Position numbers and translations under genes: made by a program
From: Clostridia bacterium
GTDB lineage: Bacteria > Bacillota > Clostridia > Christensenellales > Aristaeellaceae
Reading direction: 5' to 3'
Assembly (NCBI GenBank): GCA_017550745.1
Contig: JAFZOG010000050.1
Span: 1-63,876 of the forward strand
Length of the DNA: 63,876 nt
Shown here: piece after piece, positions 1 to 63,876 of the stretch
Numbering within the stretch: the first letter of the stretch is position 1
How the letters are laid out: each line of letters begins with the position of its first letter
Notes under the pieces: generated by a model
What the model was told of the DNA's origin: nothing
Database searches by the model: none
What the model saw: only the letters and a program-made list of their open reading frames with translations

Positions 1-1
1 C

Positions 2-265
2 CAGGTGTACGTGCTCAAGAAGGAAGAGGGCGGCCGTCATACCCCCTTCTTCAACGGCTACCGTCCCCAGTTCTTCTTCCGCACCACGGACGTGACCGGC
101 TCCATCAAGCTGCCCGAGGGCGTTGAGATGGTTATGCCCGGCGACAACGTGGAAATGGAAGTGGAATTGATCACCCCCATCGCCATCGAAGCCGGCCTGC
201 GCTTCGCTATCCGCGAAGGCGGCCACACCGTCGGCGCCGGCGCCGTGGTGCGTATGGTGGAATAA
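2..265 (+). CDS. tuf: Elongation factor Tu, C-terminal fragment
   Basis: This is the last 87 codons of EF-Tu, the GTPase that delivers aminoacyl-tRNA to the ribosome. The reading frame is open from base 2 and the start lies outside the window. The visible part is the end of beta-barrel domain 3, recognised from [16 protein letters not shown], then [11 protein letters not shown] and the C-terminal [16 protein letters not shown] block, all nearly invariant in bacterial EF-Tu. The codon choice is strongly biased (GGC, CGC, CTG), as expected for a very highly expressed gene. A strong hairpin terminator follows 44 bases after the stop, so tuf is the last gene of its transcript. Confidence 0.97.
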
Positions 266-308
266 TCAAGCGGTAATCAACAGTGGCTTCTTACGCTCAG
301 AAGCTCAC

Positions 309-339
309 CCCGGCAGGACTTTGCTCCTGCCGGGTTTTT
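309..339 (+). terminator. Rho-independent terminator after tuf
   Basis: A perfect 10-bp stem (CCCGGCAGGA / TCCTGCCGGG) with a 6-nt loop is followed directly by TTTTTG. It ends the tuf transcript. Confidence 0.93.
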
Positions 340-433
340 GTAAGGTTTTTGAACAAATTGCTTCATGCCGCTCTTGCATTCTCCAGTATCCTGTGCGATA
401 ATGAAATGGATTCAGAATACGGGAGATGGTTTA

Positions 434-727
434 ATGGCTGCTGGGATTTGGGTACGGCTGATGCATAAAACACGTATCGAAAAGGATACGACTGTCGAAT
501 GCTCGCATAATGATTGGCAGGAAGCGCTGGAAACCGCATGCCGGCAGCTGGATGTGAGCCGTCCCATGATTCTTGCGAAGCACATTAGGGATTGGGAACA
601 GTTCTCCCAGGCAAGGTTCTTAAAAGAACACTTTGTGGAGGATATTCCTTTCGACAGAATGGAAGTTGAGTTCATCGACCCGGATCAAAAGAAAAAGAAG
701 CAAAACCCATACGCTTCTTTTCAGTAA
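434..727 (+). CDS. Conserved hypothetical protein, 97 aa
   Basis: A soluble, charged 97-residue protein with no signal peptide or membrane segment. The ATG at 434 is chosen because GGGAGA lies 8 bases before it; upstream in-frame ATGs have no ribosome site. The C-terminal half (KHIRDWEQFSQARF, then FDRMEVEFIDP) has the look of a small clostridial family, and the protein ends in a run of four lysines. I know no function for it. It ends 22 bases before the TTG start of the secreted CotH-type protein and probably shares its transcript. Confidence 0.7.
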   Translation: MAAGIWVRLMHKTRIEKDTTVECSHNDWQEALETACRQLDVSRPMILAKHIRDWEQFSQARFLKEHFVEDIPFDRMEVEFIDPDQKKKKQNPYASFQ

Positions 728-749
728 ATACGGAAATTGGAGGATCGCC

Positions 750-2717
750 TTGCAATTGAAAAGAAAGCTGCTTCTCCCGCTTTTGTTTTTTTTATTCGCG
801 ATTCCTGCTTATGCTGAAATCGAATTCAGCGAAGTAATGGCGTCCAACGGCGTATACGTGAACGGTGAAGCCTATGACTGGGTGGAGATTCATAACACCG
901 GGAAAAAGAGCGTTGATCTGAGCGGGTGTTTTTTATCTGACAGCAATAAAAACCTGACAAAATGGTCATTTCCCAAGAATACAACCGTGAAAGCGGGCGA
1001 ATTTATCCTGGTATATTGTACGGGTGAAGAGCTCAGCCCCGGAAAGAATGGCACCTACTACGCCAATTTCAAAATTTCCGCCTCAGGGGATGATCTTTAC
1101 CTGACGGAAAAAAACGGGGAAACGCTGATCGCTTCCCTGGAAATACCCGCACAATATGGCAATGTTTCCTGGGGCGTACCGAGCGGACAGAGCGAATACC
1201 TGTATTTTGCCGAAGCGACGCCGGGGAAAAAGAATGCCGCGGCGGGTTTCTCTTCCCGCGCTGAGCTTCCGGTGATCGGTACGCCCGGCGGGTTTTATGA
1301 TGACCCTTTAACGGTCTACGCTCAGGGCACAGCGCTTCGATACACCACGGACGGCTCCACGCCTACGGAGAAATCGAAGGCTTTCCCGGCGGATGGGTTG
1401 GCCGTCACGAAAACAACGGTGCTGCGCGTGCGGGCGTTCGGGGAGAATCAGGTGCCTTCCGAAACGGTATCCGCTTCCTATTTTATTGGGCTGGAGCAGC
1501 CTGTTCCGGTCATTTCTCTCATCACCGATGATAAGTATTTGTTCGATAAGAAAACGGGCCTGCTGGTAAAAGGGAACAACGCGAATTATCCCAATTACGA
1601 GCACGACTGGGAATATCCCATGAACGTGGAGTATTTCAACCTGGATGGAGGATGCGAGATCAATCAGCTTGGCACCTTCACGACAGCGGGGCATTCCGCG
1701 CGGCAGAACGCCCAAAAATCCATCGCCGTATTCGCCCGGAAAGCGTACGGACAGGACCGGTTTCATTTCAATCCCTTCCCGCACCGGGACTATGACAGCT
1801 ATAAATCCCTGCTGCTGCGCTCCGCCAATTCAGACGCGTTTTCCACCCGGCTGCGCGACCCGGTCATTTCTTCCCTTGCCGAACCGCTGAATATTCTCTA
1901 TCAGGACGCGCTGGCCATCGAGGTTTACATCAACGGCCAATACTGGGGGCACTATAACTTGCGGGAAAAGATCAACAAGTATTTCGTGGCCCAGTGGGAG
2001 GGTGTGACAGACAGCGCGGAAATCGACCGGATTGATATTCTTGCCCGCACAGGGCGCGATGAGTTTGTCAACAACGGCAGCAACGAGGACTGGCTGGCGC
2101 TGTGCGATTTCTGCAAGAAAAAAGATTTGAATGATCCGGACAATTTGCAGTACGTGCTGGACAATTTGGACGTTGACAGCCTGTTTACCCACGCGGCGTT
2201 TGAAATCATCATCGGCAATAACGATTTTACCAACGTGCGGGTTTACCGCGTGCCGGGCGGCAAATGGAAATACTTGCTGTTCGACGTGGAAGCCGGCTTT
2301 CTGTCCATGGAATCCGGGCCGATGAATTACTATCTGAAAAAAGTCGGCGACAAAGTGCAGGGCTTTCGCCATGAACCGCTGGCTGCGCTGCTGAACGTGC
2401 CGGAAATGAAGGCGAAATTCCTGACCCGGTTTGCAGAGGTATTGGATTTATCGTTTCAGTGGCCCTATGTGGAAGCGCATTTCGAGCCGTGGGAACAGAC
2501 CATTGAAATGTTGCTGCCCCGGCATCTGGAGCGCTGGCCCCACTTTACCATGAAAGCATGGCGCCAGAACGTGGACGCGGTCAAGTACTACGCACGGATG
2601 CGCCCGGTCAAGATCGTGGGGATGCTGCAAAAGCATATGAAGCTGAAAGACGCAGAGGTGGAACAGTTTTTTGGCGCAATACAGCAGAAACTGCAGGATA
2701 CGAATATTCTGAAATAG
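750..2717 (+). CDS. Secreted lamin-tail / CotH kinase family protein
   Basis: A 655-aa exported protein. The TTG at 750 is the likely start: GGAGGA lies 5 bases upstream and the product then opens with a proper signal peptide (LKRKLLLPLLFFLFAIPAYA). Domains in order: an LTD (lamin-tail) beta-sandwich at about residues 20-130 (EVMASNGVYVNGEAYDWVEIHN); a chitobiase/FN3-like module at about 170-245 (LRYTTDGSTPT); and a CotH domain from about 280 to the end, with YINGQYWGHYNLREKINK and GNNDFTNVRVYR followed by KWKYLLFDVEAGF. CotH proteins are atypical protein kinases, best known for phosphorylating spore-coat proteins. The LTD and signal peptide suggest action outside the membrane or on the cell surface. 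The actual substrate cannot be seen here. Confidence 0.88.
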   Translation: MQLKRKLLLPLLFFLFAIPAYAEIEFSEVMASNGVYVNGEAYDWVEIHNTGKKSVDLSGCFLSDSNKNLTKWSFPKNTTVKAGEFILVYCTGEELSPGKNGTYYANFKISASGDDLYLTEKNGETLIASLEIPAQYGNVSWGVPSGQSEYLYFAEATPGKKNAAAGFSSRAELPVIGTPGGFYDDPLTVYAQGTALRYTTDGSTPTEKSKAFPADGLAVTKTTVLRVRAFGENQVPSETVSASYFIGLEQPVPVISLITDDKYLFDKKTGLLVKGNNANYPNYEHDWEYPMNVEYFNLDGGCEINQLGTFTTAGHSARQNAQKSIAVFARKAYGQDRFHFNPFPHRDYDSYKSLLLRSANSDAFSTRLRDPVISSLAEPLNILYQDALAIEVYINGQYWGHYNLREKINKYFVAQWEGVTDSAEIDRIDILARTGRDEFVNNGSNEDWLALCDFCKKKDLNDPDNLQYVLDNLDVDSLFTHAAFEIIIGNNDFTNVRVYRVPGGKWKYLLFDVEAGFLSMESGPMNYYLKKVGDKVQGFRHEPLAALLNVPEMKAKFLTRFAEVLDLSFQWPYVEAHFEPWEQTIEMLLPRHLERWPHFTMKAWRQNVDAVKYYARMRPVKIVGMLQKHMKLKDAEVEQFFGAIQQKLQDTNILK

Positions 2718-2773
2718 AGATTGCATGGTTAGCTCCGGAAAAACCTGTTCTTACCCATGTTAGGAGGATGCGC

Positions 2774-3676
2774 GTGCCAAGCAGAAGAAGCCAGGAAATG
2801 CTGGAATTGATCCGTTCCCACAAAAAATTGGCCAGCAATGTGAGCAACGGGATGCTGATGAAAATTAACGCGCCGGCTGAGCAGGTGGCGAAAATGCGGG
2901 TATCCGGCACCAGGGCGAAGCTGGTGGAAGGGCTGGATATGCCGGCCGTGATGATTGAGCCGAAGGAAATTCGGGCGGAAAACGCTGTGCTTATGCACAT
3001 GCACGGCGGCGCATATGTATCCGGCGGGCTGCTGCAGTGCAGGGCGCTGATCTCTCCCATCTGCGCGGAAGCGGGGATTCGTGCGCTGACGTTCTCCTAC
3101 CGGCTGGCGCCGCAGTATCCTTATCCCGCCCAATTGGAGGACGCTTACCGTGCGTACCAGTTTCTCCTGCATTCGGGGTATCCCGCAAAAAGAATCGGCC
3201 TTGTGGGAGAGAGCGCCGGGGGAAACCTGGCCTTGGAACTGACGCTGCGTTTGCGCGCGGAGGGGGAAGCGCTGCCCGGCGCGCTGGCGCTGCTGTCGCC
3301 ATGGACAGATTTGAAGCAAACGGGGGAAAGCTATCAAACGCTGAAGGACGCGGACGCGACCCTGAATGGGGAAGAACTGATGAAATCCGCCATCGACTTT
3401 GCCGGAAGCGAGGAACGCCTCGCCAGCTCGGAAATTTCCCCGTTATTCAACAGCTTTAAAGGCTTTCCGCCTACGCTGATTCACTGCGGCACCAGAGAAA
3501 TCCTGCTCAGTGATTCCGAAAAACTGGAGGAAGCCATGCTGCGGGATGGCGTGGATGCTCATCTGGTGCGGTGGGAAGGCATGTGCCATGTGTTCCAGGC
3601 GTTTGGATTTGAGGAAAGCAAGGCGGCGAACCATCAGCTGGGGACGTTTTTGTATGACCATCTGAAGGATCATTGA
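2774..3676 (+). CDS. Alpha/beta hydrolase, hormone-sensitive-lipase type esterase
   Basis: A 300-aa cytosolic esterase. The GTG at 2774 is preferred because AGGAGG (2762-2767) sits 6 bases before it; the ATG at 2768 directly abuts that site. HMHGGAYVSGG is the HGG oxyanion-hole motif of the HSL family and GESAGG carries the nucleophilic serine. The acid is expected in the TREILLSDSEKL stretch, where Glu rather than the usual Asp may serve, and MCHVFQAF contains the catalytic histidine. Such enzymes hydrolyse short acyl or acetyl esters. The gene starts 56 bases after the CotH-type gene with no terminator between them, so the two may be cotranscribed. The natural substrate is unknown. Confidence 0.87.
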   Translation: MPSRRSQEMLELIRSHKKLASNVSNGMLMKINAPAEQVAKMRVSGTRAKLVEGLDMPAVMIEPKEIRAENAVLMHMHGGAYVSGGLLQCRALISPICAEAGIRALTFSYRLAPQYPYPAQLEDAYRAYQFLLHSGYPAKRIGLVGESAGGNLALELTLRLRAEGEALPGALALLSPWTDLKQTGESYQTLKDADATLNGEELMKSAIDFAGSEERLASSEISPLFNSFKGFPPTLIHCGTREILLSDSEKLEEAMLRDGVDAHLVRWEGMCHVFQAFGFEESKAANHQLGTFLYDHLKDH

Positions 3677-3751
3677 ATACAAATGTCAATTATTCACAAA
3701 TAATCTGATAAAAATTTATAAACCGCCGGCGCTTGTTCCAGAGAAAATGCC

Positions 3752-3780
3752 TTGCAATTGTTACGTTTTTATGTTATATT
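3752..3780 (+). promoter_or_regulatory. Sigma-A promoter for tig
   Basis: TTGCAA, a 17-nt spacer, then TATATT preceded by TG (an extended -10). It lies 70 bases before the tig start in an AT-rich gap. Confidence 0.7.
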
Positions 3781-3850
3781 ATAAGATAGTGCTTTGTGCA
3801 GAGCATGGAGCACAACCACGCCTTAACGGCGAATATGGAGGGTGTTCCGG

Positions 3851-5236
3851 ATGGGCTACACAGTAGAAAAAATTTCTGGCAACCAAGTGAAAATCAGCTT
3901 TGAAATCGCTTCCGAAAAATTTGACGAAGCGGTGCAGAAGGCTTATCTGAAAATCCGCGGCCGCATCGCGGTGCCCGGCTTCCGCAAGGGAAAAGCGCCC
4001 CGCCGCCTGATCGAAAGCATGTATGGCGAAGGCGTGTTTTATGACGACGCGTTTGATATTCTGTTCCCTTCCGAATACGAAGCCGCTGTCAAGGAAAACG
4101 ACCTGCAGGTGGTGGATCGCCCGGAAGTGGACGAAATGAAGCAGATCGGCGTCGGCAAGGATCTGCAGTTCTCTGTCAAAGTGTACGTGAAACCCGACGT
4201 GGAGCTGGGCAATTACAAGGGCCTGAAAGCCACCAAGTATGTGCACAAGGTGACTGATGAAGAGATCGACAACCGCATCCAGCAGGATGTGGACAAGGCT
4301 ACCACCATGGCGGACGTGACGGACCGCGCTGTTGAAAAGGGCGACACTGTGAACCTGAATTACGCCGGCACGGTGGATGGCGTGGCCTTTGAGGGCGGCA
4401 CCGCGGAAAACCAGACCCTGGAAATCGGCTCGGGCCACTTTATCCCCGGCTTTGAAGAGCAGATGATCGGCATGGGCATCGGCGAGGAAAAAGACCTGAA
4501 CGTCAAATTCCCCGAAGAATACCATGCTGAAAACCTCAAGGGCAAGGACGCCGTGTTCCATGTGAAGGTGAACAGCATTCAGGCTAAGGTCGTGCCCGCG
4601 CTGGATGATGATTTTGCCGCCGATGTCAGCGAGTTTGACACCTTTGCCGACTACAAGGCCAGCATCGCCAAGGAACTGACCGACCGCGCCGAAAAGAACG
4701 CTGCCACCCAGCTGGAAAACGAGCTGGTGCAGCAGGCTGTGGATGCCGCCGACTGCGACATTCCCGACGCCATGATCGAGGACGAAATCGATCTGATGAT
4801 CCGTGAGTTGAAGTTGCGCATGATGTACCAGGGCCTCAAGTATGAGGACTATCTCAAGTACACCGGCCAGAGCGAGGATCAGGTCAAGGAAATGTACCGC
4901 CCCGAAGCCAAGAACCGCGTCAAGATGCAGCTGGTGCTGGACGCTGTCATCAAGGCAGAAAACGTGGAAGTGACCGAGGAAGAAGTGGAAAAAGCCACCG
5001 CCGAGGAAGCTGAACGCAACGGCCGCGAAGTGGAAGAATTTAAAAAGACCCTGAACGACCGGCAGAAGGATTATCTCAAGGACAACGCCAAGATCCGCAA
5101 GGTGGTGGACATGATCGTGGCCAGCGCCGAAGTGGAGGTCAAGGACGAAGCGGACCGCATCGATGCCGCTGAAACCCTGAAAGCCGTAGAAGATGCGGCC
5201 AAGGCTGTTGCCGAAGAGGACGAAAAGGAAGAATAA
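3851..5236 (+). CDS. tig: Trigger factor
   Basis: The ribosome-associated chaperone and peptidyl-prolyl isomerase, 461 aa. The start is the ATG at 3851, with GGAGGG 8 bases upstream; the in-frame GTG at 3842 overlaps that site. The N-terminal ribosome-binding domain carries the signature GFRKGKAPRRLIE, which contacts protein L23. An FKBP-type PPIase domain follows at about residues 155-245 (KGDTVNLNYAG and FIPGFEEQMIGM), then the helical substrate-cradling C-terminal domain. The acidic tail after about residue 430 is longer than in Bacillus. The gene stands immediately upstream of clpP and clpX, the classic order linking nascent-chain folding with ATP-dependent proteolysis. Confidence 0.97.
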   Translation: MGYTVEKISGNQVKISFEIASEKFDEAVQKAYLKIRGRIAVPGFRKGKAPRRLIESMYGEGVFYDDAFDILFPSEYEAAVKENDLQVVDRPEVDEMKQIGVGKDLQFSVKVYVKPDVELGNYKGLKATKYVHKVTDEEIDNRIQQDVDKATTMADVTDRAVEKGDTVNLNYAGTVDGVAFEGGTAENQTLEIGSGHFIPGFEEQMIGMGIGEEKDLNVKFPEEYHAENLKGKDAVFHVKVNSIQAKVVPALDDDFAADVSEFDTFADYKASIAKELTDRAEKNAATQLENELVQQAVDAADCDIPDAMIEDEIDLMIRELKLRMMYQGLKYEDYLKYTGQSEDQVKEMYRPEAKNRVKMQLVLDAVIKAENVEVTEEEVEKATAEEAERNGREVEEFKKTLNDRQKDYLKDNAKIRKVVDMIVASAEVEVKDEADRIDAAETLKAVEDAAKAVAEEDEKEE

Positions 5237-5306
5237 TTTTTTTCCTTCCGCATAGTTTCCTTCTCGCCGTCATATAATCATGGCGGATGAACGGAATGCC
5301 ATAAGA

Positions 5307-5342
5307 CGCAGACTGTCGGGCTTCCGGCCTTGGCAGTCTGCG
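5307..5342. promoter_or_regulatory. Hairpin in the clpP leader
   Basis: A perfect 9-bp inverted repeat (CGCAGACTG at 5307-5315, CAGTCTGCG at 5334-5342) lies 40 bases before the clpP start. A TATAAT box is at 5273-5278 but has no clear -35. No T-run follows, so it is not an ordinary terminator; it may be a regulatory or mRNA-stability structure. Confidence 0.5.
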
Positions 5343-5381
5343 CAGTTCGTTTTATCCCGAATCCAGGAGGACAACGGAAAT

Positions 5382-5969
5382 ATGTCTTTGATTCCTTATG
5401 TGATCGAACAGACCGCTCATGGCGAGCGCTCTTACGATATTTATTCCCGGCTGCTCAAAGACCGGGTGGTGTTCCTGGGCAGCGCCATTGACGACCAGGT
5501 GGCCAACGCTGTGGTTGCCCAGCTCCTGTTTCTGGAAACAGATAATCCGGACGCGGATATCAACCTGTATATCAACAGCCCCGGCGGCTCCGTGACTGCC
5601 GGCATGGCGATTTTCGACACCATGAACTATATCAAGTGTCCCGTGCGCACAGTATGCGTAGGCCTTGCGGCTTCCATGGGGGCTTTCCTGCTCATGGCCG
5701 GTGAAAAGGGTAAGCGGCTGGCGCTGCCCAACAGCGAAGTGATGATTCACCAGCCCTCCGGCGGCGCGTCCGGCCAGGCGACGGATGTGACCATTCACGC
5801 GGAATGGCTGCTGCGCACCAAGAATAAAATGAACGGGCTCATGGCTGAAATGACCGGCCAGCCCCTGGAAAAGATCCAGCGCGACGTGGAACGGGATTAT
5901 TTCATGTCCGCCCAGGAAGCGCTGGCATACGGCATCATCGACGAAATTTATCAGCCCCGCCGGAAATAA
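5382..5969 (+). CDS. clpP: ATP-dependent Clp protease proteolytic subunit
   Basis: A 195-aa serine peptidase that forms the tetradecameric ClpP barrel. The ATG at 5382 is chosen because AGGAGG lies 11 bases before it and the product then has the family's usual length and N-terminus ([10 protein letters not shown]). The catalytic triad is visible: Ser98 in GLAASMGAF, His123 in MIHQPSGG and Asp172 in ERDYF. SPGGSV is the oxyanion-stabilising loop. The gene is followed 25 bases later by clpX, which encodes its unfoldase partner. In Firmicutes this protease degrades regulators, misfolded proteins and stalled-translation products. Confidence 0.97.
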
Positions 5970-5994
5970 AGCCGGAAGAAAAAATGAGGTAAAC

Positions 5995-7299
5995 ATGGCA
6001 AAGGATGAGATTGGTTCCCGAAAACTGCGCTGCTCCTTCTGCGGAAAGACCCAGGATCAGGTGCGCCGGATTATCGCCGGTCCGGGAGCTTATATCTGCA
6101 ATGAGTGCGTCGCGCTGTGCCAGGAGATCGTATCCGACGATACGGATATCGTGTCTCCCGCCGCAGAGGTGGGGCAGATTCCCACTCCTTCCGAAATGAA
6201 GGAAGTGCTGGATCAATACGTGATCGGCCAGGATCGCGCCAAGCGGACGCTGTGCGTGGCGGTTTACAATCACTATAAGCGTATCAGCGCGCCGGTGAAA
6301 AAGGACGGTGTGGAGCTTCAGAAGTCCAATATTCTGATGGTTGGCCCCACCGGCTGCGGCAAAACGTATCTGGCGCAATCATTGGCCCGGATCCTGAATG
6401 TGCCTTTCGCCATCGTGGACGCCACCACCCTGACCGAAGCGGGCTATGTGGGCGAGGATGTGGAAAACATCCTGCTTCGCCTGATTCAGGCTGCCGGGAA
6501 CGACATTCGCTCCGCGCAGCGCGGGATCATCTACATCGACGAAATCGACAAGATCGCCCGAAAAGGCGAGAATGTTTCCATCACCCGCGATGTAAGCGGC
6601 GAAGGGGTGCAGCAGGCGCTGCTGAAAATCCTGGAGGGCACCATTGCCAACGTGCCGCCCCAGGGCGGACGCAAGCACCCAAACCAGGAATGCCTGCGCA
6701 TCGACACCACCAACATCCTGTTTATCTGCGGCGGTGCGTTCGACGGGCTGTCCCGGCTGATCGAGCAGCGCATCGGCAAAAAGTCCATGGGCTTCGGTGC
6801 TGACCCGCAGGGAAAGTCGAAGCAGAACGTGGGCGATGTCCTACGCCAGATGCGTCCGGAGGATTTGCTGAAATTCGGCTTGATCCCCGAATTCGTCGGC
6901 CGTCTGCCCGTCACCGTCACGCTGGACGCCCTGGATGAAGAAGCGCTGGTGAAAATCCTTACCGAACCAAGAAACGCCCTGGTAAAGCAGTATCAGAAAC
7001 TGGTTGACCTGGACGGCGCTGACCTGGAGTTTGAGCAGGACGCCCTGGAGGCCATTGCGAAAAAAGCCATCGAGCGAAAGAGCGGCGCCCGCGGGCTGCG
7101 TGCCATCATCGAGGACGCGCTGCTGGATACCTTGTTCGACCTGCCCGGTCAGGAAAACGTGCGCAAGTGCGTGATTACGAAAGACGTGATCGAGAACGGT
7201 GCAAAGCCTGTACTGGAGCTGGTCGATTTGCCCGTCAAACAACCGACCCACCGCGTCCGCCGTCCTAAAGCTCTGCCTGATGAACCGACGGCCAGCTGA
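5995..7299 (+). CDS. clpX: ATP-dependent Clp protease ATP-binding subunit ClpX
   Basis: An AAA+ unfoldase of 434 aa that feeds substrates to ClpP. The N-terminal zinc-binding domain has four cysteines (13, 16, 35, 38: CSFC and CNEC). Walker A is GPTGCGKT at residues 117-124 and Walker B is [10 protein letters not shown]. The GYVGEDVEN pore-loop segment and the C-terminal sensor-2 motif ([11 protein letters not shown]) are intact. AATGAGGT provides the ribosome site before the ATG. The gene ends the tig-clpP-clpX group and is followed by a terminator. Confidence 0.97.
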
Positions 7300-7316
7300 T
7301 CAAAATCATGATTTTG

Positions 7317-7349
7317 CCCGAAGATGCCCAAAAGGCCCTTCGGGTTTTT
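7317..7349 (+). terminator. Rho-independent terminator after clpX
   Basis: A CCCGAAG / CTTCGGG stem, with a GGC/GCC inner part possible, is followed by TTTTTG 18 bases after the clpX stop. Confidence 0.85.
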
Positions 7350-7434
7350 GCGTACAGAGAGGAACTTGGGATGAAGAAAGCAGAAAAACTGCTTTTCTTC
7401 CCATGCCATTTGAGAAGAAGGAGGATTTCGGAGC

Positions 7435-8289
7435 ATGAAAACCGGTCTGGTCATGGAAGGCGGAGGCATGCGGGGCATGTTCACCTGCGGCGTCATCGAT
7501 GTGCTGATGGAAGCGGGGATCTCCTTCGACGGCGCGGGCGGCATATCGGCAGGCGCGGTATTCGGATGCAATTTCAAATCCCGCCAGATCGGACGCCCCA
7601 TCCGGTACAATATGAAATACTGCCGGGACAAACGGTATAAAAGCATCCGTTCCCTGATCACCACCGGCGATCTGTACGGCGTGGATTTTTGCTACCGGGA
7701 GCTGCCCGACGTGTTAGATGTATTCGACAGGAGAGCGTTCAGGGATAACCCGATGGCTTTTTTCGTTGGCGCGACAGATGTGGACACGGGCAGCATCGTC
7801 TATCATCTGTGTACGGACGGGGAAAGCGCGGATATGCAATGGATGCGCGCATCGGCTTCCATGCCGCTGGTCAGCCGCGCTGTTGAAATCGACGGGCACC
7901 GCCTGCTGGACGGGGGCGTGGTCGATCCGACTCCATATTTCTATATGAAGGCCATGGGGTATGGCAGGAATGTGGTCATTCTGACTCAGCCAAGGGAATA
8001 CCGAAAGGGAAAAAGCGCCGTCATGCCCTTGATGGCGCTGGGTTTGCGGAAATACCCCAAATTGGCGGAAGCGATGAAAAGAAGGCCGGAAAAATATAAT
8101 GCCCATATCGCCGCTGTACGCGCGGCCGAAAGGGCCGGCGAATGCCTGGTCATTTGCCCGCCGGCGCCGCTTCCTGTGCACCGGACGGAAAGCGACCCTA
8201 AAAAGCTGGAACAGGCATATCAGATCGGGCGTTCAGAAGCAGAGAAACGCTTAGGGAAAATTCGGGCTTTTGTGGGAATATCCGGATAG
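7435..8289 (+). CDS. Patatin-like phospholipase family protein
   Basis: A 284-aa cytosolic acyl hydrolase of the YjjU/YlbK-like patatin group. The oxyanion loop is GGGMRGMFTCG at residues 10-19, and the nucleophile is Ser38 in GISAG (GxSxG). The catalytic Asp159 lies in the DGG motif. Together these form the Ser-Asp dyad of patatins, which release fatty acids from membrane phospholipids. GAAGGAGG lies about 10 bases before the ATG. It stands alone, after the clpX terminator and before the strong promoter of the transport cluster. The biological substrate is not evident. Confidence 0.92.
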   Translation: MKTGLVMEGGGMRGMFTCGVIDVLMEAGISFDGAGGISAGAVFGCNFKSRQIGRPIRYNMKYCRDKRYKSIRSLITTGDLYGVDFCYRELPDVLDVFDRRAFRDNPMAFFVGATDVDTGSIVYHLCTDGESADMQWMRASASMPLVSRAVEIDGHRLLDGGVVDPTPYFYMKAMGYGRNVVILTQPREYRKGKSAVMPLMALGLRKYPKLAEAMKRRPEKYNAHIAAVRAAERAGECLVICPPAPLPVHRTESDPKKLEQAYQIGRSEAEKRLGKIRAFVGISG

Positions 8290-8344
8290 ATGTATTTTAA
8301 AAATTTACAAAATAAAGACAACTATTACAATTCTGTTACTTGAA

Positions 8345-8373
8345 TTGACATAAGAATTTTTAATCAGTATAAT
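8345..8373 (+). promoter_or_regulatory. Consensus sigma-A promoter of the carbohydrate-uptake cluster
   Basis: A perfect TTGACA, a 17-nt spacer and a perfect TATAAT. The leader before the first start codon is about 105 bases. It contains a stem pairing the A-run/GC stretch near 8384-8399 with GGCGCTTTTTT near 8417-8427, which resembles an intrinsic terminator and could act as an attenuator. Confidence 0.88.
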
Positions 8374-8484
8374 GACTTGGTAAAGAAAAAAAGCAGCCAA
8401 TTTCTACAAAAAATGTGGCGCTTTTTTGATTTTCGCTTCGCGCATACAATACGCTCTAACAAACGAATTAGGAGAGTCATGCCC

Positions 8485-11370
8485 ATGCGAAAAAAAGGTT
8501 TTGGATGGTTAATCGGTATTCTTTGCCTGGCGGCGGCGATCGCTTTGATCGTGCTGCTCGGCGGCGGAAGCCAGGACTTCCACGCCAAATACGACGGGGT
8601 TGATCTGTCCGCCGACGTAACAGGCATGGGCAGGGAGGATACCTACGCCAACTACCTGCTCAAATACGCGGACGTGCCCAGCGGGGAAACTGTGATCCCG
8701 GTGGATGTGACTGCCTTCGAGGGCGACGCGGAAATCCGAAACGAGGATGGAGTTGCCTGCGTCTATACCGCCGACGGGTCGTTTGTTTCCTGGAAGGTGA
8801 ACGTCGAAAAAACCGGCATGTACAATATCCGGCTGGACTATTTGACGACCCAGGCCCGCGGCGTGGACATCGAGCGGGAACTGTACATTAACGGCGAGCT
8901 GCCGTTTTCCGGCGCGCGCTCTTTGTGTTTTACCCGCCTGTGGACGGACGCCGCGCCTGTGCGCCAGGATAACCAGGGCAACGATATCCGCCCTACCCAG
9001 ACAGAGGTGTTCGACTGGCAGCAGGTGCGCTGCAAAGACGATATGGGCTACGTGATCGAGCCGTATCAGTTTTACTTTGAAGCGGGGGAAAACACCTTAT
9101 CGCTGAAAGCTGTCAACGAGCCGATGATGATCCGTTCCCTGGAACTGACGCCTGTGGAATCTTTTATTTCCTATGAAGAGTATAAAGCAGCCCAGCCCCA
9201 GGTTCAAATGAGCGAAACAGCAAAAGCCTGGCAGATGACCGTTCAGGGAGAATCGTCCACCCTGCGTTCGTCTCCTTCTTTATATGCCCGCTATGACCGT
9301 TCCTCTCCCGCCACCGTGCCCTACAGCGTTACCAATACGGTGCTGAACTATATCGGCGGCGACCCGTGGAATAATGCGGGACAATGGATCGAATGGGAAT
9401 TCGAAGTGCCGGAGGACGGCTATTATACCATTTCCATCAAGGGCCGCCAGGCATATCAGCGCGGCTCCGTTTCCAGCCGCAGCGTGTATATCGACGGGGA
9501 GATCCCCTTTGACGCCATGAGCGTGGTGCCCTTTGACTATAATACGTCCTGGGATATGCGCACGCTGGCCGACGACAGCGGCACGCCTTATCAATTCTAT
9601 TTGGCCGCGGGAAAGCACACCATCCGCATGGAAGCCACCCTGGGCAGGATGGGCCCGATTTTGCAGCAGATAGAGGACAGTATTTACAGGCTGAACCTGA
9701 TCTACCGCAAGATCCTGGTGCTTACAGGCGTAAATCCCGACCGCTTCCGCGACTATGGCCTGGAAAAGGTGTATCCCGAAGTGATCGAAGCCATGGACCT
9801 GGAAAGCAAACGCCTGTATAAGCTGGTGGATGACACCGTGGCCATCACGGGGCAGAAGAGTGACCGCGTGGCCGTGGCCCAGACCTTGGCTGTGCAGATG
9901 GAAGGATTCGTGGCGCACACCGAGCGCATCACCCAGTCCTTCTCCAATTTCAAGGATAATATTACCAGCCTTGGCACCGCTATGCAGAACATGTCCGAAA
10001 CCAAGCTGGACGTGGATATGCTGGTGATCAGCGGCGAAAAAGCCCAGCTGCCCGAAGTGAAGGACGGCTTCATCGAAAAGACTGCCCATGAGATCCGGTC
10101 CGCCGTTGCTTCCTTTACGGTGGACTACAACTCCCTGGGCGACGTGTACGACGATAACGACGATAAGCTGATCGAGGTATGGATCACCACGGGCCGCGAT
10201 CAGAGCACCGTGCTGAAAACCATGATCGACGATACCTTTACCCCCAATACCGGTATTCATGTCAACGTGAAGCTGGTGCTGCCCGATACCATTCTCACCG
10301 CCGTGGTTGCGGGCAACGGGCCCGATATCGTGCTGAGCCTGGGCAGCTGGTTCCCGGTGAACTACGCCATGCGCAACGCGGTCGAAGACCTGACCCAGTT
10401 TGCGGACTTCGACGAGGTGGTGAAGCCCTTCTATCCCAGCGCCCTGGCGTCCATGCGCTACAACAACGGCGTGTACGCTCTGCCGGAGACCCAGGAGTTT
10501 TCCGTCCTGTTCTACCGCGAGGATGTGCTGGAAGAATTGGGCCTGAGCGCGCCCGAAACCTGGGATGAGCTGATCGACCTGCTGCCCACCATCCAGGGCA
10601 ATAACTTGTCTGTGGGTATTCCGTATCCCGATATTACCACCGCCGACCTGTCCATCCTCAACTCCATGATCTATCAGAACGGCGGCCAGATCTACGACGA
10701 AGAAGCCAAGCGCACCCTGATCGACACGGAGAGCGGCGTTTCGGCGTTTAAGCTGTATACCTCCCTGTATAACGACTATGGCCTGCCCACGGTATATGAT
10801 TTCGTCAGCCGCTTCCGTTCCGGTGAAATGCCCATCGGCCTGGCGAGCTACAGCCAGTTCAACACGCTGGCCGTGTCCGCGCCTGAAATCCGGTCTTTGT
10901 GGAGCTTTTCCGCTTTCCCCGGCACGGTGCAGGCGGACGGCAGCGTGGACCACTCCGTGCATTGCAGCGGCCTATGCTGTATGATGATTGCTACTGATAA
11001 TGACAATGTAAAGAACAATGCCTGGGAGTTTCTCAAGTGGTGGGTCAGCGCTGACGCGCAGGTGCGGTTCGGCAGGGAAATCGAATCCGTGCTCGGTTCT
11101 TCCGCCCGCTACACCACCGCCAACCGCGACGCGCTGAAGCAATTGGCCTGGAGTGCTGACCAGCTGGCCGTGCTGGAAAAGCAAATGGCGCAGACCGTGG
11201 GCTTCCGTGAAATTGCCGGCGGATATTCCACCACCCGCCACATGACCAACGCCATCCGCCGCGTGATCAACAACAAGGAGGACGCGCGTGAAACCCTGCT
11301 TACTTACGCCCGCACGATCAACGAGGAAATCAAGGTCAAACGAAAAGAATTCAATCTGCCCCTCGATTAA
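8485..11370 (+). CDS. Membrane-anchored giant extracellular solute-binding protein with sugar-binding-like modules
   Basis: A 961-aa protein. The ATG at 8485 has AGGAGAG 8 bases upstream; an ATG at 8479 is the alternative. One N-terminal membrane segment (about residues 6-25) is followed by two similar beta-rich modules near 45-230 and 265-400. Each holds phrases such as ENTLSLKAVNEPM and GKHTIRMEATLG, typical of CBM35/galactose-binding-like folds. A helical, coiled-coil-like stretch runs from about 400 to 540. The last 400 residues are a type-1 sugar-binding lobe pair (GNGPDIVLSLGSW, GVYALPETQEFSVLFYREDVLEELG, ETWDELIDLLPTIQ). It heads a polycistron with two permease pairs, so it probably captures an oligosaccharide. 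Ordinary binding proteins have about 420-450 residues; this one is more than double. Confidence 0.85.
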   Translation: MRKKGFGWLIGILCLAAAIALIVLLGGGSQDFHAKYDGVDLSADVTGMGREDTYANYLLKYADVPSGETVIPVDVTAFEGDAEIRNEDGVACVYTADGSFVSWKVNVEKTGMYNIRLDYLTTQARGVDIERELYINGELPFSGARSLCFTRLWTDAAPVRQDNQGNDIRPTQTEVFDWQQVRCKDDMGYVIEPYQFYFEAGENTLSLKAVNEPMMIRSLELTPVESFISYEEYKAAQPQVQMSETAKAWQMTVQGESSTLRSSPSLYARYDRSSPATVPYSVTNTVLNYIGGDPWNNAGQWIEWEFEVPEDGYYTISIKGRQAYQRGSVSSRSVYIDGEIPFDAMSVVPFDYNTSWDMRTLADDSGTPYQFYLAAGKHTIRMEATLGRMGPILQQIEDSIYRLNLIYRKILVLTGVNPDRFRDYGLEKVYPEVIEAMDLESKRLYKLVDDTVAITGQKSDRVAVAQTLAVQMEGFVAHTERITQSFSNFKDNITSLGTAMQNMSETKLDVDMLVISGEKAQLPEVKDGFIEKTAHEIRSAVASFTVDYNSLGDVYDDNDDKLIEVWITTGRDQSTVLKTMIDDTFTPNTGIHVNVKLVLPDTILTAVVAGNGPDIVLSLGSWFPVNYAMRNAVEDLTQFADFDEVVKPFYPSALASMRYNNGVYALPETQEFSVLFYREDVLEELGLSAPETWDELIDLLPTIQGNNLSVGIPYPDITTADLSILNSMIYQNGGQIYDEEAKRTLIDTESGVSAFKLYTSLYNDYGLPTVYDFVSRFRSGEMPIGLASYSQFNTLAVSAPEIRSLWSFSAFPGTVQADGSVDHSVHCSGLCCMMIATDNDNVKNNAWEFLKWWVSADAQVRFGREIESVLGSSARYTTANRDALKQLAWSADQLAVLEKQMAQTVGFREIAGGYSTTRHMTNAIRRVINNKEDARETLLTYARTINEEIKVKRKEFNLPLD

Positions 11371-11397
11371 GAACGGAAAAGAAAGGAGGAAAACCGA

Positions 11398-12336
11398 ATG
11401 CAATCGCTGTTGAAGCAATCCCTTGCAATCAGGAGAGAGAAGATTCAGTACGGCTGGGAAAAGGCCAAAAGAATGAAGATCTGCTATCTTTTCCTGGCGC
11501 CGTACGCGGTGCTGTTTACCACCTTCTTTATCCTGCCCATCATTACGTCCATCTACTATGGTTTCACCTATTACAACATTCTGGAGCCCGCCCGATTCAT
11601 CGGTTTCCAGAATTACATTAACCTCGTTTTACAGGATGAAGTGTTCCTGACGGCAGTGAAAAACACCTTCGTGATCGCCGTCATCACAGGCCCCATCGGT
11701 TATATCCTTTCCTTCCTGTTCGCCTGGTTCATCAATGAGCTGCCCCGCTGGCTGCGCACGGTGGCTGTGGTGGTGTTCTACGCCCCCTCTATCGGCATGG
11801 GCGCGTATTACATCTTTACCATCATTTTCCGCGGCGACGCTTACGGCTACTTAAACTCCGTCCTCCTACAGTTCGGCCTGATCGACGCGCCGCTGCTGTG
11901 GCTGCTGGATCCAAAGTACATCCTCCCTGTGGTCATCATCGTAAGCCTGTGGATGAGCATGGGCACCGGCTTTCTTTCCTTTGTCGCCGGCTTGCAGGGC
12001 GTTGACCGCAGCATGTACGAGGCGGGTTATGTGGACGGTATCCGCAACCGTTGGCAGGAGTTGTACTTCATCACCCTGCCCAGCATGAAGCCCATGCTGC
12101 TGTTCGGCGCGGTCATGTCCATCACCACAGCGTTCAATGTCTGTGACGTGCCCCGGGCCTTGGCAGGATATCCCAGCACGGACTATGCCGCACGCACCAT
12201 CGTGACCCACCTGTTTGACTACGGCTTCTCGCGCTTTGAAATGGGCTACGCTTCCGCCATCGCGACGGTGCTGTTCCTGGTGATGATTATTTGCAACAAG
12301 TTGATCCAGTCTGCGCTGAGGAGGGTTGGCACATGA
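11398..12336 (+). CDS. Sugar ABC transporter permease (UgpA/MalF type)
   Basis: A 312-aa inner-membrane permease with six predicted transmembrane segments. The EAA loop that docks the ATPase is visible as EAGYVDGIRNRWQELYFITLP near residues 207-227. AAGGAGGAAA precedes the ATG. The stop overlaps the next gene's start (ATGA at 12333), showing tight coupling with the second permease. No ATPase is encoded in the cluster, so a shared MsmX-like ATPase elsewhere probably energises it. Confidence 0.92.
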   Translation: MQSLLKQSLAIRREKIQYGWEKAKRMKICYLFLAPYAVLFTTFFILPIITSIYYGFTYYNILEPARFIGFQNYINLVLQDEVFLTAVKNTFVIAVITGPIGYILSFLFAWFINELPRWLRTVAVVVFYAPSIGMGAYYIFTIIFRGDAYGYLNSVLLQFGLIDAPLLWLLDPKYILPVVIIVSLWMSMGTGFLSFVAGLQGVDRSMYEAGYVDGIRNRWQELYFITLPSMKPMLLFGAVMSITTAFNVCDVPRALAGYPSTDYAARTIVTHLFDYGFSRFEMGYASAIATVLFLVMIICNKLIQSALRRVGT

Positions 12337-13604
12337 GCACGGGAAAACAGAAAATCACGCGCATCCAGCAGCCCAAAACCCAAAGCCGGGCAGAACAGCT
12401 GCATTACCTGGCCCAGCTTCGCGGCGAGATCGAGGAAGAAAAGCCGAAGCTGAACAAGAAAAAGTTTTTCATTATTTCACTGATCATCCTTGCGCTGCTT
12501 GCGGGCATTATGGTTTATTCCAACTATATGCTGGACGCCATCGAAAACGCCAATCTGAACGGGCGGACCGCTTCCCGCACCATGATGCTGATGCTGGGCA
12601 AAGATACGAAGGCTGTACTCAGCGGCAGCGGCGATATCACGGAGGATGACCTGCAGAAGATCAACGCCTGGTCTTCCATCTTCCTGGTGATCCGATTAGC
12701 GGCAATCGTCGGCCTGGTGATATACGGCTTTTATGCCGTCATTACTCTGATCCAGCCCAAGCGCCGTAAGCCGAACCGCAGCTTCTGGGGCGACCTTGGC
12801 ATCTACACCGTGCTGTTCATTATCGCCGTCGCCATGGCGTTCCCGCTGGTTTTCTCCGTGGCGGCTTCCCTCAAGCCCCTGGACGAGCTGTTCCGCTTCC
12901 CGCCCAAGGTATTTCCGGATCATCCTACGCTGGATAACTTCAGCGACCTGATCGTGACCATGGGCCAGAGCTGGGTGCCCTTCTCCCGCTACCTGATCAA
13001 TACCGTATTCATCACCTTCGTGGGCACCTTCGGCCATGTGCTGGTGGCGTCCATGGCGGCGTTCGTACTGGCAAAGTACGATTTCCCCGGCGGAAAAACT
13101 TTCTTCAAGATCGTCGTCACCGCCCTGATGTTCTCCGGTTACGTGACGGGCATTCCCAACTATGTGATCATGAGCAAGCTGGGCATGATCGACACCTACT
13201 GGGCCATCATCCTGCCCGCTTTCGCGGCGCCCATCGGCCTGTTCCTGATGAAGCAGTTCATGGAAGGCATGCCGGACGCGCTGATCGAGGCGGCGCATTT
13301 GGACGGCGCCGGGGAAGTGCGTATCTTCTGGACCATCGTGATGCCTAACGTGAAGCCCGCCTGGCTGACCATCATCATCTTCTCGGTACAGAACCTGTGG
13401 AATACCAACGCGGCCACGGTCATCTACTCCGAAGCCAAGAAGACCCTGGTTTACGCACTGCAGCAGATCCAAGCCGGCGGCATTGCCCGCGCAGGCCAGG
13501 CCGCGGCGGTCACCGTGGTGGTCATGCTGGTGCCGGTGCTGATTTTCATCTTCTCCCAAAGCCGGATCCTGGAAACCATGGCCAGCTCCGGCTTGAAAGA
13601 CTGA
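12333..13604 (+). CDS. Carbohydrate ABC transporter permease (UgpE/MalG type) with N-terminal extension
   Basis: A 423-aa permease, about 140 residues longer than usual for the family. The extra N-terminal part has two further membrane segments (near 50-67 and 115-140) separated by an extracellular loop. The canonical core starts near residue 155 and carries the EAA loop (EAAHLDGAGEVRIFWTIVMP). The start is the ATG at 12333 with GAGGAGGG upstream, overlapping the previous stop. The C-terminus ASSGLKD is typical of MalG-like partners. It probably pairs with the gene just upstream to form the first translocation channel. Confidence 0.9.
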   Translation: MSTGKQKITRIQQPKTQSRAEQLHYLAQLRGEIEEEKPKLNKKKFFIISLIILALLAGIMVYSNYMLDAIENANLNGRTASRTMMLMLGKDTKAVLSGSGDITEDDLQKINAWSSIFLVIRLAAIVGLVIYGFYAVITLIQPKRRKPNRSFWGDLGIYTVLFIIAVAMAFPLVFSVAASLKPLDELFRFPPKVFPDHPTLDNFSDLIVTMGQSWVPFSRYLINTVFITFVGTFGHVLVASMAAFVLAKYDFPGGKTFFKIVVTALMFSGYVTGIPNYVIMSKLGMIDTYWAIILPAFAAPIGLFLMKQFMEGMPDALIEAAHLDGAGEVRIFWTIVMPNVKPAWLTIIIFSVQNLWNTNAATVIYSEAKKTLVYALQQIQAGGIARAGQAAAVTVVVMLVPVLIFIFSQSRILETMASSGLKD

Positions 13605-13627
13605 TCGAGACGGGAGGGAAGACGAAC

Positions 13628-15142
13628 GTGAAAAGAATTCAAAGAATCCTGTCGTTTGCCCTGGCCGCCCTGCTGCTCCTGCCTATGAGCGCCGCGCTGG
13701 CCGTGGACGACGGCTTCTCCAGCACCTATACCTATAACTACGATTACTGGTCCGACCTGCGGGAATCCCCGGATGCTTATCGGGTGGATCAGGTGGTATA
13801 CAGCGTGAGCCTGGCGCTGGATCAGCCGATGCGCAAGCCCCAAAGCCTGTATGTGCACGGAAACGACCTGTACGTCTGCGATACAGGCAACAACCGTATT
13901 CTTCAGCTGCGCCGGGACGAAAAAAAGCAGTTCAGCCTGGTGCGGATCATCTCGGAAGTCAAAGGAGCGGAACCCGCTACGTTTTCCGGCCCCAATGACA
14001 TCGCCATGGACATGGAGGGCAATATCTACATCTGCGACACCAACAATAACCGCATCATCAAAGCAGACAAGGATCTGAACTACATCATGTCCTTCCTCAA
14101 GCCCGAGGACACCACCTTCGACCAGAGCCTGAGCTTTCTGCCCAGCAAACTGGTTGTGGATGATACGGGGCGTGTATTTGTCCTGGCGACCCACGTAAAC
14201 AAGGGCCTGGTCAAGTATGAGGCGGATGGCTCCTTTACCGGCTTCGTGGGGGCCAACACCGTCAAATACAACATGTGGGAATATATCTGGAAAACCTTCT
14301 TTACCACGAAAGAGCAGCGCGCCCAGCAGGCCGCGTTCGTTCCGACGGAATATGAGAACGTGTATATTGACCGGGAAGGCTTTATCTACGCGACCAATAT
14401 CGTTTTCAGCGAATACGACCTGCTGTATGACGCGGCAAAGCCCATACGCAGGCTCAACAGCATCGGCAGCGATATCCTGATCAAGAACGACCGCTATCCC
14501 CCCATCGGCGATCTGCAATGGGTAGAAGGCAGCCAGGATTACGGCCCCTCCCGCTTCAAGGATATCACCGTGCTGGACAATGATATTTACATTGCCGTCG
14601 ACCGCACCAGGGGCAGGCTGTTCGGCTACGACCCGCAGGGCATCATGCTGTGGGCGTTCGGTACAAAGGGCAACAGCGAAGGCGCGTTCCTCAGCGCCGT
14701 ATCCATTGAGCACATGGGAAACGACCTGTTTGTGCTGGATGAAAACGAATGCAGTATCACTGTGTTCACCCCAACCGAGTACGGCAGCCTGATCTATCAG
14801 GCCAATGACGAATACCTGAAGGGCGATTACGACGGTTCCGCCGATACTTGGCGTGAAGTGCTCAAGCTGAACGCCAATTACAACAGCGCGTTCATCGGCA
14901 TCGGCCGGGCGCTGATGCGCCAGGAGCAGTTCGGCGAAGCCATGGAATACTTCAAAATGGCTCACGATCGTGAAAACTACGGCCGCGCTTACCGTTATTA
15001 CCGCAAAGAACTGGTGGAAAAGAACATTGGCTGGGTCGTGGCGGTGGTCGTGGTGCTGCTGGTCATCCCGATGGTGATTCGCAAGATCAAGTCCGCGAAA
15101 GAGGAGGTGGCAGCGTATGAACGTCGCAAAGTCGCTCACTGA
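13628..15142 (+). CDS. Exported NHL-repeat protein with C-terminal membrane anchor
   Basis: A 504-aa protein starting at GTG 13628, with GGGAGGG 9 bases before it. A signal peptide (residues 1-25, ending SAALA) leads into a beta-propeller of NHL-type repeats. The clearest repeats are MRKPQSLYVHGNDLYVCDTGNNRI and PNDIAMDMEGNIYICDTNNNRI, each with the GNNRI-like ending. A TPR-like helical segment (about 385-460, YDGSADTWREVLKLN) is followed by one membrane span near 475-492 and a basic tail. The propeller would face outside, probably binding a sugar or protein. It lies in the transport operon; its last 26 bases overlap the Yip1-like gene. Confidence 0.83.
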   Translation: MKRIQRILSFALAALLLLPMSAALAVDDGFSSTYTYNYDYWSDLRESPDAYRVDQVVYSVSLALDQPMRKPQSLYVHGNDLYVCDTGNNRILQLRRDEKKQFSLVRIISEVKGAEPATFSGPNDIAMDMEGNIYICDTNNNRIIKADKDLNYIMSFLKPEDTTFDQSLSFLPSKLVVDDTGRVFVLATHVNKGLVKYEADGSFTGFVGANTVKYNMWEYIWKTFFTTKEQRAQQAAFVPTEYENVYIDREGFIYATNIVFSEYDLLYDAAKPIRRLNSIGSDILIKNDRYPPIGDLQWVEGSQDYGPSRFKDITVLDNDIYIAVDRTRGRLFGYDPQGIMLWAFGTKGNSEGAFLSAVSIEHMGNDLFVLDENECSITVFTPTEYGSLIYQANDEYLKGDYDGSADTWREVLKLNANYNSAFIGIGRALMRQEQFGEAMEYFKMAHDRENYGRAYRYYRKELVEKNIGWVVAVVVVLLVIPMVIRKIKSAKEEVAAYERRKVAH

Positions 15143-15803
15143 CGGCATGGTTAAAAACGAACGCGCCGCAGGCTGGAAGCGGTATACAGCCTCGCTGAAA
15201 TATGGCTTCTATGTGATCTTTCACCCGTTTGACGGCTTCTGGGACCTGGTGCATGAGCAGCGCGGATCCCTGATGGCGGCGCATACCTGGCTGTTCCTTT
15301 TTTTACTGACCTATGTGCTGCGTCTGCTGCTGACCAATTTCCAGTTCATCACCGCCCCGATCCAGTATATCAACGTGTATGAGCAGTGCGGTTCACTGCT
15401 GCTGCCCTTCCTGATCCTGTGCCTGGCAAACTGGGCGCTTTCCACCCTGTTTGACGGCAAAGGCCGCTTCAAGGATATTTACATGGCCATGTGCTATGCC
15501 CTGATTCCATACGTGCTGATTCAGCTGCCGATGATCTTCATCAGCAACATGATTTCCTTCGATGAAGCGGCGTATTATCAGGTACTGGGCAGCGTGTCCA
15601 TCATCTGGTGCGTGTTCCTGGTGTTCACGGGCCTGATGCAGGTGCATGACTATACGCCGGGGAAAACGCTGATCTTCCTGTTCTTTACCGTATTTGGGGC
15701 GCTGGTGATCCTGTTCCTCATCCTGGTGTTCTTCTCCTTGCTCAGCGACGCCATCGGCTTCTTCGTATCCCTGTACCGCGAAATCGCGTTCAGGCTGTAT
15801 TAA
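15117..15803 (+). CDS. Yip1-family membrane protein
   Basis: A 228-aa integral membrane protein with about five hydrophobic segments. The arrangement fits the Yip1 domain: KDIYMAMCYALIPYVLIQLP is the conserved membrane motif of bacterial members. GAGGAGGTGG lies 6 bases before the ATG at 15117, inside the end of the previous gene. Its placement between the NHL protein and the DUF5696 protein suggests a role in the transport complex, but no biochemical role is established for bacterial Yip1 proteins. Confidence 0.8.
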   Translation: MNVAKSLTDGMVKNERAAGWKRYTASLKYGFYVIFHPFDGFWDLVHEQRGSLMAAHTWLFLFLLTYVLRLLLTNFQFITAPIQYINVYEQCGSLLLPFLILCLANWALSTLFDGKGRFKDIYMAMCYALIPYVLIQLPMIFISNMISFDEAAYYQVLGSVSIIWCVFLVFTGLMQVHDYTPGKTLIFLFFTVFGALVILFLILVFFSLLSDAIGFFVSLYREIAFRLY

Positions 15804-15819
15804 GGAGGGTGATGATAGT

Positions 15820-18405
15820 ATGAAAAAGAAATCCATCCTCCCAAGGATCATTTCCTGGGTCATCTTCCTGGCGCTGGCAGCTGCGCTGGTGGTTTTCGTG
15901 GGGATTCCGCTATACTCCGAAAAGGATACCACGGTGGAAAACCCGCCTGTCGTTTCCTATTACGAAGGCGGAAAGCAGCCCGTAGTGATGGAAAACGACG
16001 CGCTGTACTTTGAAATGGATCCAACCACGACCCAGTTTGTTTTGAAAGAAAAGGCTACAGGCCGTCAATGGCTGTCCAACCCGGCGGACGCAGGGAAGGA
16101 TCCCGTAGCAGTAGCGACCAACAAGAATACACTGCAATCCACCCTGATCGTCACCTATTCCTCCTCTGACGGCGTAATTGACTATAACAACTACCAGTAT
16201 TCCATCCAAAACGGCAACTATGTCATCGAACAGACCGAGGATGGCGCGGTGGAGGTATGCTATTCCGTTGGCAAGATCGAAAAGGTATATCTGATCCCTA
16301 CCGCGATCACCAAAGAGCGTTACGATGCATTTACCTCCAAGATGAAAGCCAGCGATGTGAAGCTGCGCGTCAGCAAAGCATATACGGCTTACTCTCCCGA
16401 GAGCCTGGCCAAAATGGATGAGGCGAAGCGCGACGGCATCCTGGCCCTGTATCCCGAAGCGGAGAACCAGGCGATCTACACCCTGATCGAAAGCACTTCC
16501 ACAGATTCCAAGAAAAAGCTGGAAGAGCTTTTTGCCGGCGCGGGCTACACTCAGGAAGATTACGACTTGGATATGCAGCTGGTGGCAGGGTTCACGGAAA
16601 AGAACGATCCTCTGTTCAACGTGACCGTCCGCTATCAGCTGGAGGGCAGCGACTTCGTGGTGCAGGTGCCCTATGACCGCATCCGTTACCGTTCCGATTA
16701 TCCCATGACCTACGTGACCTTGCTGCCCATGTTCGGCGCGGCGGGCGTGGAGGATCAGGGCGCGATGTTCATCCCCGAGGGTGGCGGCGCGCTGATCAGC
16801 TTCAACAACGGCAAGCTCTCCCAGAACAGCTATTACGCCAATATGTACGGCTGGGACTACGGCAGCGAGCGCAAGGAAGTGGTCAGCGAGACAAAAAACA
16901 CCTTCCCCGTGTTCGGCATGATCAAGAACGGCGGCGCCTTCATCTGCATCATGGAAGGCGCGCCTTCCTACGGCGGCGTGCAGGCAGACATCAGCCTGCG
17001 TTACAACAGCTACAACTGGATCTGCGCCAAGTACAACGTACTGCACAGCGACAAGTATAATGTGTCCGCCAAGACGGCGCGGCTGGTGTACATGTTTGAA
17101 AAGCAGCTGCCCGACGCCACGGTTTCCCAGCGCTACCGTTTCGTCGACAGCGGCGATTATGTTGATCTGGCCATCGCTTACGGCGACTACCTGAGGGAGA
17201 AGTATCCGGAGTTGAATGAAAAGAATGCTGACCCCGCCCTGCCGGTCACCGTAGAGCTGGTCGGCGCGATCGACAAGACCGTGGTCAAGTTCGGCCTGCC
17301 CATTGATTCCGTGGTTCCCACCACCACCTTCTCCCAGGCGCAGTCCATCCTGCGCGATCTGAGCGACGCGCAGATCAGCAACCTGATCGTCCGCATGAGC
17401 GGCTGGATGAACGGCGGCGTGAACCAGAAGGTGCTGACTTCCCTCAAGGTGCAAAGCGAGCTGGGCGGGGAGAAGGGCGTGAAATCCCTGATTGCCGCGG
17501 CCAAACGGAGCAATGTGCCGCTGTACTTTGACGGCCTTTCCTGCTTCGCGTACAACAGCGGCATTTTGCAGGGCTTCATCCCCTTCCGCGACGCGGCCCG
17601 GTTCACCACCCGCGAGCAAATCAAAATCTATCCGTATTCCGCCATCACCTTCCAGCAGCAGGACTGGATCAAACCCTTCTACCTGGTGCAGCCCGCATTC
17701 GCCCAGAAGTGCGCCGATAAACTGATTTCTTCCCTGAAGGACCTGGAAGCCTACGGCGTAGCATTCCGCGATATCGGCTATATCCTGAGCGGTGACTATA
17801 ACCCGCTGGAAACCACCACCCGTGAACAAGTGCTCAACATGCAGATCGACACCGTGAAGAAAGCAAAGGACGCGGGGGAGATGGTCATGATCAAGGAAGG
17901 CTATGACTATGTGCTGCCCTATGTGGACGTGGTCACGGACATGGATCTGAACGGTATCGAGTATTCTATCATCGACGCCAAGATCCCCTTCTATCAGATC
18001 GCCATTCACGGCGCGGTGAATTATACCGGCAAACCCGTCAACCTGGCCAATGACTGGCAGACAGAGCTGCTCCGCTGCGCGGAGTACGGCGCGGGGCTGA
18101 ATTTCACCTTCATGGCCGAGGACGCGAAGATCCTCCAGGATTCGCTGCACTCCTCCTATTATGGCTCCACCTTCGCCTACTGGAAAGAGGACGCGGCAAA
18201 GATCATCAACGATTATCAGGCTGCCATGGACGGGCTGAACGCCCAGCGTATCATCGGCCATGCGATCCTTGCCGAAAACGTGACCTGCACCGAATATGAG
18301 AACGGCGCGAAAGTGTTTGTCAACTACGGCGATGAGGATTACGAGGCCGACGGAATCGCCGTTACTGCCCGCAGCTACATCGTAACAGGGGGTGAAAAGC
18401 AATGA
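15820..18405 (+). CDS. DUF5696 family exported protein, possible glycoside-hydrolase-like
   Basis: An 861-aa protein with an N-terminal membrane anchor (residues 9-30) and a large external part. The central region (about 280-760) has the strand/helix order of a TIM barrel and resembles DUF5696 proteins. Stretches include IPEGGGALISFNNGK, RMSGWMNGG, VPLYFDGLSCFAYNSG and MIKEGYDYVLPYVDVVTDMDLNG, rich in Asp, Glu and aromatic residues as in carbohydrate-active enzymes. It sits inside the sugar-uptake cluster, coupled to the next permease by an ATGA overlap. A role in trimming or sensing the imported glycan is inferred; no catalytic pair can be assigned from sequence alone. Confidence 0.78.
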   Translation: MKKKSILPRIISWVIFLALAAALVVFVGIPLYSEKDTTVENPPVVSYYEGGKQPVVMENDALYFEMDPTTTQFVLKEKATGRQWLSNPADAGKDPVAVATNKNTLQSTLIVTYSSSDGVIDYNNYQYSIQNGNYVIEQTEDGAVEVCYSVGKIEKVYLIPTAITKERYDAFTSKMKASDVKLRVSKAYTAYSPESLAKMDEAKRDGILALYPEAENQAIYTLIESTSTDSKKKLEELFAGAGYTQEDYDLDMQLVAGFTEKNDPLFNVTVRYQLEGSDFVVQVPYDRIRYRSDYPMTYVTLLPMFGAAGVEDQGAMFIPEGGGALISFNNGKLSQNSYYANMYGWDYGSERKEVVSETKNTFPVFGMIKNGGAFICIMEGAPSYGGVQADISLRYNSYNWICAKYNVLHSDKYNVSAKTARLVYMFEKQLPDATVSQRYRFVDSGDYVDLAIAYGDYLREKYPELNEKNADPALPVTVELVGAIDKTVVKFGLPIDSVVPTTTFSQAQSILRDLSDAQISNLIVRMSGWMNGGVNQKVLTSLKVQSELGGEKGVKSLIAAAKRSNVPLYFDGLSCFAYNSGILQGFIPFRDAARFTTREQIKIYPYSAITFQQQDWIKPFYLVQPAFAQKCADKLISSLKDLEAYGVAFRDIGYILSGDYNPLETTTREQVLNMQIDTVKKAKDAGEMVMIKEGYDYVLPYVDVVTDMDLNGIEYSIIDAKIPFYQIAIHGAVNYTGKPVNLANDWQTELLRCAEYGAGLNFTFMAEDAKILQDSLHSSYYGSTFAYWKEDAAKIINDYQAAMDGLNAQRIIGHAILAENVTCTEYENGAKVFVNYGDEDYEADGIAVTARSYIVTGGEKQ

Positions 18406-19385
18406 GCCCGAAGAATAGCAAAAAGTCCAACCAGAACAAATGGGGCTTTCGTGAATCCATCCTGACCTTCATCCCCGGCAACGCCACTTACAACACCATG
18501 CGTTCCCGCAACGCCCGCCACGGCGTGATGTTCATCCTGCCGTTCATCATTGGCTTCCTGGCCTTCATGCTGGTGCCGCTGTGCCAGTCCTTCATGATGA
18601 GCTTCAACGAAGTCACCCTGGCCCCCGGCGGCGGGTTTGTGAGCAAGCCCATTGGGTTTGAAAACTACAAATACGCTTTCGGTGTCGATCCTTACTTCAA
18701 TCAGCGCCTGGTGGAAGAGATCCCCCGCATGGCCATCAACGCGGTGGCTACGCTGGTGCTGTCCTTCGTTATCGCCGTTATCCTGAACCAGGATTTCAAA
18801 GGCCGCACGCTGGCGCGCGCGATCTTTTTCCTGCCGGTGATTCTATCCTCCGGCGTACTGCCCGGCATTGAGAGCCAGAATGAATTCTACAACATGATGC
18901 AGGGCATATCTGAGGAGATCGCCAACGCTTCGGGCGTGAACCTGTCCGCTTCCTTGCAGGATCTGCTGGCTGTCAGCGGCGTTGGCAGCGGCGTATTCGA
19001 CGTGCTGTTCCAGATGATCGACGCCATCTATGATATCGTCATGGCCAGCGGCATCCAGATCATCGTGTTCCTGTCCGGTCTGCAGGCTATTTCCCCGTCT
19101 CTGTATGAAGCGGCGGATGTGGAAGGCTGCACCGCATGGGAAGCGTTCTGGAAAATCACCTTCCCCATGGTCAGTCCCCTGCTGCTGGTGAACGCGATTT
19201 ATACCATCATCGACTTCTTCATGAAGAACGACAACCGGGTGATGGAGCGTATCAACGAGCTGTGGAACCGGCTGGAATTCGGCCATGTTTCCGCCATGAA
19301 CTGGATCTATTTCGGCGTGGCCATGCTGTTTATCGGCTTAAGCACGCTGCTCATTTCCAGGGGGGTGCATTACTATGAAGACTGA
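18402..19385 (+). CDS. Sugar ABC transporter permease, second pair
   Basis: A 327-aa MalF/UgpA-like permease. The EAA loop is EAADVEGCTAWEAFWKITFP. Between two membrane spans there is an insertion of about 60 residues (IESQNEFYNMMQGISEEIANASG onward) that is not in the first-pair protein. GGGGGTGA precedes the start, which overlaps the preceding stop as ATGA. It is paired with the next gene (11-base overlap) to form a second channel in this cluster. Confidence 0.9.
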   Translation: MSPKNSKKSNQNKWGFRESILTFIPGNATYNTMRSRNARHGVMFILPFIIGFLAFMLVPLCQSFMMSFNEVTLAPGGGFVSKPIGFENYKYAFGVDPYFNQRLVEEIPRMAINAVATLVLSFVIAVILNQDFKGRTLARAIFFLPVILSSGVLPGIESQNEFYNMMQGISEEIANASGVNLSASLQDLLAVSGVGSGVFDVLFQMIDAIYDIVMASGIQIIVFLSGLQAISPSLYEAADVEGCTAWEAFWKITFPMVSPLLLVNAIYTIIDFFMKNDNRVMERINELWNRLEFGHVSAMNWIYFGVAMLFIGLSTLLISRGVHYYED

Positions 19386-20385
19386 GAAAGCAGCCTTGGA
19401 AAACCAGAAAAAACGCAGCGCCAACCAAAAGTCCGGCGGATATATCCTGAAAGCCAGGGCTAAGAAATTCTTCGTTTCCCTGGTGCGCGGCCTGCTGCTG
19501 TTCGGGCTCTGCTTCATGATCATCCAGCCGATGCTCACCCGCCTGGGTACCAGCCTGATGGAGGAGCGCGATCTGTACGATTCCACCATCGTGCTGCTGC
19601 CCCGCCATGTGACGCTGGATAACTACCGCATCGTGTTTGAACTGACCACCTTCCCCAAATCCATGATCAACACGATCTGGACCAGTTTGCTGGTGTCGGT
19701 GCTGCAGGTCATCTCCTGCACGCTGGTGGGATACGGATTTGCCAGGTATGATTTCCCGCTGAAAAAATTCTGGTTCGCCTGTGTGGTGGCGCTGATCGTC
19801 ATCCCGCCGCAGACCATACAAACCTCGCTTTACACGTATTTCGCGCAGTTTGATATTTTTGGAATATTCAAGCTGCTTACAGGAAATACATTGAACCTGC
19901 GCGGTTCGGTGACGCCCTATGCGCTGATGAGCGCTACCTGCATGGGCCTCAAGGACGGCCTGTACATCTACATGCTGCGCCAGTATTTCAAAGGCATTCC
20001 CAAGTCCCTGGAGGAAGCGGCGTATGTGGACGGGTGCAATACCATGCATACTTTCGTGAAGATCATGCTGCCGGACGCCATGCCGACCGTGCTTTCCTGC
20101 TTCCTGTTCTCCTTTGTATGGCAGTGGACGGACCTGTTTTACACCCGAAACTTCCTGACCACCTCCACCCGTCCTCTGTTCTCCACCGAGCTTTCCACCA
20201 TCGTCAGCCGCATGAGCCGCTATTTCTCCAGCGACGCATCCAAGCCCATCATCGTGCCCGTGGGCCGTCAGCAGCAGCTGATTTCCATCGGCGTGCTGGT
20301 GTGCTGCATCCCGCTGGTGATCCTGTATTGCTTCACGCAGCGGACGTTCGTGCAGAGCATCGCCATGTCCGGCTCCAAAGAATAA
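19375..20385 (+). CDS. Carbohydrate ABC transporter permease, second pair
   Basis: A 336-aa MalG/UgpE-type permease with six membrane spans. The EAA loop is EEAAYVDGCNTMHTFVKIMLP, and the conserved end MSGSKE matches the family. GGGGGG lies before the ATG, inside the upstream gene. It closes the first transcript of the cluster; a new promoter follows before the separate binding-protein gene. Confidence 0.9.
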   Translation: MKTEKAALENQKKRSANQKSGGYILKARAKKFFVSLVRGLLLFGLCFMIIQPMLTRLGTSLMEERDLYDSTIVLLPRHVTLDNYRIVFELTTFPKSMINTIWTSLLVSVLQVISCTLVGYGFARYDFPLKKFWFACVVALIVIPPQTIQTSLYTYFAQFDIFGIFKLLTGNTLNLRGSVTPYALMSATCMGLKDGLYIYMLRQYFKGIPKSLEEAAYVDGCNTMHTFVKIMLPDAMPTVLSCFLFSFVWQWTDLFYTRNFLTTSTRPLFSTELSTIVSRMSRYFSSDASKPIIVPVGRQQQLISIGVLVCCIPLVILYCFTQRTFVQSIAMSGSKE

Positions 20386-20453
20386 CGTAAATCGGCATCT
20401 GCCGAAAACCAGCATATTCAGGAATTATTACAGGACAAAAACTGCATTTACGG

Positions 20454-20481
20454 TTGATTTTTTCCCGAAAAATGCTATAAT
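20454..20481 (+). promoter_or_regulatory. Promoter for the secreted solute-binding protein
   Basis: TTGATT, a 16-nt spacer and TATAAT. It lies 146 bases before the start codon and would give the binding protein extra transcription beyond the upstream operon, as is usual for the more abundant component. Confidence 0.75.
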
Positions 20482-20627
20482 GTATTTTGTCCTGAGCAGC
20501 AGGGCGGAGCTTGACCGGCCGACGCATCCTCCGTCCGTACTGTTCACATCATCCGTATCTATGCGCGTTTCTTGCGCAAAAGCGGAAAACACGCGTGGAA
20601 AATAAAAAAATCATAGGAGGAACACCC

Positions 20628-21986
20628 ATGAAGAAACTGGTTGCTCTGCTTCTGGCCGCGATGATGCTTATGTGCTTCATTCCCACGCTGGCTGAAGAAC
20701 TCCCCGAAGGCTATCCCGAGGTGGTCGAAGGCATCGACTTCGGCGGCGCCAAGATTTGGATTCACGACTATTGGACTTCTTCCTCCGCCCGCAAGGACGA
20801 TCCTACCGAAGAAGAACAGGCCCAGTACGATTATCGTGATTGGATCATGAAGACCTACAATTGCGAAATCGAGCAGATCGCCGACGGCGACTGGGGCAGC
20901 AACGCTTCCCAGCTGGTCAATTTCTTCGGCGCTCCCGACGGCTCCTACCGTCTCTACATCCTGCCCCCGGATTTCGTGGGCGGCCCCATGGCGCAGGGCG
21001 CTTTCGCGGCCTGGAACGAAAATGACCTGATCGATTTGACTGACGAACAGTGGAACGCTGCCACCGTGGACTTCATGACCGTGGGCGGCAAAGTGTACGG
21101 CGTGTCCACCGGCAACTCCGAGCCCCGCGCCTGCCTGTATTTCAACAAGCGCGTGCTGGAAGAAGCCGGCATCGACTGGAACACCATTTATGACATGCAG
21201 GCCGATGGCACCTGGACCTGGGATGCTTTTGAAGCCCTGCTCAAGCAGATTCAGAAAGATACCGACAACGACGGCATCATCGACATTTACGGCATGACCG
21301 GCTCCAACGTGGATATGTACCGCGTTGCCGTGTTCGCCAACGGCGGCTGCTTCTTTGACTCCGACGCTGACGGCAAGCTGATCATCGCTGCCGGCAGCGA
21401 CAATACCCTGGAAGCCCTCAAGTGGAGCAAGGATATTTTCAACACCTACTTCTACCAGCAGCCCGCTGACGGCTCCTGGGACTACTACAAGGATGCCTGG
21501 AAGCAGGGCTTCTGCGGCTTCTATATGTATCAGACCTACGGCGGCTTCAACGACAATTCCGAAATGGCTGACATGGCGGACGACTGGGGCTGCGTTGCTT
21601 TCCCCGTCGGCCCCAAGGGCGAAACCTACACCAATGTTGTGTCTGATAACGTGACCGTGATCCCCAATGTGTATGACGCTGAAACCATTGGCAAGCTTGC
21701 TTACATCTACAAGCTGTGGTCCGCTCCCACCCCCGGCTACGACGATGAATACGCCTGGGTTGGCAACAAGCTGAATTACACCGATGAACGCGCCGTGCTG
21801 GAAACCTACGCCATGCTGCGCGAGCCCGAACACTGCTCCTCCGACAAGGTGCTGTACCTGGGCTCTGTGAACGACGTGGAAGGCCAGGACTACCTGTGGA
21901 GCCTGGCTGGCAGCACCCCCGAAGAGCTGCTCGAAGCCAAGACCCCCGTTTGGCAGGGCCTGCTGGATACCTTCAATGCCAAATAA
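20628..21986 (+). CDS. Extracellular solute-binding protein, family 1
   Basis: A 452-aa sugar-binding protein. AGGAGG lies 7 bases before the ATG. The signal peptide (about 1-23, ending PTLA then EEL) looks like a type-I site, and no lipobox cysteine is placed for lipidation. The mature part contains the family phrases YFNKRVLEEAGIDWNTIYD, GTWTWDAFEALLKQIQ and DTDNDGIIDIYGMTGS. Codon choice is markedly biased towards preferred codons, so the protein is probably abundant. It is the likely partner of the second permease pair. Confidence 0.92.
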   Translation: MKKLVALLLAAMMLMCFIPTLAEELPEGYPEVVEGIDFGGAKIWIHDYWTSSSARKDDPTEEEQAQYDYRDWIMKTYNCEIEQIADGDWGSNASQLVNFFGAPDGSYRLYILPPDFVGGPMAQGAFAAWNENDLIDLTDEQWNAATVDFMTVGGKVYGVSTGNSEPRACLYFNKRVLEEAGIDWNTIYDMQADGTWTWDAFEALLKQIQKDTDNDGIIDIYGMTGSNVDMYRVAVFANGGCFFDSDADGKLIIAAGSDNTLEALKWSKDIFNTYFYQQPADGSWDYYKDAWKQGFCGFYMYQTYGGFNDNSEMADMADDWGCVAFPVGPKGETYTNVVSDNVTVIPNVYDAETIGKLAYIYKLWSAPTPGYDDEYAWVGNKLNYTDERAVLETYAMLREPEHCSSDKVLYLGSVNDVEGQDYLWSLAGSTPEELLEAKTPVWQGLLDTFNAK

Positions 21987-22008
21987 TTGAATCTCCAATG
22001 ATTCTCCA

Positions 22009-22037
22009 GCCGCCGCGCGAAAGCGCGGCGGCTTTTC
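22009..22037 (+). terminator. Terminator at the end of the sugar-uptake cluster
   Basis: A perfect 10-bp GC-rich stem with a GAAA tetraloop is followed by TTTT, 23 bases after the stop. Confidence 0.92.
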
Positions 22038-22143
22038 CAATTGTAAAAAAACTGTGGCCGGCAGGAATTTGCGGATTTGCTGCGAAAATAGATAAAAGTT
22101 ATGTCTTTTTCATGACACAGACTTTTCCCTCAGGAGGTTTTTG

Positions 22144-23973
22144 ATGAAATGCCCCAACTGCGGTCAATGGAACCGCGCTTCCTTTCCCCGCTGCTTTAAA
22201 TGCGGCACGGAGCTGCCGGTTGAAACAGAGGCGGAGGCAAAACAGCCCTCCTCTCTGATGCCCGAGGGCGGAGCCGCTAAAGTATATATACAAATAGACG
22301 ATACCGGACGGGCGACTTCTGAGGAGGACAGCCGGGATAAACTGGCCAGAGAAATGAAGGATCTGGCTGCCCGGAAGCGGCGTGGGGAGGAAGCGCAGAG
22401 AAAGCTGCGTGAAAACAGCGCGAAGCAGGGCTTTGTTCCTTCCGCACGTATCGCCCAGACGCTGAACGGGCGTGAAACCTTTCCTGTGCCGAGAAATACA
22501 TCTTATACCCAGGATGGCGTCCGGGTGGAGGGAAACGTCCGCGCCGATGCGATTCCGGTGTCCTCCAGCCGGGTGATTGGCTATGACGATGCCGGGATGG
22601 AGCCTGGCATGGGCCCCATGGACAGCTTTACCCGCAAACGCAGAAAAAGCAAGATCAGGCTGTACAGGCACAGCTTCATCCGCCGTTTCGGCAAAATCAT
22701 AGCAGCTGTGGTCATCGTCGCCGCGCTTAGTTTTTTGTTCTATGATAAGCTGTATAAACCCTACCGTGAACAGAAAATCGCTTCATCCCTGAAAGAAAAC
22801 ACCATCATCACCCCCTCTATCCTTAACGAAATGCCGGCCCATATCATCAAAATACCGGGGGAGGAAGGACAGAGCTATTGGATCACGGAGCTGAAAGCAT
22901 CCTACGTCGTGGTGGGCGGCTACGCTACCATCGAAGTGGCGGACTATAAGTGGTATGAGCATATGAAGAATATCTCCGAAGCATCCGTCACCGCTACAGT
23001 TTCGCCGTACCTGCGCACCAGCGCAGGGGAACAAAAGCAGATGGAGCAGATCACCTTCCAGGTGGACGTGCCGGAATCCACCCTGGAATTGGTGAGCCCC
23101 TCCACGCTCAACGCCACCACCTACCGGCAGTTATATGAGATCCAGGTTCGTGTGGCAAAGAACAGCTCTGTCACCATCAATGGCGAGGATTTTTCCGATC
23201 TGGTGAACAATACCGATGGACTGATTACTTTTAACGCCTCAGTTCAGCCCAATGGCGACAATTTATTTACCGTTACCACCCGTGCGCAGTATTGCCGGGA
23301 AAAGACGGTGGTCATCAATATTTTCCGCCCGAAGCAGCAGATCCGCCTGGATCTGGCGGCGGATATCGCCACCCGTTATTCACCTTCCAGAGAATTAAAC
23401 GAGGCGACGGGTGAATGGTATGAGCCGCACATGAAAATCAGCGGATCCACGGTGAGCTGGGCGAATATCGAAGTGAGAACGCCTTATCTGAACCTGGACA
23501 CCACGGAGCTGGCGACAAAAGGGACGTTTTCCTTTGAGGCTGTTTTTGACAAAATCGGATATAATACGATCGAAATCGTGGCTTCCGCGCCGGGATACGA
23601 GCCCAGTATCGTGCAGCATGAAGTGTATTATATCCCCATTGCCGATATCTACACCCGCAAGGCGTGGAGCATGAAGGATCAGTACACCGATTACCTGAAC
23701 AACTCAGACAAACGCATTGCGAACACGCAGATTTATCAGGTGGATGCTGTCTGTAAGGAAATCCTCTCGGAAAACCGGCAAATGGCTGTCTTTGAACTGA
23801 CGGACGGCTCCGGCCGCCGCGTAACGATGACGAATTTTACCTATGACAACTGGCAGGTAGGTTCTGTTTACAGGCTGTTCGGAGACGCTTACGGCGTGTA
23901 CAACGGCGGACCCTGGCTGAACGGACGCTACAGCTATATCCAAAAGGATAAGGAAGAAACGGAGAACAAGTGA
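22144..23973 (+). CDS. Zinc-ribbon, single-span membrane protein with Ig-like exterior
   Basis: A 609-aa protein. The ATG at 22144 has AGGAGG 6 bases before it; a TTG one codon earlier is less likely. Two CxxC knuckles at the N-terminus (CPNCGQW and CFKCG) form a cytosolic zinc ribbon. A basic, low-complexity linker follows up to a single membrane span near residues 184-202. The remaining 400 residues are predicted outside as repeated beta-sandwich units (TVSPYLRTSAGEQ, NSSVTINGEDFSD, GTFSFEAVFDKIGYNTIEIVASA). This layout recalls other clostridial zinc-ribbon/TcaA-like envelope proteins. Function is unknown; a link between cytosolic sensing and the cell wall is possible. Confidence 0.75.
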   Translation: MKCPNCGQWNRASFPRCFKCGTELPVETEAEAKQPSSLMPEGGAAKVYIQIDDTGRATSEEDSRDKLAREMKDLAARKRRGEEAQRKLRENSAKQGFVPSARIAQTLNGRETFPVPRNTSYTQDGVRVEGNVRADAIPVSSSRVIGYDDAGMEPGMGPMDSFTRKRRKSKIRLYRHSFIRRFGKIIAAVVIVAALSFLFYDKLYKPYREQKIASSLKENTIITPSILNEMPAHIIKIPGEEGQSYWITELKASYVVVGGYATIEVADYKWYEHMKNISEASVTATVSPYLRTSAGEQKQMEQITFQVDVPESTLELVSPSTLNATTYRQLYEIQVRVAKNSSVTINGEDFSDLVNNTDGLITFNASVQPNGDNLFTVTTRAQYCREKTVVINIFRPKQQIRLDLAADIATRYSPSRELNEATGEWYEPHMKISGSTVSWANIEVRTPYLNLDTTELATKGTFSFEAVFDKIGYNTIEIVASAPGYEPSIVQHEVYYIPIADIYTRKAWSMKDQYTDYLNNSDKRIANTQIYQVDAVCKEILSENRQMAVFELTDGSGRRVTMTNFTYDNWQVGSVYRLFGDAYGVYNGGPWLNGRYSYIQKDKEETENK

Positions 23974-24036
23974 CGCTGTGCTTGTCAAATAATGCTGTTT
24001 TTTTGCCAATTTGTTAAAAAAGTTTGACAGGATGCC

Positions 24037-24065
24037 TTGACAATCATTGTTGTCTTGCATATAAT
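24037..24065 (+). promoter_or_regulatory. Perfect consensus promoter of 6S RNA
   Basis: TTGACA, a 17-nt spacer and TATAAT, an exact match to the housekeeping consensus. It is followed 7 bases later by the 6S RNA-like sequence. Confidence 0.9.
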
Positions 24066-24071
24066 AGATTG

Positions 24072-24275
24072 CGTAAGAATGCTCCTGGGGTGTTCGCCAG
24101 TTTTCTGTTTTTACCCACATTTCATAAATCGGAACCTGGGCCAGGAAACCGGATGTCATGCCCCCGTGCTCCGCACGCCAGGGGACGGCAGAAAGTTTCC
24201 GCCGGGCACCGGCCTGCTTAACATAGCGGGTGAAAAAATAGAGGACAGCGGCATCTTGGGACATTCGTTTTTAGA
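24072..24275 (+). ncRNA. ssrS: 6S RNA
   Basis: This 390-base stretch without a protein gene (23974-24360) holds a 6S RNA. It is about 200 nt long, the normal size. Blocks match the general 6S pattern: GTGTTCGC and CCAG near the 5' end, ATTTCATA in the bulge region, GCTCCGC in the apical arm and GCGGCATCT near the 3' end. The ends pair (GAATG at 24077-24081 with CATTC at 24262-24266, and CTCC with GGGA), closing the long hairpin that mimics an open promoter. 6S RNA binds the housekeeping RNA polymerase and represses it in stationary phase. Identification is from memory of the conserved blocks and pairing, not a covariance search. Confidence 0.85.
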
Positions 24276-24285
24276 ATTTTTAGCT

Positions 24286-24318
24286 GCATCCTTTTTGAAA
24301 GGGATGCGGTTTTTTCTT
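24286..24318 (+). terminator. Terminator downstream of 6S RNA
   Basis: GCATCC pairs with GGATGC, with additional T-A pairs closing a small loop; GGTTTTTTC follows. It probably ends the 6S primary transcript, whose 3' end is then trimmed. truA begins about 40 bases later. Confidence 0.8.
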
Positions 24319-24360
24319 GATCATATCTGCCTGGGCAGGTATCAGAAATGGGAGCTGGCG

Positions 24361-25128
24361 ATGGAAAGAAAACGTATTCTGCTGACTGTCAGTTATGACG
24401 GCACTGCGTATGTGGGCTGGCAGTATCAGGACAACGGCCCCAGCATACAGGATGAGGTGGAAAAGGCGCTGGAAAAAGCGCTGGGCACGTTCATCCGCGT
24501 GACCGGGGCCAGCCGCACGGACGCAGGCGTGCATGCAGTGGGGCAGCGCGCGCATTTTGACGTTTGTTCCTCCATTCCGCCTGAAAAGTATCCCTTCGTG
24601 CTGAACAGGTACCTGCCGGAGGATATCCGGGTAACAGCGGCCCGGCAGGTGCCGGACGATTTTCACGCCCGCTTCCAGGCAGTGGGGAAGATGTACACCT
24701 ACCGGATCCATAACGCGCCTCATGCCAGCGCTATTTTTCGACACTGCACCGCCCATTTTCCCGTTCGCCTGGATGAAGAAGCCATGCGCCGCTGCGCTTT
24801 GCCGCTGATCGGTACCCACGATTTCGCCGCTTTCGCCGCCGCAGGCGGACAGGCCAAAACGACGGTACGAACCATCGACTTCATTGATTTGAAGCGCCAG
24901 GGGGAGGAAGTCACTTTACGGGTGCATGGAAACGGTTTTCTGTACAACATGGTGCGCATCATCGCCGGCACGCTCATCGACGTCGGGCATCAAAAGCTGC
25001 CGGAGAACTGCATTGAAAAAGCGCTTGAAAGCAGGAACCGCCTGGATCTGGGCATCACCGCCCCGGCCTGCGGATTGGAACTGACAAGCGTAGAATACGA
25101 ATTCGACCGGCATATGCAAGGAGACTGA
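24361..25128 (+). CDS. truA: tRNA pseudouridine(38-40) synthase
   Basis: A 255-aa enzyme that converts uridines 38-40 of the tRNA anticodon arm to pseudouridine. The ATG at 24361 is chosen because GGGAG lies shortly upstream and the product then begins with the conserved KRILLTVSYDGTAYVGWQ. The catalytic Asp54 lies in SRTDAGVHA. The C-terminal FLYNMVRIIAGTLIDVG block is also intact. It follows the 6S RNA terminator with no clear promoter of its own, so readthrough from the strong 6S promoter may supply its mRNA. Confidence 0.96.
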   Translation: MERKRILLTVSYDGTAYVGWQYQDNGPSIQDEVEKALEKALGTFIRVTGASRTDAGVHAVGQRAHFDVCSSIPPEKYPFVLNRYLPEDIRVTAARQVPDDFHARFQAVGKMYTYRIHNAPHASAIFRHCTAHFPVRLDEEAMRRCALPLIGTHDFAAFAAAGGQAKTTVRTIDFIDLKRQGEEVTLRVHGNGFLYNMVRIIAGTLIDVGHQKLPENCIEKALESRNRLDLGITAPACGLELTSVEYEFDRHMQGD

Positions 25129-25131
25129 CGG

Positions 25132-25677
25132 ATGCTTGAAGATATTTTATTGCAGCATTTTGATTTGTACCCGCAAATGGAGCCGCAGGATGCGGTGAAG
25201 CTGATTTATCAGCAGGAATTCGGCCCGGGGCATTTGATCAAGGACGAAAAGAAAGCCATGGAATACCTGCGCCAGGAATTGGCCGGCGCGGGAGAGCCGC
25301 TTGCAGGAGAAGCGTTGTATGACCCCATCGGAAACGGGCTGTGCCGCCTGAATCTCCGCGTCTGCAAGGCAAAAGGCATTCCTGCCGAGGATATTCTTCG
25401 CCTGTTCGTTGATACAGCAAGGCATGTACAGGGCGATAAAAAGAAGATGACTGCGGGAATACGCGTCCTCCAAAAGCTGGCGGAGGAGGATGAAACACCC
25501 TTTGAAGCCATTCGGCTGGATCTTTTTCTGGCAAAATATCCAAAGACCTGCCCCGCGGTGCATCATTCGGACGCGTACAGGACAGCGTATCATCCCGCTT
25601 ACCGGGTGGTCAGCCAGCGGAACCTGCGGACCTATCTCAGGCTGCTGCGGGATGCATTGCAATCCTTGGAAAAGTAG
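25132..25677 (+). CDS. Conserved hypothetical protein, 181 aa
   Basis: A soluble protein beginning 3 bases after the truA stop, so it is cotranscribed with it. It has no signal peptide or membrane segment. Recognisable stretches are YQQEFGPGHLI near residues 26-36, NGLCRLNLRVCKAKG, and HHSDAYRTAYHPAYRVV near 142-158. Clustered His, Tyr and Arg residues suggest an active site, but I do not know the family's function. Related stand-alone proteins seem to occur in other Clostridia (from memory). Confidence 0.75.
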   Translation: MLEDILLQHFDLYPQMEPQDAVKLIYQQEFGPGHLIKDEKKAMEYLRQELAGAGEPLAGEALYDPIGNGLCRLNLRVCKAKGIPAEDILRLFVDTARHVQGDKKKMTAGIRVLQKLAEEDETPFEAIRLDLFLAKYPKTCPAVHHSDAYRTAYHPAYRVVSQRNLRTYLRLLRDALQSLEK

Positions 25678-25727
25678 CTCAAGAATTTTAAGAAAATCTT
25701 AAATTTTTGACGATTCTTACAAATTGA

Positions 25728-25756
25728 TTGCATCTGTATGGCGTTTCTGATATAAT
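25728..25756 (+). promoter_or_regulatory. Promoter of the BMP nucleoside transporter
   Basis: TTGCAT, a 17-nt spacer and TATAAT, 54 bases before the start codon. The leader is too short for a purine riboswitch. Confidence 0.82.
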
Positions 25757-25809
25757 AATCGCAGATGACGCGAACAGCGTATCGAATCTATATTTGGGAG
25801 GCAAGATCC

Positions 25810-26910
25810 ATGAAAAAGTTTCTGGCTGTTTTCCTGGCGATGGTTCTGTGCCTGAGCGTATTCAGCGCCCTGGCCGAAGCTGTCAATCCCGATGAAATTG
25901 AAGACAACATGACCTCCGCGGACGGCAAATATGAAATTGCGTTCGTGACCGACGTGGGCGACCTGAAGGACAAATCCTTCAACGAAGGCACCTGGAACGG
26001 CGTGAAGCAGTATGCCTATGACAACGGTATGAGCTATAAGTATTACAAGCCCGCCAATGATTCCGCCGCTACCGACGAAGACCGTTACGATGCCATGAAG
26101 GCTGCCGCCGAAGCGGGCGCGAAGGCCATCGTGTGTGCCGGCTACATGCAGGGCACCGCGCTGGAAAAGGCCGCCAAGGAATATCCCGATGTCAAGTTCA
26201 TCTTCATCGACGGCTGGGCCATGGGGCTGGACAATGAAGTGGGCGTTGTGTATAAGGAAGAACAGTGCGGATATCTTGCCGGTTACGCTGTCGTTATGGA
26301 CGGCTTCGAAAAGCTGGGCTTCTCCGGCGGCGGCGGCGGCACCAATCCTGCCTGCTGCCGTTACGGCTACGGCTTCATCCAGGGCGCGAACGACGCTGCT
26401 GCGAAGCTGGGAAAGACGGTTGAAATCAAATTCAGCTGGGCTTACGGCGCTACCTTCTCTGCTTCCGCTGAACTGCAGACCCTGATTTCCGGCTGGTACG
26501 AAACCGGCACCGAAATCGTGTTCGCCTGCGGCGGCCCCATGTTTGACTCCATCACTGCCGCTGCTTCCGCCAACGACGCTTTCGTCATCGGCGTTGACTC
26601 CGACCAGTCCTTCCTGTCTGATACCGTCGTTATCTCCGCGCTCAAGGGCGTGAAGGAAGGCGCTTATCAGTCCCTGGCCAAGGTCTTTGACGGCACTTGG
26701 GAGCCTGGCGTCATCACCCTTGGCGCTGCGGAAAACGCTGTGGGCCTGCCCATGGAAACTTCCAAGCTGGAAAGCTTCACCGCCGCGGATTACGATGCCA
26801 TGCTGGCTGATATCGTATCCGGCGCGCTGGCCATCGACAACGAAGCTGCCGAAGGCGATCCCAATGTAAAGGGCCCCTGGAGCAACGCGACTGTGGATTA
26901 CGTGCAGTAA
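25810..26910 (+). CDS. BMP-family substrate-binding protein of a nucleoside ABC transporter
   Basis: A 366-aa exported binding protein of the Bmp/PnrA family, which binds purine or other nucleosides. GGGAGG precedes the ATG at 25810. The signal peptide ends FSALA before EAVN; there is no lipobox, unlike the usual lipoprotein members. Family features are IAFVTDVGDLKDKSFNEGTWNGV at residues 40-62, IVCAGYMQGTALEKAA, and a GGGGGTNPACCRYGYGFIQG loop after KLGFS. It is followed by a strong terminator, which probably sets it at a higher level than the ATPase and permeases downstream. Confidence 0.94.
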   Translation: MKKFLAVFLAMVLCLSVFSALAEAVNPDEIEDNMTSADGKYEIAFVTDVGDLKDKSFNEGTWNGVKQYAYDNGMSYKYYKPANDSAATDEDRYDAMKAAAEAGAKAIVCAGYMQGTALEKAAKEYPDVKFIFIDGWAMGLDNEVGVVYKEEQCGYLAGYAVVMDGFEKLGFSGGGGGTNPACCRYGYGFIQGANDAAAKLGKTVEIKFSWAYGATFSASAELQTLISGWYETGTEIVFACGGPMFDSITAAASANDAFVIGVDSDQSFLSDTVVISALKGVKEGAYQSLAKVFDGTWEPGVITLGAAENAVGLPMETSKLESFTAADYDAMLADIVSGALAIDNEAAEGDPNVKGPWSNATVDYVQ

Positions 26911-26925
26911 TCTCGCCTGATACAT

Positions 26926-26957
26926 ACAGGGAGGGCATTGCGCCCTTCCTGTTTTTC
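26926..26957 (+). terminator. Terminator between the binding protein and its transporter genes
   Basis: An 11-bp stem (ACAGGGAGGGC with its complement GCCCTTCCTGT, one wobble pair) and a 5-nt loop are followed by TTTTTC. Partial readthrough would give more binding protein than transporter. Confidence 0.88.
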
Positions 26958-27004
26958 TTGTATCCCCCCGCCACGGCGGGCAACATGAAAGGGGATGAGC
27001 GCGC

Positions 27005-28558
27005 TTGGATCACGAAAATGATTATGTGATCGAGATGCTTCATATCACAAAGGAATTTCCCGGCATCAAGGCCAATGACGACATTACCCTCCAACTGCGG
27101 CGCGGCGAAATCCACGCCCTGCTGGGAGAAAACGGCGCAGGCAAATCCACGCTGATGAGCGTCCTGTTCGGCCTGTACCAGCCGGAGCAGGGAGAGATCC
27201 GCAAGGACGGAAAGCCCGTTAAGATCAATAATCCCAATGACGCCACCGCTTTGCATATTGGCATGGTGCACCAGCATTTTAAGCTGATCGAGGTTTTTAC
27301 CGTGCTGGACAACATCATCCTGGGCGCGGAGGACACCAAGATGGGCTTCGTGCAACGCAAGCAGGCCCGTAAAAAGGTGGAAGAGCTGTCCAAGCGCTAT
27401 GGGCTTACGGTAGACCTGGACGCCAAGGTAGAGAATATCACCGTCGGTATGCAGCAACGCGTGGAAATCCTGAAGATGCTGTACCGCGATAACGAGATCC
27501 TGATTTTCGACGAGCCCACCGCCGTACTGACGCCGCAGGAAATCAAGGAACTGATGCAGATCATGAAGGGGCTGACCAGAGAGGGAAAATCCATCCTGTT
27601 CATTTCCCATAAGCTGAATGAAATCCTGGAAGTGTCCGACCGGGTGAGCGTGCTGCGCAAGGGCCGCTACATCGGCACCGTAAACACAGCCGAAACTACC
27701 GCGCCGGAGCTGAGCCGCATGATGGTCGGCCACGATGTGCAGCTGGTGGTGAACAAAGCTCCCGCGCAGCCGGGCGAAACGGTGCTGAAAGTCACTGACA
27801 TGCATGTGCCGTCCAAGCTGTACAAGCATGACGCGGTAAAAGGCGTCAGCTTCGAGGTGCGCAAGGGCGAAATCGTCTGTATTGCCGGTATCGACGGCAA
27901 TGGACAGTCGGAATTGGTGTTCGGCCTGTCCGGCCTGGAAAAATGCTCCGGCGGCAAGATCGAGCTGGGCGGCGTGGACATCACCCACGCGCCGATCCGG
28001 AAACGCAGTGAAACAGGCATCAGCCACATCCCGGAAGACCGGCACAAGCACGGGCTGGTTCTGGACTTTACGCTGGAACAGAATTTCGTGCTGCAAACAT
28101 TTGAACAGCCCCGTTTCCAGAAGATGGGCTTCATCAGGTTCGGCGAAATCCGCAAGTATTCCGAACGCCTGATCGAAGAATACGACGTACGCTCCGGCCA
28201 GGGCTCCGTGACCGTTGCCCGCTCCATGTCCGGCGGAAACCAGCAGAAGGCCATCATTGCCCGTGAAATCGACCGCGACCTGCCGCTGCTCATGGCTGTT
28301 CAGCCGACCCGGGGCCTGGACGTGGGCGCGATTGAAAACATCCACCGCCAGATCGTAGCCCAGCGGGACGAAGGAAAAGCCGTGCTTCTGATTTCCCTGG
28401 AGCTGGATGAGGTGATGAACCTGTCCGACCGGATCCTGGTCATGTACGAAGGTGAGATCGTTGGCGAGCTGGATCCCCAAAAGACCACGGTGGAAGAACT
28501 GGGCCTGTATATGGCAGGCGCGAAGCGTCAGGATCGGAAGAAGGAGGTGTCGGCATGA
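27005..28558 (+). CDS. Nucleoside ABC transporter ATP-binding protein (duplicated cassette)
   Basis: A 517-aa protein with two fused ABC cassettes, the YufO/NupA type. The start is TTG at 27005, with AAAGGGGA 10 bases upstream, giving the usual YVIEMLHITKEFPGI opening. The first cassette has Walker A GENGAGKST, a signature variant VGMQQRVEI, Walker B LIFDEPT and the switch His in ISHK. The second, naturally degenerate in Walker A (GIDGNGQSE), keeps SGGNQQK and QPTRGLD. The following permease overlaps it as ATGA. It powers uptake of nucleosides delivered by the BMP protein. Confidence 0.94.
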   Translation: MDHENDYVIEMLHITKEFPGIKANDDITLQLRRGEIHALLGENGAGKSTLMSVLFGLYQPEQGEIRKDGKPVKINNPNDATALHIGMVHQHFKLIEVFTVLDNIILGAEDTKMGFVQRKQARKKVEELSKRYGLTVDLDAKVENITVGMQQRVEILKMLYRDNEILIFDEPTAVLTPQEIKELMQIMKGLTREGKSILFISHKLNEILEVSDRVSVLRKGRYIGTVNTAETTAPELSRMMVGHDVQLVVNKAPAQPGETVLKVTDMHVPSKLYKHDAVKGVSFEVRKGEIVCIAGIDGNGQSELVFGLSGLEKCSGGKIELGGVDITHAPIRKRSETGISHIPEDRHKHGLVLDFTLEQNFVLQTFEQPRFQKMGFIRFGEIRKYSERLIEEYDVRSGQGSVTVARSMSGGNQQKAIIAREIDRDLPLLMAVQPTRGLDVGAIENIHRQIVAQRDEGKAVLLISLELDEVMNLSDRILVMYEGEIVGELDPQKTTVEELGLYMAGAKRQDRKKEVSA

Positions 28559-29811
28559 AGAAAGAGTCTTTTTTCGATAAGGCAGGCACACGCAGAGTGC
28601 TGGCTTCGCTGGTCGCCATCCTGGTGGGTATGCTGGCCGGCAGCGTCATCATCCTGATCGTTGGCCTGGGCAATCCTTCCCTGGGCATCAAAGGCGCCTG
28701 GGAGGGCATCCGGCTGGTAGTGGGCGGCCTGTTCGCTACTGGACGGAATTCATCCGGCGGCCTGACCTTCGGCTTTAACTCCGCTTCCTTCGGCAATATG
28801 CTGTTTCGCGCCGCGCCGCTCATCATGACGGGCTTATCCGTTGCGCTGGGCAACAAAGCGGGACTGTTCAATATCGGCGCGCCCGGCCAGTATCTGGCGG
28901 GCACCGCGGCCAGCCTGTTTACGGCGCTGTACTTGCCCACCGATGTGATCCCCGCTTGGCTGGTGTGGATCATTGCGCTGCTGATGGGTATGATGGCGGG
29001 CGCTTGCTGGGGCGCTATTCCCGGTTTGCTGAAAGCATACCTGAATATTAACGAGGTGCTGGCCTGCATCATGACCAACTGGATCTCCGCAAACGCGGTA
29101 ACCTGGCTGTTTGACGTCAGTACGCTGAAGAATATCTTGGAGGGAACAAAATCCGGCTACATTTACAAAACCTCCACGATTCTCAATGACGTGGTCATTG
29201 ACGGCGTGCGGAACACAGTCGGCGCGAACATTCCCGAAGGCGCGCAGGTCGTTGCCTCCCGCGGCGGTGTGGCCACCGCCAAGATGGGCCTGGACAGCAT
29301 CTTTTCCGGCAGTCAGGTGAACGGCGGTATTCTTGTGGCCATTCTGATCGCCGTTGTGATCTACCTCCTCCTGTCGCGCACGACGCTGGGCTATCAGCTG
29401 AAAGCCTGCGGCGCGAACCGTTACGCCGCCCGCTACGCTGGCATCAAAGATAAGCGCAATATCGTGCTCACCATGGCCATCGCAGGCGCGCTGGCTGCCT
29501 CCGGCGGCGCGTTATATTACCTTTCCGGCAACACGGAATTCTTCTGGAACACTTACCAATCCCTGCCTTCTGAAGGCTTTAACGGTATCCCCGTGGCGCT
29601 GCTGGCGATCAACAATCCCCTGGGTGTGATATTCTCCGCCATCTTTATGTCCATGCTGCAGATCTGCGGCCAGAAGCTGACGGAACTGACGGCTTACAAC
29701 GAATATATTACTAACGTGATCATCGCCGTGATCGTGTATCTGTCAGCGTTCATGCTGGTGATCAAAATGTGGATCGGCAAGCTGCGCAAAGGAAAGGCGG
29801 GTGACAAATAA
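28555..29811 (+). CDS. Nucleoside ABC transporter permease 1
   Basis: A 418-aa membrane protein of the BPD_transp_2 (RbsC-like) family, YufP/NupB type. It contains NIGAPGQYLAGTAASL and GACWGAIPGLLKAYLNINEVLACIMTNW near residues 100-180, diagnostic of this permease subgroup. GGAGG lies upstream, and the start overlaps the ATPase stop as ATGA. With the next gene it forms the heterodimeric channel. Confidence 0.94.
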   Translation: MKKESFFDKAGTRRVLASLVAILVGMLAGSVIILIVGLGNPSLGIKGAWEGIRLVVGGLFATGRNSSGGLTFGFNSASFGNMLFRAAPLIMTGLSVALGNKAGLFNIGAPGQYLAGTAASLFTALYLPTDVIPAWLVWIIALLMGMMAGACWGAIPGLLKAYLNINEVLACIMTNWISANAVTWLFDVSTLKNILEGTKSGYIYKTSTILNDVVIDGVRNTVGANIPEGAQVVASRGGVATAKMGLDSIFSGSQVNGGILVAILIAVVIYLLLSRTTLGYQLKACGANRYAARYAGIKDKRNIVLTMAIAGALAASGGALYYLSGNTEFFWNTYQSLPSEGFNGIPVALLAINNPLGVIFSAIFMSMLQICGQKLTELTAYNEYITNVIIAVIVYLSAFMLVIKMWIGKLRKGKAGDK

Positions 29812-30842
29812 TGCCGTTTTTGATTCGTCAGACCCTGGTATATGCCGTGCCCCTGATGCTGGTCGCTCTGGCCGGCGTGTTCGCGGAGCGCAGCGGTATC
29901 ATCAACCTGGCGTTGGAAGGCATCATGATCTTCGGCGCATTCATGGGCGTGCTGTTCGTGCGCACGGTGCAGGAATGGGGCTGGTTCCAGGCGGCGTATG
30001 ACGCCAAAAATATCATGTCGCTTCAGAGCTTTTGTTTCATGGCCATGCTCTTTGCCGCAGCGATGGGCGCCATGTTCAGCCTGCTGCTGGCGTTTGCCGC
30101 CATCAATCTGAAAGCGGATCAAACCATCGGCGGCACCGCGCTGAACCTGCTGGCTCCCGCGGTGGTGCTGTTCTTTATCCGCATCATCGCCAACCAAAAC
30201 ACCCTGAACATGGCCTCGGGCGACGCTGCAAGCTGGTTCATGCTGAAAAAATCCATGTTCGGCTACGGACGAAAGGATGAGATGAGCTTCCTGGGCTCCA
30301 CTTTCGTGGATAAGGTTTATGTGGCAACCTATATCTGCATCCTGGTGTTCGTGATCATGGCCATTATCCTGTACAAGACCCGGTTCGGCATGCGGCTGCG
30401 CTCCTGCGGTGAAAACCCGCAGGCATCCGCTTCCCTGGGCATCAACGTGGTGAAGATGCGTTACGCGGGCACCGTGATTTCCGGCGCGCTGGCAGGCATG
30501 GGCGGTTTCGTATATGTGCTTACCACCGCAAACTGCTCCGCAAACGGCGATGTGGCGGGCTTTGGCTTCCTGGCATTGGCTGTTATGATCTTCGGCAACT
30601 GGAAGCCGCTGAATATTTGTCTGGCCGCGCTGCTGTTCGGCCTGTTCAAATGTGTCGCCGCTTCCTACTCTACCTTGGATATCAACAATGACGGAGTTTA
30701 TACACTGAAGGAACTGAACATCAACACCAACATTTACCGTATGCTGCCCTATGTGATTACCCTGGTGGTGCTGGCCTTTACTTCAAAGAGCTCCCGTGCC
30801 CCCAAGGCAGAGGGCATACCTTACGATCCCGGCAAACGGTAA
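29811..30842 (+). CDS. Nucleoside ABC transporter permease 2
   Basis: A 343-aa permease of the YufQ/NupC type. It overlaps the previous stop by one base (TAATG). It begins with the family phrase RQTLVYAVPLMLVALAGVFAERSGIINLALEG and contains GTALNLLAPAV and FGMRLRSCGENPQASASLGINV. It completes the transporter: binding protein, ATPase and two permeases. A terminator follows. Confidence 0.94.
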   Translation: MPFLIRQTLVYAVPLMLVALAGVFAERSGIINLALEGIMIFGAFMGVLFVRTVQEWGWFQAAYDAKNIMSLQSFCFMAMLFAAAMGAMFSLLLAFAAINLKADQTIGGTALNLLAPAVVLFFIRIIANQNTLNMASGDAASWFMLKKSMFGYGRKDEMSFLGSTFVDKVYVATYICILVFVIMAIILYKTRFGMRLRSCGENPQASASLGINVVKMRYAGTVISGALAGMGGFVYVLTTANCSANGDVAGFGFLALAVMIFGNWKPLNICLAALLFGLFKCVAASYSTLDINNDGVYTLKELNINTNIYRMLPYVITLVVLAFTSKSSRAPKAEGIPYDPGKR

Positions 30843-30860
30843 ATTATCAAATGCGTCATG

Positions 30861-30890
30861 GCGGGGTGAACCTGTTTCACCCCGCTTTTA
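30861..30890 (+). terminator. Terminator after the BMP transporter
   Basis: A perfect 10-bp stem (GCGGGGTGAA / TTCACCCCGC) with a 5-nt loop, then TTTTA. It ends 7 bases before the ribosome site of the next gene, so transcription of the following paralogues would need readthrough. Confidence 0.9.
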
Positions 30891-30909
30891 TGAAAGGGGA
30901 GGAAGCACG

Positions 30910-32466
30910 ATCAACGTTCCGGCACTGGAAATGCTGCATATCTCCAAGCGGTTCAGCGATTCATCCGGCTTCTCTGATTTTCAGCTGTGTATGGAAAAAG
31001 GGGTTATTCACGGCGTGTTAGGGGAGATAGGGACGGGAAAAACGGCGCTTTTTCGTATGCTTGGCGGCTTCAGTACGCCTGACAGCGGCAGCATCCGCAT
31101 TGACGGAGAGGAAGTGCGCCTGTTTTCCCCGCGGGTTTCCGCTGCTTGGGGTATTGGCTGCGCGGGAGGGGAAAGTCCCTATGTGGCGGGGCTGAGCCTC
31201 GCGGAGCATCTGGTATTGGGCTCGGAATATGCGCCAAGCGGAAAGCTGAGCAAACGAAAGGTTCTGGAACAGGCGGCTGGTATCTGCGAAAAGTATCATA
31301 TTCCTTTTGATATTGCCCAGGGGATGGATGAAATAGGCTGCGGGGATTGGCTTTGGTTTGAGATCCTGCGGATGCTTTTGCAACAAAAGGACATTCTGGT
31401 GCTGGATGCGCCGGACGATATATTTACCCAGCAGCAAATGGATCGGCTAATTTCCGTGCTGCAAAACATCTGTAAAGCCGGAAACAGCGTGCTCATTTTG
31501 TCCAGGCGTCCGGAAACCGTAATAAACGCATGCGGGCAGGTGACTGTATTGCGGCCGGCTTTGCCTGCCGAAACCTTTTCCTCAGCAGAAATCCATGCGG
31601 AAGACCTGTACCGGATCATGGACGTTGAAAAGGATGATTGGCCGATCGGGAAAAAAGAAGTATCCTTGGGAAGCATCGTCCTGGAAGCAAGGCGCTTGAC
31701 GGTTCGTGGCGAAAATGACGAAAAAGATCCGGCCCATGAGTTATCCTTTGAAGTACGCGGGGGAGAAATCCTGTGCCTGCTGGGATCAATCGATTATCCC
31801 TGGGACGTGCTTGCTGCTTCCCTGATCGGATCGAAAAAGCAGGCGGACGGCCGAATCCGCTTGCTTGGAAAAGATATCAGCCATGCGCCTTGCGGTGAAC
31901 GCATCCGGGCGGGAATCGCCTGCCTTCCGAAGAATATCAGGGAGAATGGATTCATTGATGATTTTACGCTGGAGGAGAATTTAGCGCTTCCCCAATACAG
32001 AACGTTTCAGGAAAGCGGTTGGATCAAACATCGCCAGCGGAAAAAGGATACAGAACGGATCCTGCGCGCAAGCGGCGCTTCTGATTTAATGGCGCTGGAC
32101 AGCCTGCCGGAAGAAACAGATGATGAAGCGCTGCGATTGATCCTGCTCACGCGTGAATTGGAGCGCAGACCCATTTTGCTGATCGTTGAAGCGCCTGCCT
32201 GCTGCGCGGCGTCAAAAACGGCTGCCTTTATCCGGGAAAAGCTGCTGTCTGTACGCGCGGATCATCGGGCCGTGCTGCTTATGACCAGCCAGCCGGAGGA
32301 AGCAATGCGGCTGGCTGACAGGATATTGGTGCTGCATGATGGCGAAATCATGGGCGAGTTTGACCCCAAGTATACATCTGTGCGGGAGCTTGGCTGGTAT
32401 ATGGGCGGTCAATGGCGGCAGCAGCGGTATGGCGGCGGAGCTGTAGAGGAAGAGGAAGATGAATAA
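30910..32466 (+). CDS. Degenerate BMP-type ABC ATPase paralogue (probable pseudo-ATPase)
   Basis: A 518-aa relative of the ATPase at 27005 that keeps the fold but not the catalytic residues. In cassette 1 Walker A survives (GEIGTGKT), but Walker B is VLDAPDD (Glu replaced by Ala), the switch His is Arg (LSRRPE) and the signature is gone (GCGDWLWFEI). In cassette 2, Walker A (GSIDYPWD), the signature and Walker B (IVEAPA) are all lost. No ATG, GTG or TTG lies at the right distance from the good GGGGAGGAA site at 30897-30904; the best-placed codon is ATC at 30910, and the first ATG is at 30931. The frame is uninterrupted over 1.5 kb, so the protein is probably kept for a non-hydrolytic role. 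Confidence 0.8.
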   Translation: MNVPALEMLHISKRFSDSSGFSDFQLCMEKGVIHGVLGEIGTGKTALFRMLGGFSTPDSGSIRIDGEEVRLFSPRVSAAWGIGCAGGESPYVAGLSLAEHLVLGSEYAPSGKLSKRKVLEQAAGICEKYHIPFDIAQGMDEIGCGDWLWFEILRMLLQQKDILVLDAPDDIFTQQQMDRLISVLQNICKAGNSVLILSRRPETVINACGQVTVLRPALPAETFSSAEIHAEDLYRIMDVEKDDWPIGKKEVSLGSIVLEARRLTVRGENDEKDPAHELSFEVRGGEILCLLGSIDYPWDVLAASLIGSKKQADGRIRLLGKDISHAPCGERIRAGIACLPKNIRENGFIDDFTLEENLALPQYRTFQESGWIKHRQRKKDTERILRASGASDLMALDSLPEETDDEALRLILLTRELERRPILLIVEAPACCAASKTAAFIREKLLSVRADHRAVLLMTSQPEEAMRLADRILVLHDGEIMGEFDPKYTSVRELGWYMGGQWRQQRYGGGAVEEEEDE

Positions 32467-33466
32467 GCGTACGGTTCGGCGAAGCATATGGAAAGCCATG
32501 CGCTCCATCGCTGTTTTCTTAGGCGGCGCTGCGTTCTGTGCCTTGATTTTTTTGTTCGTGAATCCGCAGGAGACTGTTCAGGGAATCGAAGCGCTGCTGC
32601 TCCCCGGCCTTTTTTCGGAGGAAGGCGTTCAAAAAACGCTGCTGTATTGGCCGCTGCTGATACTGGCCGGAGTATCTTTTGGTTTATCCTGGAAGGCTGG
32701 TTTTATGAATGCCGGTATCCCAGGGCAGTTTACGGTAGGGTCATTGCTTGCCATGGCCGCTGCGCTTCTGTTTTCTCTTCCATGGTGGATATGCCTTGCT
32801 GTCGCTGCGCTTGGCGGAGCCGCATGGGGCGCGCTGGCGGGCCTGCTGAAGCCACGTTTTCTGTTGAAAGAGGTATTATGTGCCGTCATGCTCAATTTTA
32901 TTGCCCTGTATCTGACGCAGTGGCTGTGGGAGGATGTGTTCAGCGGAATCGGAGAAAATGCTTTTTTACAGCAATCCGCGATACCGGCACTGTGGACAGG
33001 GGCTTCCTTTTCTGTTCCGATGGGGCTTCCCATTGCGCTGGTTCTGTGCGCGGCGCTCTGGGCCGTGACGCGGTATGCCGTATTCGGCTATGAGCTCAGG
33101 GCAGGCGGTTCCAATAAAGAAGCGGCTTTGAGAGCGGGGATGCAGGTTGATCGGAATGTGTCCCTGGCGGTTGTTCTTTCCGGAGGGTTTGCCGGGTTGG
33201 CGGGAGGCATTTGCCTGCTGTCCGGATTAACGGATACCGCGCTTTCGGTCATTTCCAATCAGATGGGGTTTCTGGGAATTCCGGTCGCCCTGCTGAGCTT
33301 TTGCCACCCGTTGGGCACTGTATTTTCAGCGCTGGCTGCGGCATCCGTATGTGCCGGCAGCGAATGCCTTGTTTTTCCGTGGGAAGCCGGCCAAATACTG
33401 TTTGGGTTCGCGCTGCTTGGCGCTGCTGTTCTGTATCGAAAAAAAGGAAACAATCAGGGGGGATAA
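32459..33466 (+). CDS. BMP-type permease paralogue
   Basis: A 335-aa membrane protein related to the permease at 28555, from the shared stretches GLSWKAGFMNAGIPGQFTVG and AWGALAGLLKPRFLLKEVLCAVMLNF. It lacks about 80 residues of the original, mainly the external loop. It overlaps the pseudo-ATPase by 8 bases. No second permease or adjacent binding protein accompanies it, so this is an incomplete second system. It could interact with components of the intact transporter upstream or with the ParB-BMP fusion nearby. galT starts 5 bases after it. Confidence 0.87.
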   Translation: MNKRTVRRSIWKAMRSIAVFLGGAAFCALIFLFVNPQETVQGIEALLLPGLFSEEGVQKTLLYWPLLILAGVSFGLSWKAGFMNAGIPGQFTVGSLLAMAAALLFSLPWWICLAVAALGGAAWGALAGLLKPRFLLKEVLCAVMLNFIALYLTQWLWEDVFSGIGENAFLQQSAIPALWTGASFSVPMGLPIALVLCAALWAVTRYAVFGYELRAGGSNKEAALRAGMQVDRNVSLAVVLSGGFAGLAGGICLLSGLTDTALSVISNQMGFLGIPVALLSFCHPLGTVFSALAAASVCAGSECLVFPWEAGQILFGFALLGAAVLYRKKGNNQGG

Positions 33467-33471
33467 AGTCT

Positions 33472-34935
33472 ATGATGCTGGATCATCTGCTTGATTTGCT
33501 GGAAGATAAAGGGTTGGTTTTGCCGGAAGATCGAGCGTATACGCTGAATTTGCTGCTTGACGCGCTGCATTTGGATGCGCCTGCGGAGGGTGTGCTGCAA
33601 GGAAACGACATTCCGGACTGCCTTGCGGAACTGGCGGAATGGGCGGCAGCGCAGGGCGTGATCAACGATACCGCGGATGAAAAAGACCGCCTGACCGCCC
33701 GGCTGGCGGGCACATTCACACCGCATCCAGCGGACGTGCGCAGGACGTTTTACGAAATCATGCAGCAGCGCGGAGCGGAAGCGGCAGCGGAATGGTTTTA
33801 CCGGCTGTGCCGGGATATTGACTATATCCGCGTCAAGCATATCGCGCAGAACATTAAATACTGCGCGCCGTCGCCCTGCGGCGAATTGGAAATCACCATT
33901 AACCTGAGCAAGCCGGAAAAGGATCCCAGGGACATCGCAGCAGCCCGGAACGCGCCGAAAACCGGATATCCGCTGTGCATGCTCTGTAAGGAAAACCCGG
34001 GCTACGCAGGACATCCCGGTTTCCCTGCGCGGCAAAACCACCGCATCATTCCTTTGAATTTGGCGAATGAAGAATGGTATTTCCAGTATTCGCCTTATCT
34101 CTATTTTGAAGAGCACTGCATCGTGCTGGACAGCGTACACCGGCCCATGAAGCTGACCCGAAAGACCTTTGACCGGCTGTTTGAGTTCGTTGGCAAATTT
34201 CCTTTCTACTTTATCGGTGCGAATGCCGATCTGCCCATCGTGGGCGGCTCTATCCTGACCCACGACCATTATCAGGGCGGCAGGCACCTGTTTCCCATGG
34301 ATAAAGCGCCGATCAAGTGGGCATTCGACAGCCCGGTGGAGAGCGGCGTGGTGGATTGGCCCATGACCTGCCTGCGCTTCATCAGCGAAGACCAGCAGAA
34401 GCTGAAAGACATCGCCATGACTGTTTTGGAGGCATGGCGGCAGTACAGCGATGAGACCCTGGGTATTTTTGCAAAGACCGACGCACCGCATAACACCGTC
34501 ACGCCTACGCTGCGCAGGCTGCCTGACGGACGCTGGCAGATGCACCTTGTGCTGCGGAACAACCGCACCAGTGAGGAACATCCGCTGGGCATTTACCATC
34601 CCCACGCGCCCCTGCATCATATCAAAAAAGAAAACATCGGGTTGATCGAGGTGATGGGGCTGTTCATCCTGCCGGGACGGCTCAAAACCGAGCTGGCTGA
34701 GCTGGAACCTTACCTGATGGGAACGGGCGAAATCCCCACTGGCAGCAGCCATGAGGCATGGGTGAAGGAGATCGCAAAGAAGCAGGGAAGAGGCATGGCC
34801 AAAGACCAGGCGGAGGAAGCGCTGCATGCCGCCGTCGCTGAAACGTGCTATCAGGTGCTGCGCGATTCCGGCGTGTATAAACAGGATGAAGCCGGTCAGG
34901 AAGGATTAAAACGTTTTCTGAAATCGGTCTTCTGA
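33472..34935 (+). CDS. galT: UDP-glucose--hexose-1-phosphate uridylyltransferase (family 2)
   Basis: A 487-aa enzyme of the Leloir pathway that swaps UMP between UDP-glucose and galactose-1-phosphate. It is the Firmicutes family-2 form, which is longer than the E. coli type. The ATG at 33472 has GGGGGGA 8 bases before it. Hallmarks are MLCKENPGYAGHPGFPARQNHR, GGSILTHDHYQGGRH with the active-site histidines, and ADLPIVGG. It is the last gene of its transcript, ending at a bidirectional terminator. Its position after transporter relics may simply reflect shared transcription. Confidence 0.95.
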   Translation: MMLDHLLDLLEDKGLVLPEDRAYTLNLLLDALHLDAPAEGVLQGNDIPDCLAELAEWAAAQGVINDTADEKDRLTARLAGTFTPHPADVRRTFYEIMQQRGAEAAAEWFYRLCRDIDYIRVKHIAQNIKYCAPSPCGELEITINLSKPEKDPRDIAAARNAPKTGYPLCMLCKENPGYAGHPGFPARQNHRIIPLNLANEEWYFQYSPYLYFEEHCIVLDSVHRPMKLTRKTFDRLFEFVGKFPFYFIGANADLPIVGGSILTHDHYQGGRHLFPMDKAPIKWAFDSPVESGVVDWPMTCLRFISEDQQKLKDIAMTVLEAWRQYSDETLGIFAKTDAPHNTVTPTLRRLPDGRWQMHLVLRNNRTSEEHPLGIYHPHAPLHHIKKENIGLIEVMGLFILPGRLKTELAELEPYLMGTGEIPTGSSHEAWVKEIAKKQGRGMAKDQAEEALHAAVAETCYQVLRDSGVYKQDEAGQEGLKRFLKSVF

Positions 34936-34951
34936 TCAGGCCAATATCATT

Positions 34952-35000
34952 AATCCCCCGAAAGAAGCCTGCTTGCTGCAAGCGATCCTTTCGGGGGATT
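34952..35000. terminator. Bidirectional terminator between galT and the metallophosphoesterase gene
   Basis: A perfect 13-bp inverted repeat (AATCCCCCGAAAG / CTTTCGGGGGATT) flanks a 23-nt loop between two convergent genes. Confidence 0.85.
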
Positions 35001-35003
35001 TCA

Positions 35004-35642
35004 TTACCGGAATAAAAAGTGTTTCTTTTCAGGCTGTTGGTTTGCCAGCGGTTCTATCTCCAAAAAATGATACCCAACCGCATTGAACACGGTGGTGTCG
35101 CTGTACTGAACCTGCCTGGGCAGGTTATGGCCGTAGCTCTGATGCACATGGCCGTGAATGAGATACCGGGGGCGGTACTTGTCCATCAGCGGCAGGAAGC
35201 ATTCAAAGCCACGGTGCGCGTTATCCTCGGCGTCGCCGTAGCCGCGGGGCGGGGCGTGGGTGATGACGATGTCCACGCCCCCAGCCCTGCGGATTTTTTT
35301 GTCCATTCTTTGAACGCGCCTGAGCATTTCTTTTTCCGTGTATTGAAATGGCCCCGGATTGTAGCGGATACACCCGCCAAGCCCCAGCACCCGTATACCG
35401 TTCAGGTTCACTACCTGATCCTCGATGCAGTCGCAGCCCTCGGGCGGGAAATTGACGTAGCCCTTATCGTGGTTGCCATGAATATAGTACAGCGGTTTGC
35501 TGCCCATGGTGACAAGAAATTCCAGGTATTCCTGCTTCAAATCACCGCAGGACAAAATGAAATCTATCCCCGACAGTTTGCCAGGCTGGTAGAAATCCCA
35601 CAGGAATTTACTCTCTTCATCGGCAACCAACAGTATTTTCAT
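35004..35642 (-). CDS. Metallophosphoesterase
   Basis: A 212-aa calcineurin-like phosphoesterase. Motifs visible: SCGDL, GNHD, THAP and the final GHVH. The first DxH motif appears as ADEES, so one metal ligand differs from the usual. The start overlaps the stop of the ParB-BMP fusion gene (ATGA), so the two are translated together. The substrate is unknown; small members of this superfamily act on nucleotides, phosphodiesters or phosphoproteins, and the link to a nucleoside-binding domain makes a nucleotide plausible. Confidence 0.88.
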   Translation of the reverse strand: MKILLVADEESKFLWDFYQPGKLSGIDFILSCGDLKQEYLEFLVTMGSKPLYYIHGNHDKGYVNFPPEGCDCIEDQVVNLNGIRVLGLGGCIRYNPGPFQYTEKEMLRRVQRMDKKIRRAGGVDIVITHAPPRGYGDAEDNAHRGFECFLPLMDKYRPRYLIHGHVHQSYGHNLPRQVQYSDTTVFNAVGYHFLEIEPLANQQPEKKHFLFR

Positions 35643-37585
35643 AGGGCTGTGTCTTCCTCCGTTTTGGGCGGGATGGTGTCCCGGTAAATGCCCAGCAGCC
35701 GCACCAGTTTCTGGGAGCGGGGCAGGAGTTCATCGAATGCGGGAATCGTACCGTCGATATTGTCGTTTAGCCAATTGATTTTCATCAGCTCTTCTGGAGA
35801 GAACTCCCGGGTGCCGTCGCTGATCGCATTGCCCTTTTGATCCTGAATAGGGCAGAGGAAGGGGTCGATGTCCTCTTCCAGAATACCGTTTTTCAGGATG
35901 CGGGCCAGCTGCTTAACCCCGCTTGGCAGGCTTTCGTCGATGTCAATGTTCACCACGCTGCTGTTGATGCCCCACCAGTCGTTGATGGCGTGTTTGCTGT
36001 CCCGCAGCGCTTCGATGCCGCCGCTGAGCAAAGATCGGATTGTTTTCTCATAATAACTGCCCCAGTTCCAGCGGGGAGAAGCAAGGGGCTGCAGCTGATG
36101 CTCAGGCGTGACCATATAGGTGCCAAGGTCCCATGCCAGGTATTGGTTGCCGCTGTCCTCATCGCGGTTGGAAATAACGGATACACCGGCTTCCTTCAAT
36201 TCCAGAATGGGATTGCCGGGCAGGCAGCTCCATTTGAGGATGATCTTCGCCCTGGGATTTGTCATCCGCACGCCCAGAGCAAAAGCGTTGATGCTGGCAG
36301 TGACGCCCATGATGGGGTAATTCGCCACATATCCGATGCGGTCATCCCGCGCCATCGCTCCGGCGATCGCCCCGGTGATAAACTTGCCTTCGTAGATGCG
36401 GCAGTAATAGCTTCGTACTCCGGCATAAGGCATGGAAAGTGAGCAGTTGAATACAGCGATATTCTTATGCTTGGCTGCAAGTCGGCGGCATTCGTCCATC
36501 AGCATGGGCGAGGTGGCAAAAATGACGTTGGCTCCCTGCTGTACCGCTTTTTCCATGGCAGTGTCCGGTTCTTCATTGCCGCAGAAAAAGGAGGAGATTT
36601 GGACAGTTTGGGACAATTTTTCCTCAAGGTATTTCTGACCTTGCCAGTGCGCTGCCGCCCAGGCGCTTTTTTCCGGGTCAAAATCATAGATGAAGGCGGC
36701 GTGCAGCTTCGGCCCGCCCAGAATGCGAGACAATAGGCCCTTTTCTTTTTCCTCCGGTTCCGTCGCCACGGAAATGGGGGCGCCTTCAGCGGAAATGCGA
36801 ATGTCCGGCCACAAGGAGGACAGGCTCGCTTTCAGTTCGTCCTCGGTCAGTTTTTTAATCTCCTGAAAGGAGTGTACCTCCAGGTAGACTAACAGGGCGT
36901 CACCGGCGGTCATGGGCAGTTTTTCCGCGTTCAGCTGATCGAATACGATGGAAAATTTCCTGAAATCGCTTACAAACCCGCGGCGTTCGTCATCTGTCCA
37001 TATCTGATCCGGCTTAAAACCAAGCGCGGCCTGTAACTTGGCATAGCCGCCCTTTTGTGTAAAGGTGACAAGATAGGTTTTGCTGACCTTGAAGAAGTCC
37101 ATGAATTCATAATATATCTGTACTTCCGGGTCGTCCGAAAGCGGCGGGATGATGCGCGTGACAATGCCGGGAATGCTGGGCGATTGATAGCTTTTCAGCA
37201 CGCTGACCCGCTTATTTCCTTCCTGCACGTAAAACTTGCCCAGGTATTCCAGACAGGTAATGGGGTCAGTGATCCCGGTTTCACTGAGATGGGCTTCGCA
37301 AAGGTTGATCCATTTGGAACCGAACTCGGTATTCTCATCCAGCAAAGGCATAAAATTCCCGGCAAAGGCGCTTTTCCGCCCTCCTGTCCAGGTGCCGACA
37401 ATACGATCCATGGGAATATCCACCAGGCCGATTTTTACCGTGTTGCCGCTGACCGTTTCGTCGATCAGCTCGTTTAAAACAAGGGGGAAAGGGTTTTCTC
37501 CTTTTGCCACACAGGCGTTATAATATTTTTTTCCAAGCCGCAGGGAAGTGTTAAACTGTTGAATAGCTTCCAATCTGTCGCTCAT
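35639..37585 (-). CDS. ParB-like domain fused to a BMP nucleoside-binding domain, no signal peptide
   Basis: A 648-aa protein. The N-terminus (MSDRLEAIQQFNTSLRLGKK) is charged, with no signal peptide or membrane span, so it should be cytosolic. Residues about 50-150 resemble the ParB/sulfiredoxin fold: VDIPMDRIVGTWTGGRK, then YVQEGNKRVSVLKSYQ, which parallels the GNxRxxA nucleotide-binding strip of ParB-like proteins. Residues about 280-560 form a Bmp/PnrA-type binding domain (AHWQGQKYLEE, VIFATSPMLMDECRRLA, RIYEGKFITGAIAGAMARDDRIGYVANYP). Binding proteins of this class normally act outside the cell, so this looks like an intracellular nucleoside sensor. A promoter (TTGTTT-N17-TATAAT) lies just upstream. 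Function is inferred. Confidence 0.8.
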   Translation of the reverse strand: MSDRLEAIQQFNTSLRLGKKYYNACVAKGENPFPLVLNELIDETVSGNTVKIGLVDIPMDRIVGTWTGGRKSAFAGNFMPLLDENTEFGSKWINLCEAHLSETGITDPITCLEYLGKFYVQEGNKRVSVLKSYQSPSIPGIVTRIIPPLSDDPEVQIYYEFMDFFKVSKTYLVTFTQKGGYAKLQAALGFKPDQIWTDDERRGFVSDFRKFSIVFDQLNAEKLPMTAGDALLVYLEVHSFQEIKKLTEDELKASLSSLWPDIRISAEGAPISVATEPEEKEKGLLSRILGGPKLHAAFIYDFDPEKSAWAAAHWQGQKYLEEKLSQTVQISSFFCGNEEPDTAMEKAVQQGANVIFATSPMLMDECRRLAAKHKNIAVFNCSLSMPYAGVRSYYCRIYEGKFITGAIAGAMARDDRIGYVANYPIMGVTASINAFALGVRMTNPRAKIILKWSCLPGNPILELKEAGVSVISNRDEDSGNQYLAWDLGTYMVTPEHQLQPLASPRWNWGSYYEKTIRSLLSGGIEALRDSKHAINDWWGINSSVVNIDIDESLPSGVKQLARILKNGILEEDIDPFLCPIQDQKGNAISDGTREFSPEELMKINWLNDNIDGTIPAFDELLPRSQKLVRLLGIYRDTIPPKTEEDTAL

Positions 37586-37635
37586 ATTTCCTCCATTGAA
37601 CGCGGATAAAGTGGCGATTGGCCCCGCGCGGTCCT

Positions 37636-37664
37636 ATTATATTCGATGGAAAACGAAAAAACAA
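37636..37664 (-). promoter_or_regulatory. Promoter for the ParB-BMP / metallophosphoesterase operon
   Basis: On the minus strand, TTGTTT, a 17-nt spacer and TATAAT, 51 bases before the start codon. Confidence 0.65.
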
Positions 37665-37713
37665 TGCGCTCTTTACGATGTATTCCGCCGATTATAACAA
37701 ATTGAAATGGCAA

Positions 37714-39459
37714 TCAGTGATTAAGGTCCAGGTGTTCAAAAAAATCATTCTTTTCTTCATCCGGGCCAACGGCGGTATAATACAGGCCAAACAAGCGGTT
37801 ATTGTAGGTTTTTGCTTCCCGGGTCATGCTGTAGGCCTTTTGCTGGGAACGGTGCTTGTCAAATGCTTCCTGCGCGAGGAACATAGGGGAGATGGGGCTG
37901 TCGGCGGACAGGGGAGCGTCCCAGTCCATCTCGATCTGGTTTTCTTTATACAGATGGATATAGACTTTTTTCACTTCCCATGTGCCGTACTCCTGCACGG
38001 AAGCGGTATCATAGCTGGCGTCCATGGCCAGGGGAATAGCGGCGGTGACCAGACGCGCGGTGAGCTTATGCTGGGTATGGCCGTATTCTCCCTCCAAATC
38101 CTGCGTAACGATCACCTCAGGCTTGTATTTACGAATGAGGCGCACCACCTCCATCTGCGGATCCACCCCATTCTGGCTCCAGGTTTTCAAGGCAGTGCTG
38201 ATGCTGTTTACTTTCTGGTCGCGCCAGTTGAGATATATGGGATGCGTGCGCAGACCAGCCGTCCAGAGCCCGTCCATGGCCTCGGTATATCGGCTGCGTC
38301 CCCCGTTGGTCATGTACACCACGCCTACGTCCAGTCCTTTTGCGCAGGCATAGGGAATGGTGCCGCCCAGGAAAAGGTACTCATCGTCCTGATGCGCGGA
38401 AAATACCATCAAGTCCAGCTTGTCCGGCACGGGCTGCCACTGCTGCACGGCGTTGTCCGGATAGTTGCCGTCGTAAACGCACAAGGTTCTCGCCCAGTTT
38501 TCTTTCCCTGTGATGGTAAGCCGCACAGTTGCAGCATCGTCAGGAAAGCGAACGGCATCCACATAAAAGCCTGTGGTTTTGGTTTCCTCGCTGATCAGCC
38601 GTTTGCTTTTATCATAAAATGATACCGTCATGGATTCTACCGGTTTGCGCCATTCGATGGTCATTACCTCAGCGGAGCCATCGTCAGGCAAAGTGATCGT
38701 GAGGGCGGGCTTGGCTTCGGAAGGCGACCAATAGCGGCCTGTCCCGTCTTTTTTATTGTAACCCGCAGAGAAATCACACTGATCGTTGATGTTTCTGATC
38801 GGCTTAAAAGCGCCGCAAATATACACGGGCGCCCGGTACAGATTGATGATGTCGCCGCCTGAGCCGCCAGAAATCATGAATGTTTTTCGGCCTGCCGTCA
38901 AAGAAGAAAACTCGATTTTTTTGCATACGTCACGGATATCCAGATGATTGGCAGGCTCTGGAACTGCCTGGACCACCACCTGCTCCACCCGCTGCAAGCG
39001 TTCATCCCAAAGGAAGAAGAACAATGTGTCCAACGGTTTTTCCGTGTCGATCGTTCCGCGTATGGACATGGACTTCCCTTTTGAAATGGAGGGATAGAGA
39101 TAGGCGTTCAGCGTCAGGCTGCAGGCTGCTTTCCCATTCCGGTTTTCCTGGCTTTCTTCGCCCTTGAGCCGCAGGCTTGACTTTGCGGCATATCCCTCCA
39201 CGCCGTCAAAAGAGATGCGGTAGAAGCGTCCCTCTGCTCCAAGAACCTGGCAGACTGTGCCTTTTTTCAGCCTGCCGATCCTTTCCGTTTTGCCGGTATC
39301 GCTGTAAACGCTCAGATCCGATACGTCTGAATTCAGGCGCGCAGTGACGTTAATGGATGCGGGGCAGGTGGATTCCATCGCCAGCGCGGAATAAAACGGC
39401 AGTGAAAAAAGGCAGAAGATAAAAAGAACGCAGAGCATGCGGAAAAGCTGCTTGAACAT
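37714..39459 (-). CDS. Secreted PIG-L family deacetylase with SH3-like domain
   Basis: A 581-aa exported enzyme. A signal peptide (about residues 1-27) is followed by a bacterial SH3-like domain (SDLSVYSDTGKTERIGRLKKGTVC, about 45-100), then beta-rich regions with a discoidin-like look. A PIG-L/LmbE domain runs from about 345. Its metal-binding motif AHQDDE and the later GEYGHTQHK are present. PIG-L enzymes remove the acetyl group from N-acetylglucosaminyl compounds, using zinc. The SH3-like module suggests the substrate is a wall glycan. GGAGG precedes the ATG. It is divergent from the zinc-ribbon gene at 39854. Confidence 0.9.
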   Translation of the reverse strand: MFKQLFRMLCVLFIFCLFSLPFYSALAMESTCPASINVTARLNSDVSDLSVYSDTGKTERIGRLKKGTVCQVLGAEGRFYRISFDGVEGYAAKSSLRLKGEESQENRNGKAACSLTLNAYLYPSISKGKSMSIRGTIDTEKPLDTLFFFLWDERLQRVEQVVVQAVPEPANHLDIRDVCKKIEFSSLTAGRKTFMISGGSGGDIINLYRAPVYICGAFKPIRNINDQCDFSAGYNKKDGTGRYWSPSEAKPALTITLPDDGSAEVMTIEWRKPVESMTVSFYDKSKRLISEETKTTGFYVDAVRFPDDAATVRLTITGKENWARTLCVYDGNYPDNAVQQWQPVPDKLDLMVFSAHQDDEYLFLGGTIPYACAKGLDVGVVYMTNGGRSRYTEAMDGLWTAGLRTHPIYLNWRDQKVNSISTALKTWSQNGVDPQMEVVRLIRKYKPEVIVTQDLEGEYGHTQHKLTARLVTAAIPLAMDASYDTASVQEYGTWEVKKVYIHLYKENQIEMDWDAPLSADSPISPMFLAQEAFDKHRSQQKAYSMTREAKTYNNRLFGLYYTAVGPDEEKNDFFEHLDLNH

Positions 39460-39535
39460 GAACGGCCTCCTTTACCGGGACATGGGATTTGCGGAAAACG
39501 GCGTCGGAAAAGACTGCCGATTCCGAGTCAGAGAA

Positions 39536-39544
39536 ATTATAACA
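39536..39544 (-). promoter_or_regulatory. Extended -10 promoter for the PIG-L gene
   Basis: On the minus strand, TGTTATAAT (an extended -10) lies 77 bases before the start codon. The -35 is weak. Confidence 0.6.
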
Positions 39545-39681
39545 TAATTTCGACAAAAAAACTACAAAAAAATTACAATTCTGAAGACATCGGCATGTTC
39601 GGACAGAACCGTTTACTTTGTTTATAGTAAGAATATGCGGTAAAACACCAAAATTTTCTAAAAATAAATTTCAAAAACCGC

Positions 39682-39710
39682 TATACAACTGGCAAAAGCT
39701 GTGTTATAAT
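39682..39710 (+). promoter_or_regulatory. Promoter for the zinc-ribbon protein gene
   Basis: TATACA, a 17-nt spacer and TATAAT. The 394-base gap 39460-39853 holds this and the divergent PIG-L promoter. It also holds an unusually long leader of about 135 bases (39717-39853) in which I recognise no riboswitch. Confidence 0.7.
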
Positions 39711-39853
39711 ACCCCACGAAGACCAAGCCAATTCGATCTCGCAGTTATTCCTCCCGGTTTCATTCATCGTCAGCAGACGGATGCGCAGAGCCCAGGAAAA
39801 CTTAACGGAACGTATCACGCGGTTTGGCGAAAAAAATCAGGAGGTTTCAAACC

Positions 39854-40138
39854 ATGTATCAGGACAAGACCCTCACCTGCCGTGAATGCGGCAACGAATT
39901 CGTGTTCACTGCTTCCGAACAGGCTTTCTACGCCGAAAAGGGCTTCCAGAATGAGCCCGGCCGCTGCCCCGCCTGCCGCGCTGCCCGCCGTCAGAACGGC
40001 GGCAACCGCGCTGAACGCCAGATGTACGAAGTCATCTGTGACGGCTGCGGCTGCACCACCCAGGTTCCTTTCCAGCCCCGCGGCGACCGGCCCGTGTACT
40101 GCCGTGAATGCTTCGCCAAGAACCGTCCCCAGTACTGA
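39854..40138 (+). CDS. Small zinc-ribbon protein, 94 aa
   Basis: A compact basic protein with four CxxC-type knuckles: CRECG at residues 9-13, CPACRAARR near 39-47, CDGCGC near 65-70 and CRECF near 85-89. It can therefore bind two zinc ions. It resembles the clostridial zinc-ribbon family often annotated as a probable zinc-binding domain (zinc-ribbon plus CxxC box). AGGAGG lies 9 bases before the ATG. The codons used are almost all preferred ones, so it appears to be highly expressed, like tuf. It stands alone between its own promoter and terminator. A role in nucleic-acid or ribosome binding is plausible but not shown. Confidence 0.88.
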   Translation: MYQDKTLTCRECGNEFVFTASEQAFYAEKGFQNEPGRCPACRAARRQNGGNRAERQMYEVICDGCGCTTQVPFQPRGDRPVYCRECFAKNRPQY

Positions 40139-40152
40139 TTAAAACCATGATC

Positions 40153-40178
40153 GCTCAGGCTTCGGCCTGAGCTTTTTA
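40153..40178 (+). terminator. Terminator after the zinc-ribbon gene
   Basis: A perfect 8-bp stem (GCTCAGGC / GCCTGAGC) with a TTCG tetraloop, then TTTTTA, 14 bases after the stop. Confidence 0.93.
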
Positions 40179-40255
40179 TATTCTTTCAAAATGGATAACG
40201 GCGCTTTCCTCCGCAGAAAATAAGCGTAAAGATTTTTAACGCGGAGGGAACAGTC

Positions 40256-41182
40256 ATGCAGATTCGTACCGATTTGGCCATGGAAAGCCGGGATTTCGCC
40301 CAAGGCATTTCCGGAGTCACCATGCATTCGCGGCAGATGCGGGCTATCAAAGAAACGCTCGTGTGTATTGAAACGGAGGAAGCGGCCCGGGCGCTGGACA
40401 AGGCCCGGGGGACATATATCACCCTTGTCCATCCGAAGCTGGCCCGGTGCCCGGGGGAAGAGCGAAACGAAATGGCGCGGGCAATCTGTGAAGCACTTCG
40501 CGCGATGCTTCCTCCCTCCGGCGACTTGCTGGTTGTGGGGCTGGGAAACCGCCATATGACGGCAGACGCCCTGGGCAGCCGCGTACTGGAAGATTTGCTG
40601 GTCACGCGCCATTTGAAAGAGCTTCCGGATGAAAGCCTGTATGGACGGCTGCGCAGTGTCTGCGCAGTCGCTCCCGGTGTGCTGGGCGTAACGGGCATGG
40701 AAACGGCGGAGGTGGTACAGGGAATCGTTGAGCATGTCCACCCTGCGGCTGTCATTGCCATAGACGCGCTGGCCGCGCGGGAAAGCAGCCGTATCTGTAC
40801 CACGGTTCAAATCACGGACACGGGCATCCGGCCCGGAAGCGGCGTGCGAAACCACCGGGCAGGGCTGACAAGGGAAACGCTGGGTGTTCCTGTAATCGCC
40901 ATCGGCGTGCCGATGGTCGTATATGCCGCGGTGATTGCGCGGGACGCGCTGTCCCTGCTGTTGGAGGATATTGGCATCCATGAAGAAGAACATACCCAGG
41001 CAATAGATACGCTGATGGAAAAGCTGACCCTGCAGGGAATGGGGGAGATGGTCGTCACCCCCCGGGAAGTGGACGAGCTTGTGGGAAAAGTTGCCCGGAT
41101 CATTGCGGACGGATTGAACATGGCATTTCAGCCGCGCCTTTCGGAAGAAGAAATCCAGCTGCTTTCGCATGACGAACCATGA
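40256..41182 (+). CDS. gpr: GPR endopeptidase (spore germination protease)
   Basis: A 308-aa aspartate-type protease that degrades small acid-soluble proteins when spores germinate. The N-terminus RTDLAMES fits the self-processing region of pro-GPR. Conserved blocks are VVGLGNRHMTADALG, VIAIDALAARE and ITDTGIRPGSG. GGAGGG lies 7 bases before the ATG. It is followed 30 bases later by spoIIP, the same order as in Bacillus and many Clostridia. Expression in the forespore by sigma-G is expected for this gene, but I did not find a convincing sigma-G promoter by eye. Confidence 0.96.
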   Translation: MQIRTDLAMESRDFAQGISGVTMHSRQMRAIKETLVCIETEEAARALDKARGTYITLVHPKLARCPGEERNEMARAICEALRAMLPPSGDLLVVGLGNRHMTADALGSRVLEDLLVTRHLKELPDESLYGRLRSVCAVAPGVLGVTGMETAEVVQGIVEHVHPAAVIAIDALAARESSRICTTVQITDTGIRPGSGVRNHRAGLTRETLGVPVIAIGVPMVVYAAVIARDALSLLLEDIGIHEEEHTQAIDTLMEKLTLQGMGEMVVTPREVDELVGKVARIIADGLNMAFQPRLSEEEIQLLSHDEP

Positions 41183-41212
41183 CAGCGCATATCCTATTCT
41201 GAGGTGAATGGG

Positions 41213-42028
41213 ATGGACAGGGTATGCTTCAGGCGGCGGTTTCTTGCATTTTTGGGCGTCACGCTGCTTCTGACCGGTTTTTTCGCACAAAAAGGGATGA
41301 ACGGATGGCGGGCCGTGCTGGCGGAATCCGCCCAGGAAAAGGAGCAGCCCATCGATTTTCATATGGAAGTGATGTCTGTTTCGGCAGTGCGGCAGCGGCA
41401 GAAGCGGGTCTTTCTGTACCATACCCATACCTTCGAGGCATATGAAATCGACCCGGAAAACAAATATGACCAGACGGAAAAGTGGCGTACAGCGGATCAG
41501 CGCTGCAATGTCGTCCGGATCGGGGAAGAAATGAAAACACTGCTGCAGAATGCCGGGGTTTTCGTCACCCACGATACGAGCGACTACGAATCCCCCCGCC
41601 TTTCATCCGCTTACGCGCGTTCGCTGGAAGGCCTTAAAAAAGCGGCGGAGGACGGCTATGACCTCTATATCGACCTGCACCGTGATTCTTATTCCAAAGG
41701 CAATGGGCCCAACACCGTGACCGTGGACAGCAGCGAAACCGCCCGTCTGCTCATTCTCATTGGCCAGGGTACAGGCAGCAGCCTGGACGATAAACCCGAT
41801 TGGGAAGCAAACCAGCGCGCAGCGCAGATCATTTCTGACGCATTAAACGAACGGACGGACGGGCTGTGCCGCGGCGTATCCCTGAAATCGGGGCGGTATA
41901 ACCAGCAAGCCGCCACGCCGTGCATTCTGATCGAAGTTGGAAACAACAAAAACATTCTGCCGGAAGCAATCGCGGCGGCGGAGCCGCTGGCCCGGGCGAT
42001 TTGCAGATACCTTGACACGCTTGATTAA
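41213..42028 (+). CDS. spoIIP: Stage II sporulation protein P
   Basis: A 271-aa cell-wall amidase/endopeptidase that works with SpoIID and SpoIIM to thin septal peptidoglycan during engulfment. The ATG at 41213 is preferred because GAGGTGA lies 5-6 bases before it; an in-frame GTG at 41204 overlaps that site. There is an N-terminal membrane segment (about 9-25). The zinc-site motifs are YHTHTFEAYE, DLHRDS and CILIEVGNNKN. It is shorter than the Bacillus protein (about 400 aa), as is common in Clostridia. It is linked to gpr upstream. Confidence 0.95.
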   Translation: MDRVCFRRRFLAFLGVTLLLTGFFAQKGMNGWRAVLAESAQEKEQPIDFHMEVMSVSAVRQRQKRVFLYHTHTFEAYEIDPENKYDQTEKWRTADQRCNVVRIGEEMKTLLQNAGVFVTHDTSDYESPRLSSAYARSLEGLKKAAEDGYDLYIDLHRDSYSKGNGPNTVTVDSSETARLLILIGQGTGSSLDDKPDWEANQRAAQIISDALNERTDGLCRGVSLKSGRYNQQAATPCILIEVGNNKNILPEAIAAAEPLARAICRYLDTLD

Positions 42029-42030
42029 AT

Positions 42031-42059
42031 TTGCTTCCTGCTTCCTTTTATGATATACT
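42031..42059 (+). promoter_or_regulatory. Promoter for the membrane protein / murI pair
   Basis: TTGCTT, a 17-nt spacer and TATACT, 25 bases before the GTG start at 42084. Confidence 0.6.
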
Positions 42060-42083
42060 GTCGCTGAAAGGAAGTGCCGAGGG

Positions 42084-42680
42084 GTGAAACGGTTCTGCGT
42101 TCGGGAAATGCGGCGGGAATACATCGGCGTGACGCGATTGTATGTGGCGTCCACGGTCATTTTTCTGCTTTTGTTCGCATTCATGGGCGTAGGGATGTAT
42201 GTGAGGCAAACGGACATGCGGTTCAGGATCCTCCTGATGGGACTGGACCTTTTTACGGTATTTGCTTTCTTCGGGCTGCATCTGGTTTTGACCGATGAAA
42301 AGCGATTGCTTCGAAAAACGCCCTTTGGACAATCCGTGAGCGCCTTGGGCAATCCGGAGGAAACCATGCATGAGATCGACGGCAGCGCCGAGAAACGCTG
42401 TGAGCGTTTTATTTCTTTCGCTTTGCTCAATGACTGGCTGATCATATATTACATGAACGGATGGAAATATGACGCGAAAAGGGTCTGCGCTCTGCCGATT
42501 CCGCGAGGAGCGATCCGCAGGGCGGACATTCTGCCCGAATACTCCGCGCAAGATCCGGAGAGGAAAAGCGTCCGCCTCCTATGTGAAGATGGCGGAACCC
42601 GGGGTTTTTATCTGTACCGGCAGCAGGAATGGGATGCTCTGCATATCTGGCTTAAGGAACAGGAGAAAACAGCAGTATGA
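42084..42680 (+). CDS. Membrane protein of unknown function, 198 aa
   Basis: Starts at GTG 42084 after a weak AAGGAAG site. Two membrane segments (near residues 21-40 and 48-66) are followed by a cytosolic domain of about 130 residues containing ERFISFALLNDWLIIYYMNGWKYDAKRVCALPI. That domain resembles a YcxB/PH-like fold in its strand pattern, but the match is only suggestive. Its stop overlaps the murI start (ATGA), so the two are cotranslated. Confidence 0.72.
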   Translation: MKRFCVREMRREYIGVTRLYVASTVIFLLLFAFMGVGMYVRQTDMRFRILLMGLDLFTVFAFFGLHLVLTDEKRLLRKTPFGQSVSALGNPEETMHEIDGSAEKRCERFISFALLNDWLIIYYMNGWKYDAKRVCALPIPRGAIRRADILPEYSAQDPERKSVRLLCEDGGTRGFYLYRQQEWDALHIWLKEQEKTAV

Positions 42681-43459
42681 ATGAAGAGGCAAAAAGTCTT
42701 CCCAATGCGCCCATCGGTATGTTCGACAGCGGCGTCGGCGGCATCAGCGTGCTGCGGGAAGCGGTGCGGCTGCTTCCGAATGAACGCTTCATATTCTACG
42801 GAGATACAAAGCACGCCCCTTACGGCACCAAGTCCAAAGAGAATGTGCTGGCGTTATCCAGGAATGTGGTCAAAGAATTGCTGAATCTGGGCGTGAAGGC
42901 AATCGTGATCGCCTGCAACACAGCCACCAGCGCAGCGGCTGCGGATTTGCGCAGGGAGTATCCATCGCTTCCGATCATTGCCATGGAACCGGCGCTCAAA
43001 CCGGCATCTATGCTGCATCAAGACGGTGTGGTGCTTTCCCTGGCGACCCCCGGCACCATCGCCGGTGAAAAATACGCGCATCTGTATGCCCTCTACGGCA
43101 AAGGCGTCATTTCGCTTCCCTGCCCCGGGCTGATGGAATTTGTGGAACGGGGAGAACTATCCGGGCCTGCGCTGAACACTTATTTTGACGGTCTGTTCGC
43201 GCCTTACGCCAAGGAAAAAGTGGAAGCAGTCGTGTTGGGCTGCACGCATTATTCTTTCCTCAAAAAGAGCATTGCCGCTTATTTCCCCTGCGTACCGTTG
43301 CTGGACGGAAACGAGGGCACCGTGCGGCAATTGCGCCGGCGGCTGGAGGCGCAGGGGCTGCTGGCTCCGAAGGATGAAAAAGGCGGAGTGGAGCTGCTTT
43401 CTTCCGGCGGTGAAGAGCCGATTGCCCGGATGAAAGCGCTGCTGGACGCCGACCTGTGA
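42677..43459 (+). CDS. murI: Glutamate racemase
   Basis: A 260-aa enzyme making D-glutamate for peptidoglycan from L-glutamate. The two catalytic cysteines are visible: Cys80 in VIACNTATS and Cys189 in LGCTHY. The N-terminal IGMFDSGVGGISVLRE is the conserved substrate loop. It is translationally coupled to the preceding membrane protein. Confidence 0.96.
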   Translation: MNEEAKSLPNAPIGMFDSGVGGISVLREAVRLLPNERFIFYGDTKHAPYGTKSKENVLALSRNVVKELLNLGVKAIVIACNTATSAAAADLRREYPSLPIIAMEPALKPASMLHQDGVVLSLATPGTIAGEKYAHLYALYGKGVISLPCPGLMEFVERGELSGPALNTYFDGLFAPYAKEKVEAVVLGCTHYSFLKKSIAAYFPCVPLLDGNEGTVRQLRRRLEAQGLLAPKDEKGGVELLSSGGEEPIARMKALLDADL

Positions 43460-43507
43460 TTCGCGTTCTTTTTTTCTAATTCATGACACACAAATTTCAA
43501 TAAGCAG

Positions 43508-43536
43508 TTGATTTTTTTACAGAAACAAGTTAAAAT
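43508..43536 (+). promoter_or_regulatory. Promoter for the DegV gene
   Basis: TTGATT, a 17-nt spacer and TAAAAT, 40 bases before the ATG. Confidence 0.72.
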
Positions 43537-43575
43537 GAGTATGGAACGCCGAAGACAAAGGAGGAACAGGCCGGG

Positions 43576-44454
43576 ATGGAACAAAACTATGTGTTCATGA
43601 CCGACAGCGACAGCGATCTGCATTACTCCATCGCTGACGAAAAGCATATCCCCGTGGTTTATATGCCCTATACGCTGGACGGAAAGGAATACCTGGACGA
43701 CAATGGGCGCGCCGGTGTGGAAAAGGAGTTTTTCCGCAGGATGCGGGATGGCGCGAGTCCCAATACTTCCCTACTGCCTACGGAAACATACTTCGATTAT
43801 TTCGAACCGATTCTGAAAGAAAAGGATCTGCTTTTTATTGCCTTTTCTTCGCAGATGAGTTCTACGATCAATAATATATACGAAGCCAGGGAACAACTGC
43901 TGAAAAAGTATCCCCAGCGTAAATTCACGGTGGTGGATACGCTGAGTATTTCCGGCCCGATGACCATGCTGCTGCTGGGCGCCCACGCGCTGTACGAACA
44001 GGGCAAATCCATGGATGAAGTGGAAAAATGGCTGCTGGACAACCGGATGCGTTCCCACGCCTGGCTGACGGTGGGGGATCTTAAATACCTGGCCCGTGGC
44101 GGACGTATTTCCTCCACCAGCGCGCTCTTTGGCTCCGTACTGGATATTAAACCGATTATCTGCATGGGCAAGGGCGGCAAGCTCGACCCGGTGGAAAAGG
44201 TGCAGGGCAGAAAAAAGGCGCTGCGCGCCATCGTGGATCATACTGCTGAAAACATCGAACATCCAGAAACGCAGACGATACTGATTCTTCACGGCGATGT
44301 GATTGACGAAGCGGAAAAGCTGGCCGAAATGCTGCGTCAGCGCATCCCGCAAATCAACGGCATCCGCATTCAGATTATCGGCCCGGTGATCGGCACCCAC
44401 TGCGGCCCGGGCACGCTGGCCTGCTGTTTTATGGGCAAGGAACGGAAAATCTGA
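43576..44454 (+). CDS. DegV family fatty-acid-binding protein
   Basis: A 292-aa cytosolic protein of the DegV/FakB family, which holds a fatty acid for phosphorylation by FakA. Family motifs: MTDSDSDLHYSIA at the start, FSSQMSSTINN near 95, and GDLKYLARGGRISSTSALFGSVLDIKPI near 162-190. The phosphate-side Arg and Ser/Thr cluster is intact. It has its own promoter and terminator. Clostridia often encode several DegV proteins; which fatty acid this one prefers cannot be told. Confidence 0.93.
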   Translation: MEQNYVFMTDSDSDLHYSIADEKHIPVVYMPYTLDGKEYLDDNGRAGVEKEFFRRMRDGASPNTSLLPTETYFDYFEPILKEKDLLFIAFSSQMSSTINNIYEAREQLLKKYPQRKFTVVDTLSISGPMTMLLLGAHALYEQGKSMDEVEKWLLDNRMRSHAWLTVGDLKYLARGGRISSTSALFGSVLDIKPIICMGKGGKLDPVEKVQGRKKALRAIVDHTAENIEHPETQTILILHGDVIDEAEKLAEMLRQRIPQINGIRIQIIGPVIGTHCGPGTLACCFMGKERKI

Positions 44455-44471
44455 TTATACCTGCTGTCGCT

Positions 44472-44501
44472 CCCTTCTTTCTTCGGAAAGGAGGGTTTTT
44501 T
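44472..44501 (+). terminator. Terminator after the DegV gene
   Basis: A 10-bp stem (CCCTTCTTTC / GAAAGGAGGG, one wobble) with a TTCG loop and TTTTTT tail. Confidence 0.9.
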
Positions 44502-44514
44502 ACATTTTTCAACG

Positions 44515-44543
44515 TTGACAAATACAGGTCTTCTGATTAGAAT
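44515..44543 (+). promoter_or_regulatory. Promoter for the VanW / TetR pair
   Basis: A perfect TTGACA, a 17-nt spacer and TAGAAT, 43 bases before the ATG. Confidence 0.8.
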
Positions 44544-44586
44544 AAAATAGAATCAGGTTTGTTTATCTCAGAAAGAGGAAAAGAGC

Positions 44587-46194
44587 ATGCCAGATAACCA
44601 TCGTGAAGATCAAGCGCCGATGCGGCCCCGCTATCCGGAAGGAGTCGAGCCGCCGGCGATCCGGCGGTTTACAGGGGACCGAGCGCCCTATCCCGATCAG
44701 GTTTATCAGCCCCAGGCACGGCCTCAGGCTGCTGCGGCAAAAAAAACGCAGAAATGGGCCCAGGGAGGCACGGAACGCAGAACACGGCATACGGCTATAT
44801 GGGCACTGGCGGCATTCGTCGCTTTCGCAGCGCTTTGCCTGCTGGGATTTTACGTGACTTCTCTTTACCAGGCATATCCTCTTTTTCGGCAAAAAGCAGC
44901 AATTTTGGCCGCGGATACCTTTTCGCAGGGGATCTGGGTGGATGGCGTCCATATCGGCGGCATGACGCGCGCTGAAGCTGAAAGCGTCCTGAACAGCCAG
45001 GCGCAGCAAACTGACGCTTCGCTGTGGATCAGGCTGCATGTGGACGGGCAAGCCTGGACGGTAACGCCCAATGAGGTGCCTTTGCGCAGGAATGTTTCAG
45101 CAGTGCTCGATACGGCTTACGCAATCGGACGCCAGGGCTCCAGAGAAACGATCGGCACGAAAACCACCCCGTTTGATTATCGCTACGCACATCTGTATCA
45201 CACCGCTTCCACGCGGGTCAATTTGTATACTTCCGTGACGTATGACCCGGAAAACGTATGGTCCTTCGTGCGCAAAGTGGAGGAGCGGGTAAACAAAACC
45301 GCGCAGGACGCGCAGGTGGCAACATTTGATTTTTCTTCCCGTTCTTTTTCATTTACGGAAGAACGCCAGGGCGCGAAGCTGGACGCGGAGGATCTGTACC
45401 GGAGGATCACGAACGCGCTGGACAGGCATGAATACACGGCAACGATCACAGCGTCTGCGATCCCGGTCCTGCCGCAGGTGACCAGGGTAGAACTGATGAA
45501 CACCTTCACCTGCGTGTCCACTTTCAAAACCAGCATGACGGGCAATGAAAAACGCAACACCAACCTGATCCTGGCCGCAAGGGCAATCAACGGCACGGTG
45601 CTTATGCCGGGGGAAACGTTTTCGTTCAATGAGGCGACAGGCCAGCGGACATCCGAAAAGGGCTATCAGCCTGCTGCGGCTATTGCGGGAGGCGCTACGA
45701 TCGAAGAGGTGGGCGGCGGCGTGTGCCAAGTGTCAAGCACGCTCTTCAACGCTGCCGCGCTGGCCAATCTTACCATCGTGGAAAGATCGCCTCACGCTTG
45801 GCCCAGCAGCTATGTGGACGCAGGCAGGGATGCCACGGTCAACTGGCCTGACCTGGATTTCAAATTCCGCAACGATAAAAACACGCCGGTTTTTCTGGTG
45901 GCTTACTGTCAGAACGGTAGTTGCAGCGTGGAGATATACGGCGCCGCCCTGGACGCCGGCATGACCATTGATTTGCTTACGAAAGTCGTGTCCGTTACTG
46001 AACCGCCGGAAATGGCGCTGTATGAAAACAATCCTTCCCTACCGCACGGAACGACGCAGGAAAAAATCAAAGCGCGGACGGGGTATGACGTGGAGACCTA
46101 TCAGGTCTTCCGCCAGAATGGGAAGGAAATCAAACGGCAGCTGCTGTGCGTTTCCCATTATCCCATGGCGCAGCAGGTCATAGAGTATAACTGA
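44587..46194 (+). CDS. VanW family membrane-anchored protein
   Basis: A 535-aa protein. A proline-rich, charged cytosolic N-terminus (about 65 residues) precedes a single membrane span (about 69-92). The external part has a putative peptidoglycan-binding (PG_binding_4-like) region, starting GIWVDGVHIGGMTRAEAESVLN. A VanW domain follows (about 320-450), with MPGETFSFNEATGQRTSEKGYQPA and GGGVCQVSSTLFNAA. VanW proteins occur in vancomycin-resistance clusters but also widely in spore-forming Clostridia, where the role is unclear. Nothing here indicates a resistance cluster. It is followed 21 bases later by a TetR-type regulator. Confidence 0.9.
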   Translation: MPDNHREDQAPMRPRYPEGVEPPAIRRFTGDRAPYPDQVYQPQARPQAAAAKKTQKWAQGGTERRTRHTAIWALAAFVAFAALCLLGFYVTSLYQAYPLFRQKAAILAADTFSQGIWVDGVHIGGMTRAEAESVLNSQAQQTDASLWIRLHVDGQAWTVTPNEVPLRRNVSAVLDTAYAIGRQGSRETIGTKTTPFDYRYAHLYHTASTRVNLYTSVTYDPENVWSFVRKVEERVNKTAQDAQVATFDFSSRSFSFTEERQGAKLDAEDLYRRITNALDRHEYTATITASAIPVLPQVTRVELMNTFTCVSTFKTSMTGNEKRNTNLILAARAINGTVLMPGETFSFNEATGQRTSEKGYQPAAAIAGGATIEEVGGGVCQVSSTLFNAAALANLTIVERSPHAWPSSYVDAGRDATVNWPDLDFKFRNDKNTPVFLVAYCQNGSCSVEIYGAALDAGMTIDLLTKVVSVTEPPEMALYENNPSLPHGTTQEKIKARTGYDVETYQVFRQNGKEIKRQLLCVSHYPMAQQVIEYN

Positions 46195-46215
46195 GAGCAA
46201 AGGAGAAAACGTACG

Positions 46216-46905
46216 ATGCTGAAGGGCGACCTAAAAAAACAGGCGATTATCGATACCGCTGAAAAACTGTTTTTTGAAAAAGGATATGTGAAAACAACCA
46301 TTCAGGATTTTCTGGAAGCACTGGATTGCAGCAAGGGCAGCTTTTACCATCATTTTGATTCCAAACTGCAGGTGCTCACGGAGCTATGCCGTCAGAAAGC
46401 GTCGGCTGGTTATGTGAAATATCAGCTTCAGCATTACAGCCAGCCGCTGGATCAGCTGAACAGCCTGATATACTGCGCCATGCCGTTCCGGGAGAACGAA
46501 GAAAAGACCCTGGCCCTGCTGATTCCTTTGACCGGAATGGCGGACGGGAAGCTGGTATTGGACGCGATCCTGGATGCCCAGAAGGAAGAGTTTTTTCCTG
46601 AAATGCGGCGCTTGCTGGAACTGCTCAAGGCAAAAGGCGACGTGTATTATACGCTGCCCATGCTGCCTGAAATTCTGTGGGATGCCTATTCCGCCGTTTA
46701 CCGCCGTTTGATGAAGGAAGCGATCTCCATCCGCCAGGGCGGTTCCACCGGAACGGCGGTACAGCTGATAGAAGCGGAACGTTTCCTCTGGGAACGGCTG
46801 CTGGACGCGCCTTTCGGTTCGATTGAGCTCATCCGCGCAGATGAAGCGCTCCTGACCATCAGCCATGCCATTTCAAGAATCAAGCGCATCGAAAACAATG
46901 AATAA
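46216..46905 (+). CDS. TetR/AcrR family transcriptional regulator
   Basis: A 229-aa regulator. The N-terminal helix-turn-helix is clear (KKQAIIDTAEKLFFEKGY, then TTIQDFLEALDCSKGSFYHHFDSK, residues 8-50). The rest is a helical ligand-binding domain with no recognisable class. AAGGAGAAAA precedes the ATG. It shares a transcript with the VanW gene and may respond to an envelope or lipid signal, but its target is unknown. Confidence 0.92.
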   Translation: MLKGDLKKQAIIDTAEKLFFEKGYVKTTIQDFLEALDCSKGSFYHHFDSKLQVLTELCRQKASAGYVKYQLQHYSQPLDQLNSLIYCAMPFRENEEKTLALLIPLTGMADGKLVLDAILDAQKEEFFPEMRRLLELLKAKGDVYYTLPMLPEILWDAYSAVYRRLMKEAISIRQGGSTGTAVQLIEAERFLWERLLDAPFGSIELIRADEALLTISHAISRIKRIENNE

Positions 46906-46931
46906 GAAAAAACCGCCGGAATACCGGCGGC
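46904..46931 (-). terminator. Terminator after the ferredoxin gene (minus strand)
   Basis: On the minus strand, GCCGCCGG, a TATT loop and CCGGCGG are followed by TTTTTTCTT. Its T-run overlaps the TetR stop on the other strand. Confidence 0.9.
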
Positions 46932-46956
46932 TCAATCCTTTCAGCGGTGTGGCGGA

Positions 46957-47127
46957 TTATTCTTGAGCGGGAGCGCCAACGGGGCAGGTTTCAGCGCAAA
47001 CGCCGCATTCAATGCACTTATCGGCATCGATGATGTACTTGCCGTCGCCTTCAGAAATCGCTTCCTGGGGGCATTCCGCAGCGCAGGCGCCGCAAGCGAT
47101 GCATTCGTCAGAAATCTTGTAAGCCAT
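46957..47127 (-). CDS. 2[4Fe-4S] ferredoxin, 56 aa
   Basis: A clostridial-type ferredoxin. The frame is short but unmistakable: CIACGACAAECP at residues 9-20 and CIECGVCAETCP at 38-49 each supply four cysteines for a cubane cluster. GGAGGTG lies 7 bases before the ATG. Codons are strongly biased, as expected for an abundant electron carrier. It carries low-potential electrons between enzymes such as pyruvate:ferredoxin oxidoreductase, hydrogenase and the NfnAB complex encoded later in this window. It has its own promoter (47171-47199) and terminator. Confidence 0.97.
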   Translation of the reverse strand: MAYKISDECIACGACAAECPQEAISEGDGKYIIDADKCIECGVCAETCPVGAPAQE

Positions 47128-47170
47128 ATAATTGCACCTCCATGATTGATCGTGTTTTCACGTCATGTGT

Positions 47171-47199
47171 ATCATATCATTATCTGAAAAACATTGCAA
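47171..47199 (-). promoter_or_regulatory. Ferredoxin promoter
   Basis: On the minus strand, TTGCAA, a 17-nt spacer and TATGAT, 44 bases before the start. The rest of the gap up to 47381 is very AT-rich. It holds an AGACAAAAA / TTTTTGTCT inverted repeat (47334-47373), possibly the end of the transpeptidase transcript. Confidence 0.75.
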
Positions 47200-47381
47200 G
47201 TACGGAAAGATATATTTGTATTATTTGCATAAAATGTATATATAGTATTCATATATTATTATCATTAGTATCCGCTTACTAATGGAGTTTTCTTTTGCTT
47301 TCATGTAAATTACGGTTATGAATAGACCAATAGAGACAAAAAATAAGACAGAATAACACCCGGCTTTTTGTCTGATATAGA

Positions 47382-49115
47382 CTACTGATACAGATCAGGG
47401 TTTTCCAGTTGATTCATCGCGTCGATTTGGGACTTTCTGAGCAGCGTTGTGCATTTGGAGCAAGGCGTCAGTTTGGCAAAATCCCCTTCCTCCAATTCTC
47501 CGTAGGTGAAGGGTGTCAAAGGGAGGTAACGGTCCCGCACGCCTGGGCAATACTGATTTTCATGATAATACTTGCCGCCAACAGGATTATAGTAAAGCTC
47601 ATAATCATCCGCTACGGGATAAGGGCGGATGCGGCCTGTATCGTCCCAGATGAGCACTTTGGTGTTTTTGGTGATATGGTCCCACAGCCACTTGATATTC
47701 TGTCCGTTCTCGTTCGCGGCCTTCTGCACGCGGATGCAGCCGTGGCTGGCCTTTCTTCCCAAAAACTTGAGGGTAGAGGAGTAGTCGCGGCGGGAAGGTT
47801 CTGTATCGTTGTTTCCAATATAAGGCACCTCATGAATGGCGCAGCCGCCATTGATGCGCATCCCGTAAGCGCACCAGAGGTTTCCCGCTGGAAAACCGCC
47901 CATTTTGCTGATCATTACGTATTCGCCGGAAGGCGTTTCGTTCCAGGACTGGGTCGCGTTATTAAGGCCGGTGGACACCAGCAGTGTGCCGATACACTTG
48001 CCTTCGGAGAAGATATACAAAGTTTGGTTCAGCTTATCGATCAGCAGGGCGTAGTCTGTCTTTGGCGTAACAGTACGCAGCAGGGAGGTTTTTACATAGC
48101 CCTGGATCAGGTCGTCCGTCACACCGTAGCCTCGGCGGCTTGCGCAGTCGGGGCCGTAGGAGGAATTGTAGGCTTCCACCAGTGTCCAGCCGTTGTCCAG
48201 GGTTTCAAGGACATGCACGCCTTGGGAGGCGTAGGTGATTTCTCCCACCACGTTGTCTTTTTTCTGAGAATCATCCGGCGTTTTCCGCAGGCGATAAACC
48301 AGCGTCTGGTTGCCGTCGATCACCGTCATGGGCTGCATCATGATTTCCCACAAGGCCGCTTCGTTCAGATCACCGATGGGATATGTCCAGTAATTGTTTT
48401 CATTCTCCTTTGGCGTGTTTGCGGTTGGGAGGATTGTCCGGGCCGGCATTTTTTGCGCGGAGGCAGCCGTATAAATCAGCGTCAGCTGCATTTGCCTGGC
48501 TGTGCTGGAAAAGCCTTCGCCGTTTGTAAGAACAAATTGAAGGGTATAAACGCCGGAGCCCAGGAAAGCACCGCCGACGGAACAGTTCCATTGCAATTCT
48601 GTTTCACCGGCTTGAACAGGCGCTGCCATAGCCTCCTGCCATGCGCCGCTTTCATCCCTGACCCGAAGACTCAATGTTCCTTCCTCGTTGGCGGTTACGG
48701 CGAAAGCCCAGTCGCCGCCGCATTCCGCGCTGTCATCCGCGGCAATGTTCAGGATGCGCGGGCTGGGCTGGCCGATCCTGACAGGGCGGCTGACTTCGCG
48801 CTCGGAAATGCTGATGGACAGGGAATAATCGCCTGCCGCGATGGGTTCCCCATCGGTGTCCATTCCGTCCCAGGTCAGATGGTTTTCACCTTCCGACACT
48901 GCGATGGAGTCACGGATCGTAACGGCAGCTTGGCCGTCAGAATCTTTTAATATTAAAACGCCTTTTCCTGTCAGCGGTGAATAAAAACTGACACGCTCCA
49001 CTTTCCCTGGGTAGATGACGTCCGGAGCAACGGTAAAGGCCAATTCCTCCGCCATCGCCATACATGGAAGCAGGAAAAAAAGGAAAATTAGAAGAAAAGC
49101 CTGTCTGCGGTTCAT
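47382..49115 (-). CDS. Secreted L,D-transpeptidase with Ig-like N-terminal domains
   Basis: A 577-aa exported protein. The ATG at 49115 is chosen because AAGGAG lies before it and a signal peptide follows (RRQAFLLIFLFFLLPCMAMA). Two FlgD/Ig-like sandwiches (about 25-205) precede an SH3-like stretch. A YkuD domain (about 355-490) has the catalytic cysteine in ASHGCIRVQ and the upstream GGCAIHEVP histidine. YkuD enzymes form 3-3 peptidoglycan cross-links or attach proteins. The C-terminus has a separate cysteine-containing tail (YYHENQYCPGVRDRYLP and CSKC), seen in other secreted clostridial wall proteins. Confidence 0.92.
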   Translation of the reverse strand: MNRRQAFLLIFLFFLLPCMAMAEELAFTVAPDVIYPGKVERVSFYSPLTGKGVLILKDSDGQAAVTIRDSIAVSEGENHLTWDGMDTDGEPIAAGDYSLSISISEREVSRPVRIGQPSPRILNIAADDSAECGGDWAFAVTANEEGTLSLRVRDESGAWQEAMAAPVQAGETELQWNCSVGGAFLGSGVYTLQFVLTNGEGFSSTARQMQLTLIYTAASAQKMPARTILPTANTPKENENNYWTYPIGDLNEAALWEIMMQPMTVIDGNQTLVYRLRKTPDDSQKKDNVVGEITYASQGVHVLETLDNGWTLVEAYNSSYGPDCASRRGYGVTDDLIQGYVKTSLLRTVTPKTDYALLIDKLNQTLYIFSEGKCIGTLLVSTGLNNATQSWNETPSGEYVMISKMGGFPAGNLWCAYGMRINGGCAIHEVPYIGNNDTEPSRRDYSSTLKFLGRKASHGCIRVQKAANENGQNIKWLWDHITKNTKVLIWDDTGRIRPYPVADDYELYYNPVGGKYYHENQYCPGVRDRYLPLTPFTYGELEEGDFAKLTPCSKCTTLLRKSQIDAMNQLENPDLYQ

Positions 49116-49227
49116 TTCAAAGCTCCTTGGAATAGAAAAAATGATTGGAAACACGCTTATCTTGGCATGTTTCCCCAAGGATGTCAAGCTCAATTTGTAA
49201 CAAAAATGTAAATCTTTTATAATTGTT

Positions 49228-49256
49228 TTGCCTTTTTTTCCAACCGCTGATATAAT
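49228..49256 (+). promoter_or_regulatory. Promoter for the rhodanese-thioredoxin gene
   Basis: TTGCCT, a 17-nt spacer and TATAAT, 66 bases before the ATG. Confidence 0.75.
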
Positions 49257-49322
49257 GTTCAACAGCAGAGAGACAACCGCCCTGCTCCTGAAATTTCAAA
49301 AGCTGCCTGAGGTAATGTATCT

Positions 49323-50183
49323 ATGTTAAAGAAAATTGCGCTGTTCATTGCGATCCTGAGCCTGGTCGCCTCTGTCAATGCCGGCTTTTCTGAACGCAGA
49401 AAAAACCTGATTTCTCCGGAAAACCTGCATACGCTGGTAGATGACAGCTTCTTTGTGAATATTATCGACCTGCGCAGCAAGGAAAAATACGACGCGGGGC
49501 ATATCCCGCAGGCTGTCTGTTTTCCGTTGAACGAGCTGAAATCAATGATTCAGGATCTTATTGACAACGGGTTTTCCGTGGTGACATCGCAGGTGATCGT
49601 ATACGGCGAAACGGAGCAGGAGGGGATTGACGGAGCCGAGATCCTTGTCAGCTTCGGTTTTACGAACGTCTGGCGCCTGGAAAGCATCGACATCTGGGGC
49701 GGCGTCATTGTTTCTACGGAAGATGAAATGCGCCCGCTGAACAATCTGAACACGATTGACCTGTACGGAAACAAAGTGGATTCCAACGTTTTAAGCGGAC
49801 ACAAGCTGACGCTGATTAACATCTGGGCGACATATTACTCCGCGTGTATGGAAGAAATCACGGTGCTTGGACAACTGGCCAGGGAAATGGAACAGGAAGG
49901 CGTGCAGGTCATCGGACTGCTCAGCGATGTTGTGGGAGCAACGTTCGAGCCGGATCCCGATGTGCTGAGCTACGCGAAGGAGATCCTTGAAAACGCGCAG
50001 GCGGATTATATCAATCTCGTTCCGTCCAAGGACATCTATATCAAAGTGATCGGCCAGATTACCGCGATCCCGACTTCGTTCTTTGTGGATGAAAGCGGGA
50101 TGGTCGTTGGCCGCGTATATCCGGGAGCTTACTCCTACGACGAATGGAAATCGTTTATTCTGGAAACCTTGCATCAATTGTAA
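49323..50183 (+). CDS. Exported rhodanese-like / thioredoxin-like fusion protein
   Basis: A 286-aa protein with an N-terminal signal peptide or anchor (about 1-20). Residues 30-135 form a rhodanese domain (VNIIDLRSKEKYDAGHIPQAVCFPLNEL). The usual catalytic cysteine loop reads VIVYGETEQEG, with no Cys. Residues 145-286 form a TlpA/ResA-like thioredoxin domain (LINIWATYYSACMEE, then AIPTSFFVDESGMVVGR with the cis-Pro). The expected CxxC is reduced to a single Cys175. Both enzymatic centres are therefore altered. It may have become a binding or structural protein, or use one cysteine in mixed disulfides. A terminator follows. Confidence 0.87.
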   Translation: MLKKIALFIAILSLVASVNAGFSERRKNLISPENLHTLVDDSFFVNIIDLRSKEKYDAGHIPQAVCFPLNELKSMIQDLIDNGFSVVTSQVIVYGETEQEGIDGAEILVSFGFTNVWRLESIDIWGGVIVSTEDEMRPLNNLNTIDLYGNKVDSNVLSGHKLTLINIWATYYSACMEEITVLGQLAREMEQEGVQVIGLLSDVVGATFEPDPDVLSYAKEILENAQADYINLVPSKDIYIKVIGQITAIPTSFFVDESGMVVGRVYPGAYSYDEWKSFILETLHQL

Positions 50184-50208
50184 TCATGCCGGCCAAACGC
50201 TGGGAAAG

Positions 50209-50240
50209 CTTCGGGGAAGTTGATTTCTCCGAAGTTTTTT
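50209..50240 (+). terminator. Terminator after the rhodanese-thioredoxin gene
   Basis: A 10-bp stem (CTTCGGGGAA / TTCTCCGAAG, one wobble) and TTTTTT tail. Confidence 0.88.
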
Positions 50241-50323
50241 CATGCTTTAATCGGAAAACAGGGTATGGGAAACGAAAAGAACGACATTATTCCTGGTAAA
50301 GTATAAATCGGGCTTCACGGCGC

Positions 50324-50352
50324 TTGACAATCATGCCAAATAAGTATAAAAT
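50324..50352 (+). promoter_or_regulatory. Promoter of the pilin-like operon
   Basis: A perfect TTGACA, a 17-nt spacer and TAAAAT. This is the only clear promoter before a run of about nine genes ending at 56741. Confidence 0.85.
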
Positions 50353-50358
50353 TTGAAA

Positions 50359-50507
50359 GAAATTAGGTTTTTCCCATCTTTGGAAAAGTGGTTGATTGTT
50401 GCTTTTTCAGAACCAAAAGCCGGAAAAAGCGGATAAAACCTGATTCGGCAAAGTATTGCCATAATGATCGGATCATCCGGCACGGACGGAAAGAAAGCGC
50501 ATGTATC
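50359..50507 (+). other. Structured leader of the pilin-like operon
   Basis: About 150 bases separate the promoter from the first likely start. Three short hairpins are visible: GCTTTTTC with GGAAAAAGC, GGCAA with TTGCC, and ATGATC with GATCAT. It does not match the c-di-GMP-I or purine riboswitch motifs that I know. Confidence 0.45.
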
Positions 50508-50777
50508 ATGTTTAGTTTAACACCAAGACAGGACGGCGCTTTCAAAAGCGGGAAGGAAACCATTTTGAACGCTGATGATAGAAAGGACGTAAAGGCTGCG
50601 TTCGAAGCGGTTCACGCTCTGAAAGGCGCTGTCGGCAATCTGTCCCTTACGCCTCTTTATCCGTCGCTCTGCGAAATGACAGAATTGGTTCACGCCGCTC
50701 AGACCACGCCCGATACAGACGCCGTTTATTCCCGGATATGCCGGGCTTCGGATCAGTTCCAGACATTAACGGATTAA
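50508..50777 (+). CDS. HPt-domain phosphotransfer protein
   Basis: A small protein, 89 aa if it starts at ATG 50508; the frame is open further upstream (ATG or GTG possible from 50388). The motif EAVHALKGAVGNLSLTPLY, with His36 as candidate phosphoacceptor, is the HPt signature (H-x-L-K-G followed by N and L). The rest is a helical bundle. HPt proteins pass phosphate between histidine kinases and response regulators. No kinase is nearby. It is followed 42 bases later by the SARP-type regulator, suggesting the two form an input module for the operon. No strong ribosome site is visible, so the start is uncertain. Confidence 0.72.
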   Translation: MFSLTPRQDGAFKSGKETILNADDRKDVKAAFEAVHALKGAVGNLSLTPLYPSLCEMTELVHAAQTTPDTDAVYSRICRASDQFQTLTD

Positions 50778-50819
50778 CCTGCTTGCATCACCTGCCAGCG
50801 CTTTGTAGAGGAGATACGA

Positions 50820-52019
50820 ATGGAACACATCGTTCAAATCAGATTATTGGGAGATTTTGACATTCTGGTCAACGGAGTACGTCAGGACAATCTTGCTGCA
50901 AAAAGCAGAAAAGGCGTTAGCCTGATGGAATACCTGATTCTTCAGCGGGGGCGGCCGGTGCCGGTTCAGCGCCTGATTCGTGAGCTTTGGAACGGCAAAC
51001 GCTATGAAAGCCCGGAAAGCGCGCTTAAGACCATGGTAAGCCGGTTCCGTGCATTGCTCAACAGCATTTATCCCGGACTTGGCGGATGCATCGTATCTGA
51101 ACAGGGCGCTTATCGGTGGATCAGCGGCGCAACGGTGCATGTGGACGTTCTGGATATGCTGGAGCTGCTTGAAAGTGTGCACGCCGATTCTACCAGAGAA
51201 GAACGGATCAAATGCTATCAGCGGGTGCTGGAACTGTATCAGGGCGATTTGTTTCAGACGGGGGATATCTGCAACAGCGCGATGCAGGTGAGTTGGCTTC
51301 ATCGGGAATTTCTTCACGCCATGTACGCATGGATTGAGCTTTTGAAGGAAACAGAAGAGTACGAGGAAATCTGCAACATATGCCGGAAAGCAAGCCAGGT
51401 GGACGAACTGGACGAGCAGCTGCATATCGAATTGATCCGGGCAATGGTGAAGATGAATTATACCTCCGAAGCGATCAAGGAGTATAAGCATGTTCCACAT
51501 ATTGAGCAGATGCTTCCGGAAACAGGGCTTGAGAAGAATATCAGCAAGGATTATCAGCAGTTAATGCACACCGGTGATTTGGTCACCCAAAGGCTGAACA
51601 TGATCCGCGAGGAATTGATGAACGAAGGCACGGAGCAGGCGGGCCCGTTTTTTTGTGATTACAATGCATTCAAAGAATTTTGCTGTATCCAGAGACGCAC
51701 AATGGAACGGCTTGGGTCGACCATGTTTCTGGGCATCATAATGATCAGCAATTCGGAAGACACAATCAGTTCAGTTGCCAGGGAAAGCGCTATGGCTGCG
51801 CTATGCGAAATCATCCGGGATAACTTACGGAAAGGAGACATCGTCACCCGCGTTGCTCCCGTCATTATTGCCATGCTTCTGCCAACGGTAAGCTATAACA
51901 GCGGTGGAATGGTCATAGATCGGATCGAAAAACTGTTCTACGAAGAATTTCCCAGCAGGGCGATTATTCTCAGCTCCCGCATTGCTCCTCTGGGCGGCAG
52001 TATCACGGAACAGAAATAA
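50820..52019 (+). CDS. SARP/BTAD-type regulator with degenerate GGDEF-like C-terminus
   Basis: A 399-aa transcription factor. Residues 1-95 form an OmpR-like winged helix (IRLLGDFDILVNG, RKGVSLMEYLILQRGRPV, ALKTMVSRFRALL). Residues 105-245 are the helical BTAD domain typical of SARP activators (YQGDLF, EYEEICNICRKASQVDELDEQLHIELIRAMVKM). The C-terminus (about 285-395) reads like a GGDEF fold that has lost its active site: IIRDNLRKGDIVTRVAPVIIAMLLP, where GG(D/E)EF should follow R. So it cannot make c-di-GMP but might sense a nucleotide or dimerise. GAGGAGA precedes the ATG. It is a good candidate for the operon's own activator. Confidence 0.83.
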   Translation: MEHIVQIRLLGDFDILVNGVRQDNLAAKSRKGVSLMEYLILQRGRPVPVQRLIRELWNGKRYESPESALKTMVSRFRALLNSIYPGLGGCIVSEQGAYRWISGATVHVDVLDMLELLESVHADSTREERIKCYQRVLELYQGDLFQTGDICNSAMQVSWLHREFLHAMYAWIELLKETEEYEEICNICRKASQVDELDEQLHIELIRAMVKMNYTSEAIKEYKHVPHIEQMLPETGLEKNISKDYQQLMHTGDLVTQRLNMIREELMNEGTEQAGPFFCDYNAFKEFCCIQRRTMERLGSTMFLGIIMISNSEDTISSVARESAMAALCEIIRDNLRKGDIVTRVAPVIIAMLLPTVSYNSGGMVIDRIEKLFYEEFPSRAIILSSRIAPLGGSITEQK

Positions 52020-52058
52020 ATAAAAGCATCGACAGCCGAAGAAGGAAGAACGTGAACC

Positions 52059-52828
52059 GTGGTGAGACGAAAAATCCTTCTGTATGCGCTTTTGGTGCTT
52101 ACAGCCGCCGGCATGATCATCATGGCGGGCACAGCCTTTGGTGATGCGAAATGGCCGCAGTCAAGCGAAAGCGGAGAAAAGACCAGCAGCAAACTGAAAG
52201 TGGATGTTGGCAATGCCAGCGAGGGATACTTTATGGCAGCCGTCACTTCAAAGAGCAAGCATAAAATGAAGCTGCGCGTGGAAAAAGACGGGACTACACT
52301 GACCTACGATCTGAATATATCCGGTACATACGAGGTGTTTCCGTTCCAGCTGGGCAGCGGTTCTTATGAGTTGTCTTTATGGGAAAACGTGTCCGGGAAA
52401 AAGTATTCGGCAGCCGGAAAGATCAAAGTGAATGTTAAGCTCAAGCGAGAGGACGGGGCTTTCCTATATCCAAACCAATATGTGAATTACCGGAAGAACG
52501 ACCAGGTGGTCGGGATGTCGCTCAAGGTATGCAGGGATAAAGAAGGCAAGGAAGCGTATACGGCCATCAAGCAATACATTGTCGAAAACTTCCGCTATGA
52601 CTATATCAAGGCGGCGACGATCCAGCCCAGCGAGCTTCCGGATATTGAAAGCTGTTTTTCTTCCAAGAGCGGGGTGTGCCAGGATCTTTCCGCGGTGATG
52701 GTCAGCATGCTGAGGGTGCAGGGGATCCCCGCGCGCCTGGTGATCGGTTATGCGGATAAGATCTATCATGCCTGGGTCGTAACCGAGGTTGAAGGAAAAA
52801 AATACTGTTTGATCCGCAGCCGCTGTAA
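52059..52828 (+). CDS. Transglutaminase-like exported protein, with a -1 frame shift at a slippery site
   Basis: A membrane-anchored protein (hydrophobic segment 6-27), with a beta-sandwich region near 45-128 and a transglutaminase-like core from about 165. Cys207 (SGVCQDLSAVM) and His237 (IYHAWV) are present. In the simple frame the protein runs on to 52910 (283 aa) and has no catalytic Asp. At 52796-52802 the sequence is A AAA AAA in exact slippery phase (GGA AAA AAA TAC). Slipping back one base reads I-L-F-D-P-Q-P-L then TAA at 52826, placing Asp252 15 residues after the His as the fold requires. The shifted product is 256 aa. Coordinates given are for the shifted form. A 1-base deletion or homopolymer error would look the same. 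Confidence 0.75.
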
Positions 52829-52890
52829 ATCATACGAAAAACGCGTCAAATTATTCCGTAGAGCGTTATTACTGACAGGCGGAAATAACG

Positions 52891-53940
52891 ATGCCCAAGA
52901 AGAATCATAATGGCCTTTCCTCCGCGGAATTAAGCAATTTCTGCGGTCAGGTGGCATTGATCCTGGAAGCCGGCCTTCCGCTGTATGACGGTATGGAAAC
53001 CTTGGCCGGGGCTGATAAAGGCAGTGAAAACGCCGATATTTATGAATCAGCCAGCAAGGGCGTTACGGAAAAAGGCTCCCTGTATGACGCGCTGAAGGAA
53101 GACGAACGCTGGCCCAAATATCTGGTGGAGATGGTTGGCATCGGCGAACGTTCAGGCCAATTGGACAAAGTAATGCGCGGGCTTGAGGTTTACTATGCCC
53201 GTGAGGACCACATCCGCTCTTCCATCGTCGGCGCAGTGACGTATCCCATGGTGCTGGGAGTTATGCTGATCGTGATCGTGCTGATCCTGCTGTGGAAGGT
53301 GCTCCCTGTGTTCCGCAGGGTATTGGCTTCCATGGGCGTCGGAATGACCGAGTCCGGCAGCATGCTGATGCAGCTTGGCGTTTCTGTGGGATGGATCGTG
53401 CTGGCGCTGGTGGCGATCATCGTGGTGCTGGTGATTGTCGGCATCGTTTTGATGCGCACCAAGTATAAGGATAAGGTCATGCAGTTTGTGAAGCTCGTGT
53501 TCCCGTCCATCAATAAGGTGAATAGCCAATTATCCGCCTCCCGCGTGGCCAGCGTGCTTTCCATGATGCTCTCGGGCGGCTTCCCCATGGATGAAGCGCT
53601 GGAAATGACCGCACATGTGCTGACAGACCGTGTGGCTGCCGAAAAGGTGGAAAGCATCCGCAAGTCTCTGAATGAAGGCAGCACCTTTGCGGAATCCGTC
53701 ACAAATGCACAGCTTTTCCATGATCTGCATAACCGCATGGTGGCGATGGGCAGCGCCACCGGGCGTGAAGACCAGGTGCTTTCCAAACTGGCTGACCTGT
53801 ATGAAGAACAGGTGGAGGACGGCATCACCCGCCTGGTGGCGATCATCGAGCCTTCGCTGGTAGCAATGCTGTCCATCGTTATTGGCGCTGTGCTTCTGTC
53901 CGTCATGCTGCCGATGGCCGGTATCCTGTCCAGCCTGTAA
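52891..53940 (+). CDS. Type II secretion/type IV pilus platform protein (PilC/GspF family)
   Basis: A 349-aa inner-membrane protein with the two repeated T2SSF domains of the family (about 10-130 and 215-335). Each has FCGQVALILEAGLPLYDGMETL-like or VASVLSMMLSGGFPMDEALEM-like openings. Three membrane segments are predicted (near 113-135, 165-195 and 315-345). PilC-like proteins anchor the pilus motor ATPase and the assembling pilin at the membrane. It overlaps the zero-frame end of the transglutaminase gene by 20 bases, or lies 62 bases after its shifted stop. The ribosome site is weak (GGCGGAAA). Confidence 0.93.
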   Translation: MPKKNHNGLSSAELSNFCGQVALILEAGLPLYDGMETLAGADKGSENADIYESASKGVTEKGSLYDALKEDERWPKYLVEMVGIGERSGQLDKVMRGLEVYYAREDHIRSSIVGAVTYPMVLGVMLIVIVLILLWKVLPVFRRVLASMGVGMTESGSMLMQLGVSVGWIVLALVAIIVVLVIVGIVLMRTKYKDKVMQFVKLVFPSINKVNSQLSASRVASVLSMMLSGGFPMDEALEMTAHVLTDRVAAEKVESIRKSLNEGSTFAESVTNAQLFHDLHNRMVAMGSATGREDQVLSKLADLYEEQVEDGITRLVAIIEPSLVAMLSIVIGAVLLSVMLPMAGILSSL

Positions 53941-53990
53941 TCAACGATTCAGCATGCTTTCCGCACAGACAGGACAAAAAGGGGGAGCCT

Positions 53991-54308
53991 ATGAATCGAA
54001 AGGACATCACGAAAATAGTTGCCATTGTAGCGGTTCTTGCGCTGGCTGTGCTCCTAGTGAACCGGATCGATACGGCGCACGAAACCGCAGAAACGGAAAT
54101 TGTCCGGGATGCAATAAAGAATGCTGCCATCACCTGTTATGCCGTGGAAGGCGCGTATCCTGATGACATTTCTTATTTGCGGGAAAACTACCATCTGGCA
54201 TACGATACAAACAGATACATGGTCACATACGACGCCTTTGCATCCAATATGATCCCCGATATCTTTGTTACGGAAAGAAACACAGAAAAGGGGGATGAAG
54301 CGTTTTGA
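53991..54308 (+). CDS. Small pilin-like membrane protein, 105 aa
   Basis: A protein with a single N-terminal hydrophobic helix (about residues 8-24) and a soluble part of about 80 residues (CYAVEGAYPDDISYLRENYHLAYDTNRYMVTYDAF). The size, topology and location between pilC and other pilin-like genes suggest a minor pilin. It lacks the usual Gly-Phe cleavage site and Glu5, so it may not be processed by a prepilin peptidase. AGGGGGAG precedes the ATG. Its stop overlaps the next start as TTGA. Confidence 0.75.
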   Translation: MNRKDITKIVAIVAVLALAVLLVNRIDTAHETAETEIVRDAIKNAAITCYAVEGAYPDDISYLRENYHLAYDTNRYMVTYDAFASNMIPDIFVTERNTEKGDEAF

Positions 54309-54789
54309 TCTCAAAAAAGCCTCCATCTCATGCCATTTCCGGCGTGTTCGTATTTTTGGTGCTGGGCATTTTCGCGGTGTTTTCCACAGTCATGGTGCTG
54401 CTGGGCGCGCGCGTCTAAAAAGCACGGCGGACCGGGCAGCCGAGCATAACGCCTATCGAATCGGTATGGCGTATATCCGCAGCATGGTACGCGGCAGCGA
54501 TATGGATCAGTGCATCCATGTGGAAAACTTGGACGGTATCCCAGCTGTATCCATGAGAAACGTTTATGACGGAGACACATATGTGACACACCTGTATGTC
54601 TACGACGGCAAGCTGCGGGAATGGTTTGCCGAAGAATCGGAAGCATTTGCCCCCGAATTTGGCGAATCGGTCTGCGCCATGGATGAAATGAACGCGGAAA
54701 TAACGGGACAGCTGCTGCATGTAGCGTTGCGCGCCCAGGATACCTGGACGACAGTGGAAATTGCGCTGCGTTCTGAGGTGATAGAATGA
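54305..54789 (+). pseudogene. DUF4860-like pilin-type protein, disrupted by a -1 frameshift
   Basis: The start is TTG 54305, overlapping the previous stop. The first frame gives a typical pilin-like N-terminus (HAISGVFVFLVLGIFAVF, then STVMVLLGARV) and hits TAA at 54416. The frame one base back continues without a break (LKSTADRAAEHNAYRIGMAY) to 54789, with a soluble domain containing NLDGIPAVSMRN and THLYVYDGKLREW. The two halves belong together, resembling DUF4860 proteins of clostridial pilus-like operons (from memory). One base seems to be missing next to an A-run at 54417-54421. No canonical slippery heptamer is in phase here, so mutation or sequence error is likelier than programmed shifting. 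Confidence 0.75.
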
Positions 54790-55187
54790 AATCAGGGAGC
54801 CGCAGCAATGCGCTGCTTGTAGAGCTTTTGATCGTGGTGATGTTTTTCATGCTGTCGTCCACGGTGCTGCTGGATTTATACGCTACCGCCAGGAACCAGA
54901 GCGTGAGGGCCGGTTTGCTGACGACTGCGCTGAACGAATCCCAGAACGTTGCCGACCGGCTGTATACCGCCGACGACGCCGAAGCCGCACTGCGGGAAAT
55001 GGGCTTTGAACAGCGGGAAGGGGATTGGTACCGGGCAGGCGGCACCTATTACGGTATCATCGTCATGGATTCCTCCGGCACGATGGGTCCCGGATACATG
55101 CGGCGGTATATGGTCGCCCCGATGGAAGATGAAAATACGTTCCTTTTCCAGCTGGAAGTGGAGCGGTATGAGGAGGCGCAGCCGTGA
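54786..55187 (+). CDS. Prepilin-like protein, 133 aa
   Basis: The N-terminus SNALLVELLIVVMFFMLSS closely mimics a type IV prepilin (normally GFTLIELLIVV), with the Glu retained but the Gly replaced. The helix is followed by a soluble domain with TARNQSVRAGLLTTALNESQNVADRLY. It overlaps the preceding gene (ATGA) and the next (GTGA). It is probably a minor pilin of the system. Whether it is cleaved depends on a prepilin peptidase not found in this window. Confidence 0.8.
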   Translation: MKSGSRSNALLVELLIVVMFFMLSSTVLLDLYATARNQSVRAGLLTTALNESQNVADRLYTADDAEAALREMGFEQREGDWYRAGGTYYGIIVMDSSGTMGPGYMRRYMVAPMEDENTFLFQLEVERYEEAQP

Positions 55188-55702
55188 AACAGAAAAGCAG
55201 CATCAGCTTCGGCCCCGGCGCGGCGTCCCTGCTGCTGATCTTCGTGGTGCTGGCCATGAGCGTGCTGGGCATGCTGTCGCTGATGAACAGCAGAAACGAC
55301 GTGCGGTTGAGCGAAAGAAGTGTATCGGTGATGGAAGCGGTGTATTTCCTGAACGCAAAGGCAGAGGAGAGCCGGGCGCGGGCGGATGCAGTGCTTTGTG
55401 AATTGGCGCAGAAAGCAGACAGCACGGAAACCTATCTGTCTTTTGCGAAAGAAGCATTTACGGGTGAGATGAAATTGAAGGGGAATGTGCTTTCCTGGAA
55501 TGAGACGGACGGATTCCGCACCATTCACTGCGCTTTGGAATTACTGCCTTTGAACGCCGGGGAAAGAACGCGCTGGGTTCAGCATACGCTGATCGTCAAG
55601 ACGGCGGAATCATCTGGCGAAAATGAATCGGACACGTTTTATGGCGATGGCGTTGACTGGGAATCAGCAGAGACGGAAGAAGCGTGGATAATCGATGATT
55701 GA
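55184..55702 (+). CDS. Pilin-like membrane protein, 172 aa
   Basis: Starts at GTG 55184. It has one N-terminal membrane helix (FGPGAASLLLIFVVLAMSVL, residues 9-28), preceded by Gly/Pro as in PilX- or GspK-like pseudopilins. A soluble, acidic C-terminal part follows. It overlaps the pilT start by 8 bases. It is the last of four small helix-tail proteins in this operon. Confidence 0.75.
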   Translation: MKQKSSISFGPGAASLLLIFVVLAMSVLGMLSLMNSRNDVRLSERSVSVMEAVYFLNAKAEESRARADAVLCELAQKADSTETYLSFAKEAFTGEMKLKGNVLSWNETDGFRTIHCALELLPLNAGERTRWVQHTLIVKTAESSGENESDTFYGDGVDWESAETEEAWIIDD

Positions 55703-56741
55703 ATTATTGAAAAAAGCCGCACAGCTGGGCGGCGCGGATGTTTTTGTCATTCCCGGCGCGGCGGTTTCAGTGAAGGTAAACAATTCTCTGGTAAAGCTGA
55801 CGGACAGTATCATGCTGCCCCCTGACACAGAAAAACTGGTGCAGCAGATGTATGATATTGCGCGCAGGGACATCAGGCATCTGAATCAGGCAGGGGATGA
55901 CGACTTCTCTTTTGCCATCAAGGAAGTGAGCCGATTTCGCTGCAACGCGTATAAGCAGCGCGGTTCAATGGCGGCGATCTGCCGTATCGTAAATTTTGAA
56001 TTGCCGGATCCCAAGGATATGCATATTCCAGACATCGTGATGTCCCTGTTTGAGATGCGCAGCGGCATGATCCTTGTAACAGGGCCTGCGGGCAGCGGCA
56101 AGAGCACTACCCTGGCATGCCTCGTCAACAAAATCAACGAAACGCGGGAAGGCCATATCGTTACAATCGAAGACCCTATCGAATATCTGCACCGCCACAA
56201 AAAATCCCTGGTGAGCCAGCGCGAAGTGCCAAACGACGCCGCCACATTCAGCCGCGCTCTCCGTGCCTCGCTGCGTCAGGCTCCCGATGTGATCATGCTT
56301 GGCGAAATGCGCGACCTGGACACGATCCGGACTGCCATCACCGCTTCTGAAACCGGCCATTTGCTTCTGTCTTCTCTGCATACGATCGGCGCGGCAAAAA
56401 CGGTTGACCGTATTATTGACACGTTCCCGGCTGAACAGCAGACTCAGATCCGCGTGCAGCTCTCCATGGTGCTGAAGGCTGTCGTTTCCCAACGCCTGAT
56501 TCCCACAGTGGATGGAAAACGCATACCGGTGTTTGAAGTAATGACGGTGAACCCGGCTATTCAGAATATGATCCGCGACGGACGCACGCATCAGATTGAC
56601 AACGTGATTTACGGCGGCAGCGATAAAACCATGCTGTCCATGGATGCCGAGCTGGCGCGCTTGGTTCGCGAAAAACGAATTACCCGCGATATCGCGATCA
56701 TTTATGCCGCGAACCCGGAAACACTCTCCAAACGCATCTGA
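55695..56741 (+). CDS. pilT: Type IV pilus motor ATPase PilT
   Basis: A 348-aa hexameric ATPase. Walker A is GPAGSGKST at residues 130-138, the Asp box is TIEDPIEY, Walker B is VIMLGEMRD, and the His box is LSSLHT near 226-230. The C-terminal AIQNMIRDGR corresponds to the AIRNLIRE motif that separates PilT (retraction) from PilB (extension). It is the only motor ATPase in the operon. In classical pili PilT disassembles the fibre; here it may work in both directions or serve a short pseudopilus. It is followed by a bidirectional terminator. Confidence 0.95.
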   Translation: MIELLKKAAQLGGADVFVIPGAAVSVKVNNSLVKLTDSIMLPPDTEKLVQQMYDIARRDIRHLNQAGDDDFSFAIKEVSRFRCNAYKQRGSMAAICRIVNFELPDPKDMHIPDIVMSLFEMRSGMILVTGPAGSGKSTTLACLVNKINETREGHIVTIEDPIEYLHRHKKSLVSQREVPNDAATFSRALRASLRQAPDVIMLGEMRDLDTIRTAITASETGHLLLSSLHTIGAAKTVDRIIDTFPAEQQTQIRVQLSMVLKAVVSQRLIPTVDGKRIPVFEVMTVNPAIQNMIRDGRTHQIDNVIYGGSDKTMLSMDAELARLVREKRITRDIAIIYAANPETLSKRI

Positions 56742-56751
56742 TTACAAAAAG

Positions 56752-56785
56752 CCGTATTGGACGAAAGGGTCCATACGGTTTTTTC
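56752..56785. terminator. Bidirectional terminator between pilT and the Cof-type phosphatase gene
   Basis: CCGTA-T-TGGAC pairs with GTCCA-TACGG (one bulge). It has TTTTTT on the plus side and a T-run on the minus side. Confidence 0.88.
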
Positions 56786-56792
56786 TTGGGTT

Positions 56793-57608
56793 TTACAGCG
56801 CGTATTGCTCAATTGCTTTCGCAAAACCGCAGTTGTTGTTGGTGTCGGTGATGTATTTCGCGGCTGCTTTTGCTTCCGCGCAGCCGTTTTCCATAGCGAC
56901 TCCATACCCGGCGGCACGAAGCATCGGGATGTCGTTGCCCTCATCGCCGATCGCCATGACCTGGGACAGCGGTATTTTCAGGGAATCTGCAAGCGTCCTG
57001 ACCCCTACGCCCTTGTCAACGCCAAGCGGCATGACTTCCACGTTATTTGTGGAGGACTGTGTCAGGTCAATGCCCGGAATCCCGCTCAGCGCTTCCCGAA
57101 CAAGCGGCAGCGGAACGTTGTCGCGTACAAAAAACTTATGCGTGATACCGCATTCGGCCAGCGCCGCCGCTTCTTTGGGACCGTAGCAGTAGGTGAAGCC
57201 CAAGGCGCGTATGCGGTCGCTGAAGGATAGTTCAGAATGGTGCTTCAGCGTATCACGGCTGGTACAGATAGCCTTCGCAGCGAACATGAAGTAGTCCGAT
57301 CCCAGGCGGATCAGCTGTTCCAGTACGCGCAGGGCGGATTCCGGGGCGATACTGGTTTCTGACAGCCGGTTCAGATTTTCGTCGATGATGTCCGCGCCGT
57401 TCGTGCCGATGATGGGGCAGCGAAGGCCGTAATCTTCCAAAAGCACGTATACGTTCTCCGGAAACCGTCCCGAAGAAATGGCGACAGGAATGCCTTTTTC
57501 CCGCGCCGCGTGGATAGCCCGCAGATTCCTTTCCGGTATTTGCAGCCGGCTGTCCAGCAGCGTGCCGTCTATATCGGTAGCGATTAAACGGATGGGATTG
57601 GGTGTCAT
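56793..57608 (-). CDS. Cof-type HAD-IIB phosphatase
   Basis: A 271-aa HAD-superfamily phosphatase. Motif I is ATDIDGTLLDS (nucleophilic Asp), motif II is AISSGR and motif IV is GDEGNDIPML. The cap domain between them is of type IIB. The C-terminal GYGVAMENG is also typical. Such enzymes dephosphorylate sugar phosphates, FMN or pyridoxal phosphate; the substrate cannot be assigned. AAGGAGCGG precedes the ATG. It stands alone. Confidence 0.93.
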   Translation of the reverse strand: MTPNPIRLIATDIDGTLLDSRLQIPERNLRAIHAAREKGIPVAISSGRFPENVYVLLEDYGLRCPIIGTNGADIIDENLNRLSETSIAPESALRVLEQLIRLGSDYFMFAAKAICTSRDTLKHHSELSFSDRIRALGFTYCYGPKEAAALAECGITHKFFVRDNVPLPLVREALSGIPGIDLTQSSTNNVEVMPLGVDKGVGVRTLADSLKIPLSQVMAIGDEGNDIPMLRAAGYGVAMENGCAEAKAAAKYITDTNNNCGFAKAIEQYAL

Positions 57609-57747
57609 GAGTCAGCCGCTCCTTCTCAGATAGGTATATACCCGGTCTTTGTAAACCGGACAGTTTCATTATAGCGTAGTTTTTCATATCCGGCAATGCT
57701 TTCCCCGCTTTTTGGCGCATCAAGGCGCAGTTCGCCGGAATCCATAT

Positions 57748-57776
57748 TTGACGGGCGGATAAAAATATGCTATAAT
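57748..57776 (+). promoter_or_regulatory. Promoter for the YebC gene
   Basis: TTGACG, a 17-nt spacer and TATAAT, 43 bases before the ATG. Confidence 0.85.
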
Positions 57777-57819
57777 ATGTATTCAATCGATATGTTATTC
57801 CTGTAGGAGGTAGTTTCTT

Positions 57820-58566
57820 ATGTCCGGACATTCCAAGTGGCACAATATTCAAGCGAAAAAAGGCAAGACTGACGCAGCCCGCGGCAAGATTTTCACGAAG
57901 ATCGGCCGTGAAATCGCCATCGCCGTGCGTGAGGGCGGCTCCAATCCTGAATCCAACAGCAAATTGAAGGATATTATCGCCAAGGCCAAGGCCAATAATA
58001 TGCCCAACGACAATATCCAGCGCAGTATCAAGAAGGCTGCCGGCGAAGGCACTGGCGCTACCTATGAAGAAATCACCTACGAAGGCTATGCTCCCGGCGG
58101 CGTGGCCATCATCGCCCGTTGCGTCACCGATAACCGCAACCGGACTTCTTCTGATGTTCGCCACATTTTTGATAAGCACGGCGGTTCCCTTGGCACCCCT
58201 GGCAGCGTGAGCTATATGTTCGACAATAAGGGACTGATCGTCATCGAAAAAGAGCCCGGCATGGACGAGGACGAAATGATGATGACCGCCCTGGATGCCG
58301 GTGCTGAGGACATGAAAACCCAGGAAGACGCCTTTGAAATCTACACCGCGCCCAATGACTTTTCCGCCGTTCGTGAATCTTTGGAAAAAGCCGGCTACGC
58401 TTTCCTGTCAGCGGACACCCAGATGATCCCCCAGAATACGGTTGCGCTGCCCGACGATGAAGCTATCGCCAAGGTGCAAAAGCTGCTGGATATGCTGGAT
58501 GACAACGACGACGTGACCGAAGTATACCATAACGCTGAACTGCCCGAGGAAGAGGAAGAAGAGTAA
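57820..58566 (+). CDS. YebC/PmpR family protein
   Basis: A 248-aa protein with the universal start SGHSKWHNIQAKKGKTDAARGKIF and the GTGATYEEITYEGYAPGGVAI block. YebC was long called a transcriptional regulator; newer work on the family points to a role in easing ribosome stalls. The C-terminal acidic tail (EEEEEE) is notable. AGGAGGT precedes the ATG. The next gene follows 33 bases after, so the pair may be cotranscribed. Confidence 0.95.
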   Translation: MSGHSKWHNIQAKKGKTDAARGKIFTKIGREIAIAVREGGSNPESNSKLKDIIAKAKANNMPNDNIQRSIKKAAGEGTGATYEEITYEGYAPGGVAIIARCVTDNRNRTSSDVRHIFDKHGGSLGTPGSVSYMFDNKGLIVIEKEPGMDEDEMMMTALDAGAEDMKTQEDAFEIYTAPNDFSAVRESLEKAGYAFLSADTQMIPQNTVALPDDEAIAKVQKLLDMLDDNDDVTEVYHNAELPEEEEEE

Positions 58567-58599
58567 TACTTCAACCCTCTTTCCGCGTGAAGGAGAAAC

Positions 58600-59445
58600 A
58601 TGCGCGTTTATCTCTTGCGTGTTGCCGCATGCATTTGCCTGTGCGTTTTCCTGATGGGATACGCGCAGGTTTCTTTTGCGGATGACCTGACGTATACTGA
58701 AGCCTATTTTTCCCAAAAAGAAGGCTATTCCGGCGTCATCCAGGTGCCGGGCAAAGGCGCTATGCGCTACTATGCCCAAAACGACCCGTTGTGGAGCGAT
58801 ATGGCATATGAACAAGGCGAAACACAGAGCCGCCGTCCGTTCGGCGACGGCGGATGCGGGCCGACTGCCGGGGCGATGGCCATCGCTAATCTTGTGCCCG
58901 AAGGGGAACTGGGCAAAATCGCGCTTTACGCGAAAAAGGAATACGCGATCTGCCCCTGCTCCATCACAAAAGAAAAGTGTATACATACATATCACGCCCG
59001 GTATGTGCTTACATCCCAGCGGGATTTTACCCGCTTTCTTCCCTTGGTCTTAGGCGATTTTGCCATTGGAAACAATACCTTTGGCGTATCCGGCCGTGGC
59101 GCAGACAAGGGCACCAATTCCGGTTTTCTTTATCAGGTGGCGCAGGTGTACGGACTGAATGTAATGGCAACGACAGACAAGAATACCGCCTTCCAGGCGC
59201 TGAAAAACGGCTGTACCGTAGTAGGCCATGCTGCCCGGGGGGGAGCGTTCACCAACACGGGCCATTATGTGCTGATTGCCCACACGGACGACGAAAAAGT
59301 GTACGTTCTTGATCCTTTGGCCAGGGATTTCTATAAGACCAATCAGAGTAAAATCCTGGAAATTATACAGCCCGGTTTGGTAGCAATCAAGCATTCCGAC
59401 TATGCGGCCACTGGGATCGGCTCTTACATGATTTTCAGCCGATAA
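58600..59445 (+). CDS. Secreted C39-like cysteine peptidase
   Basis: A 281-aa exported protein with a signal peptide (about 1-27, ending VSFA). The papain-like C39 pattern is visible: YYAQNDPLWSDMAY, then GDGGCGPTAGAMAIANL with the likely catalytic Cys, and GHYVLIAHTDDEKVYVLDP with the His and Asp. Additional cysteines (CPCSITKEKC) may form a disulfide. C39-like domains occur in bacteriocin-processing transporters and in wall- or protein-degrading secreted enzymes. This one lacks a transporter, so it is a stand-alone hydrolase. AAGGAG precedes the ATG. Confidence 0.85.
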   Translation: MRVYLLRVAACICLCVFLMGYAQVSFADDLTYTEAYFSQKEGYSGVIQVPGKGAMRYYAQNDPLWSDMAYEQGETQSRRPFGDGGCGPTAGAMAIANLVPEGELGKIALYAKKEYAICPCSITKEKCIHTYHARYVLTSQRDFTRFLPLVLGDFAIGNNTFGVSGRGADKGTNSGFLYQVAQVYGLNVMATTDKNTAFQALKNGCTVVGHAARGGAFTNTGHYVLIAHTDDEKVYVLDPLARDFYKTNQSKILEIIQPGLVAIKHSDYAATGIGSYMIFSR

Positions 59446-59461
59446 GCGTTTTGCGCACAGA

Positions 59462-59495
59462 AAGAACCTTCGCCAGTTTACAAGCGAAGGTTCTT
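59462..59495. terminator. Inverted repeat, probable terminator between convergent genes
   Basis: A perfect 12-bp stem (AAGAACCTTCGC / GCGAAGGTTCTT) and 10-nt loop lie between the C39-like gene and the end of nfnB. The T-tails are short on both strands. Confidence 0.65.
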
Positions 59496-59508
59496 ATGCT
59501 TCTAAGTT

Positions 59509-60894
59509 TTATTTGCTCAGATAGTCGTCGATGGCAGCGGCGGCGTTCTTGCCAGCGCCCATGGCGAGGATCACGGTGGCCGCACCGGTCACTGCATCGC
59601 CGCCTGCGTAAACACCGGTCCTGGAAGTGAGGCCCGTTTCTTCTTCGGCGATGATGCCTCCCCATTTCTGGGTTTCAAGCCCCTCGGTGGTGGACTTGAT
59701 CAGCGGATTGGGACTGGTGCCCAGCGCCATGATGACGCAGTCCAGATCGAGCGAAAACTCGCTTCCTTCTTTCGGTACAGGACGGCGGCGGCCGGAAGCA
59801 TCCGGTTCGCCAAGCTCCATTTCCTGGCACCGGACTGCGCTGGCCCAGCCCCGTTCATCGCCGATAATTTCCAGCGGGTTGGTGAGGAATTTGAATACGA
59901 TCCCTTCTTCCATAGCGTGCTCCACTTCCTCACGGCGGGCAGGCAGCTCGACCTCGGTGCGGCGATAGATGATGGTCACGTCAGCGCCCAAACGCTTTGC
60001 GCAGCGGGCCGCGTCCATGGCCACGTTGCCGCCGCCTACAACGGCCACGTGCTTGCCATGCTGGATGGGGGTATCGCTGTTGGGCTTGTAGGCTTTCATC
60101 AGGTTGATGCGGGTCAGGAACTCATTGGCGGAGTATACGCCCTTCAAATTTTCCCCGGGAATGTTCATAAATTTGGGCAAGCCTGCGCCGGACCCGATGA
60201 AAACGGCCTCGAAGCCGTATTCCTGCATCAGCTCGTCAATGGTGATGGTCTTGCCGATCACCACGTTGGTTTCGATTTTTACACCCAGGTCAGCCAGCGT
60301 ATCGATTTCCTTCTGCACGATGGCCTTGGGCAGGCGGAATTCGGGAATGCCATATACCAGCACACCGCCCGCCAGGTGCAGCGCTTCAAAGACGGTGACG
60401 TCATAGCCCTTTTTTGCCAGGTCGCCTGCGCAAGTCAGACCGGAAGGGCCGGAACCAATGACGGCAACCTTATGCCCGTTGGAAGCAGGTTTTACAGGCC
60501 GGTCGGTGCAATGCGCGTTGTGCCAGTCGGCAGCAAAGCGTTCCAGGCGGCCGATACCAACCGGCTCGCCCTTGATGCCGCGCACGCATTTGCTTTCGCA
60601 CTGGCTTTCCTGGGGGCACACCCGCCCGCAAACAGCGGGCAGGGATGAAGATTCCGCAATGATCTGGTAAGCTGCCTCAAAATCGCCCTGCGCCATCTTT
60701 TGGATGAACTCGGGAATATGGATGCGAACCGGGCAGCCGGAAACGCAGGGATGATTTTTGCAATTCAGGCAGCGCTTTGCCTCGTCAATCGCTGTTTCGG
60801 CAGAGTAGCCCAGCGCAACTTCCATAAAATTCTGATTGCGCACTTCCGGCTGCTGGGAAGGCATGGGATTCTTTTGCATCGCCATATTGGGCAT
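59509..60894 (-). CDS. nfnB: NfnB: large subunit of NADH-dependent ferredoxin:NADP oxidoreductase (glutamate synthase beta-like)
   Basis: A 461-aa flavoprotein. The ATG at 60894 is chosen because AAGGAGG lies before it. The N-terminal cysteine cluster (CLNCKNHPCVSGCP, and later CGRVCPQESQCESKC) holds two [4Fe-4S] clusters. Two dinucleotide folds follow (VIGSGPSGLTCAGDLAKKGYDV and VVGGGNVAMDAARCAKRLG), and GVYAGGDAVTGAATVILAMGAGK lies at the end. The same fold occurs in glutamate synthase small subunits. The gene directly behind it encodes NfnA, which makes the electron-bifurcating Nfn complex the better call. It couples NADPH, NADH and ferredoxin pools. Confidence 0.92.
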   Translation of the reverse strand: MPNMAMQKNPMPSQQPEVRNQNFMEVALGYSAETAIDEAKRCLNCKNHPCVSGCPVRIHIPEFIQKMAQGDFEAAYQIIAESSSLPAVCGRVCPQESQCESKCVRGIKGEPVGIGRLERFAADWHNAHCTDRPVKPASNGHKVAVIGSGPSGLTCAGDLAKKGYDVTVFEALHLAGGVLVYGIPEFRLPKAIVQKEIDTLADLGVKIETNVVIGKTITIDELMQEYGFEAVFIGSGAGLPKFMNIPGENLKGVYSANEFLTRINLMKAYKPNSDTPIQHGKHVAVVGGGNVAMDAARCAKRLGADVTIIYRRTEVELPARREEVEHAMEEGIVFKFLTNPLEIIGDERGWASAVRCQEMELGEPDASGRRRPVPKEGSEFSLDLDCVIMALGTSPNPLIKSTTEGLETQKWGGIIAEEETGLTSRTGVYAGGDAVTGAATVILAMGAGKNAAAAIDDYLSK

Positions 60895-60895
60895 C

Positions 60896-61741
60896 TTATT
60901 TCGCCTCCTTGAACAGATTGCAGGCTTCTTCATAAGCATGGCGCTCGAAAGCCTGATAGGTGCGGCCCCGGGCCATGGCTTCGTCAAAGTCGATCTCGTG
61001 GCCGTCAAATTCCGGGCCGTCCACACAGGCAAACTTCGTTTTGCCGCCTACAGTCAGGCGGCAGCCGCCGCACATGCCGGTGCCGTCGATCATGATCGGA
61101 TTCATGCTGGCAATTGTTTTCACACCGTATTGTTTGGTCAGCTGGCAAACAAACTTCATCATGATCAGCGGGCCGATCGTGATGACTTCATCATATTGCT
61201 CACCGGATTCGATCAGCTTTTTCAGGGCGTCCGTCACCAAGCCTTTTTCACCCCAGGAGCCGTCGTCGCTCATCCGAATGAACTTCGTGCTGGCAGCGGC
61301 GAATTCGTCTTCCAGAATCACCAAATCCTTATTGCGGAATCCCGCGATGGCGTGAACCTCCGCGCCCTGGTCATGCAGCTTTTTCGTCACGGGATACGCA
61401 ATGGCGCAGCCTACGCCGCCGCCCACCACGGCGACTTTTTTCAACCCCTCGGTGCGGGTAGCCCGCCCCAAGGGCCCGACAAAATCATGGATAAAATCGC
61501 CTTCGTTGAGATGGTTCAGCTTTTCGGTCGTTGCGCCGACGATCTGAAAAATGATCGTCACGCTGCCTTTTTTCCGGTCAAAATCGGCTACCGTCAGGGG
61601 AATGCGTTCGCCCTCCGCGTCAACGCGCAGAATGATAAACTGTCCAGGCTCCGCTTTGCGGGCGACCAGCGGCGCGTCCACCTCCATCAGCGTAACTGTG
61701 GGATTCAGGCGTTTTTTTAACAGGATTTTATTCACAAACAC
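60896..61741 (-). CDS. nfnA: NfnA: ferredoxin--NADP reductase-type small subunit
   Basis: A 281-aa protein of the FAD/NAD-binding family also known as sulfide dehydrogenase subunit B. It contains the flavin-binding barrel (EPGQFIILRVDAEGERIPLTVAD) and a NAD-binding fold (VAVVGGGVGCAIAYPVTKKLH). The 2Fe-2S site is GMCGGCRLTVGG plus FACVDGPEFDGH. GGAGGATG precedes the ATG. Its stop is one base before the nfnB start. The Nfn complex bifurcates electrons from NADPH to ferredoxin and NAD, or the reverse. Confidence 0.93.
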   Translation of the reverse strand: MFVNKILLKKRLNPTVTLMEVDAPLVARKAEPGQFIILRVDAEGERIPLTVADFDRKKGSVTIIFQIVGATTEKLNHLNEGDFIHDFVGPLGRATRTEGLKKVAVVGGGVGCAIAYPVTKKLHDQGAEVHAIAGFRNKDLVILEDEFAAASTKFIRMSDDGSWGEKGLVTDALKKLIESGEQYDEVITIGPLIMMKFVCQLTKQYGVKTIASMNPIMIDGTGMCGGCRLTVGGKTKFACVDGPEFDGHEIDFDEAMARGRTYQAFERHAYEEACNLFKEAK

Positions 61742-61798
61742 ATCCTCCTTGAAGCAAATTGTTCATCTCTGATATACGGCAGAATGAAGCCGTATTGA

Positions 61799-61807
61799 AG
61801 AATTATA
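61799..61807 (-). promoter_or_regulatory. Promoter for nfnAB
   Basis: Minus-strand TGTTATAAT (an extended -10) about 60 bases before the start; the -35 is weak. Confidence 0.6.
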
Positions 61808-61868
61808 ACAGAAAAAGAAGGAAAACACCAGGAAATACAAAAGAAAAGCAATTTTTCTTTCGGTTTGC

Positions 61869-61897
61869 TTGACGAACGGGGTTTAAGGCGCTATCAT
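61869..61897 (+). promoter_or_regulatory. Promoter for the Gx transporter gene
   Basis: TTGACG, a 17-nt spacer and TATCAT. It overlaps the in-frame ATG at 61896, which therefore cannot be the start. Confidence 0.78.
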
Positions 61898-61934
61898 GGC
61901 AAGGAAGAAACAAGCTGTTAGAAGGGAGATTCCC

Positions 61935-62450
61935 ATGAAGCGTTCTTCCAGACAGGAAATCACGCGCACCACCGCCTACTCCGGCCTGCTGTTGGCCACA
62001 ATGCTGGTGCTGGGTTATGTGGAAAGCCTGCTCCCCGCCGTGGCCGGGGTGCCGGGCATTAAGCTGGGCTTATCCAACAGCGTGCTGATTTTTGCCATCT
62101 ATATGCTGAACTTGCCTGCGGCCTGGACGCTGATGGTGCTGAAGGTATTGCTCAGCGGTCTGCTTTTTGGCGGTTTCAACACCATCATGTACGCCATGGC
62201 AGGCGGCGTGCTGAGCATGCTGTTTATGTCCATCCTGAGCCGGTTTCAAAGCATCCACCCGATTACGGTGAGCATGGTTGGCGGCGTATCGCACAATATC
62301 GGGCAGGTGGCTATGGCCATGATCCTGCTGCATACAAGGCAGTTATTCTATTATATGGCGATCCTGATATTTGTCGGGATGGCCTGCGGCGCGCTTACCG
62401 GGGTGTGCGCGTCAAGCGTGATGAAGCATTTGAAAGCCATGAAGAAATAA
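61935..62450 (+). CDS. Gx transporter family membrane protein
   Basis: A 171-aa membrane protein with about five spans. The start is ATG 61935 (GGGAGA upstream). The family, often labelled heptaprenyl diphosphate synthase component I, is recognised from VESLLPAVAGVPGIKLGLSNSV and LLFGGFNTIMYAMAGGVLS. These proteins look like ECF-type S-components rather than enzymes. The substrate is not known; in Clostridia they often lie near FMN- or NADH-linked genes, and here nfnAB is divergent. Confidence 0.88.
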   Translation: MKRSSRQEITRTTAYSGLLLATMLVLGYVESLLPAVAGVPGIKLGLSNSVLIFAIYMLNLPAAWTLMVLKVLLSGLLFGGFNTIMYAMAGGVLSMLFMSILSRFQSIHPITVSMVGGVSHNIGQVAMAMILLHTRQLFYYMAILIFVGMACGALTGVCASSVMKHLKAMKK

Positions 62451-62503
62451 GCATGATCTCCGTTTCTTCCGCATAGCCTGAATGGAAAGCGGGGGAGACG
62501 GAG

Positions 62504-63517
62504 ATGGTTTTTTCTGCGGTTTTTGCCATTGTCAGCGCCATGGTTGGGGCGGGTTTTGCTTCCGGGCGGGAAATTATCACTTTTTTCAGCCGGTACGGGC
62601 CGCTCTCCTGGCTCCTGGTCATCTGGGCGGCGATCATGATGGGATGGCTTATACACGCTTATTTGAGTATAGCATCTGATGGTTCAAATCCTTTCTTTCG
62701 GTTTGTTGGAAAGCCTGTGATGCTTCTTATGTTTGCGGCCGCAGGCGGGGCAATGACAGCAGCGGCAGGTGAAGTGGCCGCACTGACATTGCCTGTTTTT
62801 CATGCCCGCATCATCGGATGCTTACTGACATTGGCCGCGGGCATTGTGATCTCAAGAAAAACCGTCAAAGCGCTGGGGATGATTGGAAGGATCCTGGTTC
62901 CGCTGATGCTGGTGGCGTTCTTTTTTTGTTTCCGCCTCTCTGCGAAAAGCAGTTGCGATGCACCGGCTGCAATTCCTTCCGTCTGGTTCGCGCTTTTTCA
63001 GCTGCTGGGCTACTGCGGGCTGAACGTGACGCTTTCTTCCGGCGTGATCCGTGAAGCGGGAACACAATGCAAAGATTGTCGCAAGTTGGTTGTATGGACC
63101 GGTATCTTGATCGGCATGCTGCTGTGCGCGGGCAACGCGGCGATGGTTTCCCATGCGGCGGCGATGGAAAACGAGCCGCTGCCTGTGGTGATGCTTCTAA
63201 GAAACTATCAGAAAACAGGATACTGTTTATCCGCTTCCGTATTGTATTTGGCTGTGTTTTCAACATTGACCGCCATCCTGCGCGCCATGCGGGAATTATT
63301 TCCTCAGGGCATGAAGCATCCCGGAGCCTGGTCTGGCCTCATGTGCGCAGTTTTTTCACTGCTGGGCTTTGATCTGCTTGTCCAATATGCATACGCAGCC
63401 CTTGGATGGATTGGGATTCTGCTGATCTTTTGGAAAAAACACATCAGGCATGGAACAAAACAGAAAGACGTTTCGTCTATTGGTAGGACACCGATGAAGA
63501 AGGAGATGACCGAATGA
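62504..63517 (+). CDS. YkvI-like membrane protein
   Basis: A 337-aa transporter-like protein with about ten membrane spans. The N-terminal AMVGAGFASGREIITFFSRYG is the hallmark of the YkvI family, related to the APC superfamily of amino-acid and cation symporters. GGGAGACGGAG precedes the ATG. It overlaps the small gene behind it (ATGA). Transport substrate unknown. Confidence 0.85.
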   Translation: MVFSAVFAIVSAMVGAGFASGREIITFFSRYGPLSWLLVIWAAIMMGWLIHAYLSIASDGSNPFFRFVGKPVMLLMFAAAGGAMTAAAGEVAALTLPVFHARIIGCLLTLAAGIVISRKTVKALGMIGRILVPLMLVAFFFCFRLSAKSSCDAPAAIPSVWFALFQLLGYCGLNVTLSSGVIREAGTQCKDCRKLVVWTGILIGMLLCAGNAAMVSHAAAMENEPLPVVMLLRNYQKTGYCLSASVLYLAVFSTLTAILRAMRELFPQGMKHPGAWSGLMCAVFSLLGFDLLVQYAYAALGWIGILLIFWKKHIRHGTKQKDVSSIGRTPMKKEMTE

Positions 63518-63741
63518 TGAAGCTAAAAGATATTTTCTGCCTGTTTGCGGGCATCGCATTGTTAGCGCTGGCTTTTCTTTTAAAAGGGTGTGGCGAAGAA
63601 AGCGGCGATCTTGTGCAGAAGAAAAGTGCAATGAGCCATCGAAATGAGCAGGTATCGACTGATCATTCCGTTTATCCCTTGAATGATTGCAAGAAAAATC
63701 GGGAACAAGAATACCCTGCCATTGAAACGTTTTTCAACTAG
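63514..63741 (+). CDS. Small possible lipoprotein, 75 aa
   Basis: A short protein with an N-terminal hydrophobic stretch (about 5-22) ending LLKGC, a loose lipobox that could allow lipidation at Cys26. The rest is polar. The start overlaps the YkvI-like stop, indicating one transcript. Nothing else is recognisable, and the gene could be a fast-evolving accessory protein. Confidence 0.6.
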   Translation: MMKLKDIFCLFAGIALLALAFLLKGCGEESGDLVQKKSAMSHRNEQVSTDHSVYPLNDCKKNREQEYPAIETFFN

Positions 63742-63766
63742 GGGGTGTTCACACTACCCGAAAAGA

Positions 63767-63875
63767 GCTGATTCTGAGATGATTTTTCGTCAGGCAAGGC
63801 GCATTTCCGCAGGAATACTGGCGGTATTTCAAGGAAATGCAACGCAGCATGACGGAAAATCAACCAGAATTCAGC
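63767..63875. repeat. Long composite inverted repeat at the window edge
   Basis: Four nested arms are complementary in order: GCTGATTCTG with CAGAATTCAGC (one bulge); TGATTTTTCGTCA (63780-63792) with TGACGGAAAATCA (63850-63862); GCATTTCC (63801-63808) with GGAAATGC (63833-63840); and AATAC with GTATT around the apex. It forms a cruciform-like or long RNA hairpin of about 110 bases, with no open frame. It may be a MITE-like, mobile palindromic element or a structured RNA. The window ends one base after it. Confidence 0.7.
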
Positions 63876-63876
63876 C

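Follow-up and report, generated by a model that had tools for sequence, protein, structure and literature searches.

The seven genes TG-PilC-s1-s2-s3-s4-PilT, which recur side by side in many Clostridia, constitute a conserved offshoot of the type IV pilus machinery that apparently has neither an extension ATPase nor a prepilin peptidase. Judged by sequence, this module encodes an ATPase of the PilT family in which the motor motifs are kept, the platform protein PilC, four small single-span proteins, three of them (s1-s3) pilin-related, and an exported transglutaminase-like protein (TG) with its triad. For what these parts do together, the explanation that we place at about an even chance is a self-contained type IV pilus derivative, namely a short assembly of anchored pilin-like proteins on which PilT would act. 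Its main rival, a true thin pilus driven by a two-way PilT, is weighed below together with two further explanations.

Gene content and layout of the operon

The window, i.e., the whole 63,876-nucleotide stretch that was analysed, is contig C85 of the Clostridia MAG G000 (3.75 Mb in 186 contigs, completeness 88.8%, contamination 7.45). Its annotation places the genes for an HPt protein, a SARP/BTAD regulator, TG, PilC, s1-s4 and PilT within 50388-56741, all on the + strand (Table 1), and matches to Pfam and TIGRFAM profiles confirmed the gene content and order given in a preliminary description of this DNA. The single promoter and single terminator by which that description had enclosed the genes did not hold up, promoter-like sites (8 found versus 8.6 expected) and terminator-like sites (12 versus 9.5) being no more frequent than chance. 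We therefore base the operon status on the close or overlapping spacing of the genes and on their conserved order, and not on such sites.

Table 1. Genes of the operon in the window.
Gene product	Position	Strand	Evidence and remarks
HPt-domain protein	50388..50777	+	Pfam Hpt 23.5 bits, just below the cut-off of 24.6; start codon uncertain
SARP-type regulator, Trans_reg_C + BTAD	50820..52019	+	BTAD 42.4 bits
TG, exported transglutaminase-like protein	52059..52910	+	Transglut_core 60 bits; final part frame-broken in this assembly
PilC-type platform protein	52891..53940	+	T2SSF 142.5 bits, two matched stretches
s1, pilin-like single-span protein	53991..54308	+	Family alignment; L181 homologue with canonical prepilin site
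s2, DUF4860 protein	54305..54789	+	PF16152 68.4 bits; frame-broken past the membrane segment in this assembly
s3, related to type IV pilins; Glu5 present, Gly-1 absent	54786..55187	+	Profile matches solved type IV pilins
s4, single-span pilin-like protein	55184..55702	+	Family alignment; invariant Gly ahead of the membrane segment
PilT-family ATPase	55695..56741	+	TIGR01420 398 bits (cut-off 319)

Two of these genes change frame in the window: TG does so close to its C terminus, and s2 directly after the membrane segment, where tblastn with the protein of the near relative L054 matched in two frames; in L054 itself each of the two is read in one frame. With + strand queries from L054, SARP, PilC, s1, s3, s4 and PilT of the window, as well as the flanking genes upstream, were all recovered in one frame. 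The two breaks may reflect either decay or assembly error.

Conservation of the seven-gene core

Scanning the genome contigs with a PilC profile yielded 324 relatives, from which the best 80, chosen on PilC alone, were kept; these named relatives are labelled Clostridia or subgroups thereof, many with ruminant gut names. The preliminary description had proposed searching related genomes for the same gene order, and this search recovered TG-PilC-s1-s2-s3-s4-PilT complete in 73 of the 80 named loci (best 80 of 324), and likewise in 14 of 18 loci at the level of the order (the window included), in 8 of 19 at class level and in 6 of 9 that represent further classes of the phylum, sets that overlap to some extent (L130 is identical with L034, and L123 includes L039). 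Five of the seven incomplete named loci end at a contig end (L055, L064, L105, L111 and L113), and among the 80 no adjacent PilT was found at L107 and L124.

Median intergene gaps ranged from -13 to 28 bases across 95 complete loci. Values of dN/dS were at most 0.54 in all pairs computed, one TG pair and one s2 pair being saturated, and lay between 0.02 and 0.26 for PilT and PilC. On these comparisons, the core genes have stayed together and are under purifying selection, including in genomes that yielded neither PilB nor an A24 prepilin peptidase. Matches to DUF4860, the family of s2, occurred in 44 of 393 sampled class genomes (42 above the cut-off) and in 13 of 398 phylum genomes (12 above the cut-off).

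Apparent lack of an extension ATPase and a prepilin peptidase

The operon PilT is the sole T2SSE match above cut-off in G000, two others falling below it at 19 bits, and the same genome, 88.8% complete, gave no match to the A24 prepilin peptidase, to an N_methyl prepilin or to PilM. The view that PilT is the only motor, and that PilB and the peptidase are lacking, was originally formed on the operon region; in the genome, too, PilT is the one motor of this class that was found, and PilB and the peptidase went unfound there and in most single-ATPase carriers. The standard pilus locus elsewhere in the genome, which the preliminary description had named as an observation that would speak against its reading, did not turn up in G000, and the other such observation, a gene order that varies between genomes, is contradicted by the comparisons above.

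T2SSE matches were counted in 60 genomes that carry the module or have a DUF4860 match, with the best 27 candidates scored per genome, and all candidates were scored in G000 and in nine phylum genomes; a single-ATPase genome is one in which the operon PilT is the only T2SSE match at E 1e-12. Fifteen of the 60 had a single T2SSE match. An A24 peptidase above cut-off was present in none of these 15 versus 41 of the 44 genomes with further T2SSE matches (G249, which has no T2SSE match, was left out of this count), and among the nine further phylum genomes in one of the four with a single ATPase (G727) versus all five of the others. Pooled, this amounts to 1 of 19 single-ATPase versus 46 of 49 multi-ATPase genomes (Fisher p 1.9e-12, a nominal value since the genomes are related). 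As to the CpaF/TadA ATPase of the Tad pilus, no second T2SSE match was found at 1e-12 in the 19 genomes. N_methyl matches were absent from 13 of 14 single-ATPase genomes tested, against five to six in each of five PilB genomes. Long PilM matches (>230 positions) were confined to PilB genomes, and in single-ATPase carriers other than G000 PilM matched only over stretches of about 70-110 of 340 positions.

Several observations count against so clean a division and against an anchored machine. G727 possesses the operon PilT alone, yet has an A24 peptidase; G065 has an A24-like match below the cut-off (24.0 versus 26.5 bits); G045, a genome in one contig, encodes three prepilin-like N_methyl proteins and no A24; and short PilM matches reach 28-30 bits (cut-off 27) in four single-ATPase genomes. 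Gaps in the MAGs are unlikely to be the sole cause of the absent PilB and PilD, because the same absences are seen in single-ATPase carriers assembled in one, two, three and five contigs (G045, G147, G029 and G435, respectively). Some module carriers do possess PilB and PilD, and where present these could serve the module.

Small pilin-like proteins and the altered cleavage site

An N-terminal span was recognised in 97 of 98 s1 rows, 95 of 97 s2 rows, 95 of 97 s3 rows and 95 of 96 s4 rows, and of the four alignments that of s1 has the highest mean column identity (41%). Loci with the canonical s3 site GF[TS]L[VI]E are here called type B and all others type A. In type B, all nine s3 rows have Gly-1, Phe1 and Glu5; in type A, whose 105 rows include near-duplicates, Glu5 is kept in 103, and position -1 is Asn in 78, the window among them, and Gly in three (L165, L172 and L178, which count against the loss). 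It is thus in s3 that the alteration of the pilin-like N-termini at the cleavage site, already remarked in the preliminary description, stands out most clearly. The site is missing from type A s3 even in carriers with both PilB and A24 (G100, G124 and G463); against this pattern, the s3 site is complete in G442, for which no A24 was found. Retention of the charged Glu5 in the membrane segment where the cleavage Gly is gone speaks for a contact preserved within the membrane.

No class III prepilin cleavage site was found on the subunits of the window as a set, s3 having lost its Gly and s4 having kept one. In the s4 alignment this Gly is invariant and precedes the membrane segment at the place where a peptidase would cut, which counts against uncleaved subunits; s4 may for that reason be processed by some unrecognised enzyme. 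Kinship to type IV pilins could be recognised by profile in s3, which matches geopilin, PilA and PilE chains (best E 7.7e-5, with a profile that includes rows with canonical sites), and in s1 and s2 by way of their homologues in the pilus operon L181 described below; for s4 it is weak, PilX_N having matched weakly in 2 of 48 rows. Profile searches against solved structures returned no pilin for s1, s2 or s4, and profile-profile comparisons among s1-s4 gave only alignments that were short or confined to helix, to which we attach no weight.

The PilT motor, the PilC platform and their ancestry

The window PilT falls into the PilT/PilU family, scoring above the TIGR01420 cut-off (Table 1) versus 136 bits against the GspE model and 123 bits against the PilB model, and it carries the motifs that we take to be Walker A and B, the His box and an AIRNLIRE-like motif; the solved structures that match it best are PilT chains. 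In 41 type A PilTs, compared with 12 PilTs that adjoin PilB, the Walker A Gly-Lys and the Walker B Gly-Glu are present in every row, and the His box and the AIRNLIRE-like motif are likewise kept. The type A proteins differ from the PilB neighbours in a His to Phe change in the SDIH stretch (39 of 41), Arg to Lys (37 of 41), Leu to Ile (41 of 41) and Thr to Ala in Walker A (41 of 41). The platform protein of the type IV filament superfamily is likewise represented, PilC matching T2SSF; against the GspF model it scored 195.5 bits, below the cut-off of 424.

In a tree of 75 ATPases, the operon PilTs of type A, 41 in number, fall into a single group (support 100/99) separate from the PilTs adjoining PilB, both kinds being carried by G127, G100 and G124; no single group unites the type B rows. 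Two loci bear on how the module arose. L181 (G169), which we treated as a canonical pilus operon and not as a module locus, reads PilB-PilT-PilC and then three pilins, each with a canonical site, and these include an s1 homologue (48 bits, site GFTLIE) and an s2 match (48 bits, site GFSVVE). Among 117 s1 rows, L181 alone has a canonical site ahead of the membrane segment, other s1 pattern matches being judged chance by their position. L207 (G704) has an A24 gene at 7962-8807, between s4 and TG, and canonical sites in s2 and s3. The simplest reading would be descent from a full pilus operon by loss of PilB and then of PilD together with the cleavage sites, an order of loss that we infer.

Proposed mechanism

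If the module is a self-contained derivative, the extension ATPase would have been dropped, and the prepilin peptidase dropped in the type A lineage. In such a machine s1-s4 would remain uncleaved, held as membrane anchors by their short cytoplasmic leaders, and their membrane helices, with Glu5 of s3, would come together on PilC as a short mixed assembly and not as a long filament. ATP cycles of a PilT hexamer might then turn PilC and pull, turn over or stroke the assembly, and TG would have its target outside, in a peptide or protein of the surface displayed or moved by the assembly. The preliminary description had suggested that TG could cross-link or modify proteins at the surface, which would be one hypothetical activity of this enzyme. 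A bolder proposal, which we advance tentatively and hold slightly short of evenly balanced, makes the module a separate filament-derived class, an ATP-driven piston or tensioner with membrane-bound uncleaved pilins, PilT as sole motor and an exported transglutaminase-like enzyme. Since the extension motor and the subunit-trimming enzyme seem to have been lost, the task of the module at the cell surface is probably a mechanical one of another kind. The preliminary description had offered an unusual motor or a short envelope machine; its basis in PilT as sole ATPase and in a conserved gene order has been borne out, its promoter and terminator have not, nor are its regulators fixed members, and the short envelope machine seems to us to fit better than an unusual pilus.

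Alternative explanations

In the thin-pilus explanation, s1 is the major subunit, PilT works in both directions as CpaF does in the Tad pilus, and an unrecognised peptidase trims the subunits. The high identity of s1, its place after PilC, its canonical prepilin homologue in L181 and the invariant Gly of s4 all suit such a pilus, and precedents are the reports that extension of the V. cholerae MSHA pilus requires PilT (PMC9815625) and that CpaF is bifunctional (PMC12019362). The near-complete lack of the trimming apparatus speaks against it, with no A24 above cut-off in 18 of 19 single-ATPase genomes and a canonical site before the membrane segment in just 1 of 117 s1 rows, that of L181; we consider this explanation unlikely, though the strongest of the rivals. 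A second alternative centres on TG, which adjoins PilC in all 80 named loci (best 80 of 324). TG belongs to the transglutaminase-like superfamily by Transglut_core with Cys-His-Asp, columns that are 99-100% conserved over 109 rows, the Asp part of the window TG lying beyond its frame break; its N-terminus is hydrophobic in 104 of the 109 rows, and a lipobox-like motif occurs in 27. Among solved structures TG comes closest to 3isr (E 9.6e-6), which bears the name of a putative cysteine protease, so that TG might instead be a cysteine peptidase, one that stands in for the prepilin peptidase or frees the pilin-like proteins at the outer face, with the machine loading and shedding surface proteins. 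Such a release would resemble the action of LapG on adhesins, and GGDEF/EAL or HPt proteins do adjoin some copies; against it, TG sits equally beside modules with the canonical s3 site (L048, L051, L180 and L207), and Peptidase_C93, the LapG family, is absent from the Pfam matches of the window TG. We regard a peptidase role as improbable.

Quite improbable, and marginally more so, is that the module represents the remnant of a type IV pilus operon in decay, or that it serves as an accessory unit retracting a standard pilus which is encoded elsewhere in the genome. The frame-broken TG and s2 of the window would agree with decay, and the PilB and PilD of some carriers with an accessory role, but the same order is found across many families and further classes, the genes are under purifying selection with their motor motifs kept, and the module is present in genomes in which no PilB was found, some of them in one to five contigs (G045, G147, G029, G435). 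Conservation and the PilB-less genomes thus disfavour both the relic and the simple retraction unit.

Relation to known systems

The type IVa pilus (PilB-PilT-PilC-PilMNO-PilD, PilA and minor pilins) shares with the module the PilC platform, the PilT-family ATPase and pilin-related single-span proteins, including the s1 and s2 homologues of the L181 operon; it has PilB and PilD, whereas neither was found in most single-ATPase carriers, which also have hardly any recognisable prepilin, and the module adds an exported transglutaminase-like protein. In monoderms, the competence (Com) pilus (ComGA, ComGB, ComGC-GG and ComC) is similarly minimal, with one ATPase, one platform and several small pilins, but it employs a peptidase and an extension-class ATPase, and the window PilT reached only 132.5 bits against the ComGA model (cut-off 300), far below its PilT-family score. 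In the Tad pilus with a bifunctional CpaF, a single ATPase also works the machine, although CpaF belongs to a different branch (41.9 bits for the window PilT against the TadA-family model, cut-off 373); the Tad pilus moreover has TadB, TadC and the TadV peptidase. The pseudopilus of type II secretion (GspG-K, GspE and GspF) is likewise a short assembly of several pilin-like proteins; in contrast, GspE and the peptidase were not found in the single-ATPase genomes of module carriers, bar one A24.

A 2023 review assigns pilins, a prepilin peptidase, an extension ATPase and a platform to every type 4 filament system (PMC10191384), and a generic filament model is built from an ATPase, a platform and a major pilin and allows for a peptidase taken from another system (PMC6668835). 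Two of the four supposedly universal parts, the peptidase and the extension ATPase, were found neither in G000 nor, with one A24 exception, in the other single-ATPase carriers, even those in one to five contigs. A PilT-only piston, if true, would break the rule that both are universal. The module is a natural experiment on how much PilC and a PilT motor achieve alone, and it bears on the role of Glu5 when the N-terminus is uncleaved and on the conversion of filament machines into other devices. In the literature searched, which lacked bioRxiv preprints and most subscription papers, we found no naming of DUF4860 and nothing that joins pili, transglutaminase, PilT and Clostridia, and none of the matches listed describes the module; DUF4860 hereby gains a genomic context.

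Regulators next to the module

The HPt domain lies at about 50571-50690 with the motif HALKG, and homologues adjoin the module in some relatives. The C-terminal part of the window SARP gave a weak diguanylate-cyclase match (E 0.087) and is perhaps a degenerate GGDEF domain, its homologue in L053 having GGDEF above cut-off. HPt and/or SARP occurred within the fetched stretch in 46 of the 80 named, 9 of 18 order and 5 of 19 class loci, at varying positions, so that the two, although the preliminary description lists them in the operon, are not fixed members. EAL and/or GGDEF proteins adjoin the module in L063 and L039. Because HPt, BTAD or GGDEF/EAL proteins are neighbours of many copies, phosphorelay or cyclic-dinucleotide signals might set its expression. 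Elsewhere in the window, a conserved stretch at 46947-47237 was considered as a candidate RNA and rejected, as it contains a small ferredoxin-like gene.

Ancestral-looking and variant forms of the module

A complete pilus operon at locus L181 (see the table) is likely an ancestral form of the module. That the prepilin peptidase PilD also formerly belonged to it is suggested by locus L207 (genome G704), a type B module in which an A24-family peptidase gene separates s4 from TG. In the one-contig genome G045, which carries loci L188, L189 and L190, three prepilin-like proteins (N_methyl matches) were found, and two of these loci, L188 and L190, show a canonical GFTLxE site; neither PilB nor A24 matches were found in this genome. 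In a single genus (f49, g100; loci L170, L171, L174 and L183) no PilT adjoins the module, and in G333 a PilT is located ~42 kb from it.

Features of the window and of compared loci
Feature	Location	Remark
Full PilB-PilT-PilC-pilin operon	L181 4650-10142	homologues of s1 and s2 among its pilins
A24 prepilin peptidase gene	L207 7962-8807	
Response regulator-EAL-GGDEF protein	L063 14573-17809	immediately 3' of module
Periplasmic-binding-like GGDEF protein	L039 9046-10998	immediately 3' of module
6S RNA	window 24079-24266	RF00013, 64.4 bits
Small ferredoxin-like gene, 56 aa	window 46957-47127, - strand	named by eye from CxxCxxC pattern
TG	window 52059-52910	frame-broken
s2	window 54305-54789	frame-broken

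Comparison of the window with its near relative

Both TG and s2 are interrupted in the assembly of the window, their counterparts in the near relative L054 each being a single frame; these breaks may reflect decay or assembly error. Outside the module, the DNA around the small ferredoxin-like gene shares 91% identity with L054. A short segment (63740-63873) is 82% identical to L054 4597-4733 at a non-collinear position, and is perhaps a dispersed repeat.
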